From an uncultured Pelagibacteraceae bacterium (GTDB lineage: Bacteria; Pseudomonadota; Alphaproteobacteria; Pelagibacterales; Pelagibacteraceae): a stretch of 64,000 nucleotides of DNA. This document shows, in pieces, positions 1 through 64,000 of the stretch. The position numbers were made by a program, and so were the translations under genes. Position 1 is the first letter of the stretch, and each line of letters starts with the position of its first letter. The notes under the pieces were generated by a model, which saw only the letters and a program-made list of their open reading frames with translations, did not search any database and had not been told where the DNA came from. The stretch is from contig CACGBP010000001.1 of assembly GCA_902571375.1 (NCBI GenBank), positions 46,001-110,000 of the forward strand, written 5' to 3'.

Positions 1-1
1 A

Positions 2-1681
2 GATATATGGAATACTGATAAAAAAAAGGTTGAAGAAAATCAATCTTCAGAAAAAAATTCAATTGAGGAAAACGATAGCAAAAAAAAATTGTTTGAGTCT
101 GATATTTATAAAATGCAATCAGATAAAAAGAATAATGAAATTGAACTTGATCAAGACTTGTCTTCAAGGGAGTTAAAAATTTTTGGGCTTTATGATCCTG
201 ATGATTATAGTTTAGATATCAACATGTGGATAAATTCAGATGGTGATCAATTACGAAATCTATTTACCAAATTAAATAAGATTAAACTTTCAGATGACGC
301 GGTTGAATTAATTGAGATAACAATCTTAACCAACGCTTATTACCCTAAAAAAAATATTACTGAACAAGAATTTCTTAAATTAAAATCAGACTTGATGATA
401 AAAAATTCAAAGTTAGATTTGATTGAAGAATATTTAATAAAGAATCAAATTATTAATATTAGTCCCGAGTTATTTGAACATTTTGTTAATGAAAATTTGT
501 CTGATTATAATATTGATAAAGCTTGTGATATATTTTCAAAAAATTTAGAGCCAATAAGTAATAATTACTTATCAAAATTTTACATTTATTGTTTAGTTAA
601 AAATGGGAAAAGGGATCAAGCTCAACTTGTTTATGATCTTAAAAAAGAATTAGGTTTTAATGATAAATATTTTGAAAAAAAAATTAATTTTTTATTAGGT
701 TTTGAAACAGAGATTGACCAAGAAATATCTGAAAAAAATATACTTGATTTTCATTTAGCACGTGAAGCAAATCCCAATTTTATATTTGAACCAAAAAACT
801 CTACTAAAAAGATAATATGGAGATATCTCTCAGCATCTAATTTGCTTAATTCTTTTAAAGAGATTGATATTTCAGAATTAAAAAAAATCTCAACTATAGA
901 GACCGCTGTTCATAATAAAAATTATCCAGAAAAGGATTTACTTGAAATATATAAAAGATTTCAATTTGATATAAATCAACTTTTAGATGCTAAAAGTTCA
1001 CTTAATAATTTGACAAATATTGAATCTAGAGCATTAATTTATCAAAAAATTTTACTAGAATCTGAAATGGTGGAAAAATTAAAGTTACTTAAGATTTTAA
1101 AAGATCTATTTAAAAAAGATAAAATTGAAAATGCATTTGATCTTGAGCTTAAAAAATTTTTAAAAGAAATGAATCCCTTAGAAATCCCAGACAATTTAAC
1201 AAGTTTTTACTATACAAATATAAACATTGAGAAAAATATTGATCAAAAAATAAAATTTAATAATGACATTCTTCATCAGTCTAAGTTGATAAATTATTTT
1301 AATGGAGATTATTCAAAAAATAAAATCGAAAAAGACATAAATAATTTTCTCAAAAAGATAATGAAAAATAAAAAATACTTTTTATCAAAAAAAGATATTA
1401 TTTTCTTAGAGTCATTAAGATCAGATGGTATAGAAATTGATAAAAAATATGATAATTTATATGAAATAGAACCCTCAGAAATACCTACTGATATACAGGT
1501 TATGATTAATAACAACGAAAAAGGAGCAGCACTTGTTAGACTCGCAGAAGTGATTGGTCAAGATGAATTAGACAGAATTGATGAGGATACAATATATTTT
1601 ATTATTAGCACATTAAATCAATTGAATATTGATGTAATTAGAAACAAAATACTTCTAAAAGTTCTTCCTTTAAAAGTTTAA
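2..1681 (+). CDS. conserved hypothetical protein, 5'-truncated by window edge
   Basis: Frame stays open from base 2 (DIWNTDKKKVEENQSSEKNS...) into the listed ORF whose first codon at 89 is TTG; ends TAA at 1681, just upstream of def. Confidence 0.75.
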   Translation, partial: DIWNTDKKKVEENQSSEKNSIEENDSKKKLFESDIYKMQSDKKNNEIELDQDLSSRELKIFGLYDPDDYSLDINMWINSDGDQLRNLFTKLNKIKLSDDAVELIEITILTNAYYPKKNITEQEFLKLKSDLMIKNSKLDLIEEYLIKNQIINISPELFEHFVNENLSDYNIDKACDIFSKNLEPISNNYLSKFYIYCLVKNGKRDQAQLVYDLKKELGFNDKYFEKKINFLLGFETEIDQEISEKNILDFHLAREANPNFIFEPKNSTKKIIWRYLSASNLLNSFKEIDISELKKISTIETAVHNKNYPEKDLLEIYKRFQFDINQLLDAKSSLNNLTNIESRALIYQKILLESEMVEKLKLLKILKDLFKKDKIENAFDLELKKFLKEMNPLEIPDNLTSFYYTNINIEKNIDQKIKFNNDILHQSKLINYFNGDYSKNKIEKDINNFLKKIMKNKKYFLSKKDIIFLESLRSDGIEIDKKYDNLYEIEPSEIPTDIQVMINNNEKGAALVRLAEVIGQDELDRIDEDTIYFIISTLNQLNIDVIRNKILLKVLPLKV

Positions 1682-1703
1682 AAATTATAATAAGATAATT
1701 GAT

Positions 1704-2222
1704 ATGACAGTCAAAACTATTTTAACAGAACCAAACAAGCTATTGAGGCAGATCTCAGCACCAGTTCAAAAAGTAGGAAAAGAGGAAAGAAGATTGATGG
1801 ATGATATGCTCGAAACAATGTACTCAGCGAATGGCATTGGTTTAGCTGCAATTCAAATAGGCGTACCAAAAAGAATAATAGTAATGGATATATCTAAAGA
1901 CAATGAAAAAAAAACTCCAATGTATTTTGTTAATCCAGTTATAAAGCATCATGATAAATTAAAAGCAACTTATGAAGAGGGCTGTTTATCAGTTCCAAAT
2001 CAATTTGCAGAAATAGATAGACCTAGCAAATGTGAAGTTGAATATTTAGACTATGATGGAAATAAAAAAACTTTAAAAGCAGAAGGTCTGTTAGCTACTT
2101 GCATTCAGCATGAAATGGATCATTTAGAAGGAATTCTGTTCATCGATTATTTATCTAAACTAAAAAAATCTATGATAATTAAAAAACTATCAAAAAATAA
2201 ATCTAATCGAATAGTTGTTTAA
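1704..2222 (+). CDS. def: peptide deformylase
   Basis: Motifs GIGLAAIQIG, EGCLSVP, QHEMDHLEG. Confidence 0.97.
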   Translation: MTVKTILTEPNKLLRQISAPVQKVGKEERRLMDDMLETMYSANGIGLAAIQIGVPKRIIVMDISKDNEKKTPMYFVNPVIKHHDKLKATYEEGCLSVPNQFAEIDRPSKCEVEYLDYDGNKKTLKAEGLLATCIQHEMDHLEGILFIDYLSKLKKSMIIKKLSKNKSNRIVV

Positions 2223-2225
2223 TTA

Positions 2226-3158
2226 ATGCCAAAAAAGATTATTTTTATGGGTACACCATTATTTGCTGTGCCAATATTGAAATCATTATATCAAAATGGA
2301 TATCCAATATCAGTTGTTTATACACAGCCTCCACAAAAATCAAAGCGAGGTCAAAAAATTAATAAATCTCCAATTCAGGGAATTTCAGAAACATTGAATA
2401 TAGATTTAAGATCTCCAACAACTTTAAGAGATAATCAAGAAGAATATAAATTTTTGCAAGAAATGAATGCTGATTTGGCAATTGTTGTTGCGTATGGCCA
2501 AATTATTCCAAAAGAATTTTTAGGATTAACTAAAAAAGGTTTTATTAATATTCATGCATCATTGTTACCCATATGGAGAGGTGCTGCACCTATCCAAAGA
2601 TCAATTATGAATTTAGATAAAGAAATAGGAATAAGTATTATGAAAATTGTAGAAGAACTTGATAGTGGACCTGTGTGTAATGTTTATAAATTTAAACTAG
2701 AAGATAATTATAATACACAAGAAATTTCAGAAAAATTATCAATGTTAGCAGCAGAAAAAATTTTGGATAACGTAGATAATATTTTTGAGGATAAAGCGAA
2801 ATTTATTGAACAAGATCATTCAAAAGCAACATATGCAAAAAAAATAGAAAAAAAAGAAGGCCAAATTGATTGGCGATTGGGAGCATCAAGAATCATTGGA
2901 AAAATAAATGGTTTATTTCCTTTTCCAGGAGCTTTTTTTATTTTTAATGGAGAAAGGTATAAAATTTTGAAAGCCAAGATTGGCAATGGCATAGGAAATG
3001 CAGGTGAAGTAATTTCTGATGATTTGGAAGTGGCTTGTGGCAATAATCAATCTGTCAAAATCTTTGAAATTCAAAGACAAGGGAAAAACCCACAAAAAAT
3101 AAACGAGTTTATGCTTGGATCTAAAATTAAAAAGGGCTCAATAATTTCTAATGTTTAG
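2226..3158 (+). CDS. fmt: methionyl-tRNA formyltransferase
   Basis: MGTPLFAVPIL..., INIHASLLPIWRGAAPIQRSI; follows def. Confidence 0.97.
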   Translation: MPKKIIFMGTPLFAVPILKSLYQNGYPISVVYTQPPQKSKRGQKINKSPIQGISETLNIDLRSPTTLRDNQEEYKFLQEMNADLAIVVAYGQIIPKEFLGLTKKGFINIHASLLPIWRGAAPIQRSIMNLDKEIGISIMKIVEELDSGPVCNVYKFKLEDNYNTQEISEKLSMLAAEKILDNVDNIFEDKAKFIEQDHSKATYAKKIEKKEGQIDWRLGASRIIGKINGLFPFPGAFFIFNGERYKILKAKIGNGIGNAGEVISDDLEVACGNNQSVKIFEIQRQGKNPQKINEFMLGSKIKKGSIISNV

Positions 3159-3891
3159 ATATCAAATATTGATCGAGTACGTTGGCACTAACTTTAGAGG
3201 CTGGCAAGTTCAAAAAAAAGGTAAAACTATCCAAGGGCTTCTTCAAGAAAAAATTTCAAAGCTTTTAAAAGAAAAGATAATTTTGTTGGGATCAGGAAGA
3301 ACAGATACAGGAGTTCATGCAATTGAACAATCTGCGCATTTTGACTGTAAAAATCAAATTAAAAATTTAAATAGATTTTTAATATCAATCAATCATTTCA
3401 TAAATAAAAATGGTGTGACAGTCCTAAAAATAAAAAAGAGAAATAAAAATTTTCATGCAAGGTTTTCAGCTCGAATGAGAATTTATAAGTACATAATAAT
3501 AAATCGGTTAGGTAGACCAGTTTTAGAAAATAATAGAGGGTGGCATATTATGAAGAAACTCGACTTAGTTGCTATGAAAAAAGGAGCAAAAAAATTAATT
3601 GGAACGAAAGATTTTTCAACTTTTAGAGCATCTAGTTGTAGAGCAAAAAGTCCAATTAAAACAATTAAACTCATAAAAATTACATCATTTGAAAATAAAG
3701 TTGAAATAGAATTTAGATCCCAGTCTTTTTTACAACAACAAGTTCGTTCAATGGTGGGGTGTTTGAAATATCTTGGAGAAAAAAAATGGTCAATAAAAAA
3801 ATTTGATAATGTAATGAAATCGAAAAAAAGGATTTTATGTGCACCACCAGCTCCTCCAGAGGGGCTTTATTTAGCGAGAGTTATTTACTAG
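3151..3891 (+). CDS. truA: tRNA pseudouridine(38-40) synthase
   Basis: IEYVGTNFRGWQVQ, GSGRTDTGVHA; overlaps fmt by 8 nt. Confidence 0.96.
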   Translation: MFRYQILIEYVGTNFRGWQVQKKGKTIQGLLQEKISKLLKEKIILLGSGRTDTGVHAIEQSAHFDCKNQIKNLNRFLISINHFINKNGVTVLKIKKRNKNFHARFSARMRIYKYIIINRLGRPVLENNRGWHIMKKLDLVAMKKGAKKLIGTKDFSTFRASSCRAKSPIKTIKLIKITSFENKVEIEFRSQSFLQQQVRSMVGCLKYLGEKKWSIKKFDNVMKSKKRILCAPPAPPEGLYLARVIY

Positions 3892-4362
3892 TTTTTTTTT
3901 ATTTAATATTGAATACTTTTTATTAATCCTCCACCTCGACTCAGCTCTTACAATATAACCACAACAGTTTTTTGATTGGCATTTACAAGGAAATTGTTTG
4001 TAATCTTTGTCATAACCAAAACCATAATCACAAGTAAACTCCTCACCTTTTTTTATATCTTTTATAGCAGTGACCCAAATTTTTAAACCTTTTCCCTCAT
4101 AATCGCAATTGTTGTCACATGAGTGGTTTATCAAACCTGCAATATTCCATGAAAAATCTCCATCCAAAGTGTATCTTTTATTTAGTGTAAATAAATATAT
4201 TGGTTTTTTATTATCGAATTTATTTGAGTCATCAACTTGTTTGTTTGTTATAATTTTACCAATGTAATTAATAATTTTTGTACCAGATTTAATATCCCTC
4301 GTTGCATAAAGACCTCGTCCTTTATTATCAATTTTAGATTTTTTAATTCTGTATAATTTCAT
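3871..4362 (-). CDS. SET domain protein (putative protein lysine methyltransferase) with post-SET Cys cluster
   Basis: GRGLYATRDIKSGTKIINYIG, INHSCDNNC, GEEFTCDYGFGY, CKCQSKNCCGYI. Confidence 0.9.
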   Translation of the reverse strand: MKLYRIKKSKIDNKGRGLYATRDIKSGTKIINYIGKIITNKQVDDSNKFDNKKPIYLFTLNKRYTLDGDFSWNIAGLINHSCDNNCDYEGKGLKIWVTAIKDIKKGEEFTCDYGFGYDKDYKQFPCKCQSKNCCGYIVRAESRWRINKKYSILNKKKLVNNSR

Positions 4363-4392
4363 GTGGGCTAATTATATTTTATTAGATATTTA

Positions 4393-5322
4393 TCAATTAA
4401 ATTCTATTAATGCATCAACATGTCTCTTAGTACTATCTTTTAGCGCTTCCAAATCATATCCACCTTCAAGAATTGAAACAACTTTACCATTACAAAACTT
4501 TTTCGAAGTTTCTAATATTCTCTTTGTAATAGTATAAAAATCTTCTGTTTCAAGTTTGAACTGTGCAAGTGGATCTTTGATATGAGAGTCGAATCCAGCA
4601 CTTATTAGGATAAACTCAGGTTTAAAATCTTTTAATCTTTTTAAAGCAAATTCAAAAGCATTTAAATATTCTTCAGAATTTGTGCCTGCAGGTAAAGGTA
4701 TGTTATAAATGTTGTTAAATTTTCCCTTTTCTTTTTCAGATCCTGATCCTGGATAATAAGGATATTGATGAGTTGATATAAAAAGAACATTTTCATTTTC
4801 ATAAAAAATGTCCTGTGTACCGTTACCATGATGAACATCAAAATCAATGATTGCAATTTTTTTATATTTGTATTTGTTTAATAAATATTTTGCGCCAATT
4901 GCAACATTATTTAAAATGCAGAAACCGGCTGCCTTATTTTGATTGCAATGATGACCTGGTGGACGTACACTCGCGAAAGCATTTTTAAATTCTTTATTTT
5001 GAACACCATCAATAGCTGCAATGATTGAACCTGCCGCATCAAATGTAGCTTCTTTACTTCCTGGTGAAATAATAGTATCCCCGTCTAACGAAGAAAAACC
5101 TTTAGAGGGAAAAGAATTTTTAACAAAATCAACGTATTTTGCATCATGAGTATTTTTAATAATTTCATCTGAAATTATTGATGGTTTTTTCCACAAGATA
5201 TTTGGGTCATTCAATTTTTTAAAATTTTCATTAATTACGGTTACTCTAGCTATTTGTTCTGGATGTCCTGGACCTGTATCATGACTTTGGTATGTTGTAG
5301 AAGTTATTAGACCAGTTTTCAC
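4393..5322 (-). CDS. histone deacetylase family protein (HDAC/AcuC/AphA-like)
   Basis: HDTGPGHPEQ, VRPPGHHCNQNKAAGFCILNNVAIGA, IIDFDVHHGNGTQDIF, ISAGFDSH, LEGGYDL. Confidence 0.95.
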   Translation of the reverse strand: MKTGLITSTTYQSHDTGPGHPEQIARVTVINENFKKLNDPNILWKKPSIISDEIIKNTHDAKYVDFVKNSFPSKGFSSLDGDTIISPGSKEATFDAAGSIIAAIDGVQNKEFKNAFASVRPPGHHCNQNKAAGFCILNNVAIGAKYLLNKYKYKKIAIIDFDVHHGNGTQDIFYENENVLFISTHQYPYYPGSGSEKEKGKFNNIYNIPLPAGTNSEEYLNAFEFALKRLKDFKPEFILISAGFDSHIKDPLAQFKLETEDFYTITKRILETSKKFCNGKVVSILEGGYDLEALKDSTKRHVDALIEFN

Positions 5323-6476
5323 TTAAAATAACTTTGTAAAATATTTTGATAAATTTTTTTTAAATTTTTCAAATCTTTCAAGGACACCGCTTCATCAACC
5401 TTATGCATAGTTTTTCCAACCAATCCAAATTCTAGACCAGGTGATATAGCTTTTATAAATCGTAGGTCCGAGGTTCCACCTGTGGTAGATAATTTTGGTT
5501 TTATTTTGGTAATTTTTTTGATGATATTTTGTATCATATAAGTTGTTTTATTAGGCTTAGTTAGAAAAGCTTCACCTGAAACTCGATAATCAATTTTAAA
5601 TTTAGATTTATATTTTTTATTAATTCTAACAAAAATTTTATTAAGTCTTTTTTTAATAGAATTTGAAGAATGTTTGTTATTAAATCTAATGTTAAATGTT
5701 GCTTCAGCTTTAGCAGGAATAATATTATCAGCAGTGTTATTTATATTTATTTTTGTAACTTCTAAGTTTGTAGGTTGAAAATCTTTTGTCCCTTTATCAA
5801 ATTGAATATCTTTTAATTCTTTTAAAATTTTTACAATTATTGTTGAGGGATTATTTGCTCTATGAGGGTATGCAACATGTCCCTGCAAACCAAATATTAT
5901 CAATTTTCCAGTCAAACTTCCTCTACGTCCAATTTTTATCATTTCACCCAATTTATTTGGATTTGTTGGCTCACCCACTAAACAGAAATTAATTTTTTCC
6001 TTTTTTCTTTTAAGATATTCAACTACTTTTTTTGTTCCATTCACTGCATCACCTTCTTCATCTCCGGTAATCAATAAACTAATTGATCCATTAAATTTTT
6101 TAGTTTGTGATAAAAAGATACTTACAGCAGAAACAAAAGCTGCAATAGAACTTTTCATGTCATTTGCCCCTCTTCCAATTAAATGACCCTTTTTTACAGA
6201 TGGTCTAAATGGATTAATTGTCCAATCTTTTATATTACCTGGGGGTACAACATCTAGGTGACCTGCATAACATAAATTTGGTCCTTTTGTTCCAAATCTT
6301 GCATATAAGTTCTTAACTGATTTAAAACCTTTTTCTTTGAACTCTATTATTTTAGTTTTAAAACCTAGTTTTTTTAATTTTTTTTCTAAAAATTTCATCA
6401 CTCCAGCATCTACTGGAGTTACCGTTGGAAACCTAATTAGCTCTTTAGCTAATTGTAATTCATTCATTTTTTGCAT
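5319..6476 (-). CDS. dapE: succinyl-diaminopimelate desuccinylase
   Basis: LIRFPTVTPVDAG, AGHLDVVPPG, GRGANDMKSSIAAF, TGDEEGDAVNGT; adjacent to dapD. Confidence 0.95.
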   Translation of the reverse strand: MQKMNELQLAKELIRFPTVTPVDAGVMKFLEKKLKKLGFKTKIIEFKEKGFKSVKNLYARFGTKGPNLCYAGHLDVVPPGNIKDWTINPFRPSVKKGHLIGRGANDMKSSIAAFVSAVSIFLSQTKKFNGSISLLITGDEEGDAVNGTKKVVEYLKRKKEKINFCLVGEPTNPNKLGEMIKIGRRGSLTGKLIIFGLQGHVAYPHRANNPSTIIVKILKELKDIQFDKGTKDFQPTNLEVTKININNTADNIIPAKAEATFNIRFNNKHSSNSIKKRLNKIFVRINKKYKSKFKIDYRVSGEAFLTKPNKTTYMIQNIIKKITKIKPKLSTTGGTSDLRFIKAISPGLEFGLVGKTMHKVDEAVSLKDLKNLKKIYQNILQSYFK

Positions 6477-6478
6477 GT

Positions 6479-7306
6479 TTAATCTCTTAAAAGATCATTA
6501 ATTGATGTCTTTGATCTAGTCTTTTCGTCTACTTGCTTGATTATTACTGCACAACTTAGTGATGGAGCAGATGGATTTTTTTTATCAGGAAGAGAACCTG
6601 GTACAACAACTGAGTATGGAGGAATTTTTCCATACGTGATCTCACCGGTTGATCTATTTACAATTTTTGTAGATTGTGTAATCAGCATTCCCATGCTTAA
6701 CACAGAACCCTCTCCAACAATCACTCCTTCAACCACTTCAGACATTGCTCCTAAAAATACATTATCTTCTATTATTGTAGGTAACGCTTGAGCAGGTTCT
6801 AGCACTCCCCCAACTCCTGACCCAGCAGATATATGACAATTCTCCCCAATCTGGCAACAACTACCTGCACGACTGAATGTATCCATCATCGTTTTAGCCC
6901 CGATGTAAGCACCAACGTTTACATAACATGGCATAAGAACAGCATCTTTACCTACGAATGATCCTTTTCTAACAGGTGAGTTTGGAACCATTCTAAAACC
7001 CGCTCTCTCATGATCTTCTTTTGTCCAGCCAGCTGTTTTTCCTTTCAACAAATGTGCCTTATCATACCAACTGGAATAAGGTCCGTTTAAATTTTCCATT
7101 GGATAAATTCTAAAACTTAACATTATTGCTTTCTTTAGGTGTTGATGAGTTACCCATTCTCCATTTATTTTTTCAGCAACTCTTGATTTACCACTATCCA
7201 AGTCACTTATTACTTGATTGATTGAATCTTTTAAAGACTTATCCGAATTTGGATTTACTTGATCTTTGTTTTCCCAAGCATCATTTATAATTTTTTCTAT
7301 AGACAT
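6479..7306 (-). CDS. dapD: 2,3,4,5-tetrahydropyridine-2,6-dicarboxylate N-succinyltransferase
   Basis: Left-handed beta-helix hexapeptide protein; GAYIGAKTMMDTFSRAGSCCQIGENCHISAGSGVGGVLEP. Confidence 0.96.
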   Translation of the reverse strand: MSIEKIINDAWENKDQVNPNSDKSLKDSINQVISDLDSGKSRVAEKINGEWVTHQHLKKAIMLSFRIYPMENLNGPYSSWYDKAHLLKGKTAGWTKEDHERAGFRMVPNSPVRKGSFVGKDAVLMPCYVNVGAYIGAKTMMDTFSRAGSCCQIGENCHISAGSGVGGVLEPAQALPTIIEDNVFLGAMSEVVEGVIVGEGSVLSMGMLITQSTKIVNRSTGEITYGKIPPYSVVVPGSLPDKKNPSAPSLSCAVIIKQVDEKTRSKTSINDLLRD

Positions 7307-7309
7307 AAT

Positions 7310-8002
7310 TTATTGACTTTTTAATAACCTTATTTCCTTAAGAAATAAAGACAGATTTTCAATTTTATGAGAAATATAATCTTTATCAGAATCCATCTTA
7401 CCAAAATGTTCATCATTAATTAACCAAACAGTTGCACATCCTCTTTCATAACCAATACTAAGGTTTTTTGCGATATCCTCAATATAAATTGTTTCTTTTG
7501 GATTTAATCCAAATTTTTCAACCATTAAATCAAAAGTTTTAGCCTCTGGTTTTGGCACATACCCTGCATCTTTAATATCAAAAACTTTATCTCTTCCGAA
7601 GAGATCATATACTCCTAGATGGGTTAATATATTTTTAGCATGTTCGGCACTTCCATTTGTAAAAATAAATTTTTCCATATCTAATTTTTCAAGTTCGTTT
7701 CTCATAATCTTGTCCTCTTTCATAAATGAAAGATCTATTGTGTGGACATATCTTAGGAATTCTTCTGGGGGTATATCATGATGTATCATTAAACCATTTA
7801 AACTAGTATTGTATTTATAAAAATAATCGGTCTGTAATTTTTTTGCTTCTTCCATATCTATTTTCAATCTCTCAGATATAAACATTGTCATTCTTTTCGA
7901 TACTTGGCCAAACACTTTTTCTAAAGAGTAGTTATTGTGTTTTCCATAACAAACTCCATCAAGATCCAACAGAAGATATTTCATCTCTTTAAAATTTTTC
8001 AT
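7310..8002 (-). CDS. HAD-superfamily pyrimidine 5'-nucleotidase-like hydrolase
   Basis: LLLDLDGVCYG, FIFTNGSAEHAKNILTHLGVYDLF, YIEDIAKNL. Confidence 0.88.
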   Translation of the reverse strand: MKNFKEMKYLLLDLDGVCYGKHNNYSLEKVFGQVSKRMTMFISERLKIDMEEAKKLQTDYFYKYNTSLNGLMIHHDIPPEEFLRYVHTIDLSFMKEDKIMRNELEKLDMEKFIFTNGSAEHAKNILTHLGVYDLFGRDKVFDIKDAGYVPKPEAKTFDLMVEKFGLNPKETIYIEDIAKNLSIGYERGCATVWLINDEHFGKMDSDKDYISHKIENLSLFLKEIRLLKSQ

Positions 8003-8847
8003 TTTCTAATCAAAGTTCCAGAGCCCTTGTCGGAAAAAATTTCAAATAATATAGAGTGTTGTTTTCTTCCATCAATTATTCCAACTGCTGTTACTCCATT
8101 ATTCACAGCATCTAAACAAGTGTTAATTTTAGGTATCATACCTTCAGTAATTGTATTATCCTTAATCATTTTCAAAATTTCCAATGAAGAGATTTCATTA
8201 ATTAGTTTTTTATTTTTATCTAAAACTCCTTCGACGTTAGTCATTAATAGCAATCTTCTAGATTTCAATGACTTCGCAATTGCACCAGCAGCTGTATCTC
8301 CATTGATATTATATGGATGATTGTCATTCCCTAAACCTAATGGTGAAATTATTGGGACCTGTTTTTTATTAAGAATTTTCTCAATTAGATCGTTATCAAT
8401 TTTATTAGGTATCCCTACAAATCCAAGCTCTTTAGCTTCTGGAGCTACTTTTATGATATTATTTTTTTTTGTATGGATTGAGACAGCATCGGTTCCAAAC
8501 TTTTTCAAAGAGTCAACAATATCATTATTAAAATCAATTAAAACTGACTCAACAATGTTTATAATTTTTTTATCAGTCACCCTTAAACCTCTGATAAATT
8601 TAGATTGAATATTTGACTTGTCTAGTTCTCTTTTTATTCTAGGACCTCCTCCATGAACAACTGTAAAAGAAATACCTAATTTATTAAGTATGCTTATATC
8701 TGTTATAAAATTATCAAAGATTTTTCTGTCTATAAAAACATTTCCTCCGTATTTTATTACGATGAGATCATTTTTATATTTTTCTATGTATTTTGAAACC
8801 TCATCTATTGGTGGTCCATCTTTGGGAAGTATTTTTTCTAAATCCAT
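7999..8847 (-). CDS. argB: acetylglutamate kinase
   Basis: VIKYGGNVF, VVHGGGPRIKREL, NINGDTAAGAIA, GVTAVGIIDGR. Confidence 0.95.
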   Translation of the reverse strand: MDLEKILPKDGPPIDEVSKYIEKYKNDLIVIKYGGNVFIDRKIFDNFITDISILNKLGISFTVVHGGGPRIKRELDKSNIQSKFIRGLRVTDKKIINIVESVLIDFNNDIVDSLKKFGTDAVSIHTKKNNIIKVAPEAKELGFVGIPNKIDNDLIEKILNKKQVPIISPLGLGNDNHPYNINGDTAAGAIAKSLKSRRLLLMTNVEGVLDKNKKLINEISSLEILKMIKDNTITEGMIPKINTCLDAVNNGVTAVGIIDGRKQHSILFEIFSDKGSGTLIRK

Positions 8848-8876
8848 TTATCTATTGTCGTATGATAATCAATTTT

Positions 8877-10556
8877 TTAAGTGACAGTCTTAACAGTTGT
8901 TCTTTTCATAATGAACACTTGTTGAGCCATAGTTAAAATATTATTTACAGTCCAATAAATTACTAGTCCACTAGGGAAAGGTGCAAGTATCACAGTAAGA
9001 AAAAGTGGAAAAAACATAAATATTTTTGCCTGCATTGCATCTGTAGGTGCTGGATTTAATTTTTGCTGAATCCACATTGAAATTCCCATTGCTACTGGCC
9101 ATGCACCTATGACTAAAAAAGAAGGTACATCATAAGGTAAAAGTCCAAATAAATTAAATATACTTGTGGGATCTCTCTCTGATAAATCTTGTATCCACCC
9201 ATAAAATGGCATTTGTCTCATTTCGATAGTAACAAATAAAACTTTATACAAAGCAAAAAAGACTGGTATCTGAACTAAAATTGGCAAACATCCAGACATT
9301 GGATTAACTTTTTCTTTTTTGTAAAGAGCCATCATTTCTTGCTGTAATTTCATTTTGTCATCTTTATGAAGCTCCTTTAATCTCACCATCTCCGGTTGGA
9401 GTGCTTTCATTTTTGCCATACTTCTGAATGAGAAATTTGCTAACGGAAAAAAAGCTAATCTAATACAAATTGTAATGGCTATAATTGCTAAACCATAATT
9501 TCCAAGTAATTTGAAAAAATAATCAATTCCAAAAAATAGTGGTTTAGTGATAAAATATAAAAAACCCCAATCTATTACTAAATCAAATTTATCAATATCT
9601 AATGTTTTTGCATAACCATCAATTACATCGACTCTTTTAGCAGCCACAATTATTTGTAATTCTTCTTCAATCGAACTATTTTCATTAAGCGTAAGCGGTT
9701 CAGTTGCTATAAAATTTGCTCTAAATTTATTTTTATAATCGAAAGTTGTTTTAAATTCTTTATTTCTTGGAGGAATTAATGACGTTATCCAATATTTATC
9801 TCCAACTCCTAGCCATCCTTTTTGTGCAATTTTTGTAAATTTTTTTTCTTGAATGTCATCATAGTCTTCCTCAATTAACTCATCATCTAAAGTAGCAACC
9901 AAACCTTCATGAAGAATATAAAAATCTGTTATATCTGGAATTTGATTTCTAATAATTTGGCCATAAGAGTAAAAATCATATTTTTTATCAGTATCATTGA
10001 TTACTTTTTGTTTAATTGTAAATAAATATTTATCATCTAAAGAAATTTGTTTTTCAAATTTAATTCCTTGATTATTTGTCCATGATAATATTATAGGGCT
10101 TTGGTCAGTTAATTTGTTATTTCCAATTATTGACCAAACAGTATTTGAATTAGGAATATCTATATTTTTGTCGGTTGTAACAAATCCACTTTCAACTAAA
10201 TAGCCTTCATTTATATTTCTTGGCCCAAGTAAAATTACTCTTTTTTCATTATTTAGATCAACTTTGTAATTCTTAAAAGTTAAATCATCAATAGAAGCTC
10301 CCTTAAGTGAAATAGATCCTACAATATTGTTATTTTCAAATTTAATTCTTTCACTTTGGTTTAATGCTTCATCTCTTGAAATTGTCACTAGGCTTTCTTT
10401 CTGTTCCAAACTTGGAGCATCAGTATTTTGTTCTATTCTTTCTTTTTCTACCAAATTTTGATTTTTAGGATTTTGTTCTGGTATAAAAAATAAAGAATAT
10501 AAAACAATCACTGCTGACGATAAGGCTATTGCTGCTATAACATTTTTAGAGTCCAT
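8877..10556 (-). CDS. yidC: membrane protein insertase YidC
   Basis: NVIAAIALSSAVIVLYSLFF N-terminus; LFFGIDYFFKLLGNYGLAIIAITICIRLAFFPLA; upstream of yidD-rnpA-rpmH. Confidence 0.97.
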   Translation of the reverse strand: MDSKNVIAAIALSSAVIVLYSLFFIPEQNPKNQNLVEKERIEQNTDAPSLEQKESLVTISRDEALNQSERIKFENNNIVGSISLKGASIDDLTFKNYKVDLNNEKRVILLGPRNINEGYLVESGFVTTDKNIDIPNSNTVWSIIGNNKLTDQSPIILSWTNNQGIKFEKQISLDDKYLFTIKQKVINDTDKKYDFYSYGQIIRNQIPDITDFYILHEGLVATLDDELIEEDYDDIQEKKFTKIAQKGWLGVGDKYWITSLIPPRNKEFKTTFDYKNKFRANFIATEPLTLNENSSIEEELQIIVAAKRVDVIDGYAKTLDIDKFDLVIDWGFLYFITKPLFFGIDYFFKLLGNYGLAIIAITICIRLAFFPLANFSFRSMAKMKALQPEMVRLKELHKDDKMKLQQEMMALYKKEKVNPMSGCLPILVQIPVFFALYKVLFVTIEMRQMPFYGWIQDLSERDPTSIFNLFGLLPYDVPSFLVIGAWPVAMGISMWIQQKLNPAPTDAMQAKIFMFFPLFLTVILAPFPSGLVIYWTVNNILTMAQQVFIMKRTTVKTVT

Positions 10557-10795
10557 TATTTTCTAATCTTTGTTTGTTTTTTAATTGGATCATAGCCACC
10601 TTCTGCCCAAGGGTGACAAGAAAAAATTCGTTTTATAATTAATAACAGACCTTTAAAAAAACCATAAGTTTTTAATGCTTCAATACTATAGTTTGAACAT
10701 GTAGGGTAATGTCTACAAGATTGACCTAATAAAGGGCTTAATAAAAATTGATAGATTTTAATAAACTTAATTAAAATGTATGTTAAAATATTCAT
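10556..10795 (-). CDS. yidD: membrane protein insertion efficiency factor
   Basis: [29 protein letters not shown]-like, [11 protein letters not shown]. Confidence 0.96.
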   Translation of the reverse strand: [79 protein letters not shown]

Positions 10796-11139
10796 TATTT
10801 AATTTTCTTAAATTCTTGAAATAAGGTTTCTTTTATAATTTTAAATTCATTGTTTAACATAGTTGACTTAGCAATAACAAGATAAGAAAAATCAAATTTT
10901 ATTGATATTTTCTTTACAGCTTCATTCATAATATTTCTAAGTCTTCTTTTTATTTTGTTTCTTTTAACAGCATTTCCAATCTTTTTTTTTGCAACAAATG
11001 AAATATTTAATTTATTATTTTTTTTATTTTCTAGATGACCAAAAAAAATTGTAACATATTTATTTGATATCTTTTTCTTTTTAAGAAGTGTTTTAAATTC
11101 CTCATTTTTTGAAAGAGCAAGTATTCTGCTTTTCATCAA
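10795..11139 (-). CDS. rnpA: ribonuclease P protein component
   Basis: VAKKKIGNAVKRNKIKRRLRNIMNEA. Confidence 0.95.
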   Translation of the reverse strand: MMKSRILALSKNEEFKTLLKKKKISNKYVTIFFGHLENKKNNKLNISFVAKKKIGNAVKRNKIKRRLRNIMNEAVKKISIKFDFSYLVIAKSTMLNNEFKIIKETLFQEFKKIK

Positions 11140-11141
11140 AA

Positions 11142-11282
11142 TTAACCAGAAACAGTTAATGATTTTCTTCCTCTAGCTCTTCTTCTGGCTAGAAGTTTTT
11201 TCCCACCTTTAGATTTCATTTTTGACCTGAAACCATGTTTTCTGGCTCTTTTAATTTTTGATGGTTGATATGTTCTTTTCAT
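11142..11282 (-). CDS. rpmH: 50S ribosomal protein L34 (absent from ORF track because short)
   Basis: Minus-strand translation [46 protein letters not shown], 46 aa, next to rnpA. Confidence 0.98.
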
Positions 11283-11374
11283 AAATTCGATTAAATTTTA
11301 TTAAAATTTCGCTCTTTATATTAATTAAATATATAAATAGCAAACAGAAGATTTTATAAATACGATAGCTAATA

Positions 11375-12094
11375 ATGAAAAAATCTAAAAAAATTAAATT
11401 ATTTATAGGCATATCCTACTTAATTTTAGTTTCTATATTTTTATTTTTATTTTTTTCTAAATTTAGTCTTCAAGAAATTTCTTCTTACAATTTTATAAAA
11501 AATAATAGAACATATTTTATTGAATTAAAAAATTCTAACCTGTTCCTTTTAATTATTATATTTCTGACATTGAGTATATTGTGGGTATTCCCATTTTTAG
11601 GTTTTGGATCACCTGTAGCTTTAGTTGGGGGTTTTATTTTTGGAAAATGGATTGGTACGCTTGTGGTAGTTTTGGGCTTAAGTATAGGTGCAACATTTTT
11701 ATATATATTTGGTAATTATTTTTTAAAAGACGTCATCAGAGAGAAGTTTTTATTTAAATATAAAAATCTTGATATAAAATTTAAAAAGTCAGAATTTAAT
11801 TATTTATTAATCTATAGGTTCATAGGTGGTATACCTTGGCAACTTAGTTGTCTTTTACCAGCTATTTTTAATGTAAAAGTGAGAAATTTCTTCTTTGCGA
11901 CACTTATAGGTATAATCCCTCAAATTTTCTTAGCTGTATCTATTGGAAGTGGATTAGAAAATATTATAGAGCAAAATTTGAAAACACCTTCAATTGTAGA
12001 AATAATCATGTCTCCTGAAATTTACATTCCACTAATTCTATTTTTTATTTTACTCTTGATCACTATTTTTATTAGAAAGATATTTTACAGATAA
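11375..12094 (+). CDS. TVP38/TMEM64 (DedA/VTT-domain) family membrane protein
   Basis: FGSPVALVGGFIFGKWIGTLVVVLGLSIGATFLYIFG, YRFIGGIPWQLSCLLPAIFNVKVRNFFFATLIGIIPQ. Confidence 0.85.
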   Translation: MKKSKKIKLFIGISYLILVSIFLFLFFSKFSLQEISSYNFIKNNRTYFIELKNSNLFLLIIIFLTLSILWVFPFLGFGSPVALVGGFIFGKWIGTLVVVLGLSIGATFLYIFGNYFLKDVIREKFLFKYKNLDIKFKKSEFNYLLIYRFIGGIPWQLSCLLPAIFNVKVRNFFFATLIGIIPQIFLAVSIGSGLENIIEQNLKTPSIVEIIMSPEIYIPLILFFILLLITIFIRKIFYR

Positions 12095-13285
12095 TTAATA
12101 ATTATTTTTGATATATTTAAAATAAATTATTTTGAGTGCTTTTCTTGGAATTTGATATCCTGGTTTTGAACCGACATCACCAACAATACTTGTTTTTGGA
12201 TTCCATCCAAAACAAAAGATAATAAAAAAAAATATCAATAATTTTTTTGTTTTGAATAAATTTACAAAAAAATTTTGTTTATAAACTTGATTTAATCGTA
12301 AGTAATTTTTTTTAAATAAGTATAAAAAAGTTAAAATTGAAAATGTATAATACATGTTAACTGCACGTCCCCAATCAGTCATCATTAGAAATAAAACAAT
12401 TACTGGAAATGAAACAAAAAGAGATACTATTTTTGCATTTAATTTTTTAAATTTTGAATATTGGATTAAAATTATCAGTGGGCCGAATCCAACTAGTAAT
12501 ACTAAAAAATATCTGATAATTCTCTCAAATGTAAATAAATCAAATACTGCAGCAAATTGCTCAATAATTTTAGATTTGCTTAGAAGTAACTCACATGACA
12601 TGTAGCAGTCTTCATTGAATTCATATTTTAAAAAATTTGCCATTTCCTTATGTCCCTCACTTGAAATAGGATTGAAGGCAATAAAAAATGCAAGAAATAT
12701 TGCAGGCAAGTAAAATATAATAATATTACACAAACTTTTTATTATATTTTTCTCATTCTGTTCAAAAAAATCAATTATAATCCAGAAAGGAAAAAAGAAT
12801 ATAACTGGTTCCCAAACGAGGATTGCTACAGGAAGTATAGTCAACTTATAAATATTTTTATGAGTTTTATTATTTAACAATAAATATAAAAGAAAAAAAC
12901 AATACAAGAATGTTTCTTTTCTTGCCAAAACTTCTATTTCAGCAACTGGATATAAAATAAATATTGGTGTAAAGATGCTAAAAATTATTAAATTATTTAA
13001 TTTTAAATCAGATATAAAATTATCTAACAAAAGATAGTAAATAGCAATTACGGTTATTTGGAAAATAAAAATTGATAATCTTAATTTTATATCAATTAAA
13101 TAACTTAAATAAATCGCAATTTGCCCAATTAATCCTCTTTTTGTGAAACCACCCTCATAATTTATTAACCATTCAGAAATTGTAGAGTCATTTCCTACTA
13201 AATGTTTTTGATATAGATAAAACACACTAAAAATAAATAAAATGATGAGGTAAATTGAAAATTGTTTTTTATTTAAAATATTCAT
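12095..13285 (-). CDS. polytopic membrane protein of unknown function (possibly GT-C/polysaccharide related)
   Basis: Multiple TM segments; NYEGGFTKRGLIGQI near N-terminus and MTDWGRAVNMY later; no confident family. Confidence 0.6.
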   Translation of the reverse strand: MNILNKKQFSIYLIILFIFSVFYLYQKHLVGNDSTISEWLINYEGGFTKRGLIGQIAIYLSYLIDIKLRLSIFIFQITVIAIYYLLLDNFISDLKLNNLIIFSIFTPIFILYPVAEIEVLARKETFLYCFFLLYLLLNNKTHKNIYKLTILPVAILVWEPVIFFFPFWIIIDFFEQNEKNIIKSLCNIIIFYLPAIFLAFFIAFNPISSEGHKEMANFLKYEFNEDCYMSCELLLSKSKIIEQFAAVFDLFTFERIIRYFLVLLVGFGPLIILIQYSKFKKLNAKIVSLFVSFPVIVLFLMMTDWGRAVNMYYTFSILTFLYLFKKNYLRLNQVYKQNFFVNLFKTKKLLIFFFIIFCFGWNPKTSIVGDVGSKPGYQIPRKALKIIYFKYIKNNY

Positions 13286-13307
13286 CAGAAAAAAAATTGT
13301 TTTAATG

Positions 13308-13381
13308 TGGTGCTCTTACCAAGAATCGAACTTGAGACTTATCCTTACCATGGATACGTTATACCATTTAACTATAAGAGC
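13308..13381 (-). tRNA. tRNA-Thr (GGT), CCA encoded
   Basis: Minus strand GCTCTTA...TATCC-ATGGTAA-GGATA...TTCGAAT...TAAGAGC-ACCA cloverleaf; anticodon GGT. Confidence 0.95.
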
Positions 13382-13476
13382 GTCATATATTTTAATTTAT
13401 TAATAATAAAGCATTTTTTTCAAATTATTGCCTTAATTTTTTGGTTAATATGATTTATATCTATCAAGGATATTTT

Positions 13477-13677
13477 ATGGGCATTCATTACGATTATAAA
13501 TCTACAAGAAGTGCTAAGCTTATGGAAAAGCAGGCTAAAAGAGAAAAAAAACTTGCTGAAAAAAAAGCTAAACGATTAGCAAAAGAAGGTTCCAAAAAAG
13601 ATGAGACTAAAGAGAAAACTTTAGATACTTCAAAACCAATAACATTAGATTTTCTTACTAATCCTGATAAAGAATGA
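13477..13677 (+). CDS. small Lys-rich hypothetical protein (start chosen at internal Met MGIHYDYKSTRSAKLM)
   Basis: ORF track start at 13441 gives MVNMIYIYQGYF prefix; ATG at 13477 begins the hydrophilic segment; ends just before ORF36. Confidence 0.7.
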   Translation: MGIHYDYKSTRSAKLMEKQAKREKKLAEKKAKRLAKEGSKKDETKEKTLDTSKPITLDFLTNPDKE

Positions 13678-13784
13678 ACATAAATACTAAAAATGAGAGA
13701 TTAAGTATAGCTCTTAAGAAAAATTTGAAGAAAAGAAAAAATTCTAAAAAAAAAATTAAAAAAAAAAGTGATACTAAACGATAA
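13674..13784 (+). CDS. 36-aa basic small protein, ATGA-overlapping the previous gene and overlapping dcd start
   Basis: Translation MNINTKNERLSIALKKNLKKRKNSKKKIKKKSDTKR*; resembles small alphaproteobacterial 'RLSxALxxNLxxRK' proteins. Confidence 0.6.
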   Translation: MNINTKNERLSIALKKNLKKRKNSKKKIKKKSDTKR

Positions 13785-14319
13785 GCAAATAATAAAATTA
13801 GCCGAGGAACATGAGATGATCAGTCCCTTTGTGAACAAAAGTGTTGCTAATGGAATTAGTCATGGTGTCAACCCATTTGGTTATGATCTTCGTTGTGGAT
13901 CTGAATTTAAAATTTTTACTAATATAAAAGGAGCTACTGCAGATCCAAAAAATTTTAGTGAAGATAATTTCATTACTATAAAAGATAAAGAATCTATTCT
14001 AATTCCACCTAATTCTTTTGCACTTGCCTCAAGTCTTGAGTATTTTAAAATGCCAAGAAATGTTACAGGTTTAGTAACTGCAAAATCAACATATGCAAGA
14101 TGTGGCTTGGGTGTACCACCCACAGTATTGGAAGCAGGCTGGGAAGGTGTTTTGGTTTTAGAATTTTCAAATCACACAAGTAATTCAATAAGATTGTATG
14201 CAAATGCAGGTGCGGCTCAAATATTATTTTTTCAAGGAGAGCAACCCGATGTTTCTTATGCTGATAGAGAAGGAAAGTATCAAGGTCAAACAGGAATTAC
14301 CTTAGCTAAATCAAAATAA
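13768..14319 (+). CDS. dcd: dCTP deaminase (GTG start)
   Basis: PFGYDLRCGSEFKIF, VTAKSTYARCGL, LEAGWEGVLVLEFSN. Confidence 0.96.
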   Translation: MILNDKQIIKLAEEHEMISPFVNKSVANGISHGVNPFGYDLRCGSEFKIFTNIKGATADPKNFSEDNFITIKDKESILIPPNSFALASSLEYFKMPRNVTGLVTAKSTYARCGLGVPPTVLEAGWEGVLVLEFSNHTSNSIRLYANAGAAQILFFQGEQPDVSYADREGKYQGQTGITLAKSK

Positions 14320-14322
14320 TTT

Positions 14323-15597
14323 ATGGATAAATTTTCTATCACTGGTCCATGTCGAGTGATGAAAGGTGAAGTTTCAATTTCAGGTTCAAAAAATGCTGCT
14401 TTACCAATACTTGCTGCAACTTTGTTATTTGACAAACCTGTAATTATCAAAAATCTCCCTAGGGTAAGAGATATTTATACGATGCTTAATTTATTAAAGT
14501 CTCTTGGTTCAAGTATAGAGTTTTTAAATAATAAAAAAACCGTAAAAATTACAAAGACTAAAATGCAAAAACAGTTTGCATCTTATTCAATTGTCAAAAC
14601 AATGAGAGCAGGAATACTCGTGCTTGGCCCGTTAGTTGCTAAATATCATAAATCTATCTCAAGTTTTCCAGGTGGCTGTGTTTTAAATGGTAATCTCGGC
14701 AGGCCGATTAATTTACATTTAGAAGCCTTAAAAAAGCTTGGAGTAAAATATGAAATAAAAAAAGGATATATACATGCAAAATCTAATGGTAAATTAAAAG
14801 GTAACATAGTTACGTTTCCTAGGATAAGTGTTGGCGCGTCAGAGCAACTTATAACATCAGCAGTTTTGGCAAAAGGCAAAACTATTTTACGTAACCTTGC
14901 GTGTGAACCTGAGATTTTAGACTTAACTAATTTTCTAATCTCTGCGGGTGCTAAAATTAAATGGATTGGTAAAAGAACTTGTCAAATCATTGGCGTAAAT
15001 TCTCTAAATGAAACAAAATATTCTGTAATGGGTGATAGAATTGAAACCGGAACCTTTTGTGTTGCTGCTACTTTAGCAAGGGGAGATTTGATAATTAAAA
15101 ATTTTGATCCGAAGTTAATTAAAACTGAATTAAATATATTAAAAAAAGTTGGTGCAAAAATTAAATTGTTTAAAAATTATATTCATGTGAAAGGGCCAAA
15201 AAAAATTAAAAGTATAAGAAATATTACTACTAAAGAATATGATGGATTTCCTACAGACCTTGCCCCTCAATTTATGGTGCTACTTTGTAAGGCTAACGGC
15301 ACTAGTTCAATTACTGAAAATATATTTCAAGGAAGGTTTTTACATGCAATGGAGCTTCAGCGACTTGGAGCTAAAATAAGCATAAAAAATAGAACTGCAA
15401 AAATAGAAGGTAATACAAACTTTATAGCAGCAGAAGTAATGTCAAGTGATCTGAGAGCATCAGCTGCTTTAGTGCTTGCTGGCATAGTTTCTAAAGGTAA
15501 AACAATAGTAACGAGGGTTTATCATTGTGATCGAGGTTATGAAAATTTTGAAAATAAATTAAAAAAAATCGGTGTTAAAATTAAAAGATTAAAATAG
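14323..15597 (+). CDS. murA: UDP-N-acetylglucosamine 1-carboxyvinyltransferase
   Basis: ISGSKNAALPILAATLL, MRAGILVLGPL, SDLRASAALVLAG, DRGYENFENKL. Confidence 0.97.
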   Translation: MDKFSITGPCRVMKGEVSISGSKNAALPILAATLLFDKPVIIKNLPRVRDIYTMLNLLKSLGSSIEFLNNKKTVKITKTKMQKQFASYSIVKTMRAGILVLGPLVAKYHKSISSFPGGCVLNGNLGRPINLHLEALKKLGVKYEIKKGYIHAKSNGKLKGNIVTFPRISVGASEQLITSAVLAKGKTILRNLACEPEILDLTNFLISAGAKIKWIGKRTCQIIGVNSLNETKYSVMGDRIETGTFCVAATLARGDLIIKNFDPKLIKTELNILKKVGAKIKLFKNYIHVKGPKKIKSIRNITTKEYDGFPTDLAPQFMVLLCKANGTSSITENIFQGRFLHAMELQRLGAKISIKNRTAKIEGNTNFIAAEVMSSDLRASAALVLAGIVSKGKTIVTRVYHCDRGYENFENKLKKIGVKIKRLK

Positions 15598-15989
15598 TGA
15601 ATAAATATTTAGCCAAAATAATTGCAAATGATCAAGAGGGATTGCAGATGATTTCAGCTTGTAGCTCAGCAGCTAAGGTCAAAATTTCAGATATTAAGTA
15701 CCTAGCATCTAATAAAGTATTTTTGTTATCGATCGAGAGAATTAAAGTTGAAAATGAAAATGAGGACAAAAAGATTAATAGTATCTTGAGATTTGATTTT
15801 ATTGATAAAGTAAGATCAAAGAACATAGATCAATCAAAAAAAGAAGTAGTTTTAGATTTAGTAGGTATAGACTATTTGAAAAATAATGATGTTTATGAAA
15901 TAAATCTTATTTTTAATAATAATGCTCATATTGCTTTAACTACGGAAACTATTGAGGCAAGATTAGAGGATCAAAACGAAATTAAATAG
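15597..15989 (+). CDS. DUF2948-like alphaproteobacterial protein (GTG start)
   Basis: DQEGLQMISACSSAAKVKISDIKYL; position between murA and hisD. Confidence 0.75.
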   Translation: MNKYLAKIIANDQEGLQMISACSSAAKVKISDIKYLASNKVFLLSIERIKVENENEDKKINSILRFDFIDKVRSKNIDQSKKEVVLDLVGIDYLKNNDVYEINLIFNNNAHIALTTETIEARLEDQNEIK

Positions 15990-15991
15990 TT

Positions 15992-17275
15992 ATGAAGGTA
16001 TTAAATAGTAAAAGCAAAAATTTTGATAAATTATTGGATATTTTACTTTCTAAAAGAAAAAATAAACTTAAATCAAGTTCTGTCTCAGTAACAAAAATAA
16101 TTAATGATGTTAAAAAAAATGGCGATAATGCTTTGCTTAAATATGAGAAAAAATTTAATCAAAATACCGTATTATTCCCAAGTTCAGAACAAATAACTAA
16201 ATCAATAAAATCTTTAAATCCAAAAGTTAAAAAAGCCATAGATTTAGCCTATATGAGAATTCATAAGTTTCACTCATTGCAAAAATATAAAAATATTTCT
16301 TTTGTTGATAAATTTAAAAATAAGCTTGAGTACAAATATTTACCACTGGAGTCTGTAGCAATTTATGTTCCAGGCTCAACAGCTGCTTACCCATCAAGTG
16401 TTTTAATGAATGCTATTCCTGCAATAGTTGCGGGTGTTAGGAGAATAATTATGGTTAATCCAGGATATAAAGGAAAACAAAATCCAGCAGTGCTATATGC
16501 AGCGAAAAAATGTAAAATAAAAGAAATCTATTCAATTGGTGGCCCATCTGCAATTGCCGCTGTATCCTATGGAACAAAAAAAATAAAAAAAGTTGATAAA
16601 ATAGTAGGCCCTGGAAATTCTTATGTAGCTGCAGCAAAAAAAGAAGTTTTTGGTGATGTTGGAATTGAAGCTATGACTGCTGGACCATCAGAAGTAACTA
16701 TAGTTTGTGATAAATTTTCAAATCCAAATTGGATTGCGAGTGATTTAATTGGTCAAGCAGAACATGATGAACTTGCTCAATGTATTCTGATTTCTAAAAA
16801 TAATAATTTTTTAGAAAAAGTGAGGATAGAAGTTTTTGAACAATTAAGAAAAATTTCTAGAGTTTCTATTGCAAAAAAAAGCTTAATGAGCAATGGAATT
16901 TTAATGTGTATTAATTCAGAAAAAAAAATTATTGATGTTATAAACAAAATTGCTCCAGAACATTTAGAGCTAAATGTAAAAAATTATAAATCATTGGTGC
17001 CGAAAATAAAAAATGCGGGATCTATTTGTTTAGGAAAGTATGCAGTTATGGCAATGACAGATTATAATATTGGAACCAATCATGTATTGCCTACAAATGG
17101 TACAGCTAAATATTCTAGTGGGATAAGTGTTAATGAATTCTACAAAAGAATTTCATATATAAATCTAACAAAAAAGGGTATTGAAAGTCTTGGACCATCA
17201 GTTATAACTCTTGCAAATTACGAAGGATTGACTGGACATGCTCAATCTGTAAAAAAAAGAATTAGGAGAAAATAA
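15992..17275 (+). CDS. hisD: histidinol dehydrogenase
   Basis: [62 protein letters not shown]. Confidence 0.97.
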
Positions 17276-17277
17276 AT

Positions 17278-17493
17278 TTGTCAAAACAAGATTTACTCGA
17301 GTTTAAAGGTCAAGTTACTGATTTATTACCTAATGCTATGTTTAGAGTTAAATTAGAGAATGGACATGTGGTCACTGCACATACAGCGGGTAAGTTAAGA
17401 AAGAATAGAATTAGAGTTTTACAAGGTGATAATGTTACTGTCGAAATGACACCTTATGACCTAACTAAAGGCAGAATAATCTTTAGAGGTTAA
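17278..17493 (+). CDS. infA: translation initiation factor IF-1 (TTG start)
   Basis: [62 protein letters not shown]. Confidence 0.97.
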
Positions 17494-17498
17494 TTTTT

Positions 17499-17573
17499 GC
17501 CTCGGTAGCTCAGGAGTAGAGCAGAGCCCTGAAAAGGCTTGTGTCGGAGGTGCGAATCCTTCCCGAGGCACCA
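17499..17573 (+). tRNA. tRNA-Phe (GAA), CCA encoded
   Basis: GCCTCGG...GAGCC-CTGAAAA-GGCTT...CCGAGGC-ACCA. Confidence 0.95.
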
Positions 17574-17646
17574 TCAAAACATCTTGAAATAAATTAAAAA
17601 CAAATTAACTTCTACTAATAATAAACAATAAAGGATAAGAAATAAG

Positions 17647-17859
17647 ATGAGTACATTAAAAGGAACCGTTAAATGGTTTAATGGTAAGAAAGGCTTTGGA
17701 TTTATCGAAAGAGAAGACAAAGAAAAAGATGCTTTTGTGCATGCAAGTGCAGTAAAAGCTGCCGGAATGAGGTATCTTAACGAAGGAGATAAATTAGAAT
17801 TTACATTAGAAGATGGTCCTAAAGGGCCAGCGGCAGTAAATTTAAAAAAAGTAGATTAA
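17647..17859 (+). CDS. cspA: cold-shock domain protein
   Basis: GTVKWFNGKKGFGFIEREDKEKDAFVHASAV. Confidence 0.96.
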   Translation: MSTLKGTVKWFNGKKGFGFIEREDKEKDAFVHASAVKAAGMRYLNEGDKLEFTLEDGPKGPAAVNLKKVD

Positions 17860-17874
17860 TTTTAAAAAAATTTT

Positions 17875-17917
17875 AAAGGACGTTTATCTTGAAAATAGAT
17901 TTACGTCCTTTCTTTTT
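17875..17917 (+). terminator. Rho-independent terminator after cspA
   Basis: AAAGGACGT-TT-ATCT / AGAT-TT-ACGTCCTTT stem followed by CTTTTTA. Confidence 0.8.
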
Positions 17918-17956
17918 AGGGTTGAATAAATCAAATTTTTGTCTAAAAGACTGTTC

Positions 17957-18058
17957 ATGATTAAAAATGAAACCAACTTTATAAATTATTTTAGTACTCA
18001 AGAAGCAATTTTTAGAGGAAATAATAAAGGTGTGCATTTTCATTTCCATGCTGGCTAA
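17957..18058 (+). CDS. 33-aa His-rich-ended small ORF (candidate leader peptide or microprotein)
   Basis: Translation MIKNETNFINYFSTQEAIFRGNNKGVHFHFHAG*; isolated between the cspA terminator and tRNA-His/hisS. Confidence 0.45.
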   Translation: MIKNETNFINYFSTQEAIFRGNNKGVHFHFHAG

Positions 18059-18065
18059 GGCTAGC
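18050..18065 (+). promoter_or_regulatory. hairpin enclosing the stop codon of the 33-aa ORF, followed by T-rich tract (candidate attenuator)
   Basis: GCTGGC-TAAG-GCTAGC (6 bp incl. one G-U) then TTTAAATCTTTT. Confidence 0.4.
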
Positions 18066-18126
18066 TTTAAATCTTTTATATTATAATTTTAAATCCACTA
18101 AAAATAAGATAATAACAATATAAGGA

Positions 18127-18200
18127 GCCTTGGTGGTGAAATAGTATCACGTCGGTTTGTGGATCCGAAATCGTAGGGGCAGAACCTACCCAAGGTACCA
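18127..18200 (+). tRNA. tRNA-His (GTG), no encoded G-1, A73, CCA encoded
   Basis: GCCTTGG-TG-GTGA...TCAC-G-TCGGT-TTGTGGA-TCCGA...CCTAC-CCAAGGT-ACCA; base preceding position 1 is A. Confidence 0.93.
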
Positions 18201-18204
18201 AAAA

Positions 18205-19599
18205 ATGGATAAAGAAAATAAATTAATTCCTGGATTACCTTCAGGATTTGAAGATCGTTGGGATAAAAAACTTCTTCTCAAAAAAAAGCTTTTAAAAGCT
18301 ATTGAGAAAAATTTTATAAAATTTGGAGCAGTAGCTCTGGAAACCCCTTCGTTTGAAATTAGTGAAAATATAGGATCTTTTTTGGCAGAAGATGATACTA
18401 ATCCTATGTCTGATGTATTCTCATTTCAAGATGGAGAAAAAAGTATCACTCTTAGGTATGATCTTTCAAGCCCACTAGCTAGATTTGTTGCTCAAAATAA
18501 TCAAGAGCTTCCATCAATTTTTAAAAGATATGCTATTCAAAATGTTTTTAGAAATGAAAAGGCTGGTAATGGAAGGTATAGAGAATTTATGCAAGCAGAT
18601 TTTGATATAGTAGGAAATGTTAATTCTGCTCAAGCAAATGCAGAACTTTGTAATTTAATATCGAGCACTTTGTTAGATTGTGGTTTAAAAAAAGATCAAT
18701 TTACAATTAATGTAAGTAATAGAAAAATAGTTCAAGGATTAATTGATGATTTAGAAATATCAGAAGTTAAACAATTAAAAGTGATTAGGGCAATTGATAA
18801 ATTAGATAAACCAGGTTTTGGTTTAAAAGGTGTTGAAGATCTTCTTAAAAAAGAGAGAAAAGATAAAAGTGGTGCGATCACCAAGGGTGCAGATTTAAAT
18901 GATGAGCAAGCTTCTCAAATACTCAATTTTCTTAAAATTAAAGATTTAAAAGAATTAAAAGAAACTTTAAAGAATCCTTTATCTCAAGAAGGTATAAAAG
19001 AATTAGAGCAAGTATTTGAAGTATTGGGTTACAGTTCAAATTTAAATCAGGTCAAAACTAGTTTTACAATTGTTAGAGGATTGGCCTATTATTCAGATTT
19101 CATTGTTGAAACAAATCTAAATTTTAAAGTTACAAATAATAAAGGTAAAGAGGTTGATATAGGCAGTATTTGTTCTGGAGGAGCCTATGCAAAATTAATC
19201 TCGAGATTTAAAGGTGTAGATATTCCAGGTACTGGAATTAGTTTCGGAGTTGATCGTTTGTTATTTGCTTTGATGCAATTGGATCAAATTAAAGTGGATA
19301 GTCAAAAACCAGTTTTAGTTTGTGTAATGGATGAAAAATACCTTAAAAATTACTATGAAATTTTAGACCTATTAAGAAATAACAACATAAATGCTGAAAT
19401 TTTTTTAGATACAAAGAAAAATTTGGGTAAGCAACTAACTTTAGCAAATAAACGTGAGTTAGATGTAGCAATAATATGTGGTGAAAATGAATTTAAAGAA
19501 AATACGGTTACTGTAAAAAATCTTAAAGGTGTTAAGGGTGAAAACAACAAAACATTTCCAAAAGCAAATTTAATTGATGAAGTCAAAAAACTTATCTGA
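18205..19599 (+). CDS. hisS: histidyl-tRNA synthetase (start corrected from 18157)
   Basis: LRYDLSSPLARFVA, motif 2 FRNEKAGNGRYREFMQADFDIVG, GLAYYSDFIVE, GISFGVDRLL; upstream part of listed ORF lies in tRNA-His. Confidence 0.96.
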   Translation: MDKENKLIPGLPSGFEDRWDKKLLLKKKLLKAIEKNFIKFGAVALETPSFEISENIGSFLAEDDTNPMSDVFSFQDGEKSITLRYDLSSPLARFVAQNNQELPSIFKRYAIQNVFRNEKAGNGRYREFMQADFDIVGNVNSAQANAELCNLISSTLLDCGLKKDQFTINVSNRKIVQGLIDDLEISEVKQLKVIRAIDKLDKPGFGLKGVEDLLKKERKDKSGAITKGADLNDEQASQILNFLKIKDLKELKETLKNPLSQEGIKELEQVFEVLGYSSNLNQVKTSFTIVRGLAYYSDFIVETNLNFKVTNNKGKEVDIGSICSGGAYAKLISRFKGVDIPGTGISFGVDRLLFALMQLDQIKVDSQKPVLVCVMDEKYLKNYYEILDLLRNNNINAEIFLDTKKNLGKQLTLANKRELDVAIICGENEFKENTVTVKNLKGVKGENNKTFPKANLIDEVKKLI

Positions 19600-20629
19600 A
19601 AAAATCCTTAGGTCAGTAAAATCTAATGGTTTTAAATATATTGATTTACCCTCAGTAATTGAGGCAAATCATATCGTTCAAAGATCAGGAGAAAATTTTA
19701 GAAAGTTTATCTTCTCTTTCACTGATCAGAATGGAAGTGAGTTATGTCTTAGACCAGATTTAACAATTGTATCTTGTTTAAGATATCTAGAAAATGATTT
19801 AAAGGGTAAAGAAAAAATTTTCTATAGTGGTCAAGCTTATAGAAAGTCCCAAAATAAAAAAGATTCAATAATAAGAGATCAAGTTGGTTTTGAGATTATA
19901 GGATCACAAGATGAAAAAAATGATGACAAAGAAATAATAAACACTTCTCTAAAATCACTAAAAAACTTTAAATATTCATCAGGTACCCTTACTGTTGGTA
20001 ATGTAGAAATTTTTAATCTTTTAATTTCTAAATTAGATATACCAAAACGATGGAAATTAAGACTTTCAAGGCATTTTTGGAGAGAAATCTATTTTAATGA
20101 TTTGCTACAAAGACTAGAAACAAATTCTGATGTAGACCCAACAATTGTTGAAGTTGATAAAAAACGTTATCTAAAAATGTTAAAAGACGATCAATCATAT
20201 ATTATTGCAAGCAGAACAATAAAAGAAATTTTAGAACGATTTGATAAAAAGATTAACGATCCAAGAAGAGCAAGCAAGGGTAGAAATATTTCAAAAATTA
20301 TCAGAGAATTTTTAAGAATTAAGTGCCCAATAGATAAAGCTTCAAAAGAACTAAATAAGTTTTTTAAGAAATACAAAATTAATCTTATTGTTGATCAAAA
20401 ATATTTTCCAATTTCTAAAAATAAAGTTTCTAAACTTAATGTAATTTTCTCTACTGCTTTTGGAAGACAGCTAGAATATTATACGGGGATGGTTTTTAAG
20501 ATAGATATCAAATCAAAATCAAAAATTGTTAATTGCTGTAATGGGGGTCGTTATGACAAATTGATCTCTGATCTTGGTTCAAAAAAACAAACACCAGCTG
20601 TTGGGGCTGCTCTAAATCTTAATTATTAA
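19574..20629 (+). CDS. hisZ: ATP phosphoribosyltransferase regulatory subunit
   Basis: HisRS-like fold: LCLRPDLTIVSCLRYL, YSGQAYRKSQ, RQLEYYTGMVFKI, CNGGRYDKLISDLG; between hisS and hisG. Confidence 0.9.
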   Translation: MMKSKNLSEKILRSVKSNGFKYIDLPSVIEANHIVQRSGENFRKFIFSFTDQNGSELCLRPDLTIVSCLRYLENDLKGKEKIFYSGQAYRKSQNKKDSIIRDQVGFEIIGSQDEKNDDKEIINTSLKSLKNFKYSSGTLTVGNVEIFNLLISKLDIPKRWKLRLSRHFWREIYFNDLLQRLETNSDVDPTIVEVDKKRYLKMLKDDQSYIIASRTIKEILERFDKKINDPRRASKGRNISKIIREFLRIKCPIDKASKELNKFFKKYKINLIVDQKYFPISKNKVSKLNVIFSTAFGRQLEYYTGMVFKIDIKSKSKIVNCCNGGRYDKLISDLGSKKQTPAVGAALNLNY

Positions 20630-20631
20630 TT

Positions 20632-21318
20632 ATGAAAAACATAATAAATATAGGAATACCAAGTAAAGGAAGATTAAGAAAAGATGTTTTAAAAATTTTT
20701 AGTAAAAAAAAATTAAAGCTTATTTCTGAGAGAGGAGAGAGAGATTTGATAGGATCTATTCAAAATAAATCGAATATTAAAATCTTATATTTGCATGCAA
20801 GAGAAATTATTGAAAGATTAGGGGATGGTTCCTTAGATATAGGTTTCTCAGGTTTAGATTTACTAAAAGAAAGTGAAATAACTATTCAAAATAAAATTAA
20901 TGTTATTAAAAAACTTAATTTTGGAAAAGCAAAATTAGTTGTAGCGATCCCAGATCCATGGATTGATGTTCAAACGATAGCTGATCTTGAAGAAATTGCT
21001 TTTGAATTTAGAGATAAAAAGAAAAAAAGATTAAGAGTTGCAACCAAATACCCTAATTTAACTAGAGAATTTTTGTTTTCAAAAGGTGTTACTCAATTTA
21101 GATTGGTTAATAGTTTGGGAGCGACTGAAGCATATCCTTTTACTGGTTCAGCAGAAATTATTACTGATATTACATCTACAGGTGAAACTCTTAAAGCAAA
21201 TAACTTGCGTATTTTGAAAGATGGAGAGATTTTAAAGTCACAAGCCTGTATTTTTGCTTCAAAGAAAAATAGTAAGAAAAAGGGATTAAAGAACCTGATT
21301 AAACTATTTTATAAGTAA
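20632..21318 (+). CDS. hisG: ATP phosphoribosyltransferase catalytic subunit
   Basis: IGIPSKGRLRKDVL, DGSLDIGFSGLDLL, RVATKYPNLTREFL, GATEAYPFTGSAEIITDITSTGETL. Confidence 0.96.
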   Translation: MKNIINIGIPSKGRLRKDVLKIFSKKKLKLISERGERDLIGSIQNKSNIKILYLHAREIIERLGDGSLDIGFSGLDLLKESEITIQNKINVIKKLNFGKAKLVVAIPDPWIDVQTIADLEEIAFEFRDKKKKRLRVATKYPNLTREFLFSKGVTQFRLVNSLGATEAYPFTGSAEIITDITSTGETLKANNLRILKDGEILKSQACIFASKKNSKKKGLKNLIKLFYK

Positions 21319-21346
21319 TTAATCTTTATAATATAAACTACGAATC

Positions 21347-22438
21347 ATGGACACAATTTTATTAACAATTTTAATTTTAATGTTTGGAGTGATATTAATT
21401 ATTTTATATTTTAATATTAAATTAAAATCAAAAGTAGCAGATAAAGATCTTAATGAAATAGCAAATTTAAATGCTGAAATAGTGAGGTTAAAAGACAGCC
21501 TTAATTCTACAATCAATACATCCCTAAGTTCGATGTCTACTTCATTTAATTCTTTATCAACTGGGGTTACAAAAGATATGACTGAGGCCTTAACCAAAGT
21601 AGATGAGAAGGTTGGGAATTTTAACGAGCAAGTAAAATTATTAAATCAAAGTCAAGAGGGGATTACTAAAATTTTAGCTGGGGTTAAAAAGTATGGAACT
21701 TTGGCTGAATATTCTTTGGATGCTTTAATTAAAGATTTGTTACCAGCATCTCAATTTATGACGAATGTTAAGATGAAAGAAGACACTAGTGAAAATGTAG
21801 AGTTTGCAATAAAGCTTCAAGGGGATGTCTTGGTTCCAGTAGATTCTCATTTTCCAGTTGAAAAATTTAAAGCAATCACAGATGCTTATGATGCAGATGA
21901 TAAAAAAGCAGTTGCAGATGCTAGGACAAAATTAGCAAATGCATTTAAGGTCAAGGCTAAAAGTGTCATGGAAAAGTATATTGTTCCACCTAAAACAACA
22001 GATTTTGCAATAGTGTATGCACCAACTGAAAGTCTTTACAAAGAGTTAACAGAATATCAGGATCCAAGTACTAAAGAGTTATTAACTCAAGAATTAATGA
22101 AGAAATATAAGATAGTAATTTCTGGCCCTAATACTCTTTCAGCTTATTTACAATCCTTACATATGGGTTTTCAATCACTAAGAGTTCAAAAGGGAGCTAC
22201 AGAAATATATAACCATTTAAAAACTATAACTAATAGATTTGGAAAACATTTTGATAATATAATTACACTTAGAAAAAAATTAGAAGAGGCCATGAGTGTA
22301 GTAGATAAGTTTGGCACTGATGCAAGATCAATTAGTAGAACTCTAGAAAACATAAAAGATCCCGAGCAAGTTGAAAAAGCTGTGTTGACAGAGAACGTTG
22401 AGAAATTTGTTGAAAGAAATAAACAGCTTAAAAAATGA
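21347..22438 (+). CDS. rmuC: DNA recombination protein RmuC family
   Basis: VEFAIKLQGDVLVPVDSHFPVEKF, KYIVPPKTTDFAIVYAPTESLY, ISGPNTLSAYLQSLHMGFQSL. Confidence 0.93.
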   Translation: MDTILLTILILMFGVILIILYFNIKLKSKVADKDLNEIANLNAEIVRLKDSLNSTINTSLSSMSTSFNSLSTGVTKDMTEALTKVDEKVGNFNEQVKLLNQSQEGITKILAGVKKYGTLAEYSLDALIKDLLPASQFMTNVKMKEDTSENVEFAIKLQGDVLVPVDSHFPVEKFKAITDAYDADDKKAVADARTKLANAFKVKAKSVMEKYIVPPKTTDFAIVYAPTESLYKELTEYQDPSTKELLTQELMKKYKIVISGPNTLSAYLQSLHMGFQSLRVQKGATEIYNHLKTITNRFGKHFDNIITLRKKLEEAMSVVDKFGTDARSISRTLENIKDPEQVEKAVLTENVEKFVERNKQLKK

Positions 22439-22475
22439 TTTCTTTTTTCAGATAATACCGACTATAAGAAATCAC

Positions 22476-23162
22476 ATGCGTTGGAATAAGAAATACAATT
22501 ACCCTACATCATTAAGAGCAACAGAAGATGGAATAAGAAGATATGTTTTAGGAGAAACAAAATTACCAAGTGTTACATCAATACTTGATGCAACCAAATC
22601 TGAGGAGGATAAAGCAGCTTTGGCTAACTGGAGAGAAAGAACTGGCCATAAAGAAGCTGAAGCAATCACAAAAGCAGCAAGTAGCAGAGGTTCTCAGATG
22701 CATAGTTATTTAGAGTCTTTTCTTTTGTGTAGAGAGAATTTAAGTTTCTTTGAAGACAATGAGCAATATAAAAAAATGGCAAAAGAAATTATTGATAAGG
22801 GGTTAATAAACAGATTAGAAGAAATATATGGTGTGGAATGTACAATGTATTATCCTGAAAAGTATGCAGGCACAGCAGATTGTGTGGGTGTATTTGAGGG
22901 AAAAGAAACAATAATTGATTTCAAACAATCCAATAAACCAAAAAAAGCTGAATACATAGACTCATGGTTTTTACAAACTGCAGCTTATTCTTTAGCACAT
23001 AATGTTGTTTACAAATCAAATATCACAGCTTGTGTTATTCTTGTTTGTACAGTAGATAATTTATTTCAAGAATTTAAAATTCAAGGCCCTGAATTAATTA
23101 CTTATCAAAACTTATTTTTAGGTAGATTGAAAAAATTTAATGATATGAATAAATCAGGTTAA
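22476..23162 (+). CDS. PD-(D/E)XK nuclease, MGME1/marine-phage exonuclease-like (start corrected from 22398)
   Basis: YNYPTSLRATEDGIRRYVLGETKLPSVTSIL, SRGSQMHSYLE, KYAGTADCVGVFEGKETIIDFKQSNKPKKAEYIDSWFLQTAAYSLAHN. Confidence 0.82.
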   Translation: MRWNKKYNYPTSLRATEDGIRRYVLGETKLPSVTSILDATKSEEDKAALANWRERTGHKEAEAITKAASSRGSQMHSYLESFLLCRENLSFFEDNEQYKKMAKEIIDKGLINRLEEIYGVECTMYYPEKYAGTADCVGVFEGKETIIDFKQSNKPKKAEYIDSWFLQTAAYSLAHNVVYKSNITACVILVCTVDNLFQEFKIQGPELITYQNLFLGRLKKFNDMNKSG

Positions 23163-23168
23163 TAAAAA

Positions 23169-24605
23169 ATGGATAAAATCGTAATTTATGACACCGAAAC
23201 AACTAATAGTACTATTTGGGGTTCTATAATTGAAGTTGGAGCAGTTGTTGTTGATAAGAATTTAAAAGAAATTGGAAAATTAAATATTCGGGGGCGCATG
23301 CCAGAGGGAGAAGTTCCTTCTGCTAAAGCATTACTTGTAAACTCAACAAGCATAGATTTATTAACAAAGGGTAATTATTCACATTATGATTTTTTAGGTG
23401 CTGTTGAGAATTTTTTTACAAAATGTGCTCCTGCAATGTTTGTGGGTTGGTCAAATCTTAATTTTGATAGAAGAATGTTTCATTTCAATTTTTTCAAAGG
23501 AAATAGATACCCATATGCTACCCATTCATCGCCAAATAAAGAACATGATGGTTTACATATTGCAAGAGCAGCTCAAACTTTAAATTCTGAGACTTTAAAA
23601 ACAGAATTAACAGAGGCTGGAAATCCAAGTCTTGCTCTTGAAGCATTGGCTAGAATGCAAGGATTTGATACTTCACAACAACACACTGCTTATCATGATG
23701 CATATACTGCTTTAAAGGTTCTAAGAATAATCAAAGATAAACATAAAGAAAATTGGGAAGAATTTTTAAAAACATCAACAAAATCTAGTGTTGAAACACT
23801 TTTAAAAAATGATGGAATTTATTCTATTTTTGAAAATGTAAAGGGGAGAAATATGATGTACCTTGGCTGTTCATTACACCCTAAGCACTCCTTTCATCCG
23901 TCTTATGTTTCATGGGGATATTTGTGGGATTGTCGTAGAGATCCAGAGCCTTTATTAAATTTACCTGTCAACCAACTTAGGGATGTTTTAAAGAAAATGA
24001 GTCCAAAAGCTTTAAGAGTTTTAAAGACCAATAAAGCCCCAGTAGTTTTAGATAAACAGTACGCATTAAAACAAAAGCCATATTCAGATTTAGACTTAGA
24101 AACAATTAAAAAGAGAGCACATTTAGTGAGAAATAGTGAAAATTTTTGTAAAAATATTCAAACTATAAACAGAGAAGCAGCAGAGGAAAAAGAACAAACT
24201 AAAACCCAAGAAGATTTATTACCAGAAGAAACTTTATACGAAAAATTTATACCTAATAAAGATACAGCTTTATTTAAAACATGGCACAGTTCATCATGGG
24301 AGGATAAGTTGAGATTATTAGACAAGTTTCAGGACAAAAGATGTAGTTGGTTTGGTCAAAAAATTATTTATCAAGAAGCTCCACAAATCTTACCACCAGA
24401 TTTGTATAAAAATATTAAAAGTGAAATTGCTAGAAGAATTTTAAGTAAGAATAAAGAAAAATGGCAAACAGTTAATATGGCTTATACTGAAATTGATTAC
24501 TTAAGAGACCAAGCTTCAAATAGAGATGATGAAGTGGAATTAAAAAAACTAGATGAAATTAACCAATTTATTATGTCAATTGAAAAAAAATACGAAATAG
24601 CATAG
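23169..24605 (+). CDS. exodeoxyribonuclease I (SbcB/DnaQ-fold) family
   Basis: IVIYDTETTNS DEDD ExoI motif, GWSNLNFDRRMFH, HTAYHDAYTAL, ExoI-like C-terminal region LRVLKTNKAPVVLD. Confidence 0.85.
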   Translation: MDKIVIYDTETTNSTIWGSIIEVGAVVVDKNLKEIGKLNIRGRMPEGEVPSAKALLVNSTSIDLLTKGNYSHYDFLGAVENFFTKCAPAMFVGWSNLNFDRRMFHFNFFKGNRYPYATHSSPNKEHDGLHIARAAQTLNSETLKTELTEAGNPSLALEALARMQGFDTSQQHTAYHDAYTALKVLRIIKDKHKENWEEFLKTSTKSSVETLLKNDGIYSIFENVKGRNMMYLGCSLHPKHSFHPSYVSWGYLWDCRRDPEPLLNLPVNQLRDVLKKMSPKALRVLKTNKAPVVLDKQYALKQKPYSDLDLETIKKRAHLVRNSENFCKNIQTINREAAEEKEQTKTQEDLLPEETLYEKFIPNKDTALFKTWHSSSWEDKLRLLDKFQDKRCSWFGQKIIYQEAPQILPPDLYKNIKSEIARRILSKNKEKWQTVNMAYTEIDYLRDQASNRDDEVELKKLDEINQFIMSIEKKYEIA

Positions 24606-24639
24606 TTGACTTTAGTGATAATAATTATAGATAGATTGT

Positions 24640-24957
24640 ATGCTTGCAGATTTTAAAGACGAAGATTTTGATAGTAAAATCAAAAATGAAGATGTTTCAG
24701 TAATTCAATTTAGTGCAGCTTGGTGTGGCCCTTGCAAAGCTTTAAAGCCGATCATGGATAAATTAGCCGATGAGTATAAAGGTAAAGCAGGCTTCTATTA
24801 TGCAGATATTGAGGATGGTGGAATAAATACTGGAAGTGCCGCAGGGATAAGAGGAGTACCAACGGTAATAATTTATAAAAAGGGTATTGAAGTGGATAGA
24901 AAAGTTGGTGGTGTCCCAGAAAGCAACATGAAAGAATTTTTAGAAAAAAATATCTAA
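24640..24957 (+). CDS. thioredoxin family protein
   Basis: VIQFSAAWCGPCKALKPIMDKLA, IRGVPTVIIYKKG. Confidence 0.92.
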   Translation: MLADFKDEDFDSKIKNEDVSVIQFSAAWCGPCKALKPIMDKLADEYKGKAGFYYADIEDGGINTGSAAGIRGVPTVIIYKKGIEVDRKVGGVPESNMKEFLEKNI

Positions 24958-26219
24958 TTAAGATTTAACATTTCACCTGCTAAATATAAAGATCCAGTTA
25001 TTATTACTAGATCATTTTCTTTTAACGGTAAGGAATTAATTGCTTGTGCAACTTTTTTTTTATATTGAACATTTTGATTATTCTTAAATTTTTCTTTTAA
25101 TTCTTTTCCACTTATTGAATTGGGTTGTCCAGGAATATCTATGGTTGTAAAAGAAGTAATATCTTTGAAATAAGATATGTATTTTTCATGGTTTTTGTTA
25201 GCCATCATTCCTAAAATTATATGTTTTCTACAATCTAAAGTTTGAAGATATTCATTTAAAACTCTTGCGCCATCTTCATTGTGACTTCCATCTATTATTA
25301 ATTGATTATTTTTTACTAGTGTCTTTAATTTTCCAGATTTTATTTCTTGAAGTCTACCCAGGCTTTTAATTTTTGTTAATCCATTTTTAATATCATCATC
25401 TTTTATATTAAAATTTAGCAATCTGAGTGTTGCAATAGCAGCTGATATATTTTCAAGTTGAAACTGTCCTAGAATATTAGGCATTGGAAGTTTTAAACCA
25501 CCAAATTTATCCTCATAATAAAAGAAATCATTTTCTCCGATAGAATAGCTAAAATCTTCATTAAAATATATTTTTTTAGATGAATTTTTGTTAATTGTTT
25601 TTTTAATGACCTCAGTTGTTTCTATCGAGTTTTGTTTAGATACAATTATGTTTGAATTTAAAAGTGACGATGTTTTTTCAAATACAATTTTTTCAATTGT
25701 TTGCTGATCTTTTGGCAACCAATCGAGATGATCTTTGCTTATTGAACACACAATACTTGCCAAATTACTTTTAAGTATATTTGTAGCATCAAATCTGTGA
25801 AATAAGCCTGCTTCGATTAAATTAATATTATTAGGATATTTTTCTGCTTTATAAAAATAACAAGCTGTTAATATCTCAAAAAATGTAATTTCATGATTAT
25901 CGTTAATTTTTTCAACTTCTTCAAAAAGATCAGCTAATTCTTCATCGTCTAATTCTTGATTATTAAAAATAAATCTCTCATTAATTCTTTGAATATGAGG
26001 GCTTGTGTAAACATTGCATTTTATTTTTGCTTCATTTAAAATTGAAAAAATTGCATTTATTGTAGAATGTTTACCATTAGTGCCTACTACAGATATTGCT
26101 TTAATTTTGTCTTGTGGATTTCCAAATTTTTCACAAAGAATTTTAATCCGATCTAAACTTAGATCTATTTCTTTAGGATGCAGCTTTTGTAAGCGATTGA
26201 CTATTTTCTGAAGTTTCAT
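24954..26219 (-). CDS. folC: folylpolyglutamate synthase/dihydrofolate synthase
   Basis: VVGTNGKHSTINAIFSIL, YTSPHIQRINERF, LIDGSHNEDGARVL; downstream of accD. Confidence 0.94.
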   Translation of the reverse strand: MKLQKIVNRLQKLHPKEIDLSLDRIKILCEKFGNPQDKIKAISVVGTNGKHSTINAIFSILNEAKIKCNVYTSPHIQRINERFIFNNQELDDEELADLFEEVEKINDNHEITFFEILTACYFYKAEKYPNNINLIEAGLFHRFDATNILKSNLASIVCSISKDHLDWLPKDQQTIEKIVFEKTSSLLNSNIIVSKQNSIETTEVIKKTINKNSSKKIYFNEDFSYSIGENDFFYYEDKFGGLKLPMPNILGQFQLENISAAIATLRLLNFNIKDDDIKNGLTKIKSLGRLQEIKSGKLKTLVKNNQLIIDGSHNEDGARVLNEYLQTLDCRKHIILGMMANKNHEKYISYFKDITSFTTIDIPGQPNSISGKELKEKFKNNQNVQYKKKVAQAINSLPLKENDLVIITGSLYLAGEMLNLN

Positions 26220-27108
26220 TTTCTTCAGTGTTTATACCAGAATTTTTCTTTAACAATATTGATAATAAAATTCCAATTTTTTCAGCAAGATTTTTTCTCT
26301 CAACAATTAAGTCCACAAATCCAGTTTTTTCAACATATTCACTTTTTTGGAAGCCTTCAGGCAATTCCTCTTTGACAGTACCTCTTATAACTCTTGCACC
26401 TGCAAAAGCGATTAGAGCACCCGGCTCAGCAACGTGAATATCACCCAACATTGCATATGACGCAGTAATACCGCCAGCTGTTGGATCTGTTATGCATACT
26501 AAATAAGGAAGATTGTTCTTTTTAAGTTCATTAATGGCTAATGTAGTTCTAGTCATTTGAGATAGAGAAATTAAACTTTCCATCATTCTCATTCCACCAC
26601 CTGCGCTTATACATAAAAATGGAGTTTTGTTTTCTATTGCATACTGTACACCATATAAAAAAGCTTCACCTTCAGCTGCCGCCATTGAAGCTCCTAAGAA
26701 GTCAAAGTCAGATGCTACAGCAGTAATTTTGATGTTATTAATTGATCCACTCACAACCATCATTCCACAATCCATACCAGTTTTTTTTCTAGCCGCATTT
26801 AATCGATCTTTATAAGGTTTTGAGTCGGTCCAAACTAGAGGGTCATCTTTTGGAATTGGGGTCTTAAAAATTTCATAGTTGTTTTTTCCAAACAAAATGT
26901 CAAATCTTTGTTTTGGACTTATCCTGTGATGTTTATTACATTCAGGCTCAGGACACACCCAAAGATTATTTTCTAGATCTTCTTTTAAAATTGGACCTTT
27001 ACAACAAGAAGTCCAATCACTATTCGCGATATCTTCCTTAGTTGCTCTTTTGTGAATAGCTGATTTAATCTTTTCACCAGCTTTTATTATTTTTGTGATC
27101 CAGTTCAT
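26173..27108 (-). CDS. accD: acetyl-CoA carboxylase carboxyltransferase subunit beta
   Basis: Zn motif CCKGP...CPEPECNKHHRI, FLCISAGGGMRMMESL, ITDPTAGGITASYAMLGD. Confidence 0.96.
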   Translation of the reverse strand: MNWITKIIKAGEKIKSAIHKRATKEDIANSDWTSCCKGPILKEDLENNLWVCPEPECNKHHRISPKQRFDILFGKNNYEIFKTPIPKDDPLVWTDSKPYKDRLNAARKKTGMDCGMMVVSGSINNIKITAVASDFDFLGASMAAAEGEAFLYGVQYAIENKTPFLCISAGGGMRMMESLISLSQMTRTTLAINELKKNNLPYLVCITDPTAGGITASYAMLGDIHVAEPGALIAFAGARVIRGTVKEELPEGFQKSEYVEKTGFVDLIVERKNLAEKIGILLSILLKKNSGINTEENETSENSQSLTKAAS

Positions 27109-27913
27109 TATATTCTATTTTATTTTTTAATTTTCTTACTACATTAGTAACATTTGTGACAGTATTTTGTCTTCTATTAATAGAATCAGTTATTTCCTTA
27201 CAAATTGCGCTTCCAACAACTAGCCCATCAGCTTTTTTGAGAGAATTTATAGTTTTTTCTGTTATTCCGAATCCAATTACTACATTTTTTGATTTGGTTT
27301 GTTTTTTTATTTTTGAATATTCCCTAAGTATTTTTTTGGGAGAAACTTTAAGCTTTCCACCAGTTGTAGACAACATACTAATATAATAAATCATATCATG
27401 TGAATTTTTGATAATTTGCTTCAAACGTACTTTGGATGTTGTAGGTGAAATAAGCTGAATAAAATTAATATTTTTCTTTTTACACTTTAATGCAAACTTT
27501 TTATTTTCAGGAAAAGGTAAATCTACAACAATTAAGCCATCTACTTTAGATTTTTTACATTTATTTATGAATTTATTTTCATTGTATTGATAAATCATAT
27601 TATAATAACCCATTAAAATAATTGGTTTATTTTTTTTTACTTTTTTGAATTTACTTACAATAGAAAATACATCATTTATCTTAATCCCATTTTTAATTGC
27701 TCTATATGCGCTAGTTTGTATCTGACCACCATCAGCTATGGGAGTATTGTGAGGAAAACCTAATTCACATATATCAGCGTACTTAGATATCGATTTTAAA
27801 ATTTCTAGTGATTTTTTTTTATTATTATCACCTGCGACTGTATAGGTTAGAAGAGCAGGTCTATTTTCACTTTTAGCTTTTTCAAATGAAAAATTAATTA
27901 AAGAATTATTCAT
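27074..27913 (-). CDS. trpA: tryptophan synthase alpha chain
   Basis: ELGFPHNTPIADGGQIQ, ILMGYYN, VVDLPFPE, GFGITEK; follows trpB. Confidence 0.94.
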   Translation of the reverse strand: MNNSLINFSFEKAKSENRPALLTYTVAGDNNKKKSLEILKSISKYADICELGFPHNTPIADGGQIQTSAYRAIKNGIKINDVFSIVSKFKKVKKNKPIILMGYYNMIYQYNENKFINKCKKSKVDGLIVVDLPFPENKKFALKCKKKNINFIQLISPTTSKVRLKQIIKNSHDMIYYISMLSTTGGKLKVSPKKILREYSKIKKQTKSKNVVIGFGITEKTINSLKKADGLVVGSAICKEITDSINRRQNTVTNVTNVVRKLKNKIEYNELDHKNNKSW

Positions 27914-29142
27914 TAATATTTTCCCAATCTTTTTTTTAAGATATCCCTGTCCTTTTTTGCATCACCACAAGAATTAACAATACAAATTGTATCTTTGTTA
28001 AGTTTTGGTGCAATCTTGATTGCTTCTGCAAAAGCATGACTTGGCTCTAGGCTAGGGTTTAATTTTTCATATTTTCTAATAATCCTGTATGCATTTAGAG
28101 CTTCTTCATCTGTCGCATAAGTATATCTTGCTCTTTTTGTATCTTTTAAAAAACAATGAATTGGACTTACCCCTGGATAATCTAAACCAGCGCTAATAGA
28201 TTCTGTTTCTTGAATTTGACCTTCATTATTTTGGCAAACGTACGAAGCGGCACCATGTAGAATTCCAATTTTTGCATTTCTACTTAAGGGCGCAGCATGA
28301 AGTCTTGATTTTTTAGGCCCTCCAGCTTCAACACCAATTAATTCAACTTGTCTTTTATTATAATCAATAAATTCACTCCAAAAACCATAAGCTGAACTAC
28401 CACCACCAACACAATTAATCAGTTTTATTTTTTTTGGAATTTTTTTAAACTCTTTTTTTAATTGTACCTTAAGTTCTCTGGATATTTGTGATGTTGACCA
28501 ACCACATATTTTTACGAATATATTTGGACCTACTGTAGAACCTACACACATATGTGTGTTGTCACAATTTGAAACCCAATATCTCATGCATTCACTTACT
28601 GCATCAACTAAAGTTTGACTGCCAGAATATACAGGTACTATTTCAGCTCCATTTTTTCTCATTGCATCACAATTTGGCTTTTGACGTTTTATATCTTTTG
28701 CTCCCATGAAAATTTTACATTTGAGACCAAATTTTTTAGCAGCCATACTTAACATCTTTCCAGCATAACCAGCCCCTGTGTCGCCAACGATATATTTTTT
28801 CCCCATAGCTTTGCATATTAAAGCATGAACTGTGGCATTATATATTTTGTGAGCTCCACCATTTGCCTCTGACACTATTTTGGCCCAAATTTGAGCACCA
28901 CCTAAATGATGAGATAAATTTTCTAATTTTACAAATGAAGTAGGTGAACCAATATAATTATTAAAGTAGAAGTCTCTTTTGTTTATAAATTTCCTATCTC
29001 TTCTCAATTCTTCAAATTTTATTGTTAAATCTTCAATTGGTTTTTTGAGAGTTTCAGGAATATAACTTCCTCCAAATTTACCACCCCAAAATCCATGTTT
29101 GTCATGCTGATCTATTAAGGGAATATTTTTTTTAAGTTTCAT
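27913..29142 (-). CDS. trpB: tryptophan synthase beta chain
   Basis: GGKFGGSYIPETL, GGAHKIYNA, CVGGGSSAYGFW, GLDYPGVSPIHCFL. Confidence 0.97.
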   Translation of the reverse strand: MKLKKNIPLIDQHDKHGFWGGKFGGSYIPETLKKPIEDLTIKFEELRRDRKFINKRDFYFNNYIGSPTSFVKLENLSHHLGGAQIWAKIVSEANGGAHKIYNATVHALICKAMGKKYIVGDTGAGYAGKMLSMAAKKFGLKCKIFMGAKDIKRQKPNCDAMRKNGAEIVPVYSGSQTLVDAVSECMRYWVSNCDNTHMCVGSTVGPNIFVKICGWSTSQISRELKVQLKKEFKKIPKKIKLINCVGGGSSAYGFWSEFIDYNKRQVELIGVEAGGPKKSRLHAAPLSRNAKIGILHGAASYVCQNNEGQIQETESISAGLDYPGVSPIHCFLKDTKRARYTYATDEEALNAYRIIRKYEKLNPSLEPSHAFAEAIKIAPKLNKDTICIVNSCGDAKKDRDILKKRLGKY

Positions 29143-29762
29143 TTTTTTAAATTTTTAATTTTATCTAAGAAAACTTCTATTTTGGAAATATCTTTTAATC
29201 CACTAGTTTCTAATCCACCAGATATGTCAATAATATCTGCTATTTTTTTGTAATTTTCAAGCTCATCATTAATTTGAATATTTCCAGCAAGCATTATTTC
29301 TTTATCTAAATTTAAATTTTTAATTAATTTGTGATCAAAAGACAAACTTTTTTCATATCCTTTGCTATCAAATAAATAAATATCTGTTGTATCTGAATAT
29401 AACTTATATCTTTTAATATCATCTTTATCTTTTATGGTTATAGCAGTGATAATTTTTTTTTTATATTTTTCTTTAATTGATTTAACTTGAGTAGGACTAC
29501 AATCATAAAGCTGATAATAATCAAATGGTAAATTTTTAATTTCTTCAAGTGTTTGGTAGTTAGGATTTACAAGTACTGCCACAAATTGAGATTTTTTTTT
29601 TTTAACTTTCAATAATGTTCGTAGTTTCTCTAAATTTACGTATCTTTTAGATTTGGGATAATTAACTATAAATCCTATAAATTGAGGTGGGTGATTATGA
29701 TTAATTATATAATTTAATGTTTTAGAGTCTGAAACTCCACATATCTTAGATTTAAGAATCAT
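29139..29762 (-). CDS. trpF: phosphoribosylanthranilate isomerase
   Basis: SKICGVSDSKTL, FIGFIVNYPKSKRYV, DISGGLETSGLKD. Confidence 0.93.
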   Translation of the reverse strand: MILKSKICGVSDSKTLNYIINHNHPPQFIGFIVNYPKSKRYVNLEKLRTLLKVKKKKSQFVAVLVNPNYQTLEEIKNLPFDYYQLYDCSPTQVKSIKEKYKKKIITAITIKDKDDIKRYKLYSDTTDIYLFDSKGYEKSLSFDHKLIKNLNLDKEIMLAGNIQINDELENYKKIADIIDISGGLETSGLKDISKIEVFLDKIKNLKK

Positions 29763-30433
29763 TGTTTTAAATGATCTAATAATTTATCTAAATTTTTTTT
29801 AATGTTACCTTTTGTTAGAGGTCTTCCTATTACAAGCCAATCACTTCCGTTTTTGTAAGCTTCTTTAGGAGTTAAAACTCTTTTTTGATCATTTGTTTTT
29901 GGACTAAATCTTATTCCAGGTGTTATAATTTCTTTTTTAAAAACTTTTTTTACTATTTTTACCTCTTGTGCACTACAGACAATAGCATCTAATTTTGCTT
30001 TATTTGCTAATTTAGCTTGATCTAAAACTAATTTTTTTACATCTTTATCAAAACCAATTTCTCTTAATGCCTTATTGTCCAATGAGGTTAGTATCGTTAC
30101 ACCTACTATTTTAATTTTACCTGATACTTTCTTTGCAGCTTTAAGAGCCTTTAGGCCTGAACTAATGTGTATTGTAAGATATGCTAAATTTAAATCCTTA
30201 ATCGCTTTGACTGCTGAAGAGCATGTGTTCGGAATATCATGTAGTTTTAAATCTGCAAAGACAATCTTTTTTTTTATCTTACTCAAAAAGGCTCTTCCGT
30301 TTTTTGAATTTAAAAACTCTAATCCAAATTTATACCCAATTTTTAATTTAGGATTATGTATTTTATGAATTATTTTATTAATCTTGGAAATATTTGTAGT
30401 ATCACAAGCTACAAATATTTTATTCTTTTTCAT
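29759..30433 (-). CDS. pyrF: orotidine 5'-phosphate decarboxylase
   Basis: KIGYKFGLEF, VFADLKLHDIPNT, VGVTILTSL, ITPGIRF, WLVIGRPLTKG. Confidence 0.95.
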   Translation of the reverse strand: MKKNKIFVACDTTNISKINKIIHKIHNPKLKIGYKFGLEFLNSKNGRAFLSKIKKKIVFADLKLHDIPNTCSSAVKAIKDLNLAYLTIHISSGLKALKAAKKVSGKIKIVGVTILTSLDNKALREIGFDKDVKKLVLDQAKLANKAKLDAIVCSAQEVKIVKKVFKKEIITPGIRFSPKTNDQKRVLTPKEAYKNGSDWLVIGRPLTKGNIKKNLDKLLDHLKQ

Positions 30434-30713
30434 TATTTAACTTTTTAAACAAATCTTTAGCCATTTTGAAGTGAATAGTTTTTTTTTGGGGAACATTGAC
30501 TTTCTCACCAGTTCGTGGATTTCTTCTTATAGATTCTTTTTGAATATTAGAAAAAAATACACCAAAACCTCTCAATTCTACTCTTTCACCTCTTTTTAAG
30601 GTTTTTTTTATTTCATTTAAAATAATGTCAACGAGCTTTTCTAAATCTTTAGTAAGAAAATTAGGATAAGACTTTTTGAGGTATTTAATAAGCTTTGATT
30701 TTACAATAGCCAA
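30420..30713 (-). CDS. ihfB: integration host factor beta / HU-family protein
   Basis: GERVELRGFGVFFSNIQKESIRRNPRTGEKVNVPQKKTIHFK. Confidence 0.93.
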   Translation of the reverse strand: MAIVKSKLIKYLKKSYPNFLTKDLEKLVDIILNEIKKTLKRGERVELRGFGVFFSNIQKESIRRNPRTGEKVNVPQKKTIHFKMAKDLFKKLNNEKE

Positions 30714-30727
30714 TTTGATCTATTTAT

Positions 30728-32455
30728 TTATTTTTTTTTGTCTTCTTTTTTCTTCAGGTCCTCAGACAAAGATGAGAAAGGTAAGTTTTTACCTGAGCCT
30801 TCAGACCCATATTTATCTAATGCCTCTTTTTTTTCAATTTCTTCTAATAGCTTTATACTTAGTGAAACTTTTCTTTTATTCAGATCAATTTCAGATATTG
30901 CACAATCAATTCTTTCACCACCAGTAAATCGAGAAGGTCTAGCATCAGCTGTATTTATAGCAATCTGAGATTTCTTTATAACAAAGTCCATTTCACATCC
31001 TTCTGGTCTAACAACCAATCCTTTACTATCTGTTGAAATAATCTTTACAGTGATAGTTTGATTTACACTTTTGTCTTTAAACCAATCAAATGGATCTGGT
31101 TGTGTTTGTCTTAAACCAACCCTTACTTTGTTTTCTGAAGCTTTGATTTCTAATACTTTAACTTTAACTTTATCACCAATTCTATATTTTTGTAATTCCT
31201 CTTCCCCATTATTTAAATAAGTAAGATCATTACAATGCAGAAAGGCATCTATGTCTAAATCTTTAATTTTGATAAATAAAGAGTATTCATTTTTATTTAC
31301 CACTTCTCCCTCAACTAAAGTATCTACAGGATATATTTTTTCAAAAGTTTCAAATGGATTTTCTTTTGTTAATTTATGAGATATTGCTACTCTTCTTTTT
31401 TCTTTGTCAATTTCAGTAATAACACAATCTATTTCATCTCCGATTTTAAACATTTTTTTTGCTGATACATTTTTTTTTGTCCAACTAAGTTCACTTGAAT
31501 GAAGTAATGTTGTAAGTCCAGGTTCTAATTCACAAAAAGCACCAAAGTCCATAATCTTAACAACCTTAGCTTTGTAAATTTTATTAAGTTCATAGTTTTC
31601 TATATGTTCAAAAGGATCTGGAGATAATTGTTTAACCGAGCAACCAACTTGTAATTTATTTTTATCAACAGAAATTACTTTAAGATCATGTTTTTCACCG
31701 ATATTAAATACCTCATCTGGATGATTTACTCTCGAGTAAGAAATTTCTTGTAGGTGCACTAAAACATCAAGCTCACCATTTACATTAAAAAAGCATCCAA
31801 AACTACTATATCCTTTTACCTCAGCGTTTTTGATAATATCTCCAACTTTATATTTCTCAATTATCTTTGCTTTATCCTCTTTTTTAAATGATGAAATTAT
31901 TTCTCTTCTGGAAACACATGCATTTCCTCTAACTTTGTCTAACTTAATTAGGGCGAATTTTTGAGGTTCATTCATTAAATGACTTATATCTTTTAGAGGT
32001 TTGTCACTTATTTGAGATCCTGGTAAAAACATTAAAGACTTTGTTTCTATATGTTCTACAATACAACCACCTTTGCATTTTGATACAATTTTACCCATAA
32101 TTGGTTCTTTTTTTTCATAAGCCTCTACTAATTTATCCCACCCTTTTATTTTTTGAGCTTTATTTGCAGAAACAATAACCTCTCCATTTTTATCCTCAAT
32201 TTTTTCAATTAGAACTGAGATTTTGCCTCCAACTTTCAAGTTAGATTCTTGACCAAGACTTTTAAGTTCATTTATATCTAAAACTGGCTCACTTTTTAAA
32301 CCTTCGATAAAAAGAAAAACAAATTTATCAGTTATTTTGTTAATTTTTCCTTCTACAATTGTTCCCTCAGTTAATTTAATCTTAGATAGTTGATTGTTTA
32401 GAAGTTGTTCAAATTCCTTAGAATTAGGATTAGATAGATCTTTGTATATTTCCAT
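30728..32455 (-). CDS. rpsA: 30S ribosomal protein S1
   Basis: Multiple S1 RNA-binding repeats (VVKIMDFGAFCELEPGLTTLLHSSELSW etc.); adjacent to ihfB. Confidence 0.97.
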   Translation of the reverse strand: MEIYKDLSNPNSKEFEQLLNNQLSKIKLTEGTIVEGKINKITDKFVFLFIEGLKSEPVLDINELKSLGQESNLKVGGKISVLIEKIEDKNGEVIVSANKAQKIKGWDKLVEAYEKKEPIMGKIVSKCKGGCIVEHIETKSLMFLPGSQISDKPLKDISHLMNEPQKFALIKLDKVRGNACVSRREIISSFKKEDKAKIIEKYKVGDIIKNAEVKGYSSFGCFFNVNGELDVLVHLQEISYSRVNHPDEVFNIGEKHDLKVISVDKNKLQVGCSVKQLSPDPFEHIENYELNKIYKAKVVKIMDFGAFCELEPGLTTLLHSSELSWTKKNVSAKKMFKIGDEIDCVITEIDKEKRRVAISHKLTKENPFETFEKIYPVDTLVEGEVVNKNEYSLFIKIKDLDIDAFLHCNDLTYLNNGEEELQKYRIGDKVKVKVLEIKASENKVRVGLRQTQPDPFDWFKDKSVNQTITVKIISTDSKGLVVRPEGCEMDFVIKKSQIAINTADARPSRFTGGERIDCAISEIDLNKRKVSLSIKLLEEIEKKEALDKYGSEGSGKNLPFSSLSEDLKKKEDKKK

Positions 32456-32619
32456 TAATTGTTGTTATTTTTTTTTTTTAAAACATGCCCTTTTAGTTAA
32501 ATTTATTATATTAATCAAGTTTGAATATTTTTTTAAACAATAAAAAATTAGTAAAAAAACGATTTTTTTACAAAATTACTGAGATTCTACACAATCTAAA
32601 GCATATACATCTTAAATAT

Positions 32620-33954
32620 CTAAATTGACTTGAAATTCTCACCTTTGATTTTTTGAACTATTTTTAAAAATGATGGAAAGGAAGTGTTAATTGAATCTGA
32701 GTTATGAATAGTCCAATTTCCACCAAAAACTAGAGAGGCAATAACGCTAGTCATAAATACCCTATGATCTTTGAGGTAGTTTTTAATCAGAATTTTATTG
32801 TTAATTTTTAAATTAGGATTGCCATATATTTTTAATGAATTTTTCGTAACTTTATTTTTTACTCCTAAATAGTTCAGAATTTTAGATCCCCAAATCAGTC
32901 TAGGGCTCTCTTTTTGATTTAATTCAGATAAATTTTTAAAATAAGAAATTCCTTTCGCTTTAGCTGCAACTAAAAAAATTAATAGAAATTCATCAATTGC
33001 AGAAGAATTCAATTTGCTTGGACAATTGATTGATTTGATGTTATTCGAACTTTTAACTAATATATCTGAAATTTTTTCATTTTTATAAGTTCTTTTATTT
33101 TTCAAAAATATTTTTAAACCCATTTTTTTTAAGATTGTTATCACACCAATTCTTGAAGGATTAATATTAACATTTTTGATTAAAAGTTTTGATTTTTTTG
33201 ATAGAGCAGTTAGAACAATAAAAAATGCACTTGAGCTTATGTCACTGGGAATTTTATAATTTATTGGTTTAAGTTTTTTTACATTTTTAAGTTTGATATA
33301 ATCAAAATTTTTATTATTTTTAATATTAATTGGAACTTTAAGATTTTTAAAAAAAAGCTCTGTATGATTTCTTGATTTTTTTGCACGAATAAAGGTTTCA
33401 CCTGGTGTATTTAAGGATGCTAACATTATACTACTTTTACATTGAGCAGAGCCTTTATTTTCAAAATATTTAATTGATTTAGGTTGATCAGTTCCAATAA
33501 TTGATAAGGGCAGACCTTTTTTTTTATATTGGAATTTAGCACCAAATTTTTCTAATGGTTTAATGACTCTCAAAAAGTCTCTTTTAGATAAACTTTTGTC
33601 TCCTGTAAGAGTAATTTTTCTTTTCGAGTGAATTAATAGACCCAAAATAAGTCTTGCTAAAGTTCCTGAATTACCAGCATTTAATTTTAGATTCTTTTTT
33701 ATTTTAAACCCATTTAGTCCGACACCACGTAATTCACAGTAGGACTTTTTAATTCTAATTTTTACGCCAAGTTTTTTTAAACATTTAATAGTACTGAAGA
33801 TATCCTCAGATTGTAATATGCCATAGGATTTAGATATTCCCGTTGTTTGAGAAGCTAATAAAAGCCAACGGATAGAAATGCTTTTATCTCCATCAACTTT
33901 AATTATTTTATTAAAAGGTTTAATCTTTTTTTTAATTATGATCTTATCACTCAT
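32620..33954 (-). CDS. aroA: 3-phosphoshikimate 1-carboxyvinyltransferase
   Basis: VDGDKSISIRWLLLASQ, LNAGNSGTLARLILG, LKDHRVFMTSVIASL. Confidence 0.95.
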   Translation of the reverse strand: MSDKIIIKKKIKPFNKIIKVDGDKSISIRWLLLASQTTGISKSYGILQSEDIFSTIKCLKKLGVKIRIKKSYCELRGVGLNGFKIKKNLKLNAGNSGTLARLILGLLIHSKRKITLTGDKSLSKRDFLRVIKPLEKFGAKFQYKKKGLPLSIIGTDQPKSIKYFENKGSAQCKSSIMLASLNTPGETFIRAKKSRNHTELFFKNLKVPINIKNNKNFDYIKLKNVKKLKPINYKIPSDISSSAFFIVLTALSKKSKLLIKNVNINPSRIGVITILKKMGLKIFLKNKRTYKNEKISDILVKSSNNIKSINCPSKLNSSAIDEFLLIFLVAAKAKGISYFKNLSELNQKESPRLIWGSKILNYLGVKNKVTKNSLKIYGNPNLKINNKILIKNYLKDHRVFMTSVIASLVFGGNWTIHNSDSINTSFPSFLKIVQKIKGENFKSI

Positions 33955-33969
33955 TTTTTTTGGTGTAGT

Positions 33970-34746
33970 TTATTTAAGTTGAAAAGAATCTCCAAAATAA
34001 GCTTCTTTTGCATTAATATTTTTTACTATTTCTGAGGGAGTTCCTGATGCTATTACATTACAGTTAGAAATTACAAAAGCTTTATCTACACATAATAATA
34101 AATCGCGTGCTTGATGATCACATAGAATAACTGATATGTTATATTCACTCTGAAGATCAACAATTATTCTTTGAAGTTTTTTAATAGTCATTACATCAAG
34201 TGCTGCGAAAGGCTCGTCTAATAAAAGTATTTTTGGATCACCAAGAAGAGCCAAAGCAATCACAAGTCTTTTCTTCATACCACCAGACAAATGTTTTGCT
34301 TTAACATTTCTTACTGCATCTAATTCAAATTTTGCAATTAAAAAATTAATTTTTTCATTTCTATGATTCTTGTTTGCAACAGTTATTTCACTTATAGCTT
34401 TTAAATTTTCTATTAAAGTTAGGTCATGGAAAAATCCTCCATATTGAGGAACATAACCAATTTTGAATTTTTTTGACCTTAAATAGATTGGATATTCGTT
34501 AACAATTTTTGAGTCAATTTTTATTGAGCCATAACTTGGCTTTATTAATCCAGTAATTAAATTAAATATTGTTGATTTTCCAACCCCATTTGAACCAAGT
34601 AGCCCAGCGATCTCTCCTTGGTTAACGGATATATTTATATTTTCTAAAATCTTTCTTTCTCCAAAAGAAAAAGAAATATTTTCTAACTTAACAATCTCTT
34701 TGTTGTTCTTGAATGATTTAATTCTAAATTTTTTTATAATTGCCAT
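33970..34746 (-). CDS. lptB: LPS export ABC transporter ATP-binding protein
   Basis: GLLGSNGVGKSTIFNLITG, LSGGMKKRLVIALALLGDPKILLLDEPFAALD. Confidence 0.94.
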   Translation of the reverse strand: MAIIKKFRIKSFKNNKEIVKLENISFSFGERKILENINISVNQGEIAGLLGSNGVGKSTIFNLITGLIKPSYGSIKIDSKIVNEYPIYLRSKKFKIGYVPQYGGFFHDLTLIENLKAISEITVANKNHRNEKINFLIAKFELDAVRNVKAKHLSGGMKKRLVIALALLGDPKILLLDEPFAALDVMTIKKLQRIIVDLQSEYNISVILCDHQARDLLLCVDKAFVISNCNVIASGTPSEIVKNINAKEAYFGDSFQLK

Positions 34747-35324
34747 TAAAATTTACTACTTAAGCTTACTTTTTCAGTTTTATTGTTCATTGATATTAAA
34801 ACGTTTTTGGTAATCAAATCAAATTCAATATTGTCAGTTTTAATTTTAGAATTTAAATTCTTAAATAAAACTTTTTCAGAAATCTTGATTTTGTTTATCT
34901 CGAAATTTAAGTCCATTTTTTCAGAATAAATTGAGTGTTCACCATATTTAGAGACAACATTACCGAAAAATTCAGTGTTATAATTATCATTGTTATATAT
35001 TGCATTATTAGAGGTAATTATAATCTCGGTTTGATCATTTAAAGTTATTTTAGCATACACATTATTCATTAAAAAATCAGTTCCATTTTGTGAAATTTCT
35101 CCTGAATCAGCCTTTATCATATATGTATTATTATCTATGTCGTTTGATTTGTAGTTTAAGTTATAAATAAGGTTTGATTTTGTATTACTAATTTCTTTTT
35201 CTTGTGTAACATCAATTTTGTTGGTTGTTCTTTGTTTTTTGTAAAAGTATTCATTATAAAACCAAATCAAGCTCACCAAGATTATGAATAAAAGAAAAAT
35301 TTGAATATATATTTTTTTTACCAT
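34746..35324 (-). CDS. lptC: LPS export periplasmic/anchor protein LptC
   Basis: N-terminal TM then YMIKADSGEISQNGTDFLMNNVYAKI...; adjacent to lptB and kdsD. Confidence 0.85.
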   Translation of the reverse strand: MVKKIYIQIFLLFIILVSLIWFYNEYFYKKQRTTNKIDVTQEKEISNTKSNLIYNLNYKSNDIDNNTYMIKADSGEISQNGTDFLMNNVYAKITLNDQTEIIITSNNAIYNNDNYNTEFFGNVVSKYGEHSIYSEKMDLNFEINKIKISEKVLFKNLNSKIKTDNIEFDLITKNVLISMNNKTEKVSLSSKF

Positions 35325-35334
35325 TCTAATCTTG

Positions 35335-36318
35335 TCAGTTTGAACTGTTTTCTAAAATATTATGTATATGAATTATACCTACTGTTTTTTTTTTATTTGA
35401 ACTATCAAAAACTATTAAACTTGTAATTTTTTTACTGTACATAATCGACAATGCTTTATTTACCAAAGTATCTTTACTCACTGAAATTGGATTTTTAGTC
35501 ATAATATTTTTTACTTTTTTAGTATAAATATTTCCTATTTCGACTATTTTCCTTCTTATTTGACCATCAACGATAATTCCAGTTATTTGTTTTTTATTAT
35601 TTTGGGCAATTAATGTGCCTAGATTTTTTTTTGTCATTATATTCAATGCTTTTTTCATAGATTCATTTTCGTTAATGAATGGAATTTTTTTACCTTTTAA
35701 CATTAAATCCTCTACTGTTTTTAATTTAGCACCTAAGCTTCCTGAAGGATGATATTTCTTAAAGTCTTTTTTACTAATATTTTTTTTACTTAATGTAGCG
35801 ACAGCTAGAGCATCTCCTATACTTAGTTGATTAATAGTGCTTGAAGTTGGAACTATTCCAAGTCCAGCTTCAGTGACTTCGGGAATCAATAATTTAATAT
35901 CTGAACCTTTGTAAAGAATAGAGTTTTTTTTGGACATAATTCCTATCAATGTTACTCTGTTTCTATTTGCATACGTTATAATATTTTTTAATTCAGCAGA
36001 ATTTCCAGAATAGCTGATTAATATTAAAACATCCTTTTTTGATATTGCCCCCATATCTCCATGAGAACAATCGCTTGCTGAAACAGTAAATGATGGTGTA
36101 CCTACAGATGAAAATGTAGCTGAAATTTTTGAGGCTATAAGACCACTTTTACCAACTCCACACAGAATAACTTTAGATTTACAATTAACTATTGCATTTA
36201 CTGCACTATTAAAAGAGTGGTTAAGTTTATTTTTTAATTTTTTCAGTGCCTTAATTTCTAAATCAATTACATTTTTTCCAATCTTAGTATAATTATCTTT
36301 TTTCACTAATGTGACCAT
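35335..36318 (-). CDS. kdsD: arabinose-5-phosphate isomerase (SIS + CBS)
   Basis: VILCGVGKSGLIASKISATFSSVGTPSF, HGDMGAISKKDVLILISYSGNSAEL, HPSGSLGAKL, CBS repeats. Confidence 0.94.
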   Translation of the reverse strand: MVTLVKKDNYTKIGKNVIDLEIKALKKLKNKLNHSFNSAVNAIVNCKSKVILCGVGKSGLIASKISATFSSVGTPSFTVSASDCSHGDMGAISKKDVLILISYSGNSAELKNIITYANRNRVTLIGIMSKKNSILYKGSDIKLLIPEVTEAGLGIVPTSSTINQLSIGDALAVATLSKKNISKKDFKKYHPSGSLGAKLKTVEDLMLKGKKIPFINENESMKKALNIMTKKNLGTLIAQNNKKQITGIIVDGQIRRKIVEIGNIYTKKVKNIMTKNPISVSKDTLVNKALSIMYSKKITSLIVFDSSNKKKTVGIIHIHNILENSSN

Positions 36319-36920
36319 ATATCATCCTTAAATAAAGCTAGATCGAGTTCCACTCTTGTTTTTAAAAATTTAAGACAATCTTTATATAAGTTTAATCTTT
36401 TTTCTCTAATCAAAATTTTGTTTAACTCATTATGTATCTTGTGGAGGTATACTACATCATTAGCACAGTATTTTAACTGAGCAGTGGTTAGTTCTCCACC
36501 AAAGTCAGAATTTTGAAATTGTTTATTTATATCTATATTAATAAATTCTTTTATTAAAGTTTTTAAAGAATGATTATCCGAATATGATCTTGCAAGTTTT
36601 GATGCAATTTTAGTATCTAAAATATTTTTTGTATCAGTTTTTAAATAGTATTTTATATGTGCTATGTCAGCTCTACCGTAATGAAAAATTTTTGTAATTT
36701 TTTCATCATTCAATATTTTTATTAAATTAGGAGCATGGTAACTTTCCCTATCTAACTGAACAATATGCGCGTCATTATTTCCTGATGAAACTTGAATTAA
36801 ACATAGTGGATCTCTACCAACATTTAAGCCCATAAATTCTCCATCAACAGCTATTACGTCGTTGCCTAAATCTAAATCATCTGGTAAATCAGCTTTGTGA
36901 AGTTTAATCTCAAAATTCAT
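36306..36920 (-). CDS. rnd: ribonuclease D-like 3'-5' exonuclease
   Basis: IAVDGEFMGLNVGRDPLCLIQVSSG, KIFHYGRADIAHIKYYL, YCANDVVYLHKIH. Confidence 0.92.
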   Translation of the reverse strand: MNFEIKLHKADLPDDLDLGNDVIAVDGEFMGLNVGRDPLCLIQVSSGNNDAHIVQLDRESYHAPNLIKILNDEKITKIFHYGRADIAHIKYYLKTDTKNILDTKIASKLARSYSDNHSLKTLIKEFINIDINKQFQNSDFGGELTTAQLKYCANDVVYLHKIHNELNKILIREKRLNLYKDCLKFLKTRVELDLALFKDDIWSH

Positions 36921-36936
36921 TTGTAAATATATATAT

Positions 36937-37902
36937 ATGAAAGAAAAAAATTGTCTAATTTTTGGCGGAAGTGGTCAAATAGGAAGAAATCTTATTAGAA
37001 AGCTTACAAAAAATAACTTCAAAGTAACAGTTGTGACCAGAAATATTCATCAAAAAAGCTATATTATTAAAACCCAAGCTAATGCAGGCTATATTGATAT
37101 AGTAGAAGCTAACATTTTTGAGGAAAACAAAATTAGAAATCTTTTTAAAAATACTGATATTTGTATAAATTTAATAGGTATTTTGTTTGAAAAGAATAAA
37201 GGAAATTCATTTAAAAACATCCATTCATTATTTCCTTCAATATTATCAAAACTTTGTAAGGAATATAATGTAAGACAATTTATTCACATATCCTCACTCG
37301 GCATTCATGAAGCTACAGACTCAAACTATGCTATTAGTAAACTTGAGGGTGAAAGCAATATTCAAAAAAATTTTCCTATAGCAACAATACTTAGACCATC
37401 AATTGTTTATTCGATTGATGACAATTTTACTACTAATTTTATGACTTTACTCAAAAGGCTACCTGTATTTCCATTATATTATAAAGGTGAAACTAAGTTT
37501 ATGCCTATTCATTGTTCAGACTTAACAGATATTATCTATCATGTAATTTCAAATAATATAAATTCAAAGATAATAGAATGTGTTGGACCAGAAGAAATAT
37601 CATTTAGAAAAATTCTAGAAAATCTTTTAGATCTTATGGGGAAAAGAAGACTATTGTTTCCTTTGCCATTGGGAGTAGCTAGCATTTCAGCTAAAATTTT
37701 ACAATTATTCCCTCAGCCATTATTAACCGAAGATCAATTAAAACTTTTAAAGTACGACAATATTTTATCAGGTAAATATAAAAGTAATTTCGACATTGGA
37801 GTTCCAAGCAAAAGATATTTCAATGAAGAGGTAAAAAAGTACTGTTATATGTGGAAAGATGGAGGTGAGTTTTCAACTGATAAATATAAATTTGAAAAAT
37901 AA
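36937..37902 (+). CDS. NAD(P)-binding epimerase, NDUFA9-like (complex I accessory type)
   Basis: LIFGGSGQIGRNLIRKL, ATILRPSIVYSIDDNFTTNFM; atypical SDR architecture. Confidence 0.88.
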   Translation: MKEKNCLIFGGSGQIGRNLIRKLTKNNFKVTVVTRNIHQKSYIIKTQANAGYIDIVEANIFEENKIRNLFKNTDICINLIGILFEKNKGNSFKNIHSLFPSILSKLCKEYNVRQFIHISSLGIHEATDSNYAISKLEGESNIQKNFPIATILRPSIVYSIDDNFTTNFMTLLKRLPVFPLYYKGETKFMPIHCSDLTDIIYHVISNNINSKIIECVGPEEISFRKILENLLDLMGKRRLLFPLPLGVASISAKILQLFPQPLLTEDQLKLLKYDNILSGKYKSNFDIGVPSKRYFNEEVKKYCYMWKDGGEFSTDKYKFEK

Positions 37903-37904
37903 TT

Positions 37905-38399
37905 CTAAGCAGATTTAATTTTTTTTTCAATAAATTCAGGCACTTCTTCTTTATCAGACACATCCTCTTTTTTACCTTTAGGCTGAAAAGCGTATAGTAT
38001 ATGGAGTTTGCAATATGAAAAATCTTTCATTGAAGATCTACCACAAAAATAAAAATCTTTTTCATCCGGGTGACCGATAGGCCATTTACATGAATTTTCA
38101 TCTAACTCCTCAAGTTGCTTTGGATTTTCTGGCTCAAAGTTCTTCTCAATTATTAAGGATTTAAATTTACTTCTTCTAGTTCTTTTTGAGTTTGAGTTTT
38201 TATCTAATATTGAATTATCAAAATTTTGATTAGATGTAGCAGTTCTTGTTTTTATCTTTGCAGATAAATTAAGTCTATGAGCTTTTCCAATTACTGCATT
38301 TCTGCTTATTCCGCCAATTATCTCAGCAATTTGGCTAGCTGTATTTCCTTTGCCCCAAAGTTCTTTTAATTTAGCAACTTTTTCGTCTGTCCAGCTCAT
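37905..38399 (-). CDS. gcrA: GcrA cell cycle regulator
   Basis: MSWTDEKVAKLKELWGKGNTASQIAEIIGGISRNAVIGKAHRLNL; C-terminal CKWPIGHPDEKDFYFCGRSSMKDFSYCKLH. Confidence 0.96.
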   Translation of the reverse strand: MSWTDEKVAKLKELWGKGNTASQIAEIIGGISRNAVIGKAHRLNLSAKIKTRTATSNQNFDNSILDKNSNSKRTRRSKFKSLIIEKNFEPENPKQLEELDENSCKWPIGHPDEKDFYFCGRSSMKDFSYCKLHILYAFQPKGKKEDVSDKEEVPEFIEKKIKSA

Positions 38400-38571
38400 A
38401 TATCAATATGTAGTATAAATTTTTTGTAATAATACAATATACTGATATAATGTAAATTTAAACAATCAAAAATTAAGACTTATCAACAAAAAATTAAGTT
38501 TTTTTAATTAATGTGCCTTTCAATCACTACTTGTATCAAAGATTATAAGTTTATAAAAATAAATTAAATTT

Positions 38572-39750
38572 ATGAGCTATTTAGCAAAAAATTATAACAG
38601 AAAAAAAATTTCATTCGTAAGAGGTAAGGGGAGTTACCTTTATACAGCAAATGGAATCAAATATTTAGACTTTGTACAGGGCATTGCAGTAAATTGTTTA
38701 GGCCATGCAAACCCTAAATTAGTTAAAACTATAAAAAATCAATCAAAAAAACTTTGGCATGTTTCAAATGCTTTTCAAATACCCGAAGGAGAAAAATTAG
38801 CAAAAAAGTTGTGTCAAAAAACATTTGCTAATTATGTAATGTTTCAAAATAGTGGCGCAGAAGCTACTGAGGCGGCAATAAAAGTTGCAAGAAGATATTT
38901 TTATTCTATAGGAAAACCTAATAAAAATAGAATTTTATGTATTAAAAATTCTTTTCATGGCAGGACAATTGCTGCAATTTTTGCAAGCGGTTCGAAAAAA
39001 ATGACTGAGGGATATGGCCCAAAAGTTTCTGGGTTTGATCACATTAAATTTAAAGATTCAAAACCAAGATTTCCAAACTTAAGAAGCAAAATTAAGAAAA
39101 ATACGGCTGCAATAATGGTTGAAACAATATTGGGAGAGGGTGGTATTAAGCAAATACCTGATAAATGTCTTAAGTATTTAAGAAAAATTTGTGATAAAAA
39201 AAAAATATTATTAATTTTAGATGAAGTTCAGTGCGGGGTTGGTCGTAGTGGTAATTTTTTTGCATTTGAGCAATCAAAAGTAAAGCCAGATATTGTTCCA
39301 ATAGCGAAAGGTATTGGGGGTGGTTTCCCTATAGGTGCAGTTTTAATGAACAAAAAAGTTGCTGTTGGAATGACTCCTGGTGCCCATGGTTCAACTTTTG
39401 GGGGGAATCCATTAGCCATGGCAATTGGGAATACAGTAATAGATATAGTTTCAAATAAAAAATTTTTAAACAATGTTCAAAAATCATCAAAATATTTTTT
39501 TTTAAAGTTAAATTATTTAAAGAAAAAATATCCTACAATTATTAAAGAAATAAGAGGAAGAGGTTTATTGATTGGAATAAAACTTTATAAAGATCAAGGA
39601 AAATTTATCAAGAAATTAATGGATAATAAGTTACTTACTATTCGTGCTGCAGAAAATGTTGTACGTATTTTACCTCCATTGAATGTAAAAAAAAATGAGT
39701 TAGATCAAGCTTTAAAAATTATGGATAGAGTTTGTTCAGAATTAAAATAA
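38572..39750 (+). CDS. argD: acetylornithine aminotransferase
   Basis: FQNSGAEATEAAIKVAR, FHGRTIAAIFASG, LDEVQCGVGRSG, HGSTFGGNPLAMAIG. Confidence 0.96.
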   Translation: MSYLAKNYNRKKISFVRGKGSYLYTANGIKYLDFVQGIAVNCLGHANPKLVKTIKNQSKKLWHVSNAFQIPEGEKLAKKLCQKTFANYVMFQNSGAEATEAAIKVARRYFYSIGKPNKNRILCIKNSFHGRTIAAIFASGSKKMTEGYGPKVSGFDHIKFKDSKPRFPNLRSKIKKNTAAIMVETILGEGGIKQIPDKCLKYLRKICDKKKILLILDEVQCGVGRSGNFFAFEQSKVKPDIVPIAKGIGGGFPIGAVLMNKKVAVGMTPGAHGSTFGGNPLAMAIGNTVIDIVSNKKFLNNVQKSSKYFFLKLNYLKKKYPTIIKEIRGRGLLIGIKLYKDQGKFIKKLMDNKLLTIRAAENVVRILPPLNVKKNELDQALKIMDRVCSELK

Positions 39751-39751
39751 G

Positions 39752-40681
39752 ATGAAGCACTTTATTAATTTAAAAGATATTCCTGCTAAGGATCTAAGAA
39801 AGATTTTAATTGATGCAAAAAAAAGAAAGAATGTACGAAAAAAACTTAATAATCTTGAAATTGATAAGGGCGCCCCTTTAAAAGGAAAATTATTAATACA
39901 AATGTTTGAAAAATCTAGTTTAAGAACTCGCTTGTCCTTTTTTTTAGCTATGTCTCAGCTCGCTGGGCGTGCTTTAACACTTAGACGAGATGAACTCCAT
40001 ATATCCGAAGGAGGAGAAAGCATTGAAGATACTGCTAAAATATTATCAAATTTTGGCGATGCTTTCATGCTTAGAACGGATAGTGATGAAAAATTAGAGG
40101 AATTTAAAAAGTATTTATCTATTCCAATTATCAATGGATTAAGTCCCTCATCACATCCAACACAAATTTTATCTGATATTTTTACAATTGAAGAAATTAA
40201 AAAAAAACCAGTATCAAAGTTAAATATTTCTTGGATTGGAGACTCCAACAATGTACTTAATTCTCTTATTGCTGCATCAATAAAGTTTTCGTTTAAACTA
40301 AATATTGGTTGTCCGAAAAATTTCCAACCAAATAAAGAAATTTTAAGCTATATCAAAAATAGCAAAAATAAAATTTTTATATGTGATGATCCAAAAATAG
40401 CAGCAACAAGTGCTGACGTGATCTTCTCAGATAAAGTAATATCAATGAATGATAAGGTTGATAAGATTAAAAAACTAAATGATTTTAAAAGATTTAAGAT
40501 AAATCAAAAATTGATGAGTTTTGCAAAAAATAATTGTATTTTTCTTCATTGTTTGCCTAGAGGAACTGAAGTTGATGAAAAAGTATTTTCAAGCAACCAA
40601 TCAAAAGTTTGGATACAAGCTCTCAATAGAGTACATGTTCAAAAAAGTATCTTATTATATTGTTTCGGAAAACTAAGGTAA
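39752..40681 (+). CDS. argF: ornithine carbamoyltransferase
   Basis: FEKSSLRTRLSF, SHPTQILSDIFTI, ISWIGDSNNVLNSL, FLHCLPRGTEVDEKVF. Confidence 0.96.
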   Translation: MKHFINLKDIPAKDLRKILIDAKKRKNVRKKLNNLEIDKGAPLKGKLLIQMFEKSSLRTRLSFFLAMSQLAGRALTLRRDELHISEGGESIEDTAKILSNFGDAFMLRTDSDEKLEEFKKYLSIPIINGLSPSSHPTQILSDIFTIEEIKKKPVSKLNISWIGDSNNVLNSLIAASIKFSFKLNIGCPKNFQPNKEILSYIKNSKNKIFICDDPKIAATSADVIFSDKVISMNDKVDKIKKLNDFKRFKINQKLMSFAKNNCIFLHCLPRGTEVDEKVFSSNQSKVWIQALNRVHVQKSILLYCFGKLR

Positions 40682-41215
40682 TGGTAATGGATTATCTGAA
40701 TTTTGGTTAAGATACATAATTACTGAAGCTCTATCTTTTTCTTTTCTCAATCCGGCGAAAGCCATTTTAGTCCCTTTGATCCATTTAGCGGGTTTTAGAA
40801 GATATCCATTTAATTCTTCAAATGACCATTCTTTTCCATACTCAGAAAGAGCCTTTGAATATTTATAATCACTTACTGATCCTATTTGCCTACCCACAAC
40901 ATTGTATAAAGCAGGACCAATATTATTTTTTCCACCTTTTACAATAGAATGACATGCTGCACATTTTTTAAAAACTTTTTCTCCAGTAGCAATATCACCC
41001 ATAGCCATCAAGGCAGCAATATCAATTTTTTCCTTGGTTGAGACTGAGCCTTTTTCGGCACTAGTTGCAACTGCTTGCTCTACTTCAATTGCATAACCGG
41101 GGGTTTTAGGTTTCTCAACATAGAATATAACATCCGCAAGCTTTCCAATACCAATTACCAGAAGAGCGACCATTAATACTGCAGCTATTATCTTATTTAA
41201 TTCGAAAGAATCCAT
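40673..41215 (-). CDS. membrane-anchored cytochrome c (CycM-like)
   Basis: N-terminal TM; GEKVFKKCAACHSIVKGGKNNIGPALYNVVGRQIGSV; TKMAFAGLRKEKDRASVIMYL. Confidence 0.94.
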   Translation of the reverse strand: MDSFELNKIIAAVLMVALLVIGIGKLADVIFYVEKPKTPGYAIEVEQAVATSAEKGSVSTKEKIDIAALMAMGDIATGEKVFKKCAACHSIVKGGKNNIGPALYNVVGRQIGSVSDYKYSKALSEYGKEWSFEELNGYLLKPAKWIKGTKMAFAGLRKEKDRASVIMYLNQNSDNPLPLP

Positions 41216-41324
41216 TTTATAAAAAATTATTTTGAACGTATAACACTATAAATTAAAAATTGCTTATATATTTTATTGTACAATTTTGCCTCTGTTTATA
41301 TTGTACTGTTTAATAAAAAAGCCA

Positions 41325-42059
41325 ATGAAAACATTAGTTATAATTCCATCAAGATTATCAGCTACTAGACTACCTGGTAAGCCATTATTAAAAATTAATG
41401 GTACATCAATGATTTCACATGTTGTTAAAAAAGCTGAGGAAGCAAATATTGGAGAAGTAATAGTTGCAACTGAAGATCAAGAAATCGTCGATGATGTAAA
41501 AAAAAATGGTGGTCAGGTAATTTTAACAAAAAAACAACATAAGACTGGAACAGATAGAATCTACGAGGCTTTACAAAAATTTAATAACACAGATATTGAT
41601 TTAATAATGAATCTTCAAGGAGATGAACCTTTGATGAATATAGAGGATATAAGAGGCTTAAATAATCAAATGATAAAAAAACAATCTGAATTAGGTACTC
41701 TAGCATCAGAAATTAAAGATAAGACAATATACGAAAATCAAAATATTGTTAAAGCTATTACAACAGAAAAGTTAGATAATCTAAATTTTCCAGAAGCAAT
41801 AAATTTTGTGAGAAAAGATTTAAAAGATATCAAAAATATTTATCATCATTTAGGTATATATTGCTATCAAAAAGAAACACTTAAAAATTTTGTGTCATTT
41901 AATCAATCTAAAAATGAACTTAAAAGTAAATTAGAACAACTACGAGCTCTGGATAATAATATTAAGATTAATGTCGCTCTTTCCAAATCTTCTCCAATTG
42001 GAGTCGATACAAAAGAGGATTTTCTGGCTATAAAAAAGATTATGGAATATAAATCCTAA
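41325..42059 (+). CDS. kdsB: 3-deoxy-manno-octulosonate cytidylyltransferase (start corrected from 41286)
   Basis: VIIPSRLSATRLPGKPLLKI, TGTDRIYEAL, LIMNLQGDEPLM. Confidence 0.95.
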   Translation: MKTLVIIPSRLSATRLPGKPLLKINGTSMISHVVKKAEEANIGEVIVATEDQEIVDDVKKNGGQVILTKKQHKTGTDRIYEALQKFNNTDIDLIMNLQGDEPLMNIEDIRGLNNQMIKKQSELGTLASEIKDKTIYENQNIVKAITTEKLDNLNFPEAINFVRKDLKDIKNIYHHLGIYCYQKETLKNFVSFNQSKNELKSKLEQLRALDNNIKINVALSKSSPIGVDTKEDFLAIKKIMEYKS

Positions 42060-42889
42060 TGAATAAAATTTATTTTCAAGGAACATTCGGAGCATATTCA
42101 CATTTGGCTGCTCTCTCTATTGATCCCAATGCTGAAATTATACCATGCAAAACTTTTGATGAATGTTTTTTAAAAGCATCAAAAGATTCAAATTCTAAAA
42201 TAATTATTCCTGAATCAAATAGAATTACAGGCAATATTGGCATTGAATATTTGATATTCAAATATAGGCTAAATATTTATTCAGAATATTTTCAAAAAAT
42301 TGAACATAATTTACTGGGAATTCCAGGATCTCAAATGTCTGAAATTAAAGACGTATATTCTCATGGTCAAGCATTATCGCAATGTTCAAAATTTATAAAA
42401 TCAAATAACCTAGTAGAACATGTAAGAGCTGATACGGCTGGGTCAGCAGAAATGATCTCAAAAAGCAAAGACAAAAAAAAAGCAGCAATTGCCTCTTCTC
42501 TTAGCGCTGAAACATATAATTTAGAGATTATAAAAAAAAATATTGAAAATGAGAAAGGAAATCAAACTAGATTTTTAATTATGGGAAAAAATGTTTTTCA
42601 GCCAGAATTTTTAGATAAAAAATATATAACTTCTTTTTTATTTAAATTAAAAAGTAAACCAGCTGCACTTTATCAATCTTTAGGAGGGTTTGCGATCAAC
42701 GGTGTAAATTTAACGAAGTTACAAAGTTATCCAGAAAAAAATACTTTCGACTCTTTCTTTTTTTTATGTGATCTTGATGGTCATATTGAGGATCCAAAAG
42801 TTCAAAAATCTTTAGAGGAACTTGGATTACATTGTCAAGATTTTCACGTTCTAGGTGTTTTTGAAGCTGACAAATTAAGAGAAAAATAA
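42059..42889 (+). CDS. pheA: prephenate dehydratase
   Basis: YFQGTFGAYSHLAAL, IIIPESNRITGNIG, NQTRFLIMGK, ACT domain SKPAALYQSLGGFAINGVNLTKLQSYP. Confidence 0.95.
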   Translation: MNKIYFQGTFGAYSHLAALSIDPNAEIIPCKTFDECFLKASKDSNSKIIIPESNRITGNIGIEYLIFKYRLNIYSEYFQKIEHNLLGIPGSQMSEIKDVYSHGQALSQCSKFIKSNNLVEHVRADTAGSAEMISKSKDKKKAAIASSLSAETYNLEIIKKNIENEKGNQTRFLIMGKNVFQPEFLDKKYITSFLFKLKSKPAALYQSLGGFAINGVNLTKLQSYPEKNTFDSFFFLCDLDGHIEDPKVQKSLEELGLHCQDFHVLGVFEADKLREK

Positions 42890-42904
42890 AACTTTAATCT
42901 TTTC

Positions 42905-42934
42905 TTGTAGATTAGAAATTATTACTGCTATAAT
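42905..42934 (+). promoter_or_regulatory. sigma70-like promoter for ffs
   Basis: TTGTAG (42905) - 18 nt - TATAAT (42929), ending 6 nt before the RNA start. Confidence 0.7.
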
Positions 42935-42940
42935 AGATCT

Positions 42941-43024
42941 GGAGGCTAGAGGTGGGTGCTGCTTGAACCCGATCAGATCTTAACGGAAGCAGTCGTAAAG
43001 ACAGTTATTCAGGTTCTAGTCTCC
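42941..43024 (+). ncRNA. ffs: bacterial signal recognition particle RNA (4.5S-type)
   Basis: Terminal stem GGAGGCTAGA/TCTAGTCTCC; SRP domain IV GATCAGATC...AACGGAAGCAG; upstream of dnaX. Confidence 0.93.
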
Positions 43025-43039
43025 TAGGTAAATATAAAA

Positions 43040-44683
43040 ATGAATAAAAATTCAAAAGTTTTGGCATTGAAATACAGACCTCAAGTTTTCGAGGACTTGA
43101 TTGGTCAAGATATAGTCGCGGATACAATTATTAATTCAATAAAAGCAGATAAACTTCCTAATGCTTACCTTTTTACCGGAATAAGAGGAGTTGGAAAAAC
43201 CACTATTGCAAGAATAGTTGCAAAATCATTAAATTGTTTAAATGGCATAGAAAATCTATGCAAGGATAAATTATGTGAAAACTGTGATGCAATAACTAAC
43301 TCAAATCATATTGATGTTTTAGAGATGGATGCAGCCAGCAAAACAGGTGTAGATGATGTGAGAGATTTAATAGAATTTTCGAGATACGGCCCAACGTCAT
43401 CAAAATATAAAATATTTATAATAGATGAGGTTCACATGTTGAGCAAACAAGCATTTAATGCTTTATTAAAAACTTTAGAAGAACCCCCAGAATATTTAAA
43501 ATTTATTTTTGCAACTACTGAAATTAAAAAAATACCCATAACAGTTGTTTCAAGATGTCAGAGGTTTGATCTATCAAGAATCAAATCATTAGAACTATTT
43601 GATTTTATGAAAAAAATTAAGGATAAAGAAAAAGGAAATGTCTCAGATGATGCATTAAAGTTAATTGTTAAAATTTCTGAAGGATCTGTGAGAGATGCAT
43701 TATCCTTGCTGGATAGAGGCTTATTATCATTAGAAAATAATAAAGAATTAGACTTAAAAGAAGCTCAAAAAATTTTTGGTTATTTTGATAAATCTCAATT
43801 AATAGAAATTTTCAAATTAATTTTGTTAGGGGATGAAAAAAAAGTAATTGAAATTTATAGAAAAATTTATGATCAGGGAGTAGAACCAAAAATATTTTTA
43901 AATGATTTTTTAGAATTATTATATTATTTTAAGAATATAAATTATTTAACATTAGAAAGCACAAATTTCTCATTAAATGACCAAGAGTTCTTAAGTATTA
44001 AAGAAATATCTAAAACTATAGATAATCAGGTTTTAGTTTTATATTGGCAATTTACTATAAGAACTTTGAGTGAATTAGATTTAGTCTCTAACCAAAATTT
44101 ATCAATAGAAATGTTTTTGAACAGTTTGATGCACCTAGTTTCTTTTAAAATAAAAAATGATCATATTGAAACTAATGATTTGTCAACATTAGGATTGGAC
44201 AAAGAACAAAAAATACAAATTAACAAAAATTCTATTGATCAAATTAAAAATATATCTCAAGAAAAAAATCTAAAATCGGAAATTCAAACTAATGTAAAAC
44301 CTAAATTTAAAAGTCCAATCAATTCATTAGACCAACTTTTAGAGGCATGTACTCAGAATAAAGAGGTAAAATTAAAATATGAAATAGAAAAAAATGTAAA
44401 TTTGGTTAGTTTTGAAAAAAATAGAATAGAAATATCTTTTAATGATAGGTTAGATAAAAATTTTGTAAAAGACTTATCTTTAAAACTCTTTGAATGGACT
44501 AGTGAAAGATGGATTATTACTTTAAGTAAAATAAAAGGAGATCTGTCTATTAAGGAAAAAGAAAAGGATAAGAAAAATAAACTTTTAGAGATAGCAAAAG
44601 AAACAGAAATCTACAAAAATGTTTTAAATAATTTTTCTGATGCAGCCTTAGTCGATGTGAAGATAAAAAAAGAAGATGATTAA
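43040..44683 (+). CDS. dnaX: DNA polymerase III subunit gamma/tau
   Basis: KYRPQVFEDLIGQ, GIRGVGKTTIARIVAKSLNC, IDEVHMLSKQAFNALLKTLEEPP. Confidence 0.97.
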   Translation: MNKNSKVLALKYRPQVFEDLIGQDIVADTIINSIKADKLPNAYLFTGIRGVGKTTIARIVAKSLNCLNGIENLCKDKLCENCDAITNSNHIDVLEMDAASKTGVDDVRDLIEFSRYGPTSSKYKIFIIDEVHMLSKQAFNALLKTLEEPPEYLKFIFATTEIKKIPITVVSRCQRFDLSRIKSLELFDFMKKIKDKEKGNVSDDALKLIVKISEGSVRDALSLLDRGLLSLENNKELDLKEAQKIFGYFDKSQLIEIFKLILLGDEKKVIEIYRKIYDQGVEPKIFLNDFLELLYYFKNINYLTLESTNFSLNDQEFLSIKEISKTIDNQVLVLYWQFTIRTLSELDLVSNQNLSIEMFLNSLMHLVSFKIKNDHIETNDLSTLGLDKEQKIQINKNSIDQIKNISQEKNLKSEIQTNVKPKFKSPINSLDQLLEACTQNKEVKLKYEIEKNVNLVSFEKNRIEISFNDRLDKNFVKDLSLKLFEWTSERWIITLSKIKGDLSIKEKEKDKKNKLLEIAKETEIYKNVLNNFSDAALVDVKIKKEDD

Positions 44684-44701
44684 TTATGAAGATAAAAATA
44701 A

Positions 44702-45019
44702 ATGACAGATTTTAACAAAATATTAGATAAGGCTAAAGAGCTTGAAGCCAAAATGAGGGAAAGCCAGGAAAATATTAAGAAGATTAGAGTGGAGGGGGTT
44801 TCAGGCTCTAATTCAATTAAAGTAATTTTAGATGGAGAGGGAGAGATGCAAAAAATAGAGATTTCTAAAGATATATTAAATGATGAAAAAACAATCATAG
44901 AAGACTTAATTGTTGCAGCTCACAATAATGCTAAAGCTAAATTAAAAAATAAAACTAATGAGGAAATCTCTAAAGCTACAGGTGGTTTAGGAATTCCAGG
45001 ATTTAAATGGCCTCTTTAA
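44702..45019 (+). CDS. ybaB: YbaB/EbfC family nucleoid-associated protein
   Basis: GVSGSNSIKVILDGEGEMQKIEIS; between dnaX and recR. Confidence 0.93.
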   Translation: MTDFNKILDKAKELEAKMRESQENIKKIRVEGVSGSNSIKVILDGEGEMQKIEISKDILNDEKTIIEDLIVAAHNNAKAKLKNKTNEEISKATGGLGIPGFKWPL

Positions 45020-45022
45020 ATA

Positions 45023-45634
45023 ATGCAAAAATTAAATGAGATAGATGATTTAATAAAGATAATTTCAAAATTACCAGGCCTGGGACCTAAATCTGCCAAA
45101 AGAATCGTTTTAAAACTTATAAACAATAGAGATGAATTAATTAAACCGATGGCAAATGTATTAGCTCAAGTTTATAAGAACATCACAAGATGTAATCATT
45201 GTGGTGCTTTAAAATCAAAAACAACTGATTGTGGTAATTGTGAAGATATAAAAGAAAAATATGACAAAATCTGTGTTGTTGAGGACATAGCGGATCAATG
45301 GTCGATTGAAAATTCAAATATATACAAAGGTTACTTTCATATTTTGGGTGGTACAATATCTTCAGTTGGTCAACGGAAGGAAGATTTATTGATTAATTCT
45401 TTGGTTGAAAGAGTTAAGAAAGAAAATATTGTTGAGGTGATTTTAGCAACAAGTGCAACCGTAGAAGGACAAACTACAGCTTTTTATATTCAGGATAGTT
45501 TAAAGGATTCTAGAGTAAAAATTACAAAATTAGCTCAAGGATTACCTATCGGAGGAGAAATAGAAAGTTTAGATGATGGGACATTATTCTCAGCTTTTAA
45601 GAATAGATCGAAGCTAAATTCTAACTCTGATTAA
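45023..45634 (+). CDS. recR: recombination protein RecR
   Basis: LPGLGPKSAKRIVLKL, CNHCGALKSKTTDCGNC, VVEDIADQWSIENSNIYKGYFHILGG. Confidence 0.97.
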   Translation: MQKLNEIDDLIKIISKLPGLGPKSAKRIVLKLINNRDELIKPMANVLAQVYKNITRCNHCGALKSKTTDCGNCEDIKEKYDKICVVEDIADQWSIENSNIYKGYFHILGGTISSVGQRKEDLLINSLVERVKKENIVEVILATSATVEGQTTAFYIQDSLKDSRVKITKLAQGLPIGGEIESLDDGTLFSAFKNRSKLNSNSD

Positions 45635-47780
45635 TCTTTTTTTTTAATCTGTTAGAATGTAAAAGAGGTTCGGTATAACCTGATGGCTGATCTTTTCCCT
45701 TAAAGATCAAATCACAAGCAGTATTAAAAGCTAAAGATCTTTCATAGTCGTCACTCATTTTTTTATAATTTTTGTCATTCTCATTTTGTTTATCAACTAC
45801 TTTTGCCATTTGTTTCATTATTTCTATAACTTGAATTTTTGTTGTTATGCCATGGTGTACCCAATTGGCAATGTGTTGTGATGAAATTCTTAATGTTGCT
45901 CTGTCTTCCATGAGTCCAACATTATTAATATCAGGTACTTTTGAGCATCCTACTCCTTGATCGATCCATCTTACAACATATCCTAAAAGTGTTTGAGCAG
46001 AGTTAGATATTTCAGAATTTATTTCATCAACAGACCAATTTGGTCTATCTGCTATTGGTATTGTTAAGAGATCATCCAATTTAGCTGGATCACGATTAAA
46101 TATTTTTTTTTGTTCGTCAAATATATTTATTTGATGATAATGGAGAGCATGTAGTGATGCTGCTGTTGGGGATGGCACCCATGCACAATTTGCCCCAGCT
46201 TTAAGGTGATTTATCTTATCATCGAGCATTTCCTTCATTTTATCTGGCATCGCCCACATACCTTTACCTATTTGAGCCTTACCGGAGAAACCACATTTTA
46301 AACCTATATCCACATTGTTATTTTCATAAGCTAAAATCCATATAGATGATTTCATATCTCCTTTTTTAATCATTGGTCCAGCTTCCATAGATGTATGCAT
46401 TTCATCTCCAGTTCTATCTAGAAAACCAGTATTAATAAAAAAAACTCTGTTTTTTAATGTTCTTATACATTCTTTTAGGTTGGCGGAAGTTCTTCTTTCC
46501 TCATCCATTATTCCAATTTTGCAAGTATATTTTTCTAAACCAAATAAATCTTCAACTTTTGAAAATATCGAATTAGTAAATGCAGTTTCCTCTGGTCCAT
46601 GCATTTTTGGTTTAACAATATAGATAGATCCTTTTCTTGAATTGTTTTTATTTTTTAAATCATGAAGTGCTGCTGCGGTAGTTAAAAATGCATCCATTAT
46701 TCCTTCAGGAATTTCATCACCATTTTTTAGAATAATCGAAGGATTAGTCATTAGATGACCAACATTCCTAATTAGAAGTAAGCTTCTTCCGTGTAATTTT
46801 AAACCCTTTCCATCTCTTGAAATATAGCTTCTATCTGGATTAAGTTTTCTCTCAAGTTTTTTACCATTTTTTTCAAATTGGACTTTTAGACTTCCTTTCA
46901 TTAATCCTAGCCAATTTCTATAACAAATTATTTTATCTTCAGCATCTACAGCAGCCACACTATCTTCATTGTCACAAATTGTAGAGATAGCAGATTCTAT
47001 AATAACATCACTAATCCCCGCAATATCATGTGCGGCACTAAAAGCTTTGGGATTAATTATTATTTCAAAATGAAGATTATTGTTTTTAATAATTATCGCA
47101 GTTGGTTTATTTGTTTCACCTCTATGACCTATAAATTTGTTTTTGTCCTTCAAATTGTATTCATAATCATTTTTTAAGACCACAAGATCATTATTTTTAA
47201 CTTTTACAGCTGCAATATTTTTCCAACTTGTCCCATCTAGAGGAATATATTTATCAAAAAATTCTCTTACATAATTTATGACCTCTCGTCCTCTGTTGGG
47301 ATCATACCTTTCACTTCCTCCCTCTTCTGACTGAATTATATTTGTTCCATATAAACTATCATATAAGCTAACCCATCTTGCGTTAGCAGCATTGAGAGTG
47401 TATCTTGCATTCATGATTGGTACCACTAACTGTGGTCCAGCTATGTTACAAATTTCATCATCAACATTAGATGTTTCAATTTTAAAATCTGGACCTTCAT
47501 CTTTCAAATAATTTATCTCTTTTAAAAATTTTTTGTAATTCTCTAGATTAATTTGAGTTCCTTTATTTTTTTGATGCCAATTATCAATTTTATTTTGTAA
47601 TTCCTCTCTTACTTTAATTAATCTTTGGTTTTCTGGGGCTAGTTCATGAACAGCTTTATCAAAATTTAACCAAAATTTTTCAGGAGAAATTCCTGTACCA
47701 ACAAGCAATTCATCATTAACAAATGACAACAAATCTTTTGAAACTTTTAAATTTTTAACAGTTTGAAAATTATTTGACAT
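45621..47780 (-). CDS. glcB: malate synthase G
   Basis: VPIMNARYTLNAANARWVSLYDSLYGTN, KMHGPEETAFTNSIFSKVEDLFGLEKYTCKIGIMDEERRTSANLKECI, GFLDRTGDEMHTSMEAGPM. Confidence 0.97.
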   Translation of the reverse strand: MSNNFQTVKNLKVSKDLLSFVNDELLVGTGISPEKFWLNFDKAVHELAPENQRLIKVREELQNKIDNWHQKNKGTQINLENYKKFLKEINYLKDEGPDFKIETSNVDDEICNIAGPQLVVPIMNARYTLNAANARWVSLYDSLYGTNIIQSEEGGSERYDPNRGREVINYVREFFDKYIPLDGTSWKNIAAVKVKNNDLVVLKNDYEYNLKDKNKFIGHRGETNKPTAIIIKNNNLHFEIIINPKAFSAAHDIAGISDVIIESAISTICDNEDSVAAVDAEDKIICYRNWLGLMKGSLKVQFEKNGKKLERKLNPDRSYISRDGKGLKLHGRSLLLIRNVGHLMTNPSIILKNGDEIPEGIMDAFLTTAAALHDLKNKNNSRKGSIYIVKPKMHGPEETAFTNSIFSKVEDLFGLEKYTCKIGIMDEERRTSANLKECIRTLKNRVFFINTGFLDRTGDEMHTSMEAGPMIKKGDMKSSIWILAYENNNVDIGLKCGFSGKAQIGKGMWAMPDKMKEMLDDKINHLKAGANCAWVPSPTAASLHALHYHQINIFDEQKKIFNRDPAKLDDLLTIPIADRPNWSVDEINSEISNSAQTLLGYVVRWIDQGVGCSKVPDINNVGLMEDRATLRISSQHIANWVHHGITTKIQVIEIMKQMAKVVDKQNENDKNYKKMSDDYERSLAFNTACDLIFKGKDQPSGYTEPLLHSNRLKKKINQS

Positions 47781-47880
47781 AAATGCTTTTGTAAAACTAC
47801 AAGAAAATTAAGTCAAATAATTAATAGAAGCATGACATTTTGTTGTCATTTTTCATAGTTAAGTATAAAAAATAGTATAA

Positions 47881-48978
47881 ATGAAAAATTATCTTAATTT
47901 TGAAAATGATATAAAAAATTTGGATGATGAGCTAGAGAAGCTTAAAGATCCATATAATCAAAGTGGATTATCAGAAGTGGATACCCAAAAAATTTCACAA
48001 ACTCAAAAGGAGTTAGATGAGAAATTAAAATCTATTTATTCTAATCTTGATCCCTGGCAGACCACAATGGTTGCAAGGCATGAGGATAGACCAAAGTCTA
48101 AGTTTTTTATCGATAATTTATTTGCGGATTTTATTTCTTTATCTGGAGACAGATATTATGGAGAAGATAAATCTGTAATTTGTGGTTTTGCCAAATTTAA
48201 TAGTCAATCTGTTTTGGTAATTGGTCAAGAAAAAGGAGATGATCTTGAAAGTAGAATTGAAAGAAATTTTGGTATGATGCGACCTGAAGGCTATAGAAAA
48301 ACAATACGTTTAATGGAATTAGCAGATAGATTTAACATACCTATAATTTCGTTTATTGATACACCAGGTGCTTATCCAGGTGTTGGTGCTGAGGAGCGTG
48401 GTCAAGCAGAAGCGATTGCCAGATCTATTGAGTGTTGTGTAAAATTAAAGGTTCCAACGCTTTCAATTATCATTGGTGAAGGTGGTTCGGGAGGAGCAAT
48501 AGCTCTCGCATCTTCAAGTAAAGTTATTATGTTGGAAAATGCTATTTATTCAGTTATTTCTCCAGAAGGGTGTGCTACAATTTTGTGGAGAGATCCAAAA
48601 AAAATGTTAGATGCTGCTAAAGCAATGAAACTTTCAGCCAAGGACCTTTTGAACTTAGAAATTATTGATGAAATAATTCCAGAACCTACAGGCGGTGCTC
48701 ATAGAGATAGAAATTTAATTTTAGATAATGTTAGAAATGTAATATCTAAAAATTTAGAAGAATTTAATAATATGACAGCTGAAGAAATACTTAACAACAG
48801 AAAAAACAAGTTCCTTCGAATTGGAAGAGGAGATGGATTCATTAAGAATTTAGATGAATTAAGTTCACTCGAAATCCAAAAAGGTAATTTAACTAAAATA
48901 ATTGAAAATAAAAAAATTTTATTTTTAAGCGCAGCTATATTAATTATTTTTGGATTGTTGATAAAAATTTTAGATTGA
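47881..48978 (+). CDS. accA: acetyl-CoA carboxylase carboxyltransferase subunit alpha with C-terminal TM extension
   Basis: ARHEDRPKSKFFIDNLFADFISLSGDRYYGED, FIDTPGAYPGVGAEERGQAEAIARSIE; tail NKKILFLSAAILIIFGLLIKILD. Confidence 0.96.
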   Translation: MKNYLNFENDIKNLDDELEKLKDPYNQSGLSEVDTQKISQTQKELDEKLKSIYSNLDPWQTTMVARHEDRPKSKFFIDNLFADFISLSGDRYYGEDKSVICGFAKFNSQSVLVIGQEKGDDLESRIERNFGMMRPEGYRKTIRLMELADRFNIPIISFIDTPGAYPGVGAEERGQAEAIARSIECCVKLKVPTLSIIIGEGGSGGAIALASSSKVIMLENAIYSVISPEGCATILWRDPKKMLDAAKAMKLSAKDLLNLEIIDEIIPEPTGGAHRDRNLILDNVRNVISKNLEEFNNMTAEEILNNRKNKFLRIGRGDGFIKNLDELSSLEIQKGNLTKIIENKKILFLSAAILIIFGLLIKILD

Positions 48979-51513
48979 TCCACAGCAATGCTTGTATTTT
49001 TTTCCTGAGCCACAGAAGCAAGGCTCATTTCTTCTCATTTTTTTTCCACTATAAGAGGGATTTACTTTTTGTTGTATATTTTCTTCCTTCTTTTTTGATG
49101 TCTCAATAACTTTTAGGTTTATTAAAATAGTAATATAGTCAAATTTTAGTTTATTAAGTAAGTTTTCAAATAAGGCGAATGCTTCTTTTTTATATTCAAT
49201 CAAAGGATCTCTTTGACCATAAGATCTTAATCCTATGACTTGTCTCAGTTGTTCTAAATACTGAATATGTGATTTCCAATTTAAATCTATAGCTTGAAGA
49301 AATATCCTTTTTTCCAATTCTTTTGATTGATTTTCATCTAAAAGTTTAACTCTTTCCTCTCGTGCATCTTTAAATTTTTTAAAGACTATATTTTTCAATT
49401 CATTGTCACTCAATGTATCTAAATTTTTAAAATCACTTTCATCAAAATTTTTACCTAAAATTGATTTAAGTTTATTATCGAAGTCTTGATTAGTTGGATT
49501 TGATATCTTCTTTATTTTAAGTGAAATCAAATCTTGAAAGATATTATTTAAGAATTCATCAGAATATTCATAAATTTGTTCACTATTCATAGCATTTTTC
49601 CTTTGTGAAAAAATTACTTGTCTTTGATCATTAAGAACATTATCGAATTTGATAAGTGTTTTTCTAATGTCAAAGTTTCTAGCCTCAACTTTTTGTTGTG
49701 CTCTTTCTAGTGCTTTATTAATCCATGGGTGGTCGATACTTTCACCGTCTTTTAGACCAAGTTTTTGCAAAATATTATTCATAGACTCTGATCCAAAAAT
49801 TCTCATCAGATCATCTTCAAGACTTACATAAAAAATTGAGTTTCCTTCATCTCCTTGACGGCCAGCCCTTCCCCTAGCTTGATTGTCAACTCTTCTTGAC
49901 TCCATCCTTTCTGTTCCAATAACAAACAAACCACCTAGTGATTTAATTTCTTCTTTTCTTTTTTTTAGTTCGTTGTCTGGTATTGATCCTTTTTTTCCTC
50001 CAAGCTGAATATCTACACCTCTTCCAGAAATACTTGTCGTAATTATAACTGAATTTTTTGTTCCAGCATTGGCAATAATTTCTGCCTCATTTTCATGGTT
50101 TTTTGCATTCAAAACTTGATGTTTAATATTTTCTCTTTTTAAGAGTGATGAATATGTTTCTGATTTATTGATACTAGATGTAAAAATTAACAGCGGTTGA
50201 CCCGAACTGTGTAATTCAATTATTTTTTTAATTATTGCATTATTTTTTTCTTTTTCTGTCCTAAAAATTTGATCATTAATATCATTTCTAATCATTTTTT
50301 TATTTGTGGGAATAACCACAACAGGTAAATTATAAATTTCAAAAAACTCCTCTGCCTCTGTAGCAGCCGTGCCTGTACAACCAGAAATTTTTTTATAAAG
50401 TTTAAAGTAGTTTTGATAGGTAATTGATGCTAAAGTTTGATTTTCAGCTTGTATGTCTATTTTTTCTTTTGCTTCAAGTGCCTGATGCAATCCATCTCCG
50501 AAACGCCTGCCTTCAAGAATTCTGCCAGTGAGTTCATCAATTATTTTCAGAATATTATTTTGAACTATGTAGTCTTTTCCTTTTTGAAACAAATGATTTG
50601 CTCTCAAAGCTTGATTTACATGGTGTACTAAATCTAAATTTTCTGGATCATAAAAGTTATTATTTTTTAAAATTCCTGCATTTGAAAAAATTTTTTCAAC
50701 ATTATTTATTCCATCATTTGTGAGAAGAATATTTCTTTCTTTTTCATCTATTTCATAATCATTAACATTCAGATTTTTAATAAGTTTATCAATAGTTAAA
50801 TATTTATTTGTTTTATCTTCGGCAGCACCAGATATTACCAAGGGTGTTCTTGCTTCATCAATCAAACATGAATCAATTTCATCTACTATGGAATAGAAAT
50901 GTTCTCTTTGAACCATTTCATCATTTGAATATTTCATATTATCTCTAAGATAATCAAATCCAAGCTCACTATTTGTTGCATAAGTTATATCGCAGTTATA
51001 ATTTTTTTTTCTTTCAAGATCATTTTGATCATTATTAATGTAGCCTGAACTCAAGCCTAAGAAATTATATATTTCCCCCATCTCTTTAGAATCTCTTTTT
51101 GCCAAATAATCATTAACAGTTACTACATGAACTCCCTTTTCATTTAATGCATTCAAATAAGCTGCGAGAGTGATAGTAAGCGTTTTTCCCTCACCTGTTC
51201 TCATCTCTGCAATTTTTGATTGATGAAGCGCTATTCCACCAATTAGTTGGACATCAAAATGTCTCTCGTTTCTAACTCTTTTAGACGCTTCTCGCACTAA
51301 CGCAAATGCTTCTGGTAATATTTCGTCAGCACTTGTACCAGCTTTTATTTTTTCTTTAAATTCGAATGTTTTTTTTGGGAAATCCGAATCTTGTAAACTT
51401 TGAGTCCTTTCCTCAAGATTATTAATTTTAGCAACTATTTTTGAAATCTTATCCAGCTCTTTTTGATTACTTGATTTCAAGAATTTAGATATAAAACTTA
51501 GTGGATTTAGCAT
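48970..51513 (-). CDS. secA: preprotein translocase subunit SecA
   Basis: AEMRTGEGKTLTITLAAYLNAL, GRAGRQGDEGNSIFYVSLEDDLMRIFG, C-terminal Zn motif NEPCFCGSGKKYKHCCG. Confidence 0.98.
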   Translation of the reverse strand: MLNPLSFISKFLKSSNQKELDKISKIVAKINNLEERTQSLQDSDFPKKTFEFKEKIKAGTSADEILPEAFALVREASKRVRNERHFDVQLIGGIALHQSKIAEMRTGEGKTLTITLAAYLNALNEKGVHVVTVNDYLAKRDSKEMGEIYNFLGLSSGYINNDQNDLERKKNYNCDITYATNSELGFDYLRDNMKYSNDEMVQREHFYSIVDEIDSCLIDEARTPLVISGAAEDKTNKYLTIDKLIKNLNVNDYEIDEKERNILLTNDGINNVEKIFSNAGILKNNNFYDPENLDLVHHVNQALRANHLFQKGKDYIVQNNILKIIDELTGRILEGRRFGDGLHQALEAKEKIDIQAENQTLASITYQNYFKLYKKISGCTGTAATEAEEFFEIYNLPVVVIPTNKKMIRNDINDQIFRTEKEKNNAIIKKIIELHSSGQPLLIFTSSINKSETYSSLLKRENIKHQVLNAKNHENEAEIIANAGTKNSVIITTSISGRGVDIQLGGKKGSIPDNELKKRKEEIKSLGGLFVIGTERMESRRVDNQARGRAGRQGDEGNSIFYVSLEDDLMRIFGSESMNNILQKLGLKDGESIDHPWINKALERAQQKVEARNFDIRKTLIKFDNVLNDQRQVIFSQRKNAMNSEQIYEYSDEFLNNIFQDLISLKIKKISNPTNQDFDNKLKSILGKNFDESDFKNLDTLSDNELKNIVFKKFKDAREERVKLLDENQSKELEKRIFLQAIDLNWKSHIQYLEQLRQVIGLRSYGQRDPLIEYKKEAFALFENLLNKLKFDYITILINLKVIETSKKKEENIQQKVNPSYSGKKMRRNEPCFCGSGKKYKHCCGSI

Positions 51514-51578
51514 TAGTTTTTGATTTATTATTTACTTTTATTTTCTAATATAATCATTAAATAATTAATTTAAATACT

Positions 51579-52880
51579 ATGGGTATCAATTTAACTAATT
51601 TTTTATCATCTAAATCCAAAAATAAGAGAATGATGGAATTTCAGGATTTAGATCATATTGATGGGGTATCAATATCAACTGTCAGTGCCAATTTATATAA
51701 AGATACAAGAGACGACTTAGTGATGTTCTATTTCAGGGATGGGGCTAGTCATGCTTCAGTTTATACACAATCTAAAATTATATCTGAAAATATTAAATGG
51801 AACTTAAAACAAAAAGTAAAAAAAGTATCTTCACTCTTGGTGAATGCCAGAAATGCAAATTGTTTTACTGGTATACAAGGATATAAAAGTTTAGAAAAAA
51901 TTGCAGAGAAATTATCAGAAAAACTTACAGCAAAGCAAAAAGAAGATGATGACAAACCAAGAAAAATTATCAAAAAAGAAATACTCTTTGGTTGTACTGG
52001 TACTATTGGAGAAATTTTTCCAGAGGAAAAAATTGTTAATCAAATTGATAATTTAGTCTCTAAAATTAATTACACTCAAAATAAATACATTTGGATGAAA
52101 GCAGCTTTAGGCATAATGACCACAGATACCCAGCCTAAAATGGCTATGGAAGAATGTAAAATTGGAAATAGTGAAATTAAAATTTTTGGGATAGCAAAAG
52201 GATCAGGAATGATCCAACCCAATATGGCTACAACATTAAGCTACATATTTACAGATGCGGATATTCCTAATGATATTTTAAAAAAACTTTTGAAAAAAAA
52301 TGTTGAAACAACTTTTAATGCAATTAGTTGCGATAGTGATACTAGCACAAATGACATGATTTCAATTTTTTCAACTGGAAAAATTAAGCATTCAAAAATA
52401 AATAATATTAATGATGAAAAATTGAAAGAATTTGATTTTTCATTGAATAAAGTTTTATTGAATCTTTCTAAGAGGGTAGTTGCAGATGGTGAGGGAGCAT
52501 CAAAATTTGTTACTATTAATGTTCAAAATTGTAAAACAGAAAATGATGCAAAAAAAATTGGTTTTTCTATTGCAAATTCTCCTCTCGTTAAAACAGCTAT
52601 TAGTGGAGAGGATCCTAATTGGGGAAGAATAGTTATGGCAATAGGAAAATCAAATGTTCCAATTAACTTGGAAAAATTATCAATCAAATTTGGAAATTTA
52701 TTTATTGTCCAGAATGGAAAATTTAATTCAAATTATAGTGAAGATGAAGCATCTGAATATATGAAAAATGATACAATAGAAATATCAGTTGATATTGGAA
52801 ATGGTTCAAAAAATTTTACTGTATATACAATGGACTTAACAAAGAAATATATTGAAATAAATTCAGATTACAGGAGTTAA
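51579..52880 (+). CDS. argJ: glutamate N-acetyltransferase/ornithine acetyltransferase family
   Basis: NARNANCFTGIQGY, GCTGTIGEIFP, AKGSGMIQPNMATTLSYIFTDA, DSDTSTNDM, EDPNWGRIVMAIG. Confidence 0.95.
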   Translation: MGINLTNFLSSKSKNKRMMEFQDLDHIDGVSISTVSANLYKDTRDDLVMFYFRDGASHASVYTQSKIISENIKWNLKQKVKKVSSLLVNARNANCFTGIQGYKSLEKIAEKLSEKLTAKQKEDDDKPRKIIKKEILFGCTGTIGEIFPEEKIVNQIDNLVSKINYTQNKYIWMKAALGIMTTDTQPKMAMEECKIGNSEIKIFGIAKGSGMIQPNMATTLSYIFTDADIPNDILKKLLKKNVETTFNAISCDSDTSTNDMISIFSTGKIKHSKINNINDEKLKEFDFSLNKVLLNLSKRVVADGEGASKFVTINVQNCKTENDAKKIGFSIANSPLVKTAISGEDPNWGRIVMAIGKSNVPINLEKLSIKFGNLFIVQNGKFNSNYSEDEASEYMKNDTIEISVDIGNGSKNFTVYTMDLTKKYIEINSDYRS

Positions 52881-52903
52881 TATTAAAATATTAAATCTAA
52901 AAT

Positions 52904-53332
52904 ATGATTAAATATAAATTAATTTGTAAGAATTGTGATATATCTTTCGATAGTTGGTTTGCATCTTCAAAAGAATATGAAAAACTTAAGAAAAAAAATT
53001 TTTTAAGTTGTCATAATTGTCAATCAAAAAAAATTGAAAAAACTCTTATGGCTCCCAAGTTAATAAATAAATCTTTGACAGAAAATTCAGCTAAGGCTTT
53101 TGCTAAAACGAAAGAGATTCATAAAAAAATAAAAGAATTTCAAAATTTTGTAAAAAAAAATTTTGATTATGTTGGTGAGAACTTTGCATATGAAGCTAGA
53201 TCAATTCATTATGATAAGAAAAAAAAAACTAAAGGTATCTATGGTACTGCATCGAAAAAGGAAATGAGAGAATTAAAAGAAGAGGGAATTAGAACTGAGG
53301 TAATACCTTGGGTAGATGATAAAAGTAATTAA
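52904..53332 (+). CDS. DUF1178 family protein
   Basis: KLICKNCDISFDSWFASSKEYEKLKKKNFLSCHNCQS. Confidence 0.88.
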   Translation: MIKYKLICKNCDISFDSWFASSKEYEKLKKKNFLSCHNCQSKKIEKTLMAPKLINKSLTENSAKAFAKTKEIHKKIKEFQNFVKKNFDYVGENFAYEARSIHYDKKKKTKGIYGTASKKEMRELKEEGIRTEVIPWVDDKSN

Positions 53333-54057
53333 CTCTTAATAAATTTACTGATGTAGTTAATTGACATATCTTTACTAACCGCCCATTCATCTTTAAATAA
53401 ATTATACTTCATGCCATCTAGTGACTCTAAATTAAGTTTATATTTCTTTAAAATATTTGTTAAATCTTGTGGTTTTACAAATTTTTCCCACTCGTGAGTC
53501 CCAATCGGCAGCCAATTAAGAATATACTCTGCACCTATTATCGCGAACAGATATGATTTTAAAGTCCTATTAAGAGTTGCAACAAACATCATTCCATTTT
53601 TTCTCAAAAGTTCTGATGATGATTTTAAAAAAAAGTCAACATTTTCTACATGTTCAACAATTTCCATGTTTAATATCACGTCAAATTTTATATCAGTTTT
53701 AAAAGTTTCGGGTGTAGAACAAAGATATGTAATATCTAAATTATTCTTTTTAGCATGCAATCTAGCAACTTTTATATTTTTGTCGGAAGCATCAATACCA
53801 ACCACATCCGCCCCCAATCTACTCATTGGTTCACACAATAAGCCTCCTCCACATCCAATATCTAGAATTTTAACTTTTTCTAAGGGTTTATTTTTATTTT
53901 TAAGCTTGAAAGACTGAATTATATTATTTTTTATGTATGAAATTCTTATTGGGTTAAATTTATGTAAAGGTTTAAATTTGCCTTCAGGATCCCACCATTC
54001 TTCAGCAATTTTAGAAAATTTTTCTATTTCTTTTTTATTTATTGTGTTATTTTTCAT
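53329..54057 (-). CDS. ubiG: ubiquinone biosynthesis O-methyltransferase
   Basis: EWWDPEGKFKPLHKFNPIRISYI, VKILDIGCGGGLLCEPMSRLGADVVGID, GTHEWEKFV. Confidence 0.95.
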   Translation of the reverse strand: MKNNTINKKEIEKFSKIAEEWWDPEGKFKPLHKFNPIRISYIKNNIIQSFKLKNKNKPLEKVKILDIGCGGGLLCEPMSRLGADVVGIDASDKNIKVARLHAKKNNLDITYLCSTPETFKTDIKFDVILNMEIVEHVENVDFFLKSSSELLRKNGMMFVATLNRTLKSYLFAIIGAEYILNWLPIGTHEWEKFVKPQDLTNILKKYKLNLESLDGMKYNLFKDEWAVSKDMSINYISKFIKS

Positions 54058-54123
54058 TAGTAAGTTGACTTTATATTCAACATGTATTTATTCAATATTT
54101 TTTAATATTTAGAGATAATTATC

Positions 54124-55344
54124 ATGAAAATTGTAGTATTAAAATTTGGTGGTACTTCAGTAGGCACAATTAAGAAAATTAAAAAAGTTGCTGATATTAT
54201 TGAAGATTACAAAAGAAAAAATTATAAAGTTATTGTTGTCTCATCAGCAATGAGTGGTGTGACAAATGAGTTAATAAAAAAATCTCTAGATATAAGCAAA
54301 AATTTTTCTAGTGCAGAACACGATGTGTTAGTTTCTTCTGGGGAACAAGTAGCTTGCTCTTTGATAGCTGGAAGGCTATTACATAAGGGTTTTAAATCTA
54401 GATCGTGGTTATCTTGGCAAATTCCAATACTTACTTTGGGGGCTCATAAAAATTCTAGAATTAATCAAATTAATAAGAATAAGATAATCAAATATTTAAA
54501 AGAAGATGGCATACCAATTATAACTGGGTTTCAAGGAGTTAACGATTTTAATAGAGTTACTACTCTCGGACGAGGAGGATCTGATGCAAGTGCAATAATG
54601 ATTGCAAAATTTTTTAAAGCCAAAAGGTGTATAATTTATACAGATGTTGAAGGTGTTTACACAACAGATCCAAATAAATTAAAAAAAGCAAAAAAAATTA
54701 AAGTTATTTCATATGAAGAAATGTTAGAAATGGCCTCTCTTGGTGCAAAAGTTATGCAGCCAGTTTCTATACAAGATGCAAGATTAAATAGAATTGATAT
54801 TGAGGTAAAATCTTCTTTTATAAAAAAATCAGGAACTTTGATTACAAAAAGATCTAATATAGTTAATAATAAGATCGTAACTGGTATTACGTCTACTCAA
54901 AATGACTCAAAGGTTTCTCTTATTGGTGTAAGAGACAAGCCTGGTGTTGCTGCATCAATTTTTAAACCATTATCAAAAAATTTGATTAATGTTGACATGG
55001 TTGTTCAAAATATTTCTGCAAATGGTAAAGAAACAGATTTAACATTTACTATAAAGACTGAAGATTTGAGTAAAACAAAAAAAATAATTCTAGCTAATAA
55101 GAATATAAAATTTCGAAAGTTATTATTAAAAAAGGATGTTTCTAAGATTTCAGTAATTGGTGTAGGAATGATAACTACACCAGGTGTAACTTTTAGAATG
55201 TTCCAATCACTTGCAAGTAAAAAGATTAATATTCAAGTAATTTCAACGTCTGAAATAAAAATTTCAGTTTTAATCGATAAGAAGAATACAAAAAAAGCCC
55301 TAATAGCTTTACATAAAGAATTTCAATTAAATAGTACAAAATGA
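54124..55344 (+). CDS. lysC: aspartate kinase
   Basis: [49 protein letters not shown], two ACT regions. Confidence 0.96.
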
Positions 55345-56444
55345 ATATAAGACCATTCAGAGATATCAAAAGAAGAAAAACTAAAGAAATAAATGTTGGA
55401 AAAGTTAAAGTAGGAGGAAATAATCCTATATCTGTTCAGTCAATGACTAATACTTTAACTACTGACATAAAAGCTACAATTAAACAGATAACAGAAATTC
55501 ATAATGAAGGAGCTGACATAGTTAGAGTTTCTTGTCCTGATGAAGCCTCATCTAAAGCTTTAAAAGAAATTGTTAAGAATGTTAATGTTCCTATAGTAGC
55601 AGATATTCATTTTCACTATAAAAGAGCAATTGAGGCTGCAGAAAATGGAGCGAGTTGTTTAAGAATTAATCCAGGTAATATTGGTAATGTAAATAAAATT
55701 AAAGAGGTAATAAAAGCTGCAAAAGATAATCAATGTTCAATCAGAGTAGGAGTAAATGCTGGGTCTTTAGAAAAAGATATTTTAGAAAAATTCAAAGAAC
55801 CATGTCCAGAAGCACTAGTTGAAAGCGCACTTAGAAATATTAAAATTTTAGAGGATGAAAACTTCTTAAATTTAAAAGTAAGTGTGAAATCATCAGATGT
55901 ATTTTTATCCATCCAAGCTTACCGACAACTTTCAAAAGTTATAGACTATCCTCTCCACTTAGGAATTACTGAAGCTGGTAGTTATGTGTCAGGGAGTGTT
56001 AAATCGTCGATTGGTCTAGGTTCTTTACTTTTAGATGGTATAGGAGACACTATTAGAATTTCACTGTCAGATGACCCAGTTAAGGAGGTAAAAATTGGAA
56101 ATGAAATTTTAAAATCTCTTAATTTACGTAAAAGAGGTGTGCAAATTATTTCGTGTCCCTCATGTGCCCGACAAGGATTTCAAGTAATAGATACAGTGAA
56201 AGTATTGGAAGAAAAATTATCACATATTAAAACATCAATTACATTGTCAATTATAGGATGTGTTGTGAATGGACCAGGTGAGGCGGCAACTACTGACATT
56301 GGTATCACAGGCGGAAATAAAGGACATAACATGCTTTATTTATCAGGTATTCAAACTGAAAAAGTATTGACGCAAGATATGATAGCTAAAGTTGTAGAGG
56401 AAGTAGAAAAGAAAGTGTCTGAATTAGAAAATAATAAAAAATGA
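55341..56444 (+). CDS. ispG: 4-hydroxy-3-methylbut-2-en-1-yl diphosphate synthase (GcpE)
   Basis: [62 protein letters not shown]. Confidence 0.97.
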
Positions 56445-57511
56445 TCCCTAAAAAAACAATTGAAGAATTGATTATTAAACACGCCAATCTAGAAAAGGAT
56501 TTGTCATCCGAAAAGATAGAAAAAAAAGAGTTTGCAGAAAAGTCCAAAGAATATTCAAATTTAAGTACAATTATTGATCAAGCAAAAAATTATCTTTTAT
56601 TTGAAGAAAATAAAAATGAGCTAGAAAAAATTTTAAAAGATAATAATTCAGATGATGAGTTAAAGAAAATGGCTGAATTAGAGCTAGTTGATCTAAAAAC
56701 ACATTATCAAAAAAATGAAAAGAGCTTAAAACTCTTTTTGTTACCTAAAGATGAAGCCGACAAAAAAAATGCAATTATTGAAATTAGGGCAGGCACAGGT
56801 GGTCTCGAGGCCAGCCTATTTGCTGCAGATCTTTTTAAGATGTATGAAAAAGTAAGTAATAAAAAAAAATGGATTTTAGAATTAATTTCTATTTCAAAAA
56901 GTGAAGCTGGAGGTTTAAAAGAAGTTATTGCATCAATTAAAGGAACAAATATTTATTCTACTCTAAAATATGAAAGTGGTGTTCATAGAGTGCAAAGAGT
57001 ACCAGATACAGAAACCCAGGGAAGAGTTCATACTTCAGCGGCAACTGTAGCAGTTCTTCCAGAAGTAGAGGAAGTTGATTTAAAGATTAATGAGTCAGAT
57101 TTACGGATAGATGTTTTTAGAGCTGGTGGACCAGGTGGACAATCAGTAAATACTACAGATAGTGCTGTTAGAATTACTCATATACCAACAGGACTTACAG
57201 TTTCTCAACAAGATGAAAAATCCCAACATAAGAATAAAGCTAAAGGAATGAAAATTTTAAGAGCAAGGCTTTATGAATTAGAAAGATCTAGAATTGATCA
57301 TGAAAGATCTCAAGATAGAAAAAGTAAAATTGGAACAGGAGATAGATCGGAAAGAATTAGGACATATAATTTTCCTCAAGGAAGAGTAACTGATCATAGG
57401 ATAAATTTGACATTGCATAAATTAGAGGAATTTTTAGAGGGAGAAATTTTTGATGAAATGATTGAGTCTTTAACTTTACAAGCTCAAGAGGAAAGCTTGA
57501 GCAATCTATAA
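56441..57511 (+). CDS. prfA: peptide chain release factor 1
   Basis: [68 protein letters not shown]. Confidence 0.98.
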
Positions 57512-57516
57512 ATTTT

Positions 57517-58359
57517 ATGAATATTCAGGAGCTCATTCATCACGGAAGTATGGTCTTAAAAAAAAATAATATTGCTTCTTATTCTTTAGATAGTGAAATT
57601 TTAATGTCAAAAGCTATTCAAAGAGATAGAAGTTATATAATGCTGCATTTAGATGAAAAGCTTGATAAAAAGATTTCTGATTACTATAAAGATTTAATTT
57701 TTCAAAGATCTATTCATAAGCCTATAGCTTATATACTTGGGAAGAAAAGTTTTTGGAATTATGAATTTTATATCTCTAGTGATGTTTTAATACCAAGACC
57801 TGATACAGAGATTATTATAGAGAAAGTTTTAGAAATAACAAAAAATAAATCTAAACAAAAAATTTTAGATATTGGCACTGGGTCAGGATGTATTCTACTA
57901 ACAATCCTTAAAGAAAAACTGAATTTTTCTGGGACAGGTATAGATATAAGTAAGAAATGTATTGATATTACGAGAATAAATGCAATTAAACTTGGCGTGT
58001 ATGATAGATTAAAACTTGTCAAATCAGATATTGACAATTTTAATTATGGCAAATATGATTTGATTATATCAAATCCTCCATATATTAAAAAAAATAATTT
58101 AAAATATTTGGAAAAGGACGTGATAAATTTTGAGCCTATTTTGGCTTTAAATGGTGGCCTTGAAGGATTATCAGAAATTAGAAAAGTTATAAATAAAGCG
58201 TCTAAACTGATAAAAACTAAAGGCAAACTAGTTTTGGAGATAGCTTTTAATCAAAAACATGAGATTAAAAAAATATTAAATGAAAAAGGATTTTATATTA
58301 ACAGTATTACAAAAGATTATGCTGCTAATGATAGATGCATAGTTAGCACAAAAATTTAA
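57517..58359 (+). CDS. prmC: peptide chain release factor N5-glutamine methyltransferase
   Basis: DVLIPRPDTEIIIEKVL, ILDIGTGSGCILLTIL, LIISNPPYIKKNNL. Confidence 0.96.
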   Translation: MNIQELIHHGSMVLKKNNIASYSLDSEILMSKAIQRDRSYIMLHLDEKLDKKISDYYKDLIFQRSIHKPIAYILGKKSFWNYEFYISSDVLIPRPDTEIIIEKVLEITKNKSKQKILDIGTGSGCILLTILKEKLNFSGTGIDISKKCIDITRINAIKLGVYDRLKLVKSDIDNFNYGKYDLIISNPPYIKKNNLKYLEKDVINFEPILALNGGLEGLSEIRKVINKASKLIKTKGKLVLEIAFNQKHEIKKILNEKGFYINSITKDYAANDRCIVSTKI

Positions 58360-58370
58360 ATCAATAATAT

Positions 58371-58787
58371 ATGGTGACTTTTAGAAACAATAATACAAAA
58401 AGAAATAATTTTAGACGAAATGGCAGAAGCGAGAGAGGTTTTAAGCCAAATAATGATAGAGGTAAATTTAGCTCTAATTTTTCTAATAATGAAAATTTTC
58501 AAAGAAAAATTCCTGGAAGAAACAATCATAATGCACCAAAATTAATTGAAAAATATAATAATCTTGCAAGAGAAGCTTTATCTGTTGGAGATAAAATTTT
58601 ATCAGAAAATTATTTTCAACACGCAGATCATTTTACAAGAATTTTAAATGAACAAGAGATTATGAAAAAAAATAGAAATCCATCAATTTCAAATGATATT
58701 AAAGAGATAGAGGAAACATCTAACAAAGAAGAAAAAAATTCTTCTGACACTGGCAAATCAAATAATTTTCAATCTGAAGTAAATTAG
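58371..58787 (+). CDS. DUF4167 domain protein
   Basis: KLIEKYNNLAREALSVGDKILSENYFQHADHFTRIL; alphaproteobacterial context after prfA-prmC. Confidence 0.88.
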   Translation: MVTFRNNNTKRNNFRRNGRSERGFKPNNDRGKFSSNFSNNENFQRKIPGRNNHNAPKLIEKYNNLAREALSVGDKILSENYFQHADHFTRILNEQEIMKKNRNPSISNDIKEIEETSNKEEKNSSDTGKSNNFQSEVN

Positions 58788-60076
58788 TTTAGTCCAATTA
58801 TTTTTTCTGACTTTAATACATCTAATTTAATTTTTTTTGTCTCAAAAATCCTTCTGTCATTACCTTTTAATATTTTTCCTGATGGTAATTTTAACGTTTG
58901 AGAATTAATTTTTTCTCCATTCACAATTACTTCATAATGTAAATGAGGTCCTGTTGATTTACCAGTTGATCCAACATAACCTATTACTTGAGCTTGTTTC
59001 ACTCTAATTCCACTTCTTATTCCTTGAGCAAATTTTGACATGTGAGCATACACTGTTTGATATGTTGAATTATGTCTTATTACTATACAATTTCCCCCAC
59101 CTCCACACCAGCCAGCTTTTTTTATAACACCGTCACCCGATGCCATTATTGGGGTCCCCATCGGAGCTGCAAAGTCTGTACCTCGATGCATTTTGTTAAA
59201 TCCATCGATAGGATGTTTTCTCATACCGAATGGTGATGAAAGCCTGGCCCCATTAATAGGAGTTTTCATTAATGCTTTTTTTATACTCTTGCCATTTTTA
59301 TCATAGTGTCCTTCACTTCCCTCTTTATCAAAATAATATAGTGAATTACTTTCACCACTTAATATAAGATTTGCGTACAAAATATTTCCTGTTTCTATAA
59401 TTTTTTTATTGTCATCAACAAAGACCTCATACATAACTTGAAAACTATCTCGTTTTCTGATGTCTCTTTGAAAATCAACTTGAAAACCATAAACTCTTGC
59501 AAACTCAACTATTATATTTGGAGGTATTTTTTGTTGAACTGCTGATTTATATAAACTTTCTAATATTATATTCTCTTTGTATAAAATAGTTTTATTCAAA
59601 CTCGTAATCAATATTTTTTGATTAAAATCATTAGTCTCCAAATTTTTTGAGAGATATATCTTTTCAGTATTAGAAATTTTAAAAATAAATTCTTTAACAA
59701 TGTTATTTTTTTGATCTATAATTAACTGAATCTGTTGATTAGTTTTCAGTTGATTAATATTAATTTTTTTTGATAGTTTTTTTTTTAAATTAGAGATTTC
59801 TTCTTCATTAATTGAATATTGTTTTAAAATATTATCAAACGTTTCACCATTCGATATCTTATGATTTATTTTTTTAAACTTGGGCTCTAGATTTCTAAAT
59901 ATGTGCGAGATTGTTTTCTTAAAATAAACATTATTTATTGTATTCTTGTAGTTATTGTAAATAATTTTTTTATTGTAATTATAAAAAGAAGTGGAAATTA
60001 TAGTTACAATTATTAATGCTGCTAAAGCTACTACTTCAGCATTTTTTTTTAATTTTATTTTTATTTTATTAAACAT
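58784..60076 (-). CDS. M23 family metallopeptidase (LytM-type), membrane anchored
   Basis: RLSSPFGMRKHPIDGFNKMHRGTDFAAPMGTPIMASGDGVIKKAGWCGGGGNCIVIRH, STGKSTGPHLHYEVIVNG. Confidence 0.93.
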   Translation of the reverse strand: MFNKIKIKLKKNAEVVALAALIIVTIISTSFYNYNKKIIYNNYKNTINNVYFKKTISHIFRNLEPKFKKINHKISNGETFDNILKQYSINEEEISNLKKKLSKKININQLKTNQQIQLIIDQKNNIVKEFIFKISNTEKIYLSKNLETNDFNQKILITSLNKTILYKENIILESLYKSAVQQKIPPNIIVEFARVYGFQVDFQRDIRKRDSFQVMYEVFVDDNKKIIETGNILYANLILSGESNSLYYFDKEGSEGHYDKNGKSIKKALMKTPINGARLSSPFGMRKHPIDGFNKMHRGTDFAAPMGTPIMASGDGVIKKAGWCGGGGNCIVIRHNSTYQTVYAHMSKFAQGIRSGIRVKQAQVIGYVGSTGKSTGPHLHYEVIVNGEKINSQTLKLPSGKILKGNDRRIFETKKIKLDVLKSEKIIGLN

Positions 60077-60309
60077 TTAAAAATTTTAAGAGAATAAATT
60101 AATAGTTTAGGATTACAAAAAAATCAAAAAAAGCCTTTAAAAATCAAGCTTTTTTGTAGTTTTTTTTGATCTTATATGCTTGATTTCCTTTAATTTTAGC
60201 CTATAAGCATCAAACTTTCTCAAAAAATTATTGTATTTACAATAAATAAGCGAGGATTATTGGGCTTTTTGGTCCAATTAGCTATTTAAAAAGTAAAAAT
60301 TTAAGAAGA

Positions 60310-60354
60310 GAAGTGTGGACGGTTAAGGTTACCAAAATTTGTCGTACACACTTC
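60310..60354 (+). promoter_or_regulatory. rRNA leader hairpin 1
   Basis: Perfect arms GAAGTGTG (60310-60317) / CACACTTC (60347-60354). Confidence 0.5.
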
Positions 60355-60360
60355 AACATT

Positions 60361-60390
60361 TATATAAATTTTATTCTTAGAATTTATATA
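60361..60390 (+). promoter_or_regulatory. rRNA leader hairpin 2 immediately before 16S
   Basis: TATATAAATT-TTATTCTTAG-AATTTATATA, 10-bp perfect inverted repeat. Confidence 0.55.
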
Positions 60391-60412
60391 GAAGCTAGTG
60401 TGCGCCGTTTTT

Positions 60413-61889
<1,477 letters not shown>

Positions 61890-61986
61890 AAGGATGAGTG
61901 AAAATTTATTTTCATTCTAAATAATATACACGGATAATGTTGACCGTCCTCATTTCTCTTCTTAAGTTAGTGTTTCTCTTGCATGG

Positions 61987-62063
61987 GGGCCGGTAGCTCA
62001 GTTGGTTAGAGCACACCCTTGATAAGGGTGGGGTCGAAAGTTCGAGTCTTTCTCGGCCCACCA
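61987..62063 (+). tRNA. tRNA-Ile (GAT)
   Basis: GGGCCGG...ACCCTTGATAAGGGT...CGGCCCACCA in 16S-23S spacer. Confidence 0.97.
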
Positions 62064-62073
62064 ATAAGATCAT

Positions 62074-62149
62074 GGGGGATTAGCTCAGCTGGGAGAGCGC
62101 CTGATTTGCATTCAGGAGGTCAGCGGTTCGATCCCGCTATCCTCCACCA
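62074..62149 (+). tRNA. tRNA-Ala (TGC), with G3:U70
   Basis: GGGGGAT...CCTGATTTGCATTCAGG...ATCCTCCACCA. Confidence 0.97.
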
Positions 62150-62207
62150 AAAACACTTAGTTATGAAAAATTGTGAATAATAATAATTAATATCAATATC
62201 TATATCC

Positions 62208-62237
62208 GAACATTAGTAATGTTATTAGCTAATGTTC
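62208..62237 (+). other. 16S-23S spacer hairpin
   Basis: Perfect inverted repeat GAACATTAG (62208-62216) / CTAATGTTC (62229-62237). Confidence 0.6.
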
Positions 62238-62280
62238 AAAATAAAAATTTGATTCAACACAGAATTTTTTTCTGTGCATA

Positions 62281-64000
<1,720 letters not shown>

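Follow-up and report, generated by a model that had tools for sequence, protein, structure and literature searches.

The leader region and the genes behind it

The window analysed here, a 64,000-nt stretch of DNA from an uncultured Pelagibacteraceae bacterium, carries a short open reading frame (ORF) that ends in a cluster of histidine codons and a hairpin, followed on the same strand by tRNA-His, hisS, hisZ and hisG. Upstream of the ORF lies the cspA terminator, with a stem at ~17875-17911. The features, in window coordinates, are as follows.

17922-17948, + strand: predicted promoter, with -35 box TTGAAT (17922-17927) and -10-like box CTAAAA (17943-17948), 8 nt before the ATG; same spacing in leader classes A, B and C
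17957-18058, + strand: leader ORF, translation MIKNETNFINYFSTQEAIFRGNNKGVHFHFHAG; predicted leaderless; relatives at 120/120 loci of the genus
18035-18049, + strand: putative regulatory His codons, CAT at 18035, 18041 and 18047; direct reading, with His enrichment beside the stem
18050-18065, + strand: hairpin GCTGGC-TAAG-GCTAGC, stop codon inside the loop; covariation over 29 distinct stems
18066-18095, + strand: A/T-rich tail with an interrupted T tract, a possible pausing or termination site from tail scoring
18127-18200, + strand: tRNA-His with GTG anticodon, which opens the presumed regulated unit; Rfam RF00005, 47 bits (match at 18127-18197)
18205-19599, + strand: hisS, histidine--tRNA ligase, 464 aa without histidine; TIGR00442 above cut-off
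19574-20629, + strand: hisZ, ATP phosphoribosyltransferase regulatory subunit; NF008953 above cut-off
20632-21318, + strand: hisG, ATP phosphoribosyltransferase; TIGR00070 and PF01634

Read directly from the letters, the leader ORF comprises 33 codons, from the ATG at 17957 to the TAA at 18056-18058. The hairpin arms, GCTGGC (18050-18055) and GCTAGC (18060-18065), enclose the loop TAAG (18056-18059) and are followed by TTTAAATCTTTT. An earlier reading made from the letters of the window (hereafter, the sequence-only reading) had described the 33-codon ORF, its three CAT codons and the stop codon in the loop correctly to the base. Its placement of the leader after the cspA terminator and about 60 nt before tRNA-His-hisS-hisZ-hisG is also borne out, the tRNA-His gene lying 61 nt past the hairpin. 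We rejected an in-frame extension of the ORF upstream to TTG 17939 because locus L005 has an in-frame TAG.

Most leaders of all three classes (A, B and C) have, relative to the ATG, a TTGnnn box near -35 and a -10-like box whose end is 6-8 nt away; promoter spacing in family f2 is similar. Because of these -35 and -10 positions, we predict that transcription starts at or next to the ATG, and the leader ORF is thus probably leaderless. The leader promoter fell below the threshold of a consensus promoter scan.

ARAGORN missed the tRNA-His gene at 18127-18200. Across related genomes (L001, L003, L152, L285), this position is taken by tRNA-His genes of clearly different sequence. In a complete relative genome (G106), the sole tRNA-His among 30 tRNA matches is the one in this operon, in a scan that gave no tRNA-Ile or tRNA-Ala and may not be exhaustive. 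If the leader controls this gene, the sensed tRNA would regulate its own supply in a feedback loop. Further upstream, hisD lies at 15992-17275, so that histidine genes flank infA, tRNA-Phe and cspA; the infA start codon is apparently TTG.

The HisS protein itself lacks histidine in 79 of 80 named SAR11 loci (L170-L249; the exception has 4) and in 29 of 30 other SAR11 loci (L280-L309), whereas 28 HisS proteins from other Alphaproteobacteria contain 1-10 His each. Given the 1.45% His averaged by the larger ORFs of the window, the probability of zero in 464 residues is P = 0.0012. Low content of the cognate amino acid in biosynthetic enzymes is the subject of a paper (PMC4209129). A His-free HisS suits production during His shortage and so indirectly favours induction on His starvation. 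Together with the predicted leaderless start and the sole tRNA-His found downstream in G106, this feature is new relative to the sequence-only reading.

Distribution of the leader in SAR11 and beyond

A tblastn search with the leader peptide against 60 relatives returned six convincing homologues, all situated just 5' of tRNA-His and hisS. The search had been suggested as a way of finding the 33-aa peptide at other loci, and these homologues point back to the same neighbourhood. With HisS as an anchor, we gathered the upstream regions of the genus; after one locus was dropped at a contig end, 120 remained, including the window (L001), and a His leader was present in 120/120 of these testable loci. 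As the initial detection criterion itself included a His codon near the hairpin, we ran controls under a stricter rule: an ATG ORF whose last 14 codons include at least 2 for His, one His codon being in contact with a hairpin of at least 5 bp. Under this rule the leader was recovered at all 120 loci, versus 0 on the reverse strand, 1 in the further-upstream region and ~0 in shuffled sequence. Substituting eight other two-codon amino acids for His gave 0 each, except for Phe (14).

Under the looser rule, 78/78 named SAR11 loci whose upstream sequence was long enough have the leader, and a wider sample of loci chosen from ten genera in two families gave 30/30. The tRNA-His gene usually lies between leader and hisS in ocean SAR11. 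In family f2, the leader has 11 codons and stands directly ahead of hisS, with cspA and tRNA-His absent. Since f2 keeps leader and hisS without these other neighbours, the leader is tied to hisS rather than to them.

The same kind of search found no leader ahead of hisS at 28 loci from other Alphaproteobacteria. Inspection by eye showed no such leader ahead of trpE or pheS, and the idea that this genome uses amino-acid leaders generally was dropped. The open-access literature searched yielded no earlier report of a his leader in SAR11.

Codon usage, hairpin classes and the tail

Within the leaders, His accounts for 350 of 959 codons (36.5%) near the stem versus 7 of 2114 (0.3%) elsewhere, with exchange between CAT and CAC at several positions. 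Relative to the stem, the last His codon sits at -3 to +1 nt in 120/120 leaders, and the first mostly 13-21 nt upstream. Synonymous-biased substitution, which had been put forward as a check, is seen in the His segment (pN/pS 0.32-0.59) but not in the rest of the leader, where pN/pS is ~0.7-0.9 in segments without other constraint and exceeds 1 in codons 2-5 of classes B and C and codons 20-24 of class B. These last segments fit constraint on the RNA rather than on the peptide.

The leaders of the genus fall roughly into three hairpin classes. Class A, which includes the window, ends in HxHFHAG* with the stem GCTGGC/GCTAGC; class B ends in THRHHFHAGCxLAI* with a similar stem and the stop codon past it; and class C ends in STHRxCFHSL* with the stem ATAGCC/GGCTAT. 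Folded singly, the window RNA is no more stable than shuffled sequence (z = 0.06), so the case for the leader rests on comparison. Over 29 distinct stems, 97.1% of cells are paired and two-sided changes occur in 6/6 pairs; the stem sequences are related, so that cells are not independent events, yet clearly different stems stand at the same place. The stems scored 0.765 for covariation; shuffles gave 0.314 (0/500), and sliding gave no more than 0.084. The comparison of upstream regions proposed by the sequence-only reading thus comes out in its favour, with His codons conserved beside the hairpin at all 120 loci and a hairpin that covaries.

The tail shows less of what a classical terminator would require. 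U content is mostly 6/8 in class C, moderate in class B and near random in class A, the class of the window, the U-rich stretches of C and B being interrupted; d-scores are negative in all classes, and we found no canonical U-tract after the hairpin, in keeping with the earlier caveat that the T tract is interrupted. The neighbouring cspA terminators have real T runs, and their d-scores come out too low, as the scored stem reached into the T run. Nor did consensus folding yield a mutually exclusive antiterminator: it gave the hairpin only, plus in class C a helix between the 5' end and the tail that does not compete with the hairpin. Pairing between the 5' end of the leader, in many B members including the AUG, and the tail is possible in classes B and C. 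It scored -6.16 with a leader's own tail versus -4.68 when swapped in class B (0/200), and -5.88 versus -5.55 in class C (7/200; -2.77 shuffled), in a swap test that is inflated by the relatedness of the sequences. Class A gave no signal; we therefore do not claim the helix for the window, and as a general feature it was dropped.

Proposed control of the histidine genes and alternative explanations

The observations are best explained by a real His-codon leader with a ribosome-controlled hairpin, attenuator-like, in every SAR11 genome tested. In our judgement it is probably a histidine-responsive, ribosome-mediated attenuator controlling tRNA-His-hisS-hisZ-hisG, and the data suggest that SAR11 cells set the output of these genes by the speed at which His codons are translated. 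As in attenuators generally, a conserved hairpin adjoins the regulatory codons, and the leader codons match the amino acid of the downstream gene, even in f2. With transcription starting at or next to the ATG, as promoter spacing predicts, the leader would be translated as a leaderless mRNA. The hairpin, which overlaps or adjoins the stop codon, follows closely on the His-codon cluster, and the speed of ribosome passage, set by charged tRNA-His, would decide whether the hairpin forms while RNA polymerase is just downstream. The hairpin would in turn set the share of transcripts continuing into tRNA-His, hisS, hisZ and hisG. The likely sign is that scarce charged tRNA-His would give more read-through, with ribosomes at the later His codons masking a weak putative terminator.

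A ribosome footprint usually extends ~12 nt beyond the A-site codon. On this basis, a ribosome at CAT1 (18035) would reach ~18047 and leave the stem open, whereas at CAT2 or CAT3 it would mask the stem. The proposal that stalling at the CAT codons covers the hairpin therefore works for CAT2 and CAT3 but not for CAT1. In most genomes a ribosome stalled at the first His codon would stand too far from the stem to mask it, whereas one at the last His codon or the stop would cover it; in f2, where the stem begins after the stop codon, it would be masked by a ribosome at the stop and not at the His cluster. The central idea of the sequence-only reading, a His-codon leader controlling the hisS operon via a hairpin, is strongly supported by comparison; its stalling step is a conjecture that fits two of the three CAT codons. 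As judged from sequence, the lack of a canonical U-tract and of a conserved antiterminator, the distance of the first His codon and the placement of the f2 stem all count against an attenuator, and a -10-like motif before tRNA-His might bypass leader control.

The distant first His codon leads to the closest competitor, in which the same leader works with the opposite logic: a stall at the first His codon allows hairpin formation, a ribosome at the ORF end blocks it, and the hairpin would either cause termination on starvation or promote expression through pausing or protection. With that codon mostly 13-21 nt before the stem, a ribosome held there would not cover the stem, and the stop codon sits in the loop or just past the stem or, in f2, directly before it. 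However, this arrangement has no need of a last His codon that abuts the stem in all 120 leaders, and a hairpin that terminates under starvation would cut HisS at the time the cell requires it; we regard this logic as somewhat unlikely. Rho-dependent attenuation, with the leader ribosome controlling access of Rho to unstructured, G-poor RNA past the hairpin, would accommodate the weak intrinsic terminator features, as well as a nearly G-free spacer in which patches of C are conserved (classes A and C, AAATCCAC; f2, ACCCC). Ahead of the folded tRNA of family f1, though, the spacer is short, at ~50-60 nt; we consider this route rather improbable.

Other explanations leave the leader with little or no part in control. 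A conserved TA(A/G)(G/T)ATAA-like, -10-like motif lies upstream of tRNA-His, 8-13 nt away in most genomes measured, and could be a second promoter securing basal tRNA-His. That such a promoter past the hairpin mainly drives tRNA-His and hisS, so that the leader matters little, seems quite unlikely: the motif is often 9-13 nt before tRNA-His, but no -35 box stands at 15-18 nt in any leader, and a leader without effect would not persist in every genome. Least credible of all is that the peptide serves as a conserved microprotein in its own right and has nothing to do with hisS control; that it may be a conserved microprotein was a caveat of the sequence-only reading. The peptide can be made, class A leaders share an LRGTNRG motif, and peTrpL of S. 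meliloti is a leader peptide acting in trans (PMC7298713). Against this, the sequence varies, length ranges from 11 to ~35 codons, the ORF is always directed at hisS in the loci seen, and purifying selection does not run along the whole peptide, with protein constraint confined to the His-coding end.

Searches of 17400-18400 up to E = 10 matched neither the Rfam his leader (RF00514) nor the T-box, and assignment of the leader to a known RNA family or T-box was dropped; we place it neither in RF00514 nor with the classical attenuators that switch between terminator and antiterminator. Like the enterobacterial his leader (hisL, RF00514), it has a short His-codon ORF before a hairpin and his genes, with ribosome speed as sensor. 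Unlike hisL, it has one hairpin, no terminator/antiterminator alternatives and no canonical U-tract, is predicted to be leaderless and targets tRNA-His-hisS-hisZ-hisG. Histidine leader peptides also precede hisS*/hisZ in Bacillus (PMC2965389) and likewise control hisS-family genes through His codons; these are Firmicutes leaders, however, found by terminator search, and the paper notes no sequence likeness to proteobacterial leaders. The alphaproteobacterial attenuator trpL of Sinorhizobium meliloti has an RNA that starts at the leader ATG, as mapped by experiment (PMC7298713, PMC10117765). It is a precedent for the leaderless start predicted in SAR11, but has Trp codons and trpE as its target. 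In Mycobacterium smegmatis, leaderless polycysteine ORFs (Canestrari 2020, cited through PMC9031893), a second such precedent, are likewise short ORFs with codons for the sensed amino acid before their own operon; they differ in sensing cysteine and are described there as acting on translation of the downstream genes.

A more specific version of the attenuator is possible, and we advance it tentatively: a minimal, leaderless, one-hairpin attenuator without antiterminator, controlling the sole tRNA-His, its synthetase and the first His-synthesis enzyme, such that the sensed tRNA would regulate its own supply, with 5'-end/tail pairing added as a further element in some lineages. SAR11 bacteria belong to the most abundant cells of the ocean, and their streamlined genomes are considered poor in regulators. 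That all genomes checked have the leader indicates strong selection to sense the supply of histidine or tRNA-His, and the small design, in f2 11 codons and one hairpin, may show the minimum for codon-based control. The many natural leader variants are ready-made tests. Further elements stand beside some of them: in f2 (L298-L309), a conserved unpaired ACCCC(C)T-rich stretch follows the leader hairpin, and the hisS start is closely preceded by a second inverted repeat at L303 and L307-L309; at class B loci (L073-L092, L138-L166), an inverted repeat, TTGTATAGGAAT...ATTCCTATACAA, lies just 5' of the leader promoter.

Follow-up and report, generated by a model that had tools for sequence, protein, structure and literature searches.

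A conserved histidine leader ORF and hairpin before a probable tRNA-His–hisS–hisZ–hisG operon of Pelagibacteraceae

In the Pelagibacteraceae genomes sampled, the gene of tRNA-His lies a few nucleotides before hisS, and both are preceded by a short histidine-rich leader ORF with a hairpin at its end. These parts, their order and their conservation were read directly from the genomes compared. On the basis of this comparative sequence evidence, we propose with a probability of about 0.7 that promoter, leader, hairpin, tRNA-His, hisS, hisZ and hisG form one operon, whose expression as a whole would respond to histidine supply. SAR11 bacteria are among the most abundant on Earth and are known for their sparse regulation. 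With a family-wide histidine leader before an operon of tRNA, synthetase and biosynthesis genes, they would have a compact feedback loop that puts the tRNA gene under a sensor of its own charging. The features of the locus in the window, which is the whole stretch of 64,000 nucleotides of DNA that was analysed, are the following:

17922..17949, forward strand: promoter-like TTGAAT-N16-TAAAAG, ending 7 nt upstream of the ATG of the leader (assigned by a loose consensus and not by mapping of the start)
17957..18058, forward strand: histidine leader ORF, MIKNETNFINYFSTQEAIFRGNNKGVHFHFHAG and stop, ending in GVHFHFHAG, probably leaderless
18050..18065, forward strand: hairpin GCTGGC-TAAG-GCTAGC of 6 bp, directly after the last His codon, with the leader stop in its loop
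18100..18126, forward strand: A/T-rich stretch before tRNA-His, candidate second promoter or processing site
18127..18200, forward strand: tRNA-His (GTG) with G1-T72, A73 and encoded CCA; D-loop AATAGTA, T-loop GGCAGAA
18201..18204, forward strand: AAAA spacer between the CCA of tRNA-His and the hisS ATG
18205..19599, forward strand: hisS, histidyl-tRNA synthetase (Pfam tRNA-synt_His, E 9.5e-23, and HGTP_anticodon)
19577..20629, forward strand: hisZ-like ORF, a HisRS paralogue with the catalytic domain only (Pfam tRNA-synt_His, E 1.2e-31)
20632..21318, forward strand: hisG, ATP phosphoribosyltransferase, short form (Pfam HisG, E 2.1e-38)

The comparison was based on HisRS searches in the family, the genus and the order, which yielded 97 loci from the family of the window and 20 from a sister family. 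It must be noted that all the comparative counts refer to related genomes and not to independent events. Each of the 95 family regions (200 nt each) had a short His-rich ORF in the corresponding position. At least three His within 8 residues were found in 79/95 of these regions, compared with 0.6% of shuffles and 0/95 antisense regions, and the densest 8 residues contained a mean of 3.23 His against 0.39 in order-1 shuffles. The family leaders usually end in THRHHFHAG or THRNCFHSQ. The two His codons were both used (CAT:CAC, 203:94), as expected for conservation at the level of the amino acid. The leader thus looks like a translated short ORF rich in codons for the regulated amino acid, and it is located upstream of charging and synthesis genes (hisS, hisZ and hisG). 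In addition, hisZ followed hisS in 77/77 loci, and in the window the hisZ-like ORF overlaps hisS by 23 nt.

The His leader was also detected in 78/78 named loci and in 20/20 loci of the sister family, whose leaders have 11 residues with the pattern M...HHHYHI followed by the stop (e.g., MFKFKHHHYHI). Given that hisS is preceded by a His leader in the sister family too, with no tRNA there, the leader goes with hisS. Six other, more distant Alphaproteobacteria had no His leader before hisS. In the sister-family loci L106-L115 and L136-L145, a stem of about 9 bp comes after the leader, and the C-rich ACCCCT/ACCCCCT is also conserved there. With respect to transcription, a TTGNNN-N15..17-TWNNNN element was located 5-10 nt before the ATG of 77/84 leader ORFs, versus 6.8% when every ATG of the window is counted. 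Since this promoter-like element is so close to the start codon, the leader is probably translated from a leaderless transcript.

RNAalifold gave no consensus structure for the region from leader to tRNA on a loose MAFFT alignment; therefore, the stems were scored locus by locus. A stem of 6-8 bp was present at all 84 leaders, and the observed median stem score was matched by 1.4% of the shuffles. The sequences of the stems varied with the pairing kept (GCTGGC/GCTAGC, GCTAAGC/GCTTAGC, ATAGCC/GGCTAT, ACGCAAGC/GCTTGCGT). No more than 2 nt separated the last His codon from the start of the stem in 71/84 loci, a position of the control codons from which a stalled ribosome would alter the folding of the RNA. 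A classical intrinsic terminator behind the leader was not supported, as too few T follow the hairpin (a mean of 3.8 T in 8 nt, with at least 5 T in 26/84 loci, that is, no conserved U-tract) and the terminator scan of the window called none. Neither was an alternative antiterminator pairing identified at these leaders. The locus does not resemble a T-box: near it, only tRNAs matched Rfam families at gathering thresholds, and the sub-threshold matches were weak and to unrelated families.

The hisL and pheM-pheST systems of E. coli are ribosome-mediated leader-peptide attenuators. In bacilli, His leader peptides are located before hisS and hisZ (PMC2965389). The SAR11 locus shares with all of them a short ORF with cognate control codons beside an RNA hairpin, and, as in leader-peptide attenuators, leader and hairpin lie upstream of the genes concerned, here hisS, hisZ and hisG. 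It differs from them in that the gene of the sensed tRNA stands between the leader and the synthetase, in that the leader ORF is probably leaderless, and in that no U-tract terminator or antiterminator could be shown. In attention to the above, leader and hairpin would work like a leader-peptide attenuator, and we do not file them as a classical one because there is no conserved U-tract, no terminator was called and no antiterminator was identified.

From this arrangement, a mode of switching, with its sign and a role for the hairpin, can be inferred as follows. With little charged tRNAHis, the ribosome would stall on the His codons of the leader and shield the 5' arm of the hairpin with its footprint; the hairpin would then fail to form and the operon would be expressed. 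With plenty of charged tRNAHis, the ribosome would reach the stop codon, which lies within the hairpin or shortly past it, and leave; the hairpin would then form and expression would fall. The charging that is sensed would be that of tRNAHis, a product of the same operon.

Two previous surveys dealt with the same clade as the window, SAR11. One predicted 11 regulatory uORFs and reported an unannotated tRNA in HIMB5 (PMC6429828), and the other, on intergenic RNAs, listed regions after removal of those with tRNAs (PMC2704228). The main texts of both do not name hisS or histidine; this statement covers the main texts, and overlap with their supplementary tables is possible. In particular, the table of the 11 uORFs in PMC6429828 lies outside its main text, and it is possible that a hisS uORF was reported earlier there.

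Regarding the tRNA gene, reading of the sequence confirmed each coordinate of the preliminary description: the CCA occupies 18198-18200, the hisS ATG is at 18205 after the 4-nt AAAA gap, and an AAGG motif at 18192-18195 belongs to the 3' acceptor strand. Rfam matched the tRNA-His with 47 bits (cut-off, 29), and the full cloverleaf is its minimum-energy structure. ARAGORN did not call a tRNA-His at 18127-18200, probably owing to the odd D-loop and T-loop. The gene was the sole tRNA-His among the 32 tRNAs found in the assembly, which is 86% complete. When 30 genomes, of which many are complete, were searched with a looser pattern, no second tRNA-His emerged, and the remaining tRNA-like matches resembled the variable arms of tRNA-Leu(GAG). 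The possibility that the gene is a pseudo-tRNA or a tRNA mimic, and that a normal tRNA-His exists elsewhere, was rejected, as no second tRNA-His was found in its own or in related genomes.

SAR11 is reported to share the alphaproteobacterial codivergence of tRNAHis and HisRS (PMC3937112). Bases 18126 and 18197 (position 73) are both A; hence, the tRNA-His of the window has A73 and no G at -1, like the G-1-less alphaproteobacterial pair described there. The acceptor stems of the relatives, in the loci listed, also end with G1-T72 followed by A73. The passages of PMC3937112 considered here describe neither a tRNA-His–hisS linkage nor swapped tRNA bodies nor a leader.

The distance from the CCA to the ATG was 4 nt in 62 of the 96 readable family loci, 5 nt in 24, 6 nt in 6, 3 nt in 1 and 27-29 nt in 3, with ATG as the hisS start codon in all 96. 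Among the 80 named Pelagibacteraceae loci, the gap was 4 nt in 78 and 5 nt in 2. The order and the tight gap first noticed in the window are kept across the family (3-6 nt in 93/96 loci), and the two sets together, which may share organisms, gave 3-6 nt in 173/176 loci. Judging from the gap distribution in the 96 family loci and in 80/80 named loci, the juxtaposition is not due to chance, and in the genomes sampled the adjacency is a family trait. In the sister family, tRNA-His does not adjoin hisS; a tandem of tRNA-Phe and tRNA-His is found about 1.4 kb or more upstream, separated from hisS by another gene in the loci read. In the wider class, 27 Alphaproteobacteria had a candidate tRNA-His shortly before an ATG, and in 0/27 was this the ATG of hisS, which was located elsewhere; longer gaps would be missed in this count. 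Some loci deviated in detail. The tRNA-His adjoining hisS has no encoded CCA in L123, L124 and L125, for which the gap was counted from the same position, and the T-loop of L124 is ATCGTGG. The loci with 27-29 nt are L098, L099 and L121; in two of them the insert starts with CAAGGCG and the tRNA acceptor is GCGGTAG.

The short gap by itself is ordinary streamlining, since in this genome ORFs also start 3-10 nt after other tRNAs: Gln (3 nt), Leu(CAA) (4 nt), Leu(TAA) (6 nt), Pro (8 nt, before NDUS4), Glu (9 nt, before a GIY-YIG gene) and Leu(TAG) (10 nt, before the trigger factor gene). The whole arrangement might be explained in the same way, with minimal intergenic space, a tRNA transcribed from its own promoter just upstream and a leader of little importance. 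In this regard, a -10-like element (TATAA/TAWAAW) was found just before the tRNA in 90/96 different regions of relatives, against 14% of random positions; in the window there is only a weaker one, GATAATAA, at about 18109. A second promoter at this site would bypass the leader, and the element counts against the operon model. It must be considered that a TTG-type -35 box accompanied the -10-like element in 0/96 regions, which argues against streamlining as the explanation, and that the latter leaves unexplained both the conserved His leader with its hairpin and the His leader that precedes hisS in the sister family with no tRNA there. We therefore regard streamlining as the sole cause as unlikely, and retain the operon under control of the leader as the preferred reading.

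The position of the tRNA also raises the question of how hisS is translated. The first conserved HisRS residues are encoded about 12 codons past ATG 18205, with no other start codon between. This start is sound. The in-frame TTG at 18157, inside the tRNA, was considered as an ancestral hisS start and discarded because the gap varies between 3, 4, 5 and 6 nt in relatives and the frame is not kept. The preliminary description took AAGG for a Shine-Dalgarno (SD) sequence that the folded acceptor stem would mask, so that maturation of the tRNA would compete with translation of HisRS. The motif is indeed in the stem and the tRNA folds stably. Nevertheless, AAGG preceded hisS in 12/96 family loci, where it accompanied particular acceptor sequences, and 81/96 had no SD-like 4-mer just before hisS. 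Moreover, GGAG, GAGG or AGGA preceded 3 of the 59 ORFs of the window (5.1%, with start codons picked by rule, a few of which may be wrong) versus 5.7% of random positions. Since SD 4-mers are not above random and AAGG is rarely kept, there is no SD to hide, and a masked SD is highly improbable as an explanation. The coupling of tRNA-His and HisRS which had been suggested on this basis is still likely, and the conserved upstream His leader is better evidence for it. The 3' end of the 16S rRNA has CCTCC, yet SD 4-mers are not enriched before the ORF starts within positions 1-60300 of the window.

A promoter or terminator of its own for hisS would not fit into the 4-nt gap. A near-leaderless hisS mRNA released by 3' processing of the tRNA is plausible, and it would be the most likely template for SD-less translation from the AUG 4 nt after the CCA, as for other genes abutting tRNAs in this streamlined genome. 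This is probably the same mode of translation as in the rest of the genome. The tRNA-His–hisS pair would be a simple case for addressing the translation of SD-less genes located just a few nucleotides downstream of a tRNA.

The fusion of a cognate tRNA to the mRNA of its synthetase, at 3-6 nt in nearly all loci, would also suit an autoregulation in which HisRS, bound to the tRNA part of the tRNA-hisS precursor, prevents the processing of this RNA or obstructs the nearby AUG. Excess enzyme would then shut off its own synthesis, in addition to the effect of the leader. The retention of the G1-T72 and A73 acceptor end while the tRNA body changes points in the same direction; the three loci with gaps of 27-29 nt, and the other tRNAs that abut unrelated genes likewise, point against it. 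We consider such autoregulation improbable. The same low expectation applies to the fused tRNA as a control element of its own, in which HisRS or the charging of the attached tRNA would decide on processing and hisS translation. If true, a single RNA would serve as substrate, as sensor and as message, and the His leader would add a second level of control.

The tRNA-His genes of the family grouped by their bodies into nine clusters, which share 51-78% identity with one another; G1-T72 and A73 are conserved. On a HisRS tree (FastTree, 82 HisRS sequences) the tRNA-His type changes at least 11 times, and the 14-row clade that contains the window includes three types. Consequently, a single cassette of tRNA and HisRS always inherited together was not supported. 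In L029-L105, L116-L135 and L181-L260, tRNA-His bodies have been repeatedly exchanged inside one genus, with HisRS about 90% identical or more.

Finally, D-loop position 18 and T-loop position 55 covaried in the tRNAs read, with either G18 and T55 or A18 and G55; a few other combinations in the automatic count were, judged by eye, apparent misplacements of the arms by 1-2 bases by ARAGORN. This covariation suggests that the unusual loops reflect a functional variant rather than decay. A limited literature search gave no match for the A18-G55 combination. It is present in tRNA-His (18127-18200) and tRNA-Phe (17499-17573) of the window, in tRNA-Val(GAC) of the same genome (L005) and in several tRNA-His of relatives (L032, L033, L038, L063, L083 and L125). 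A further exchange, at positions 54-58 (A54-T58), is present in tRNA-Val(GAC) and in the tRNA-His of type T4 in relatives; the tRNA-His of the window has G54 and G58.
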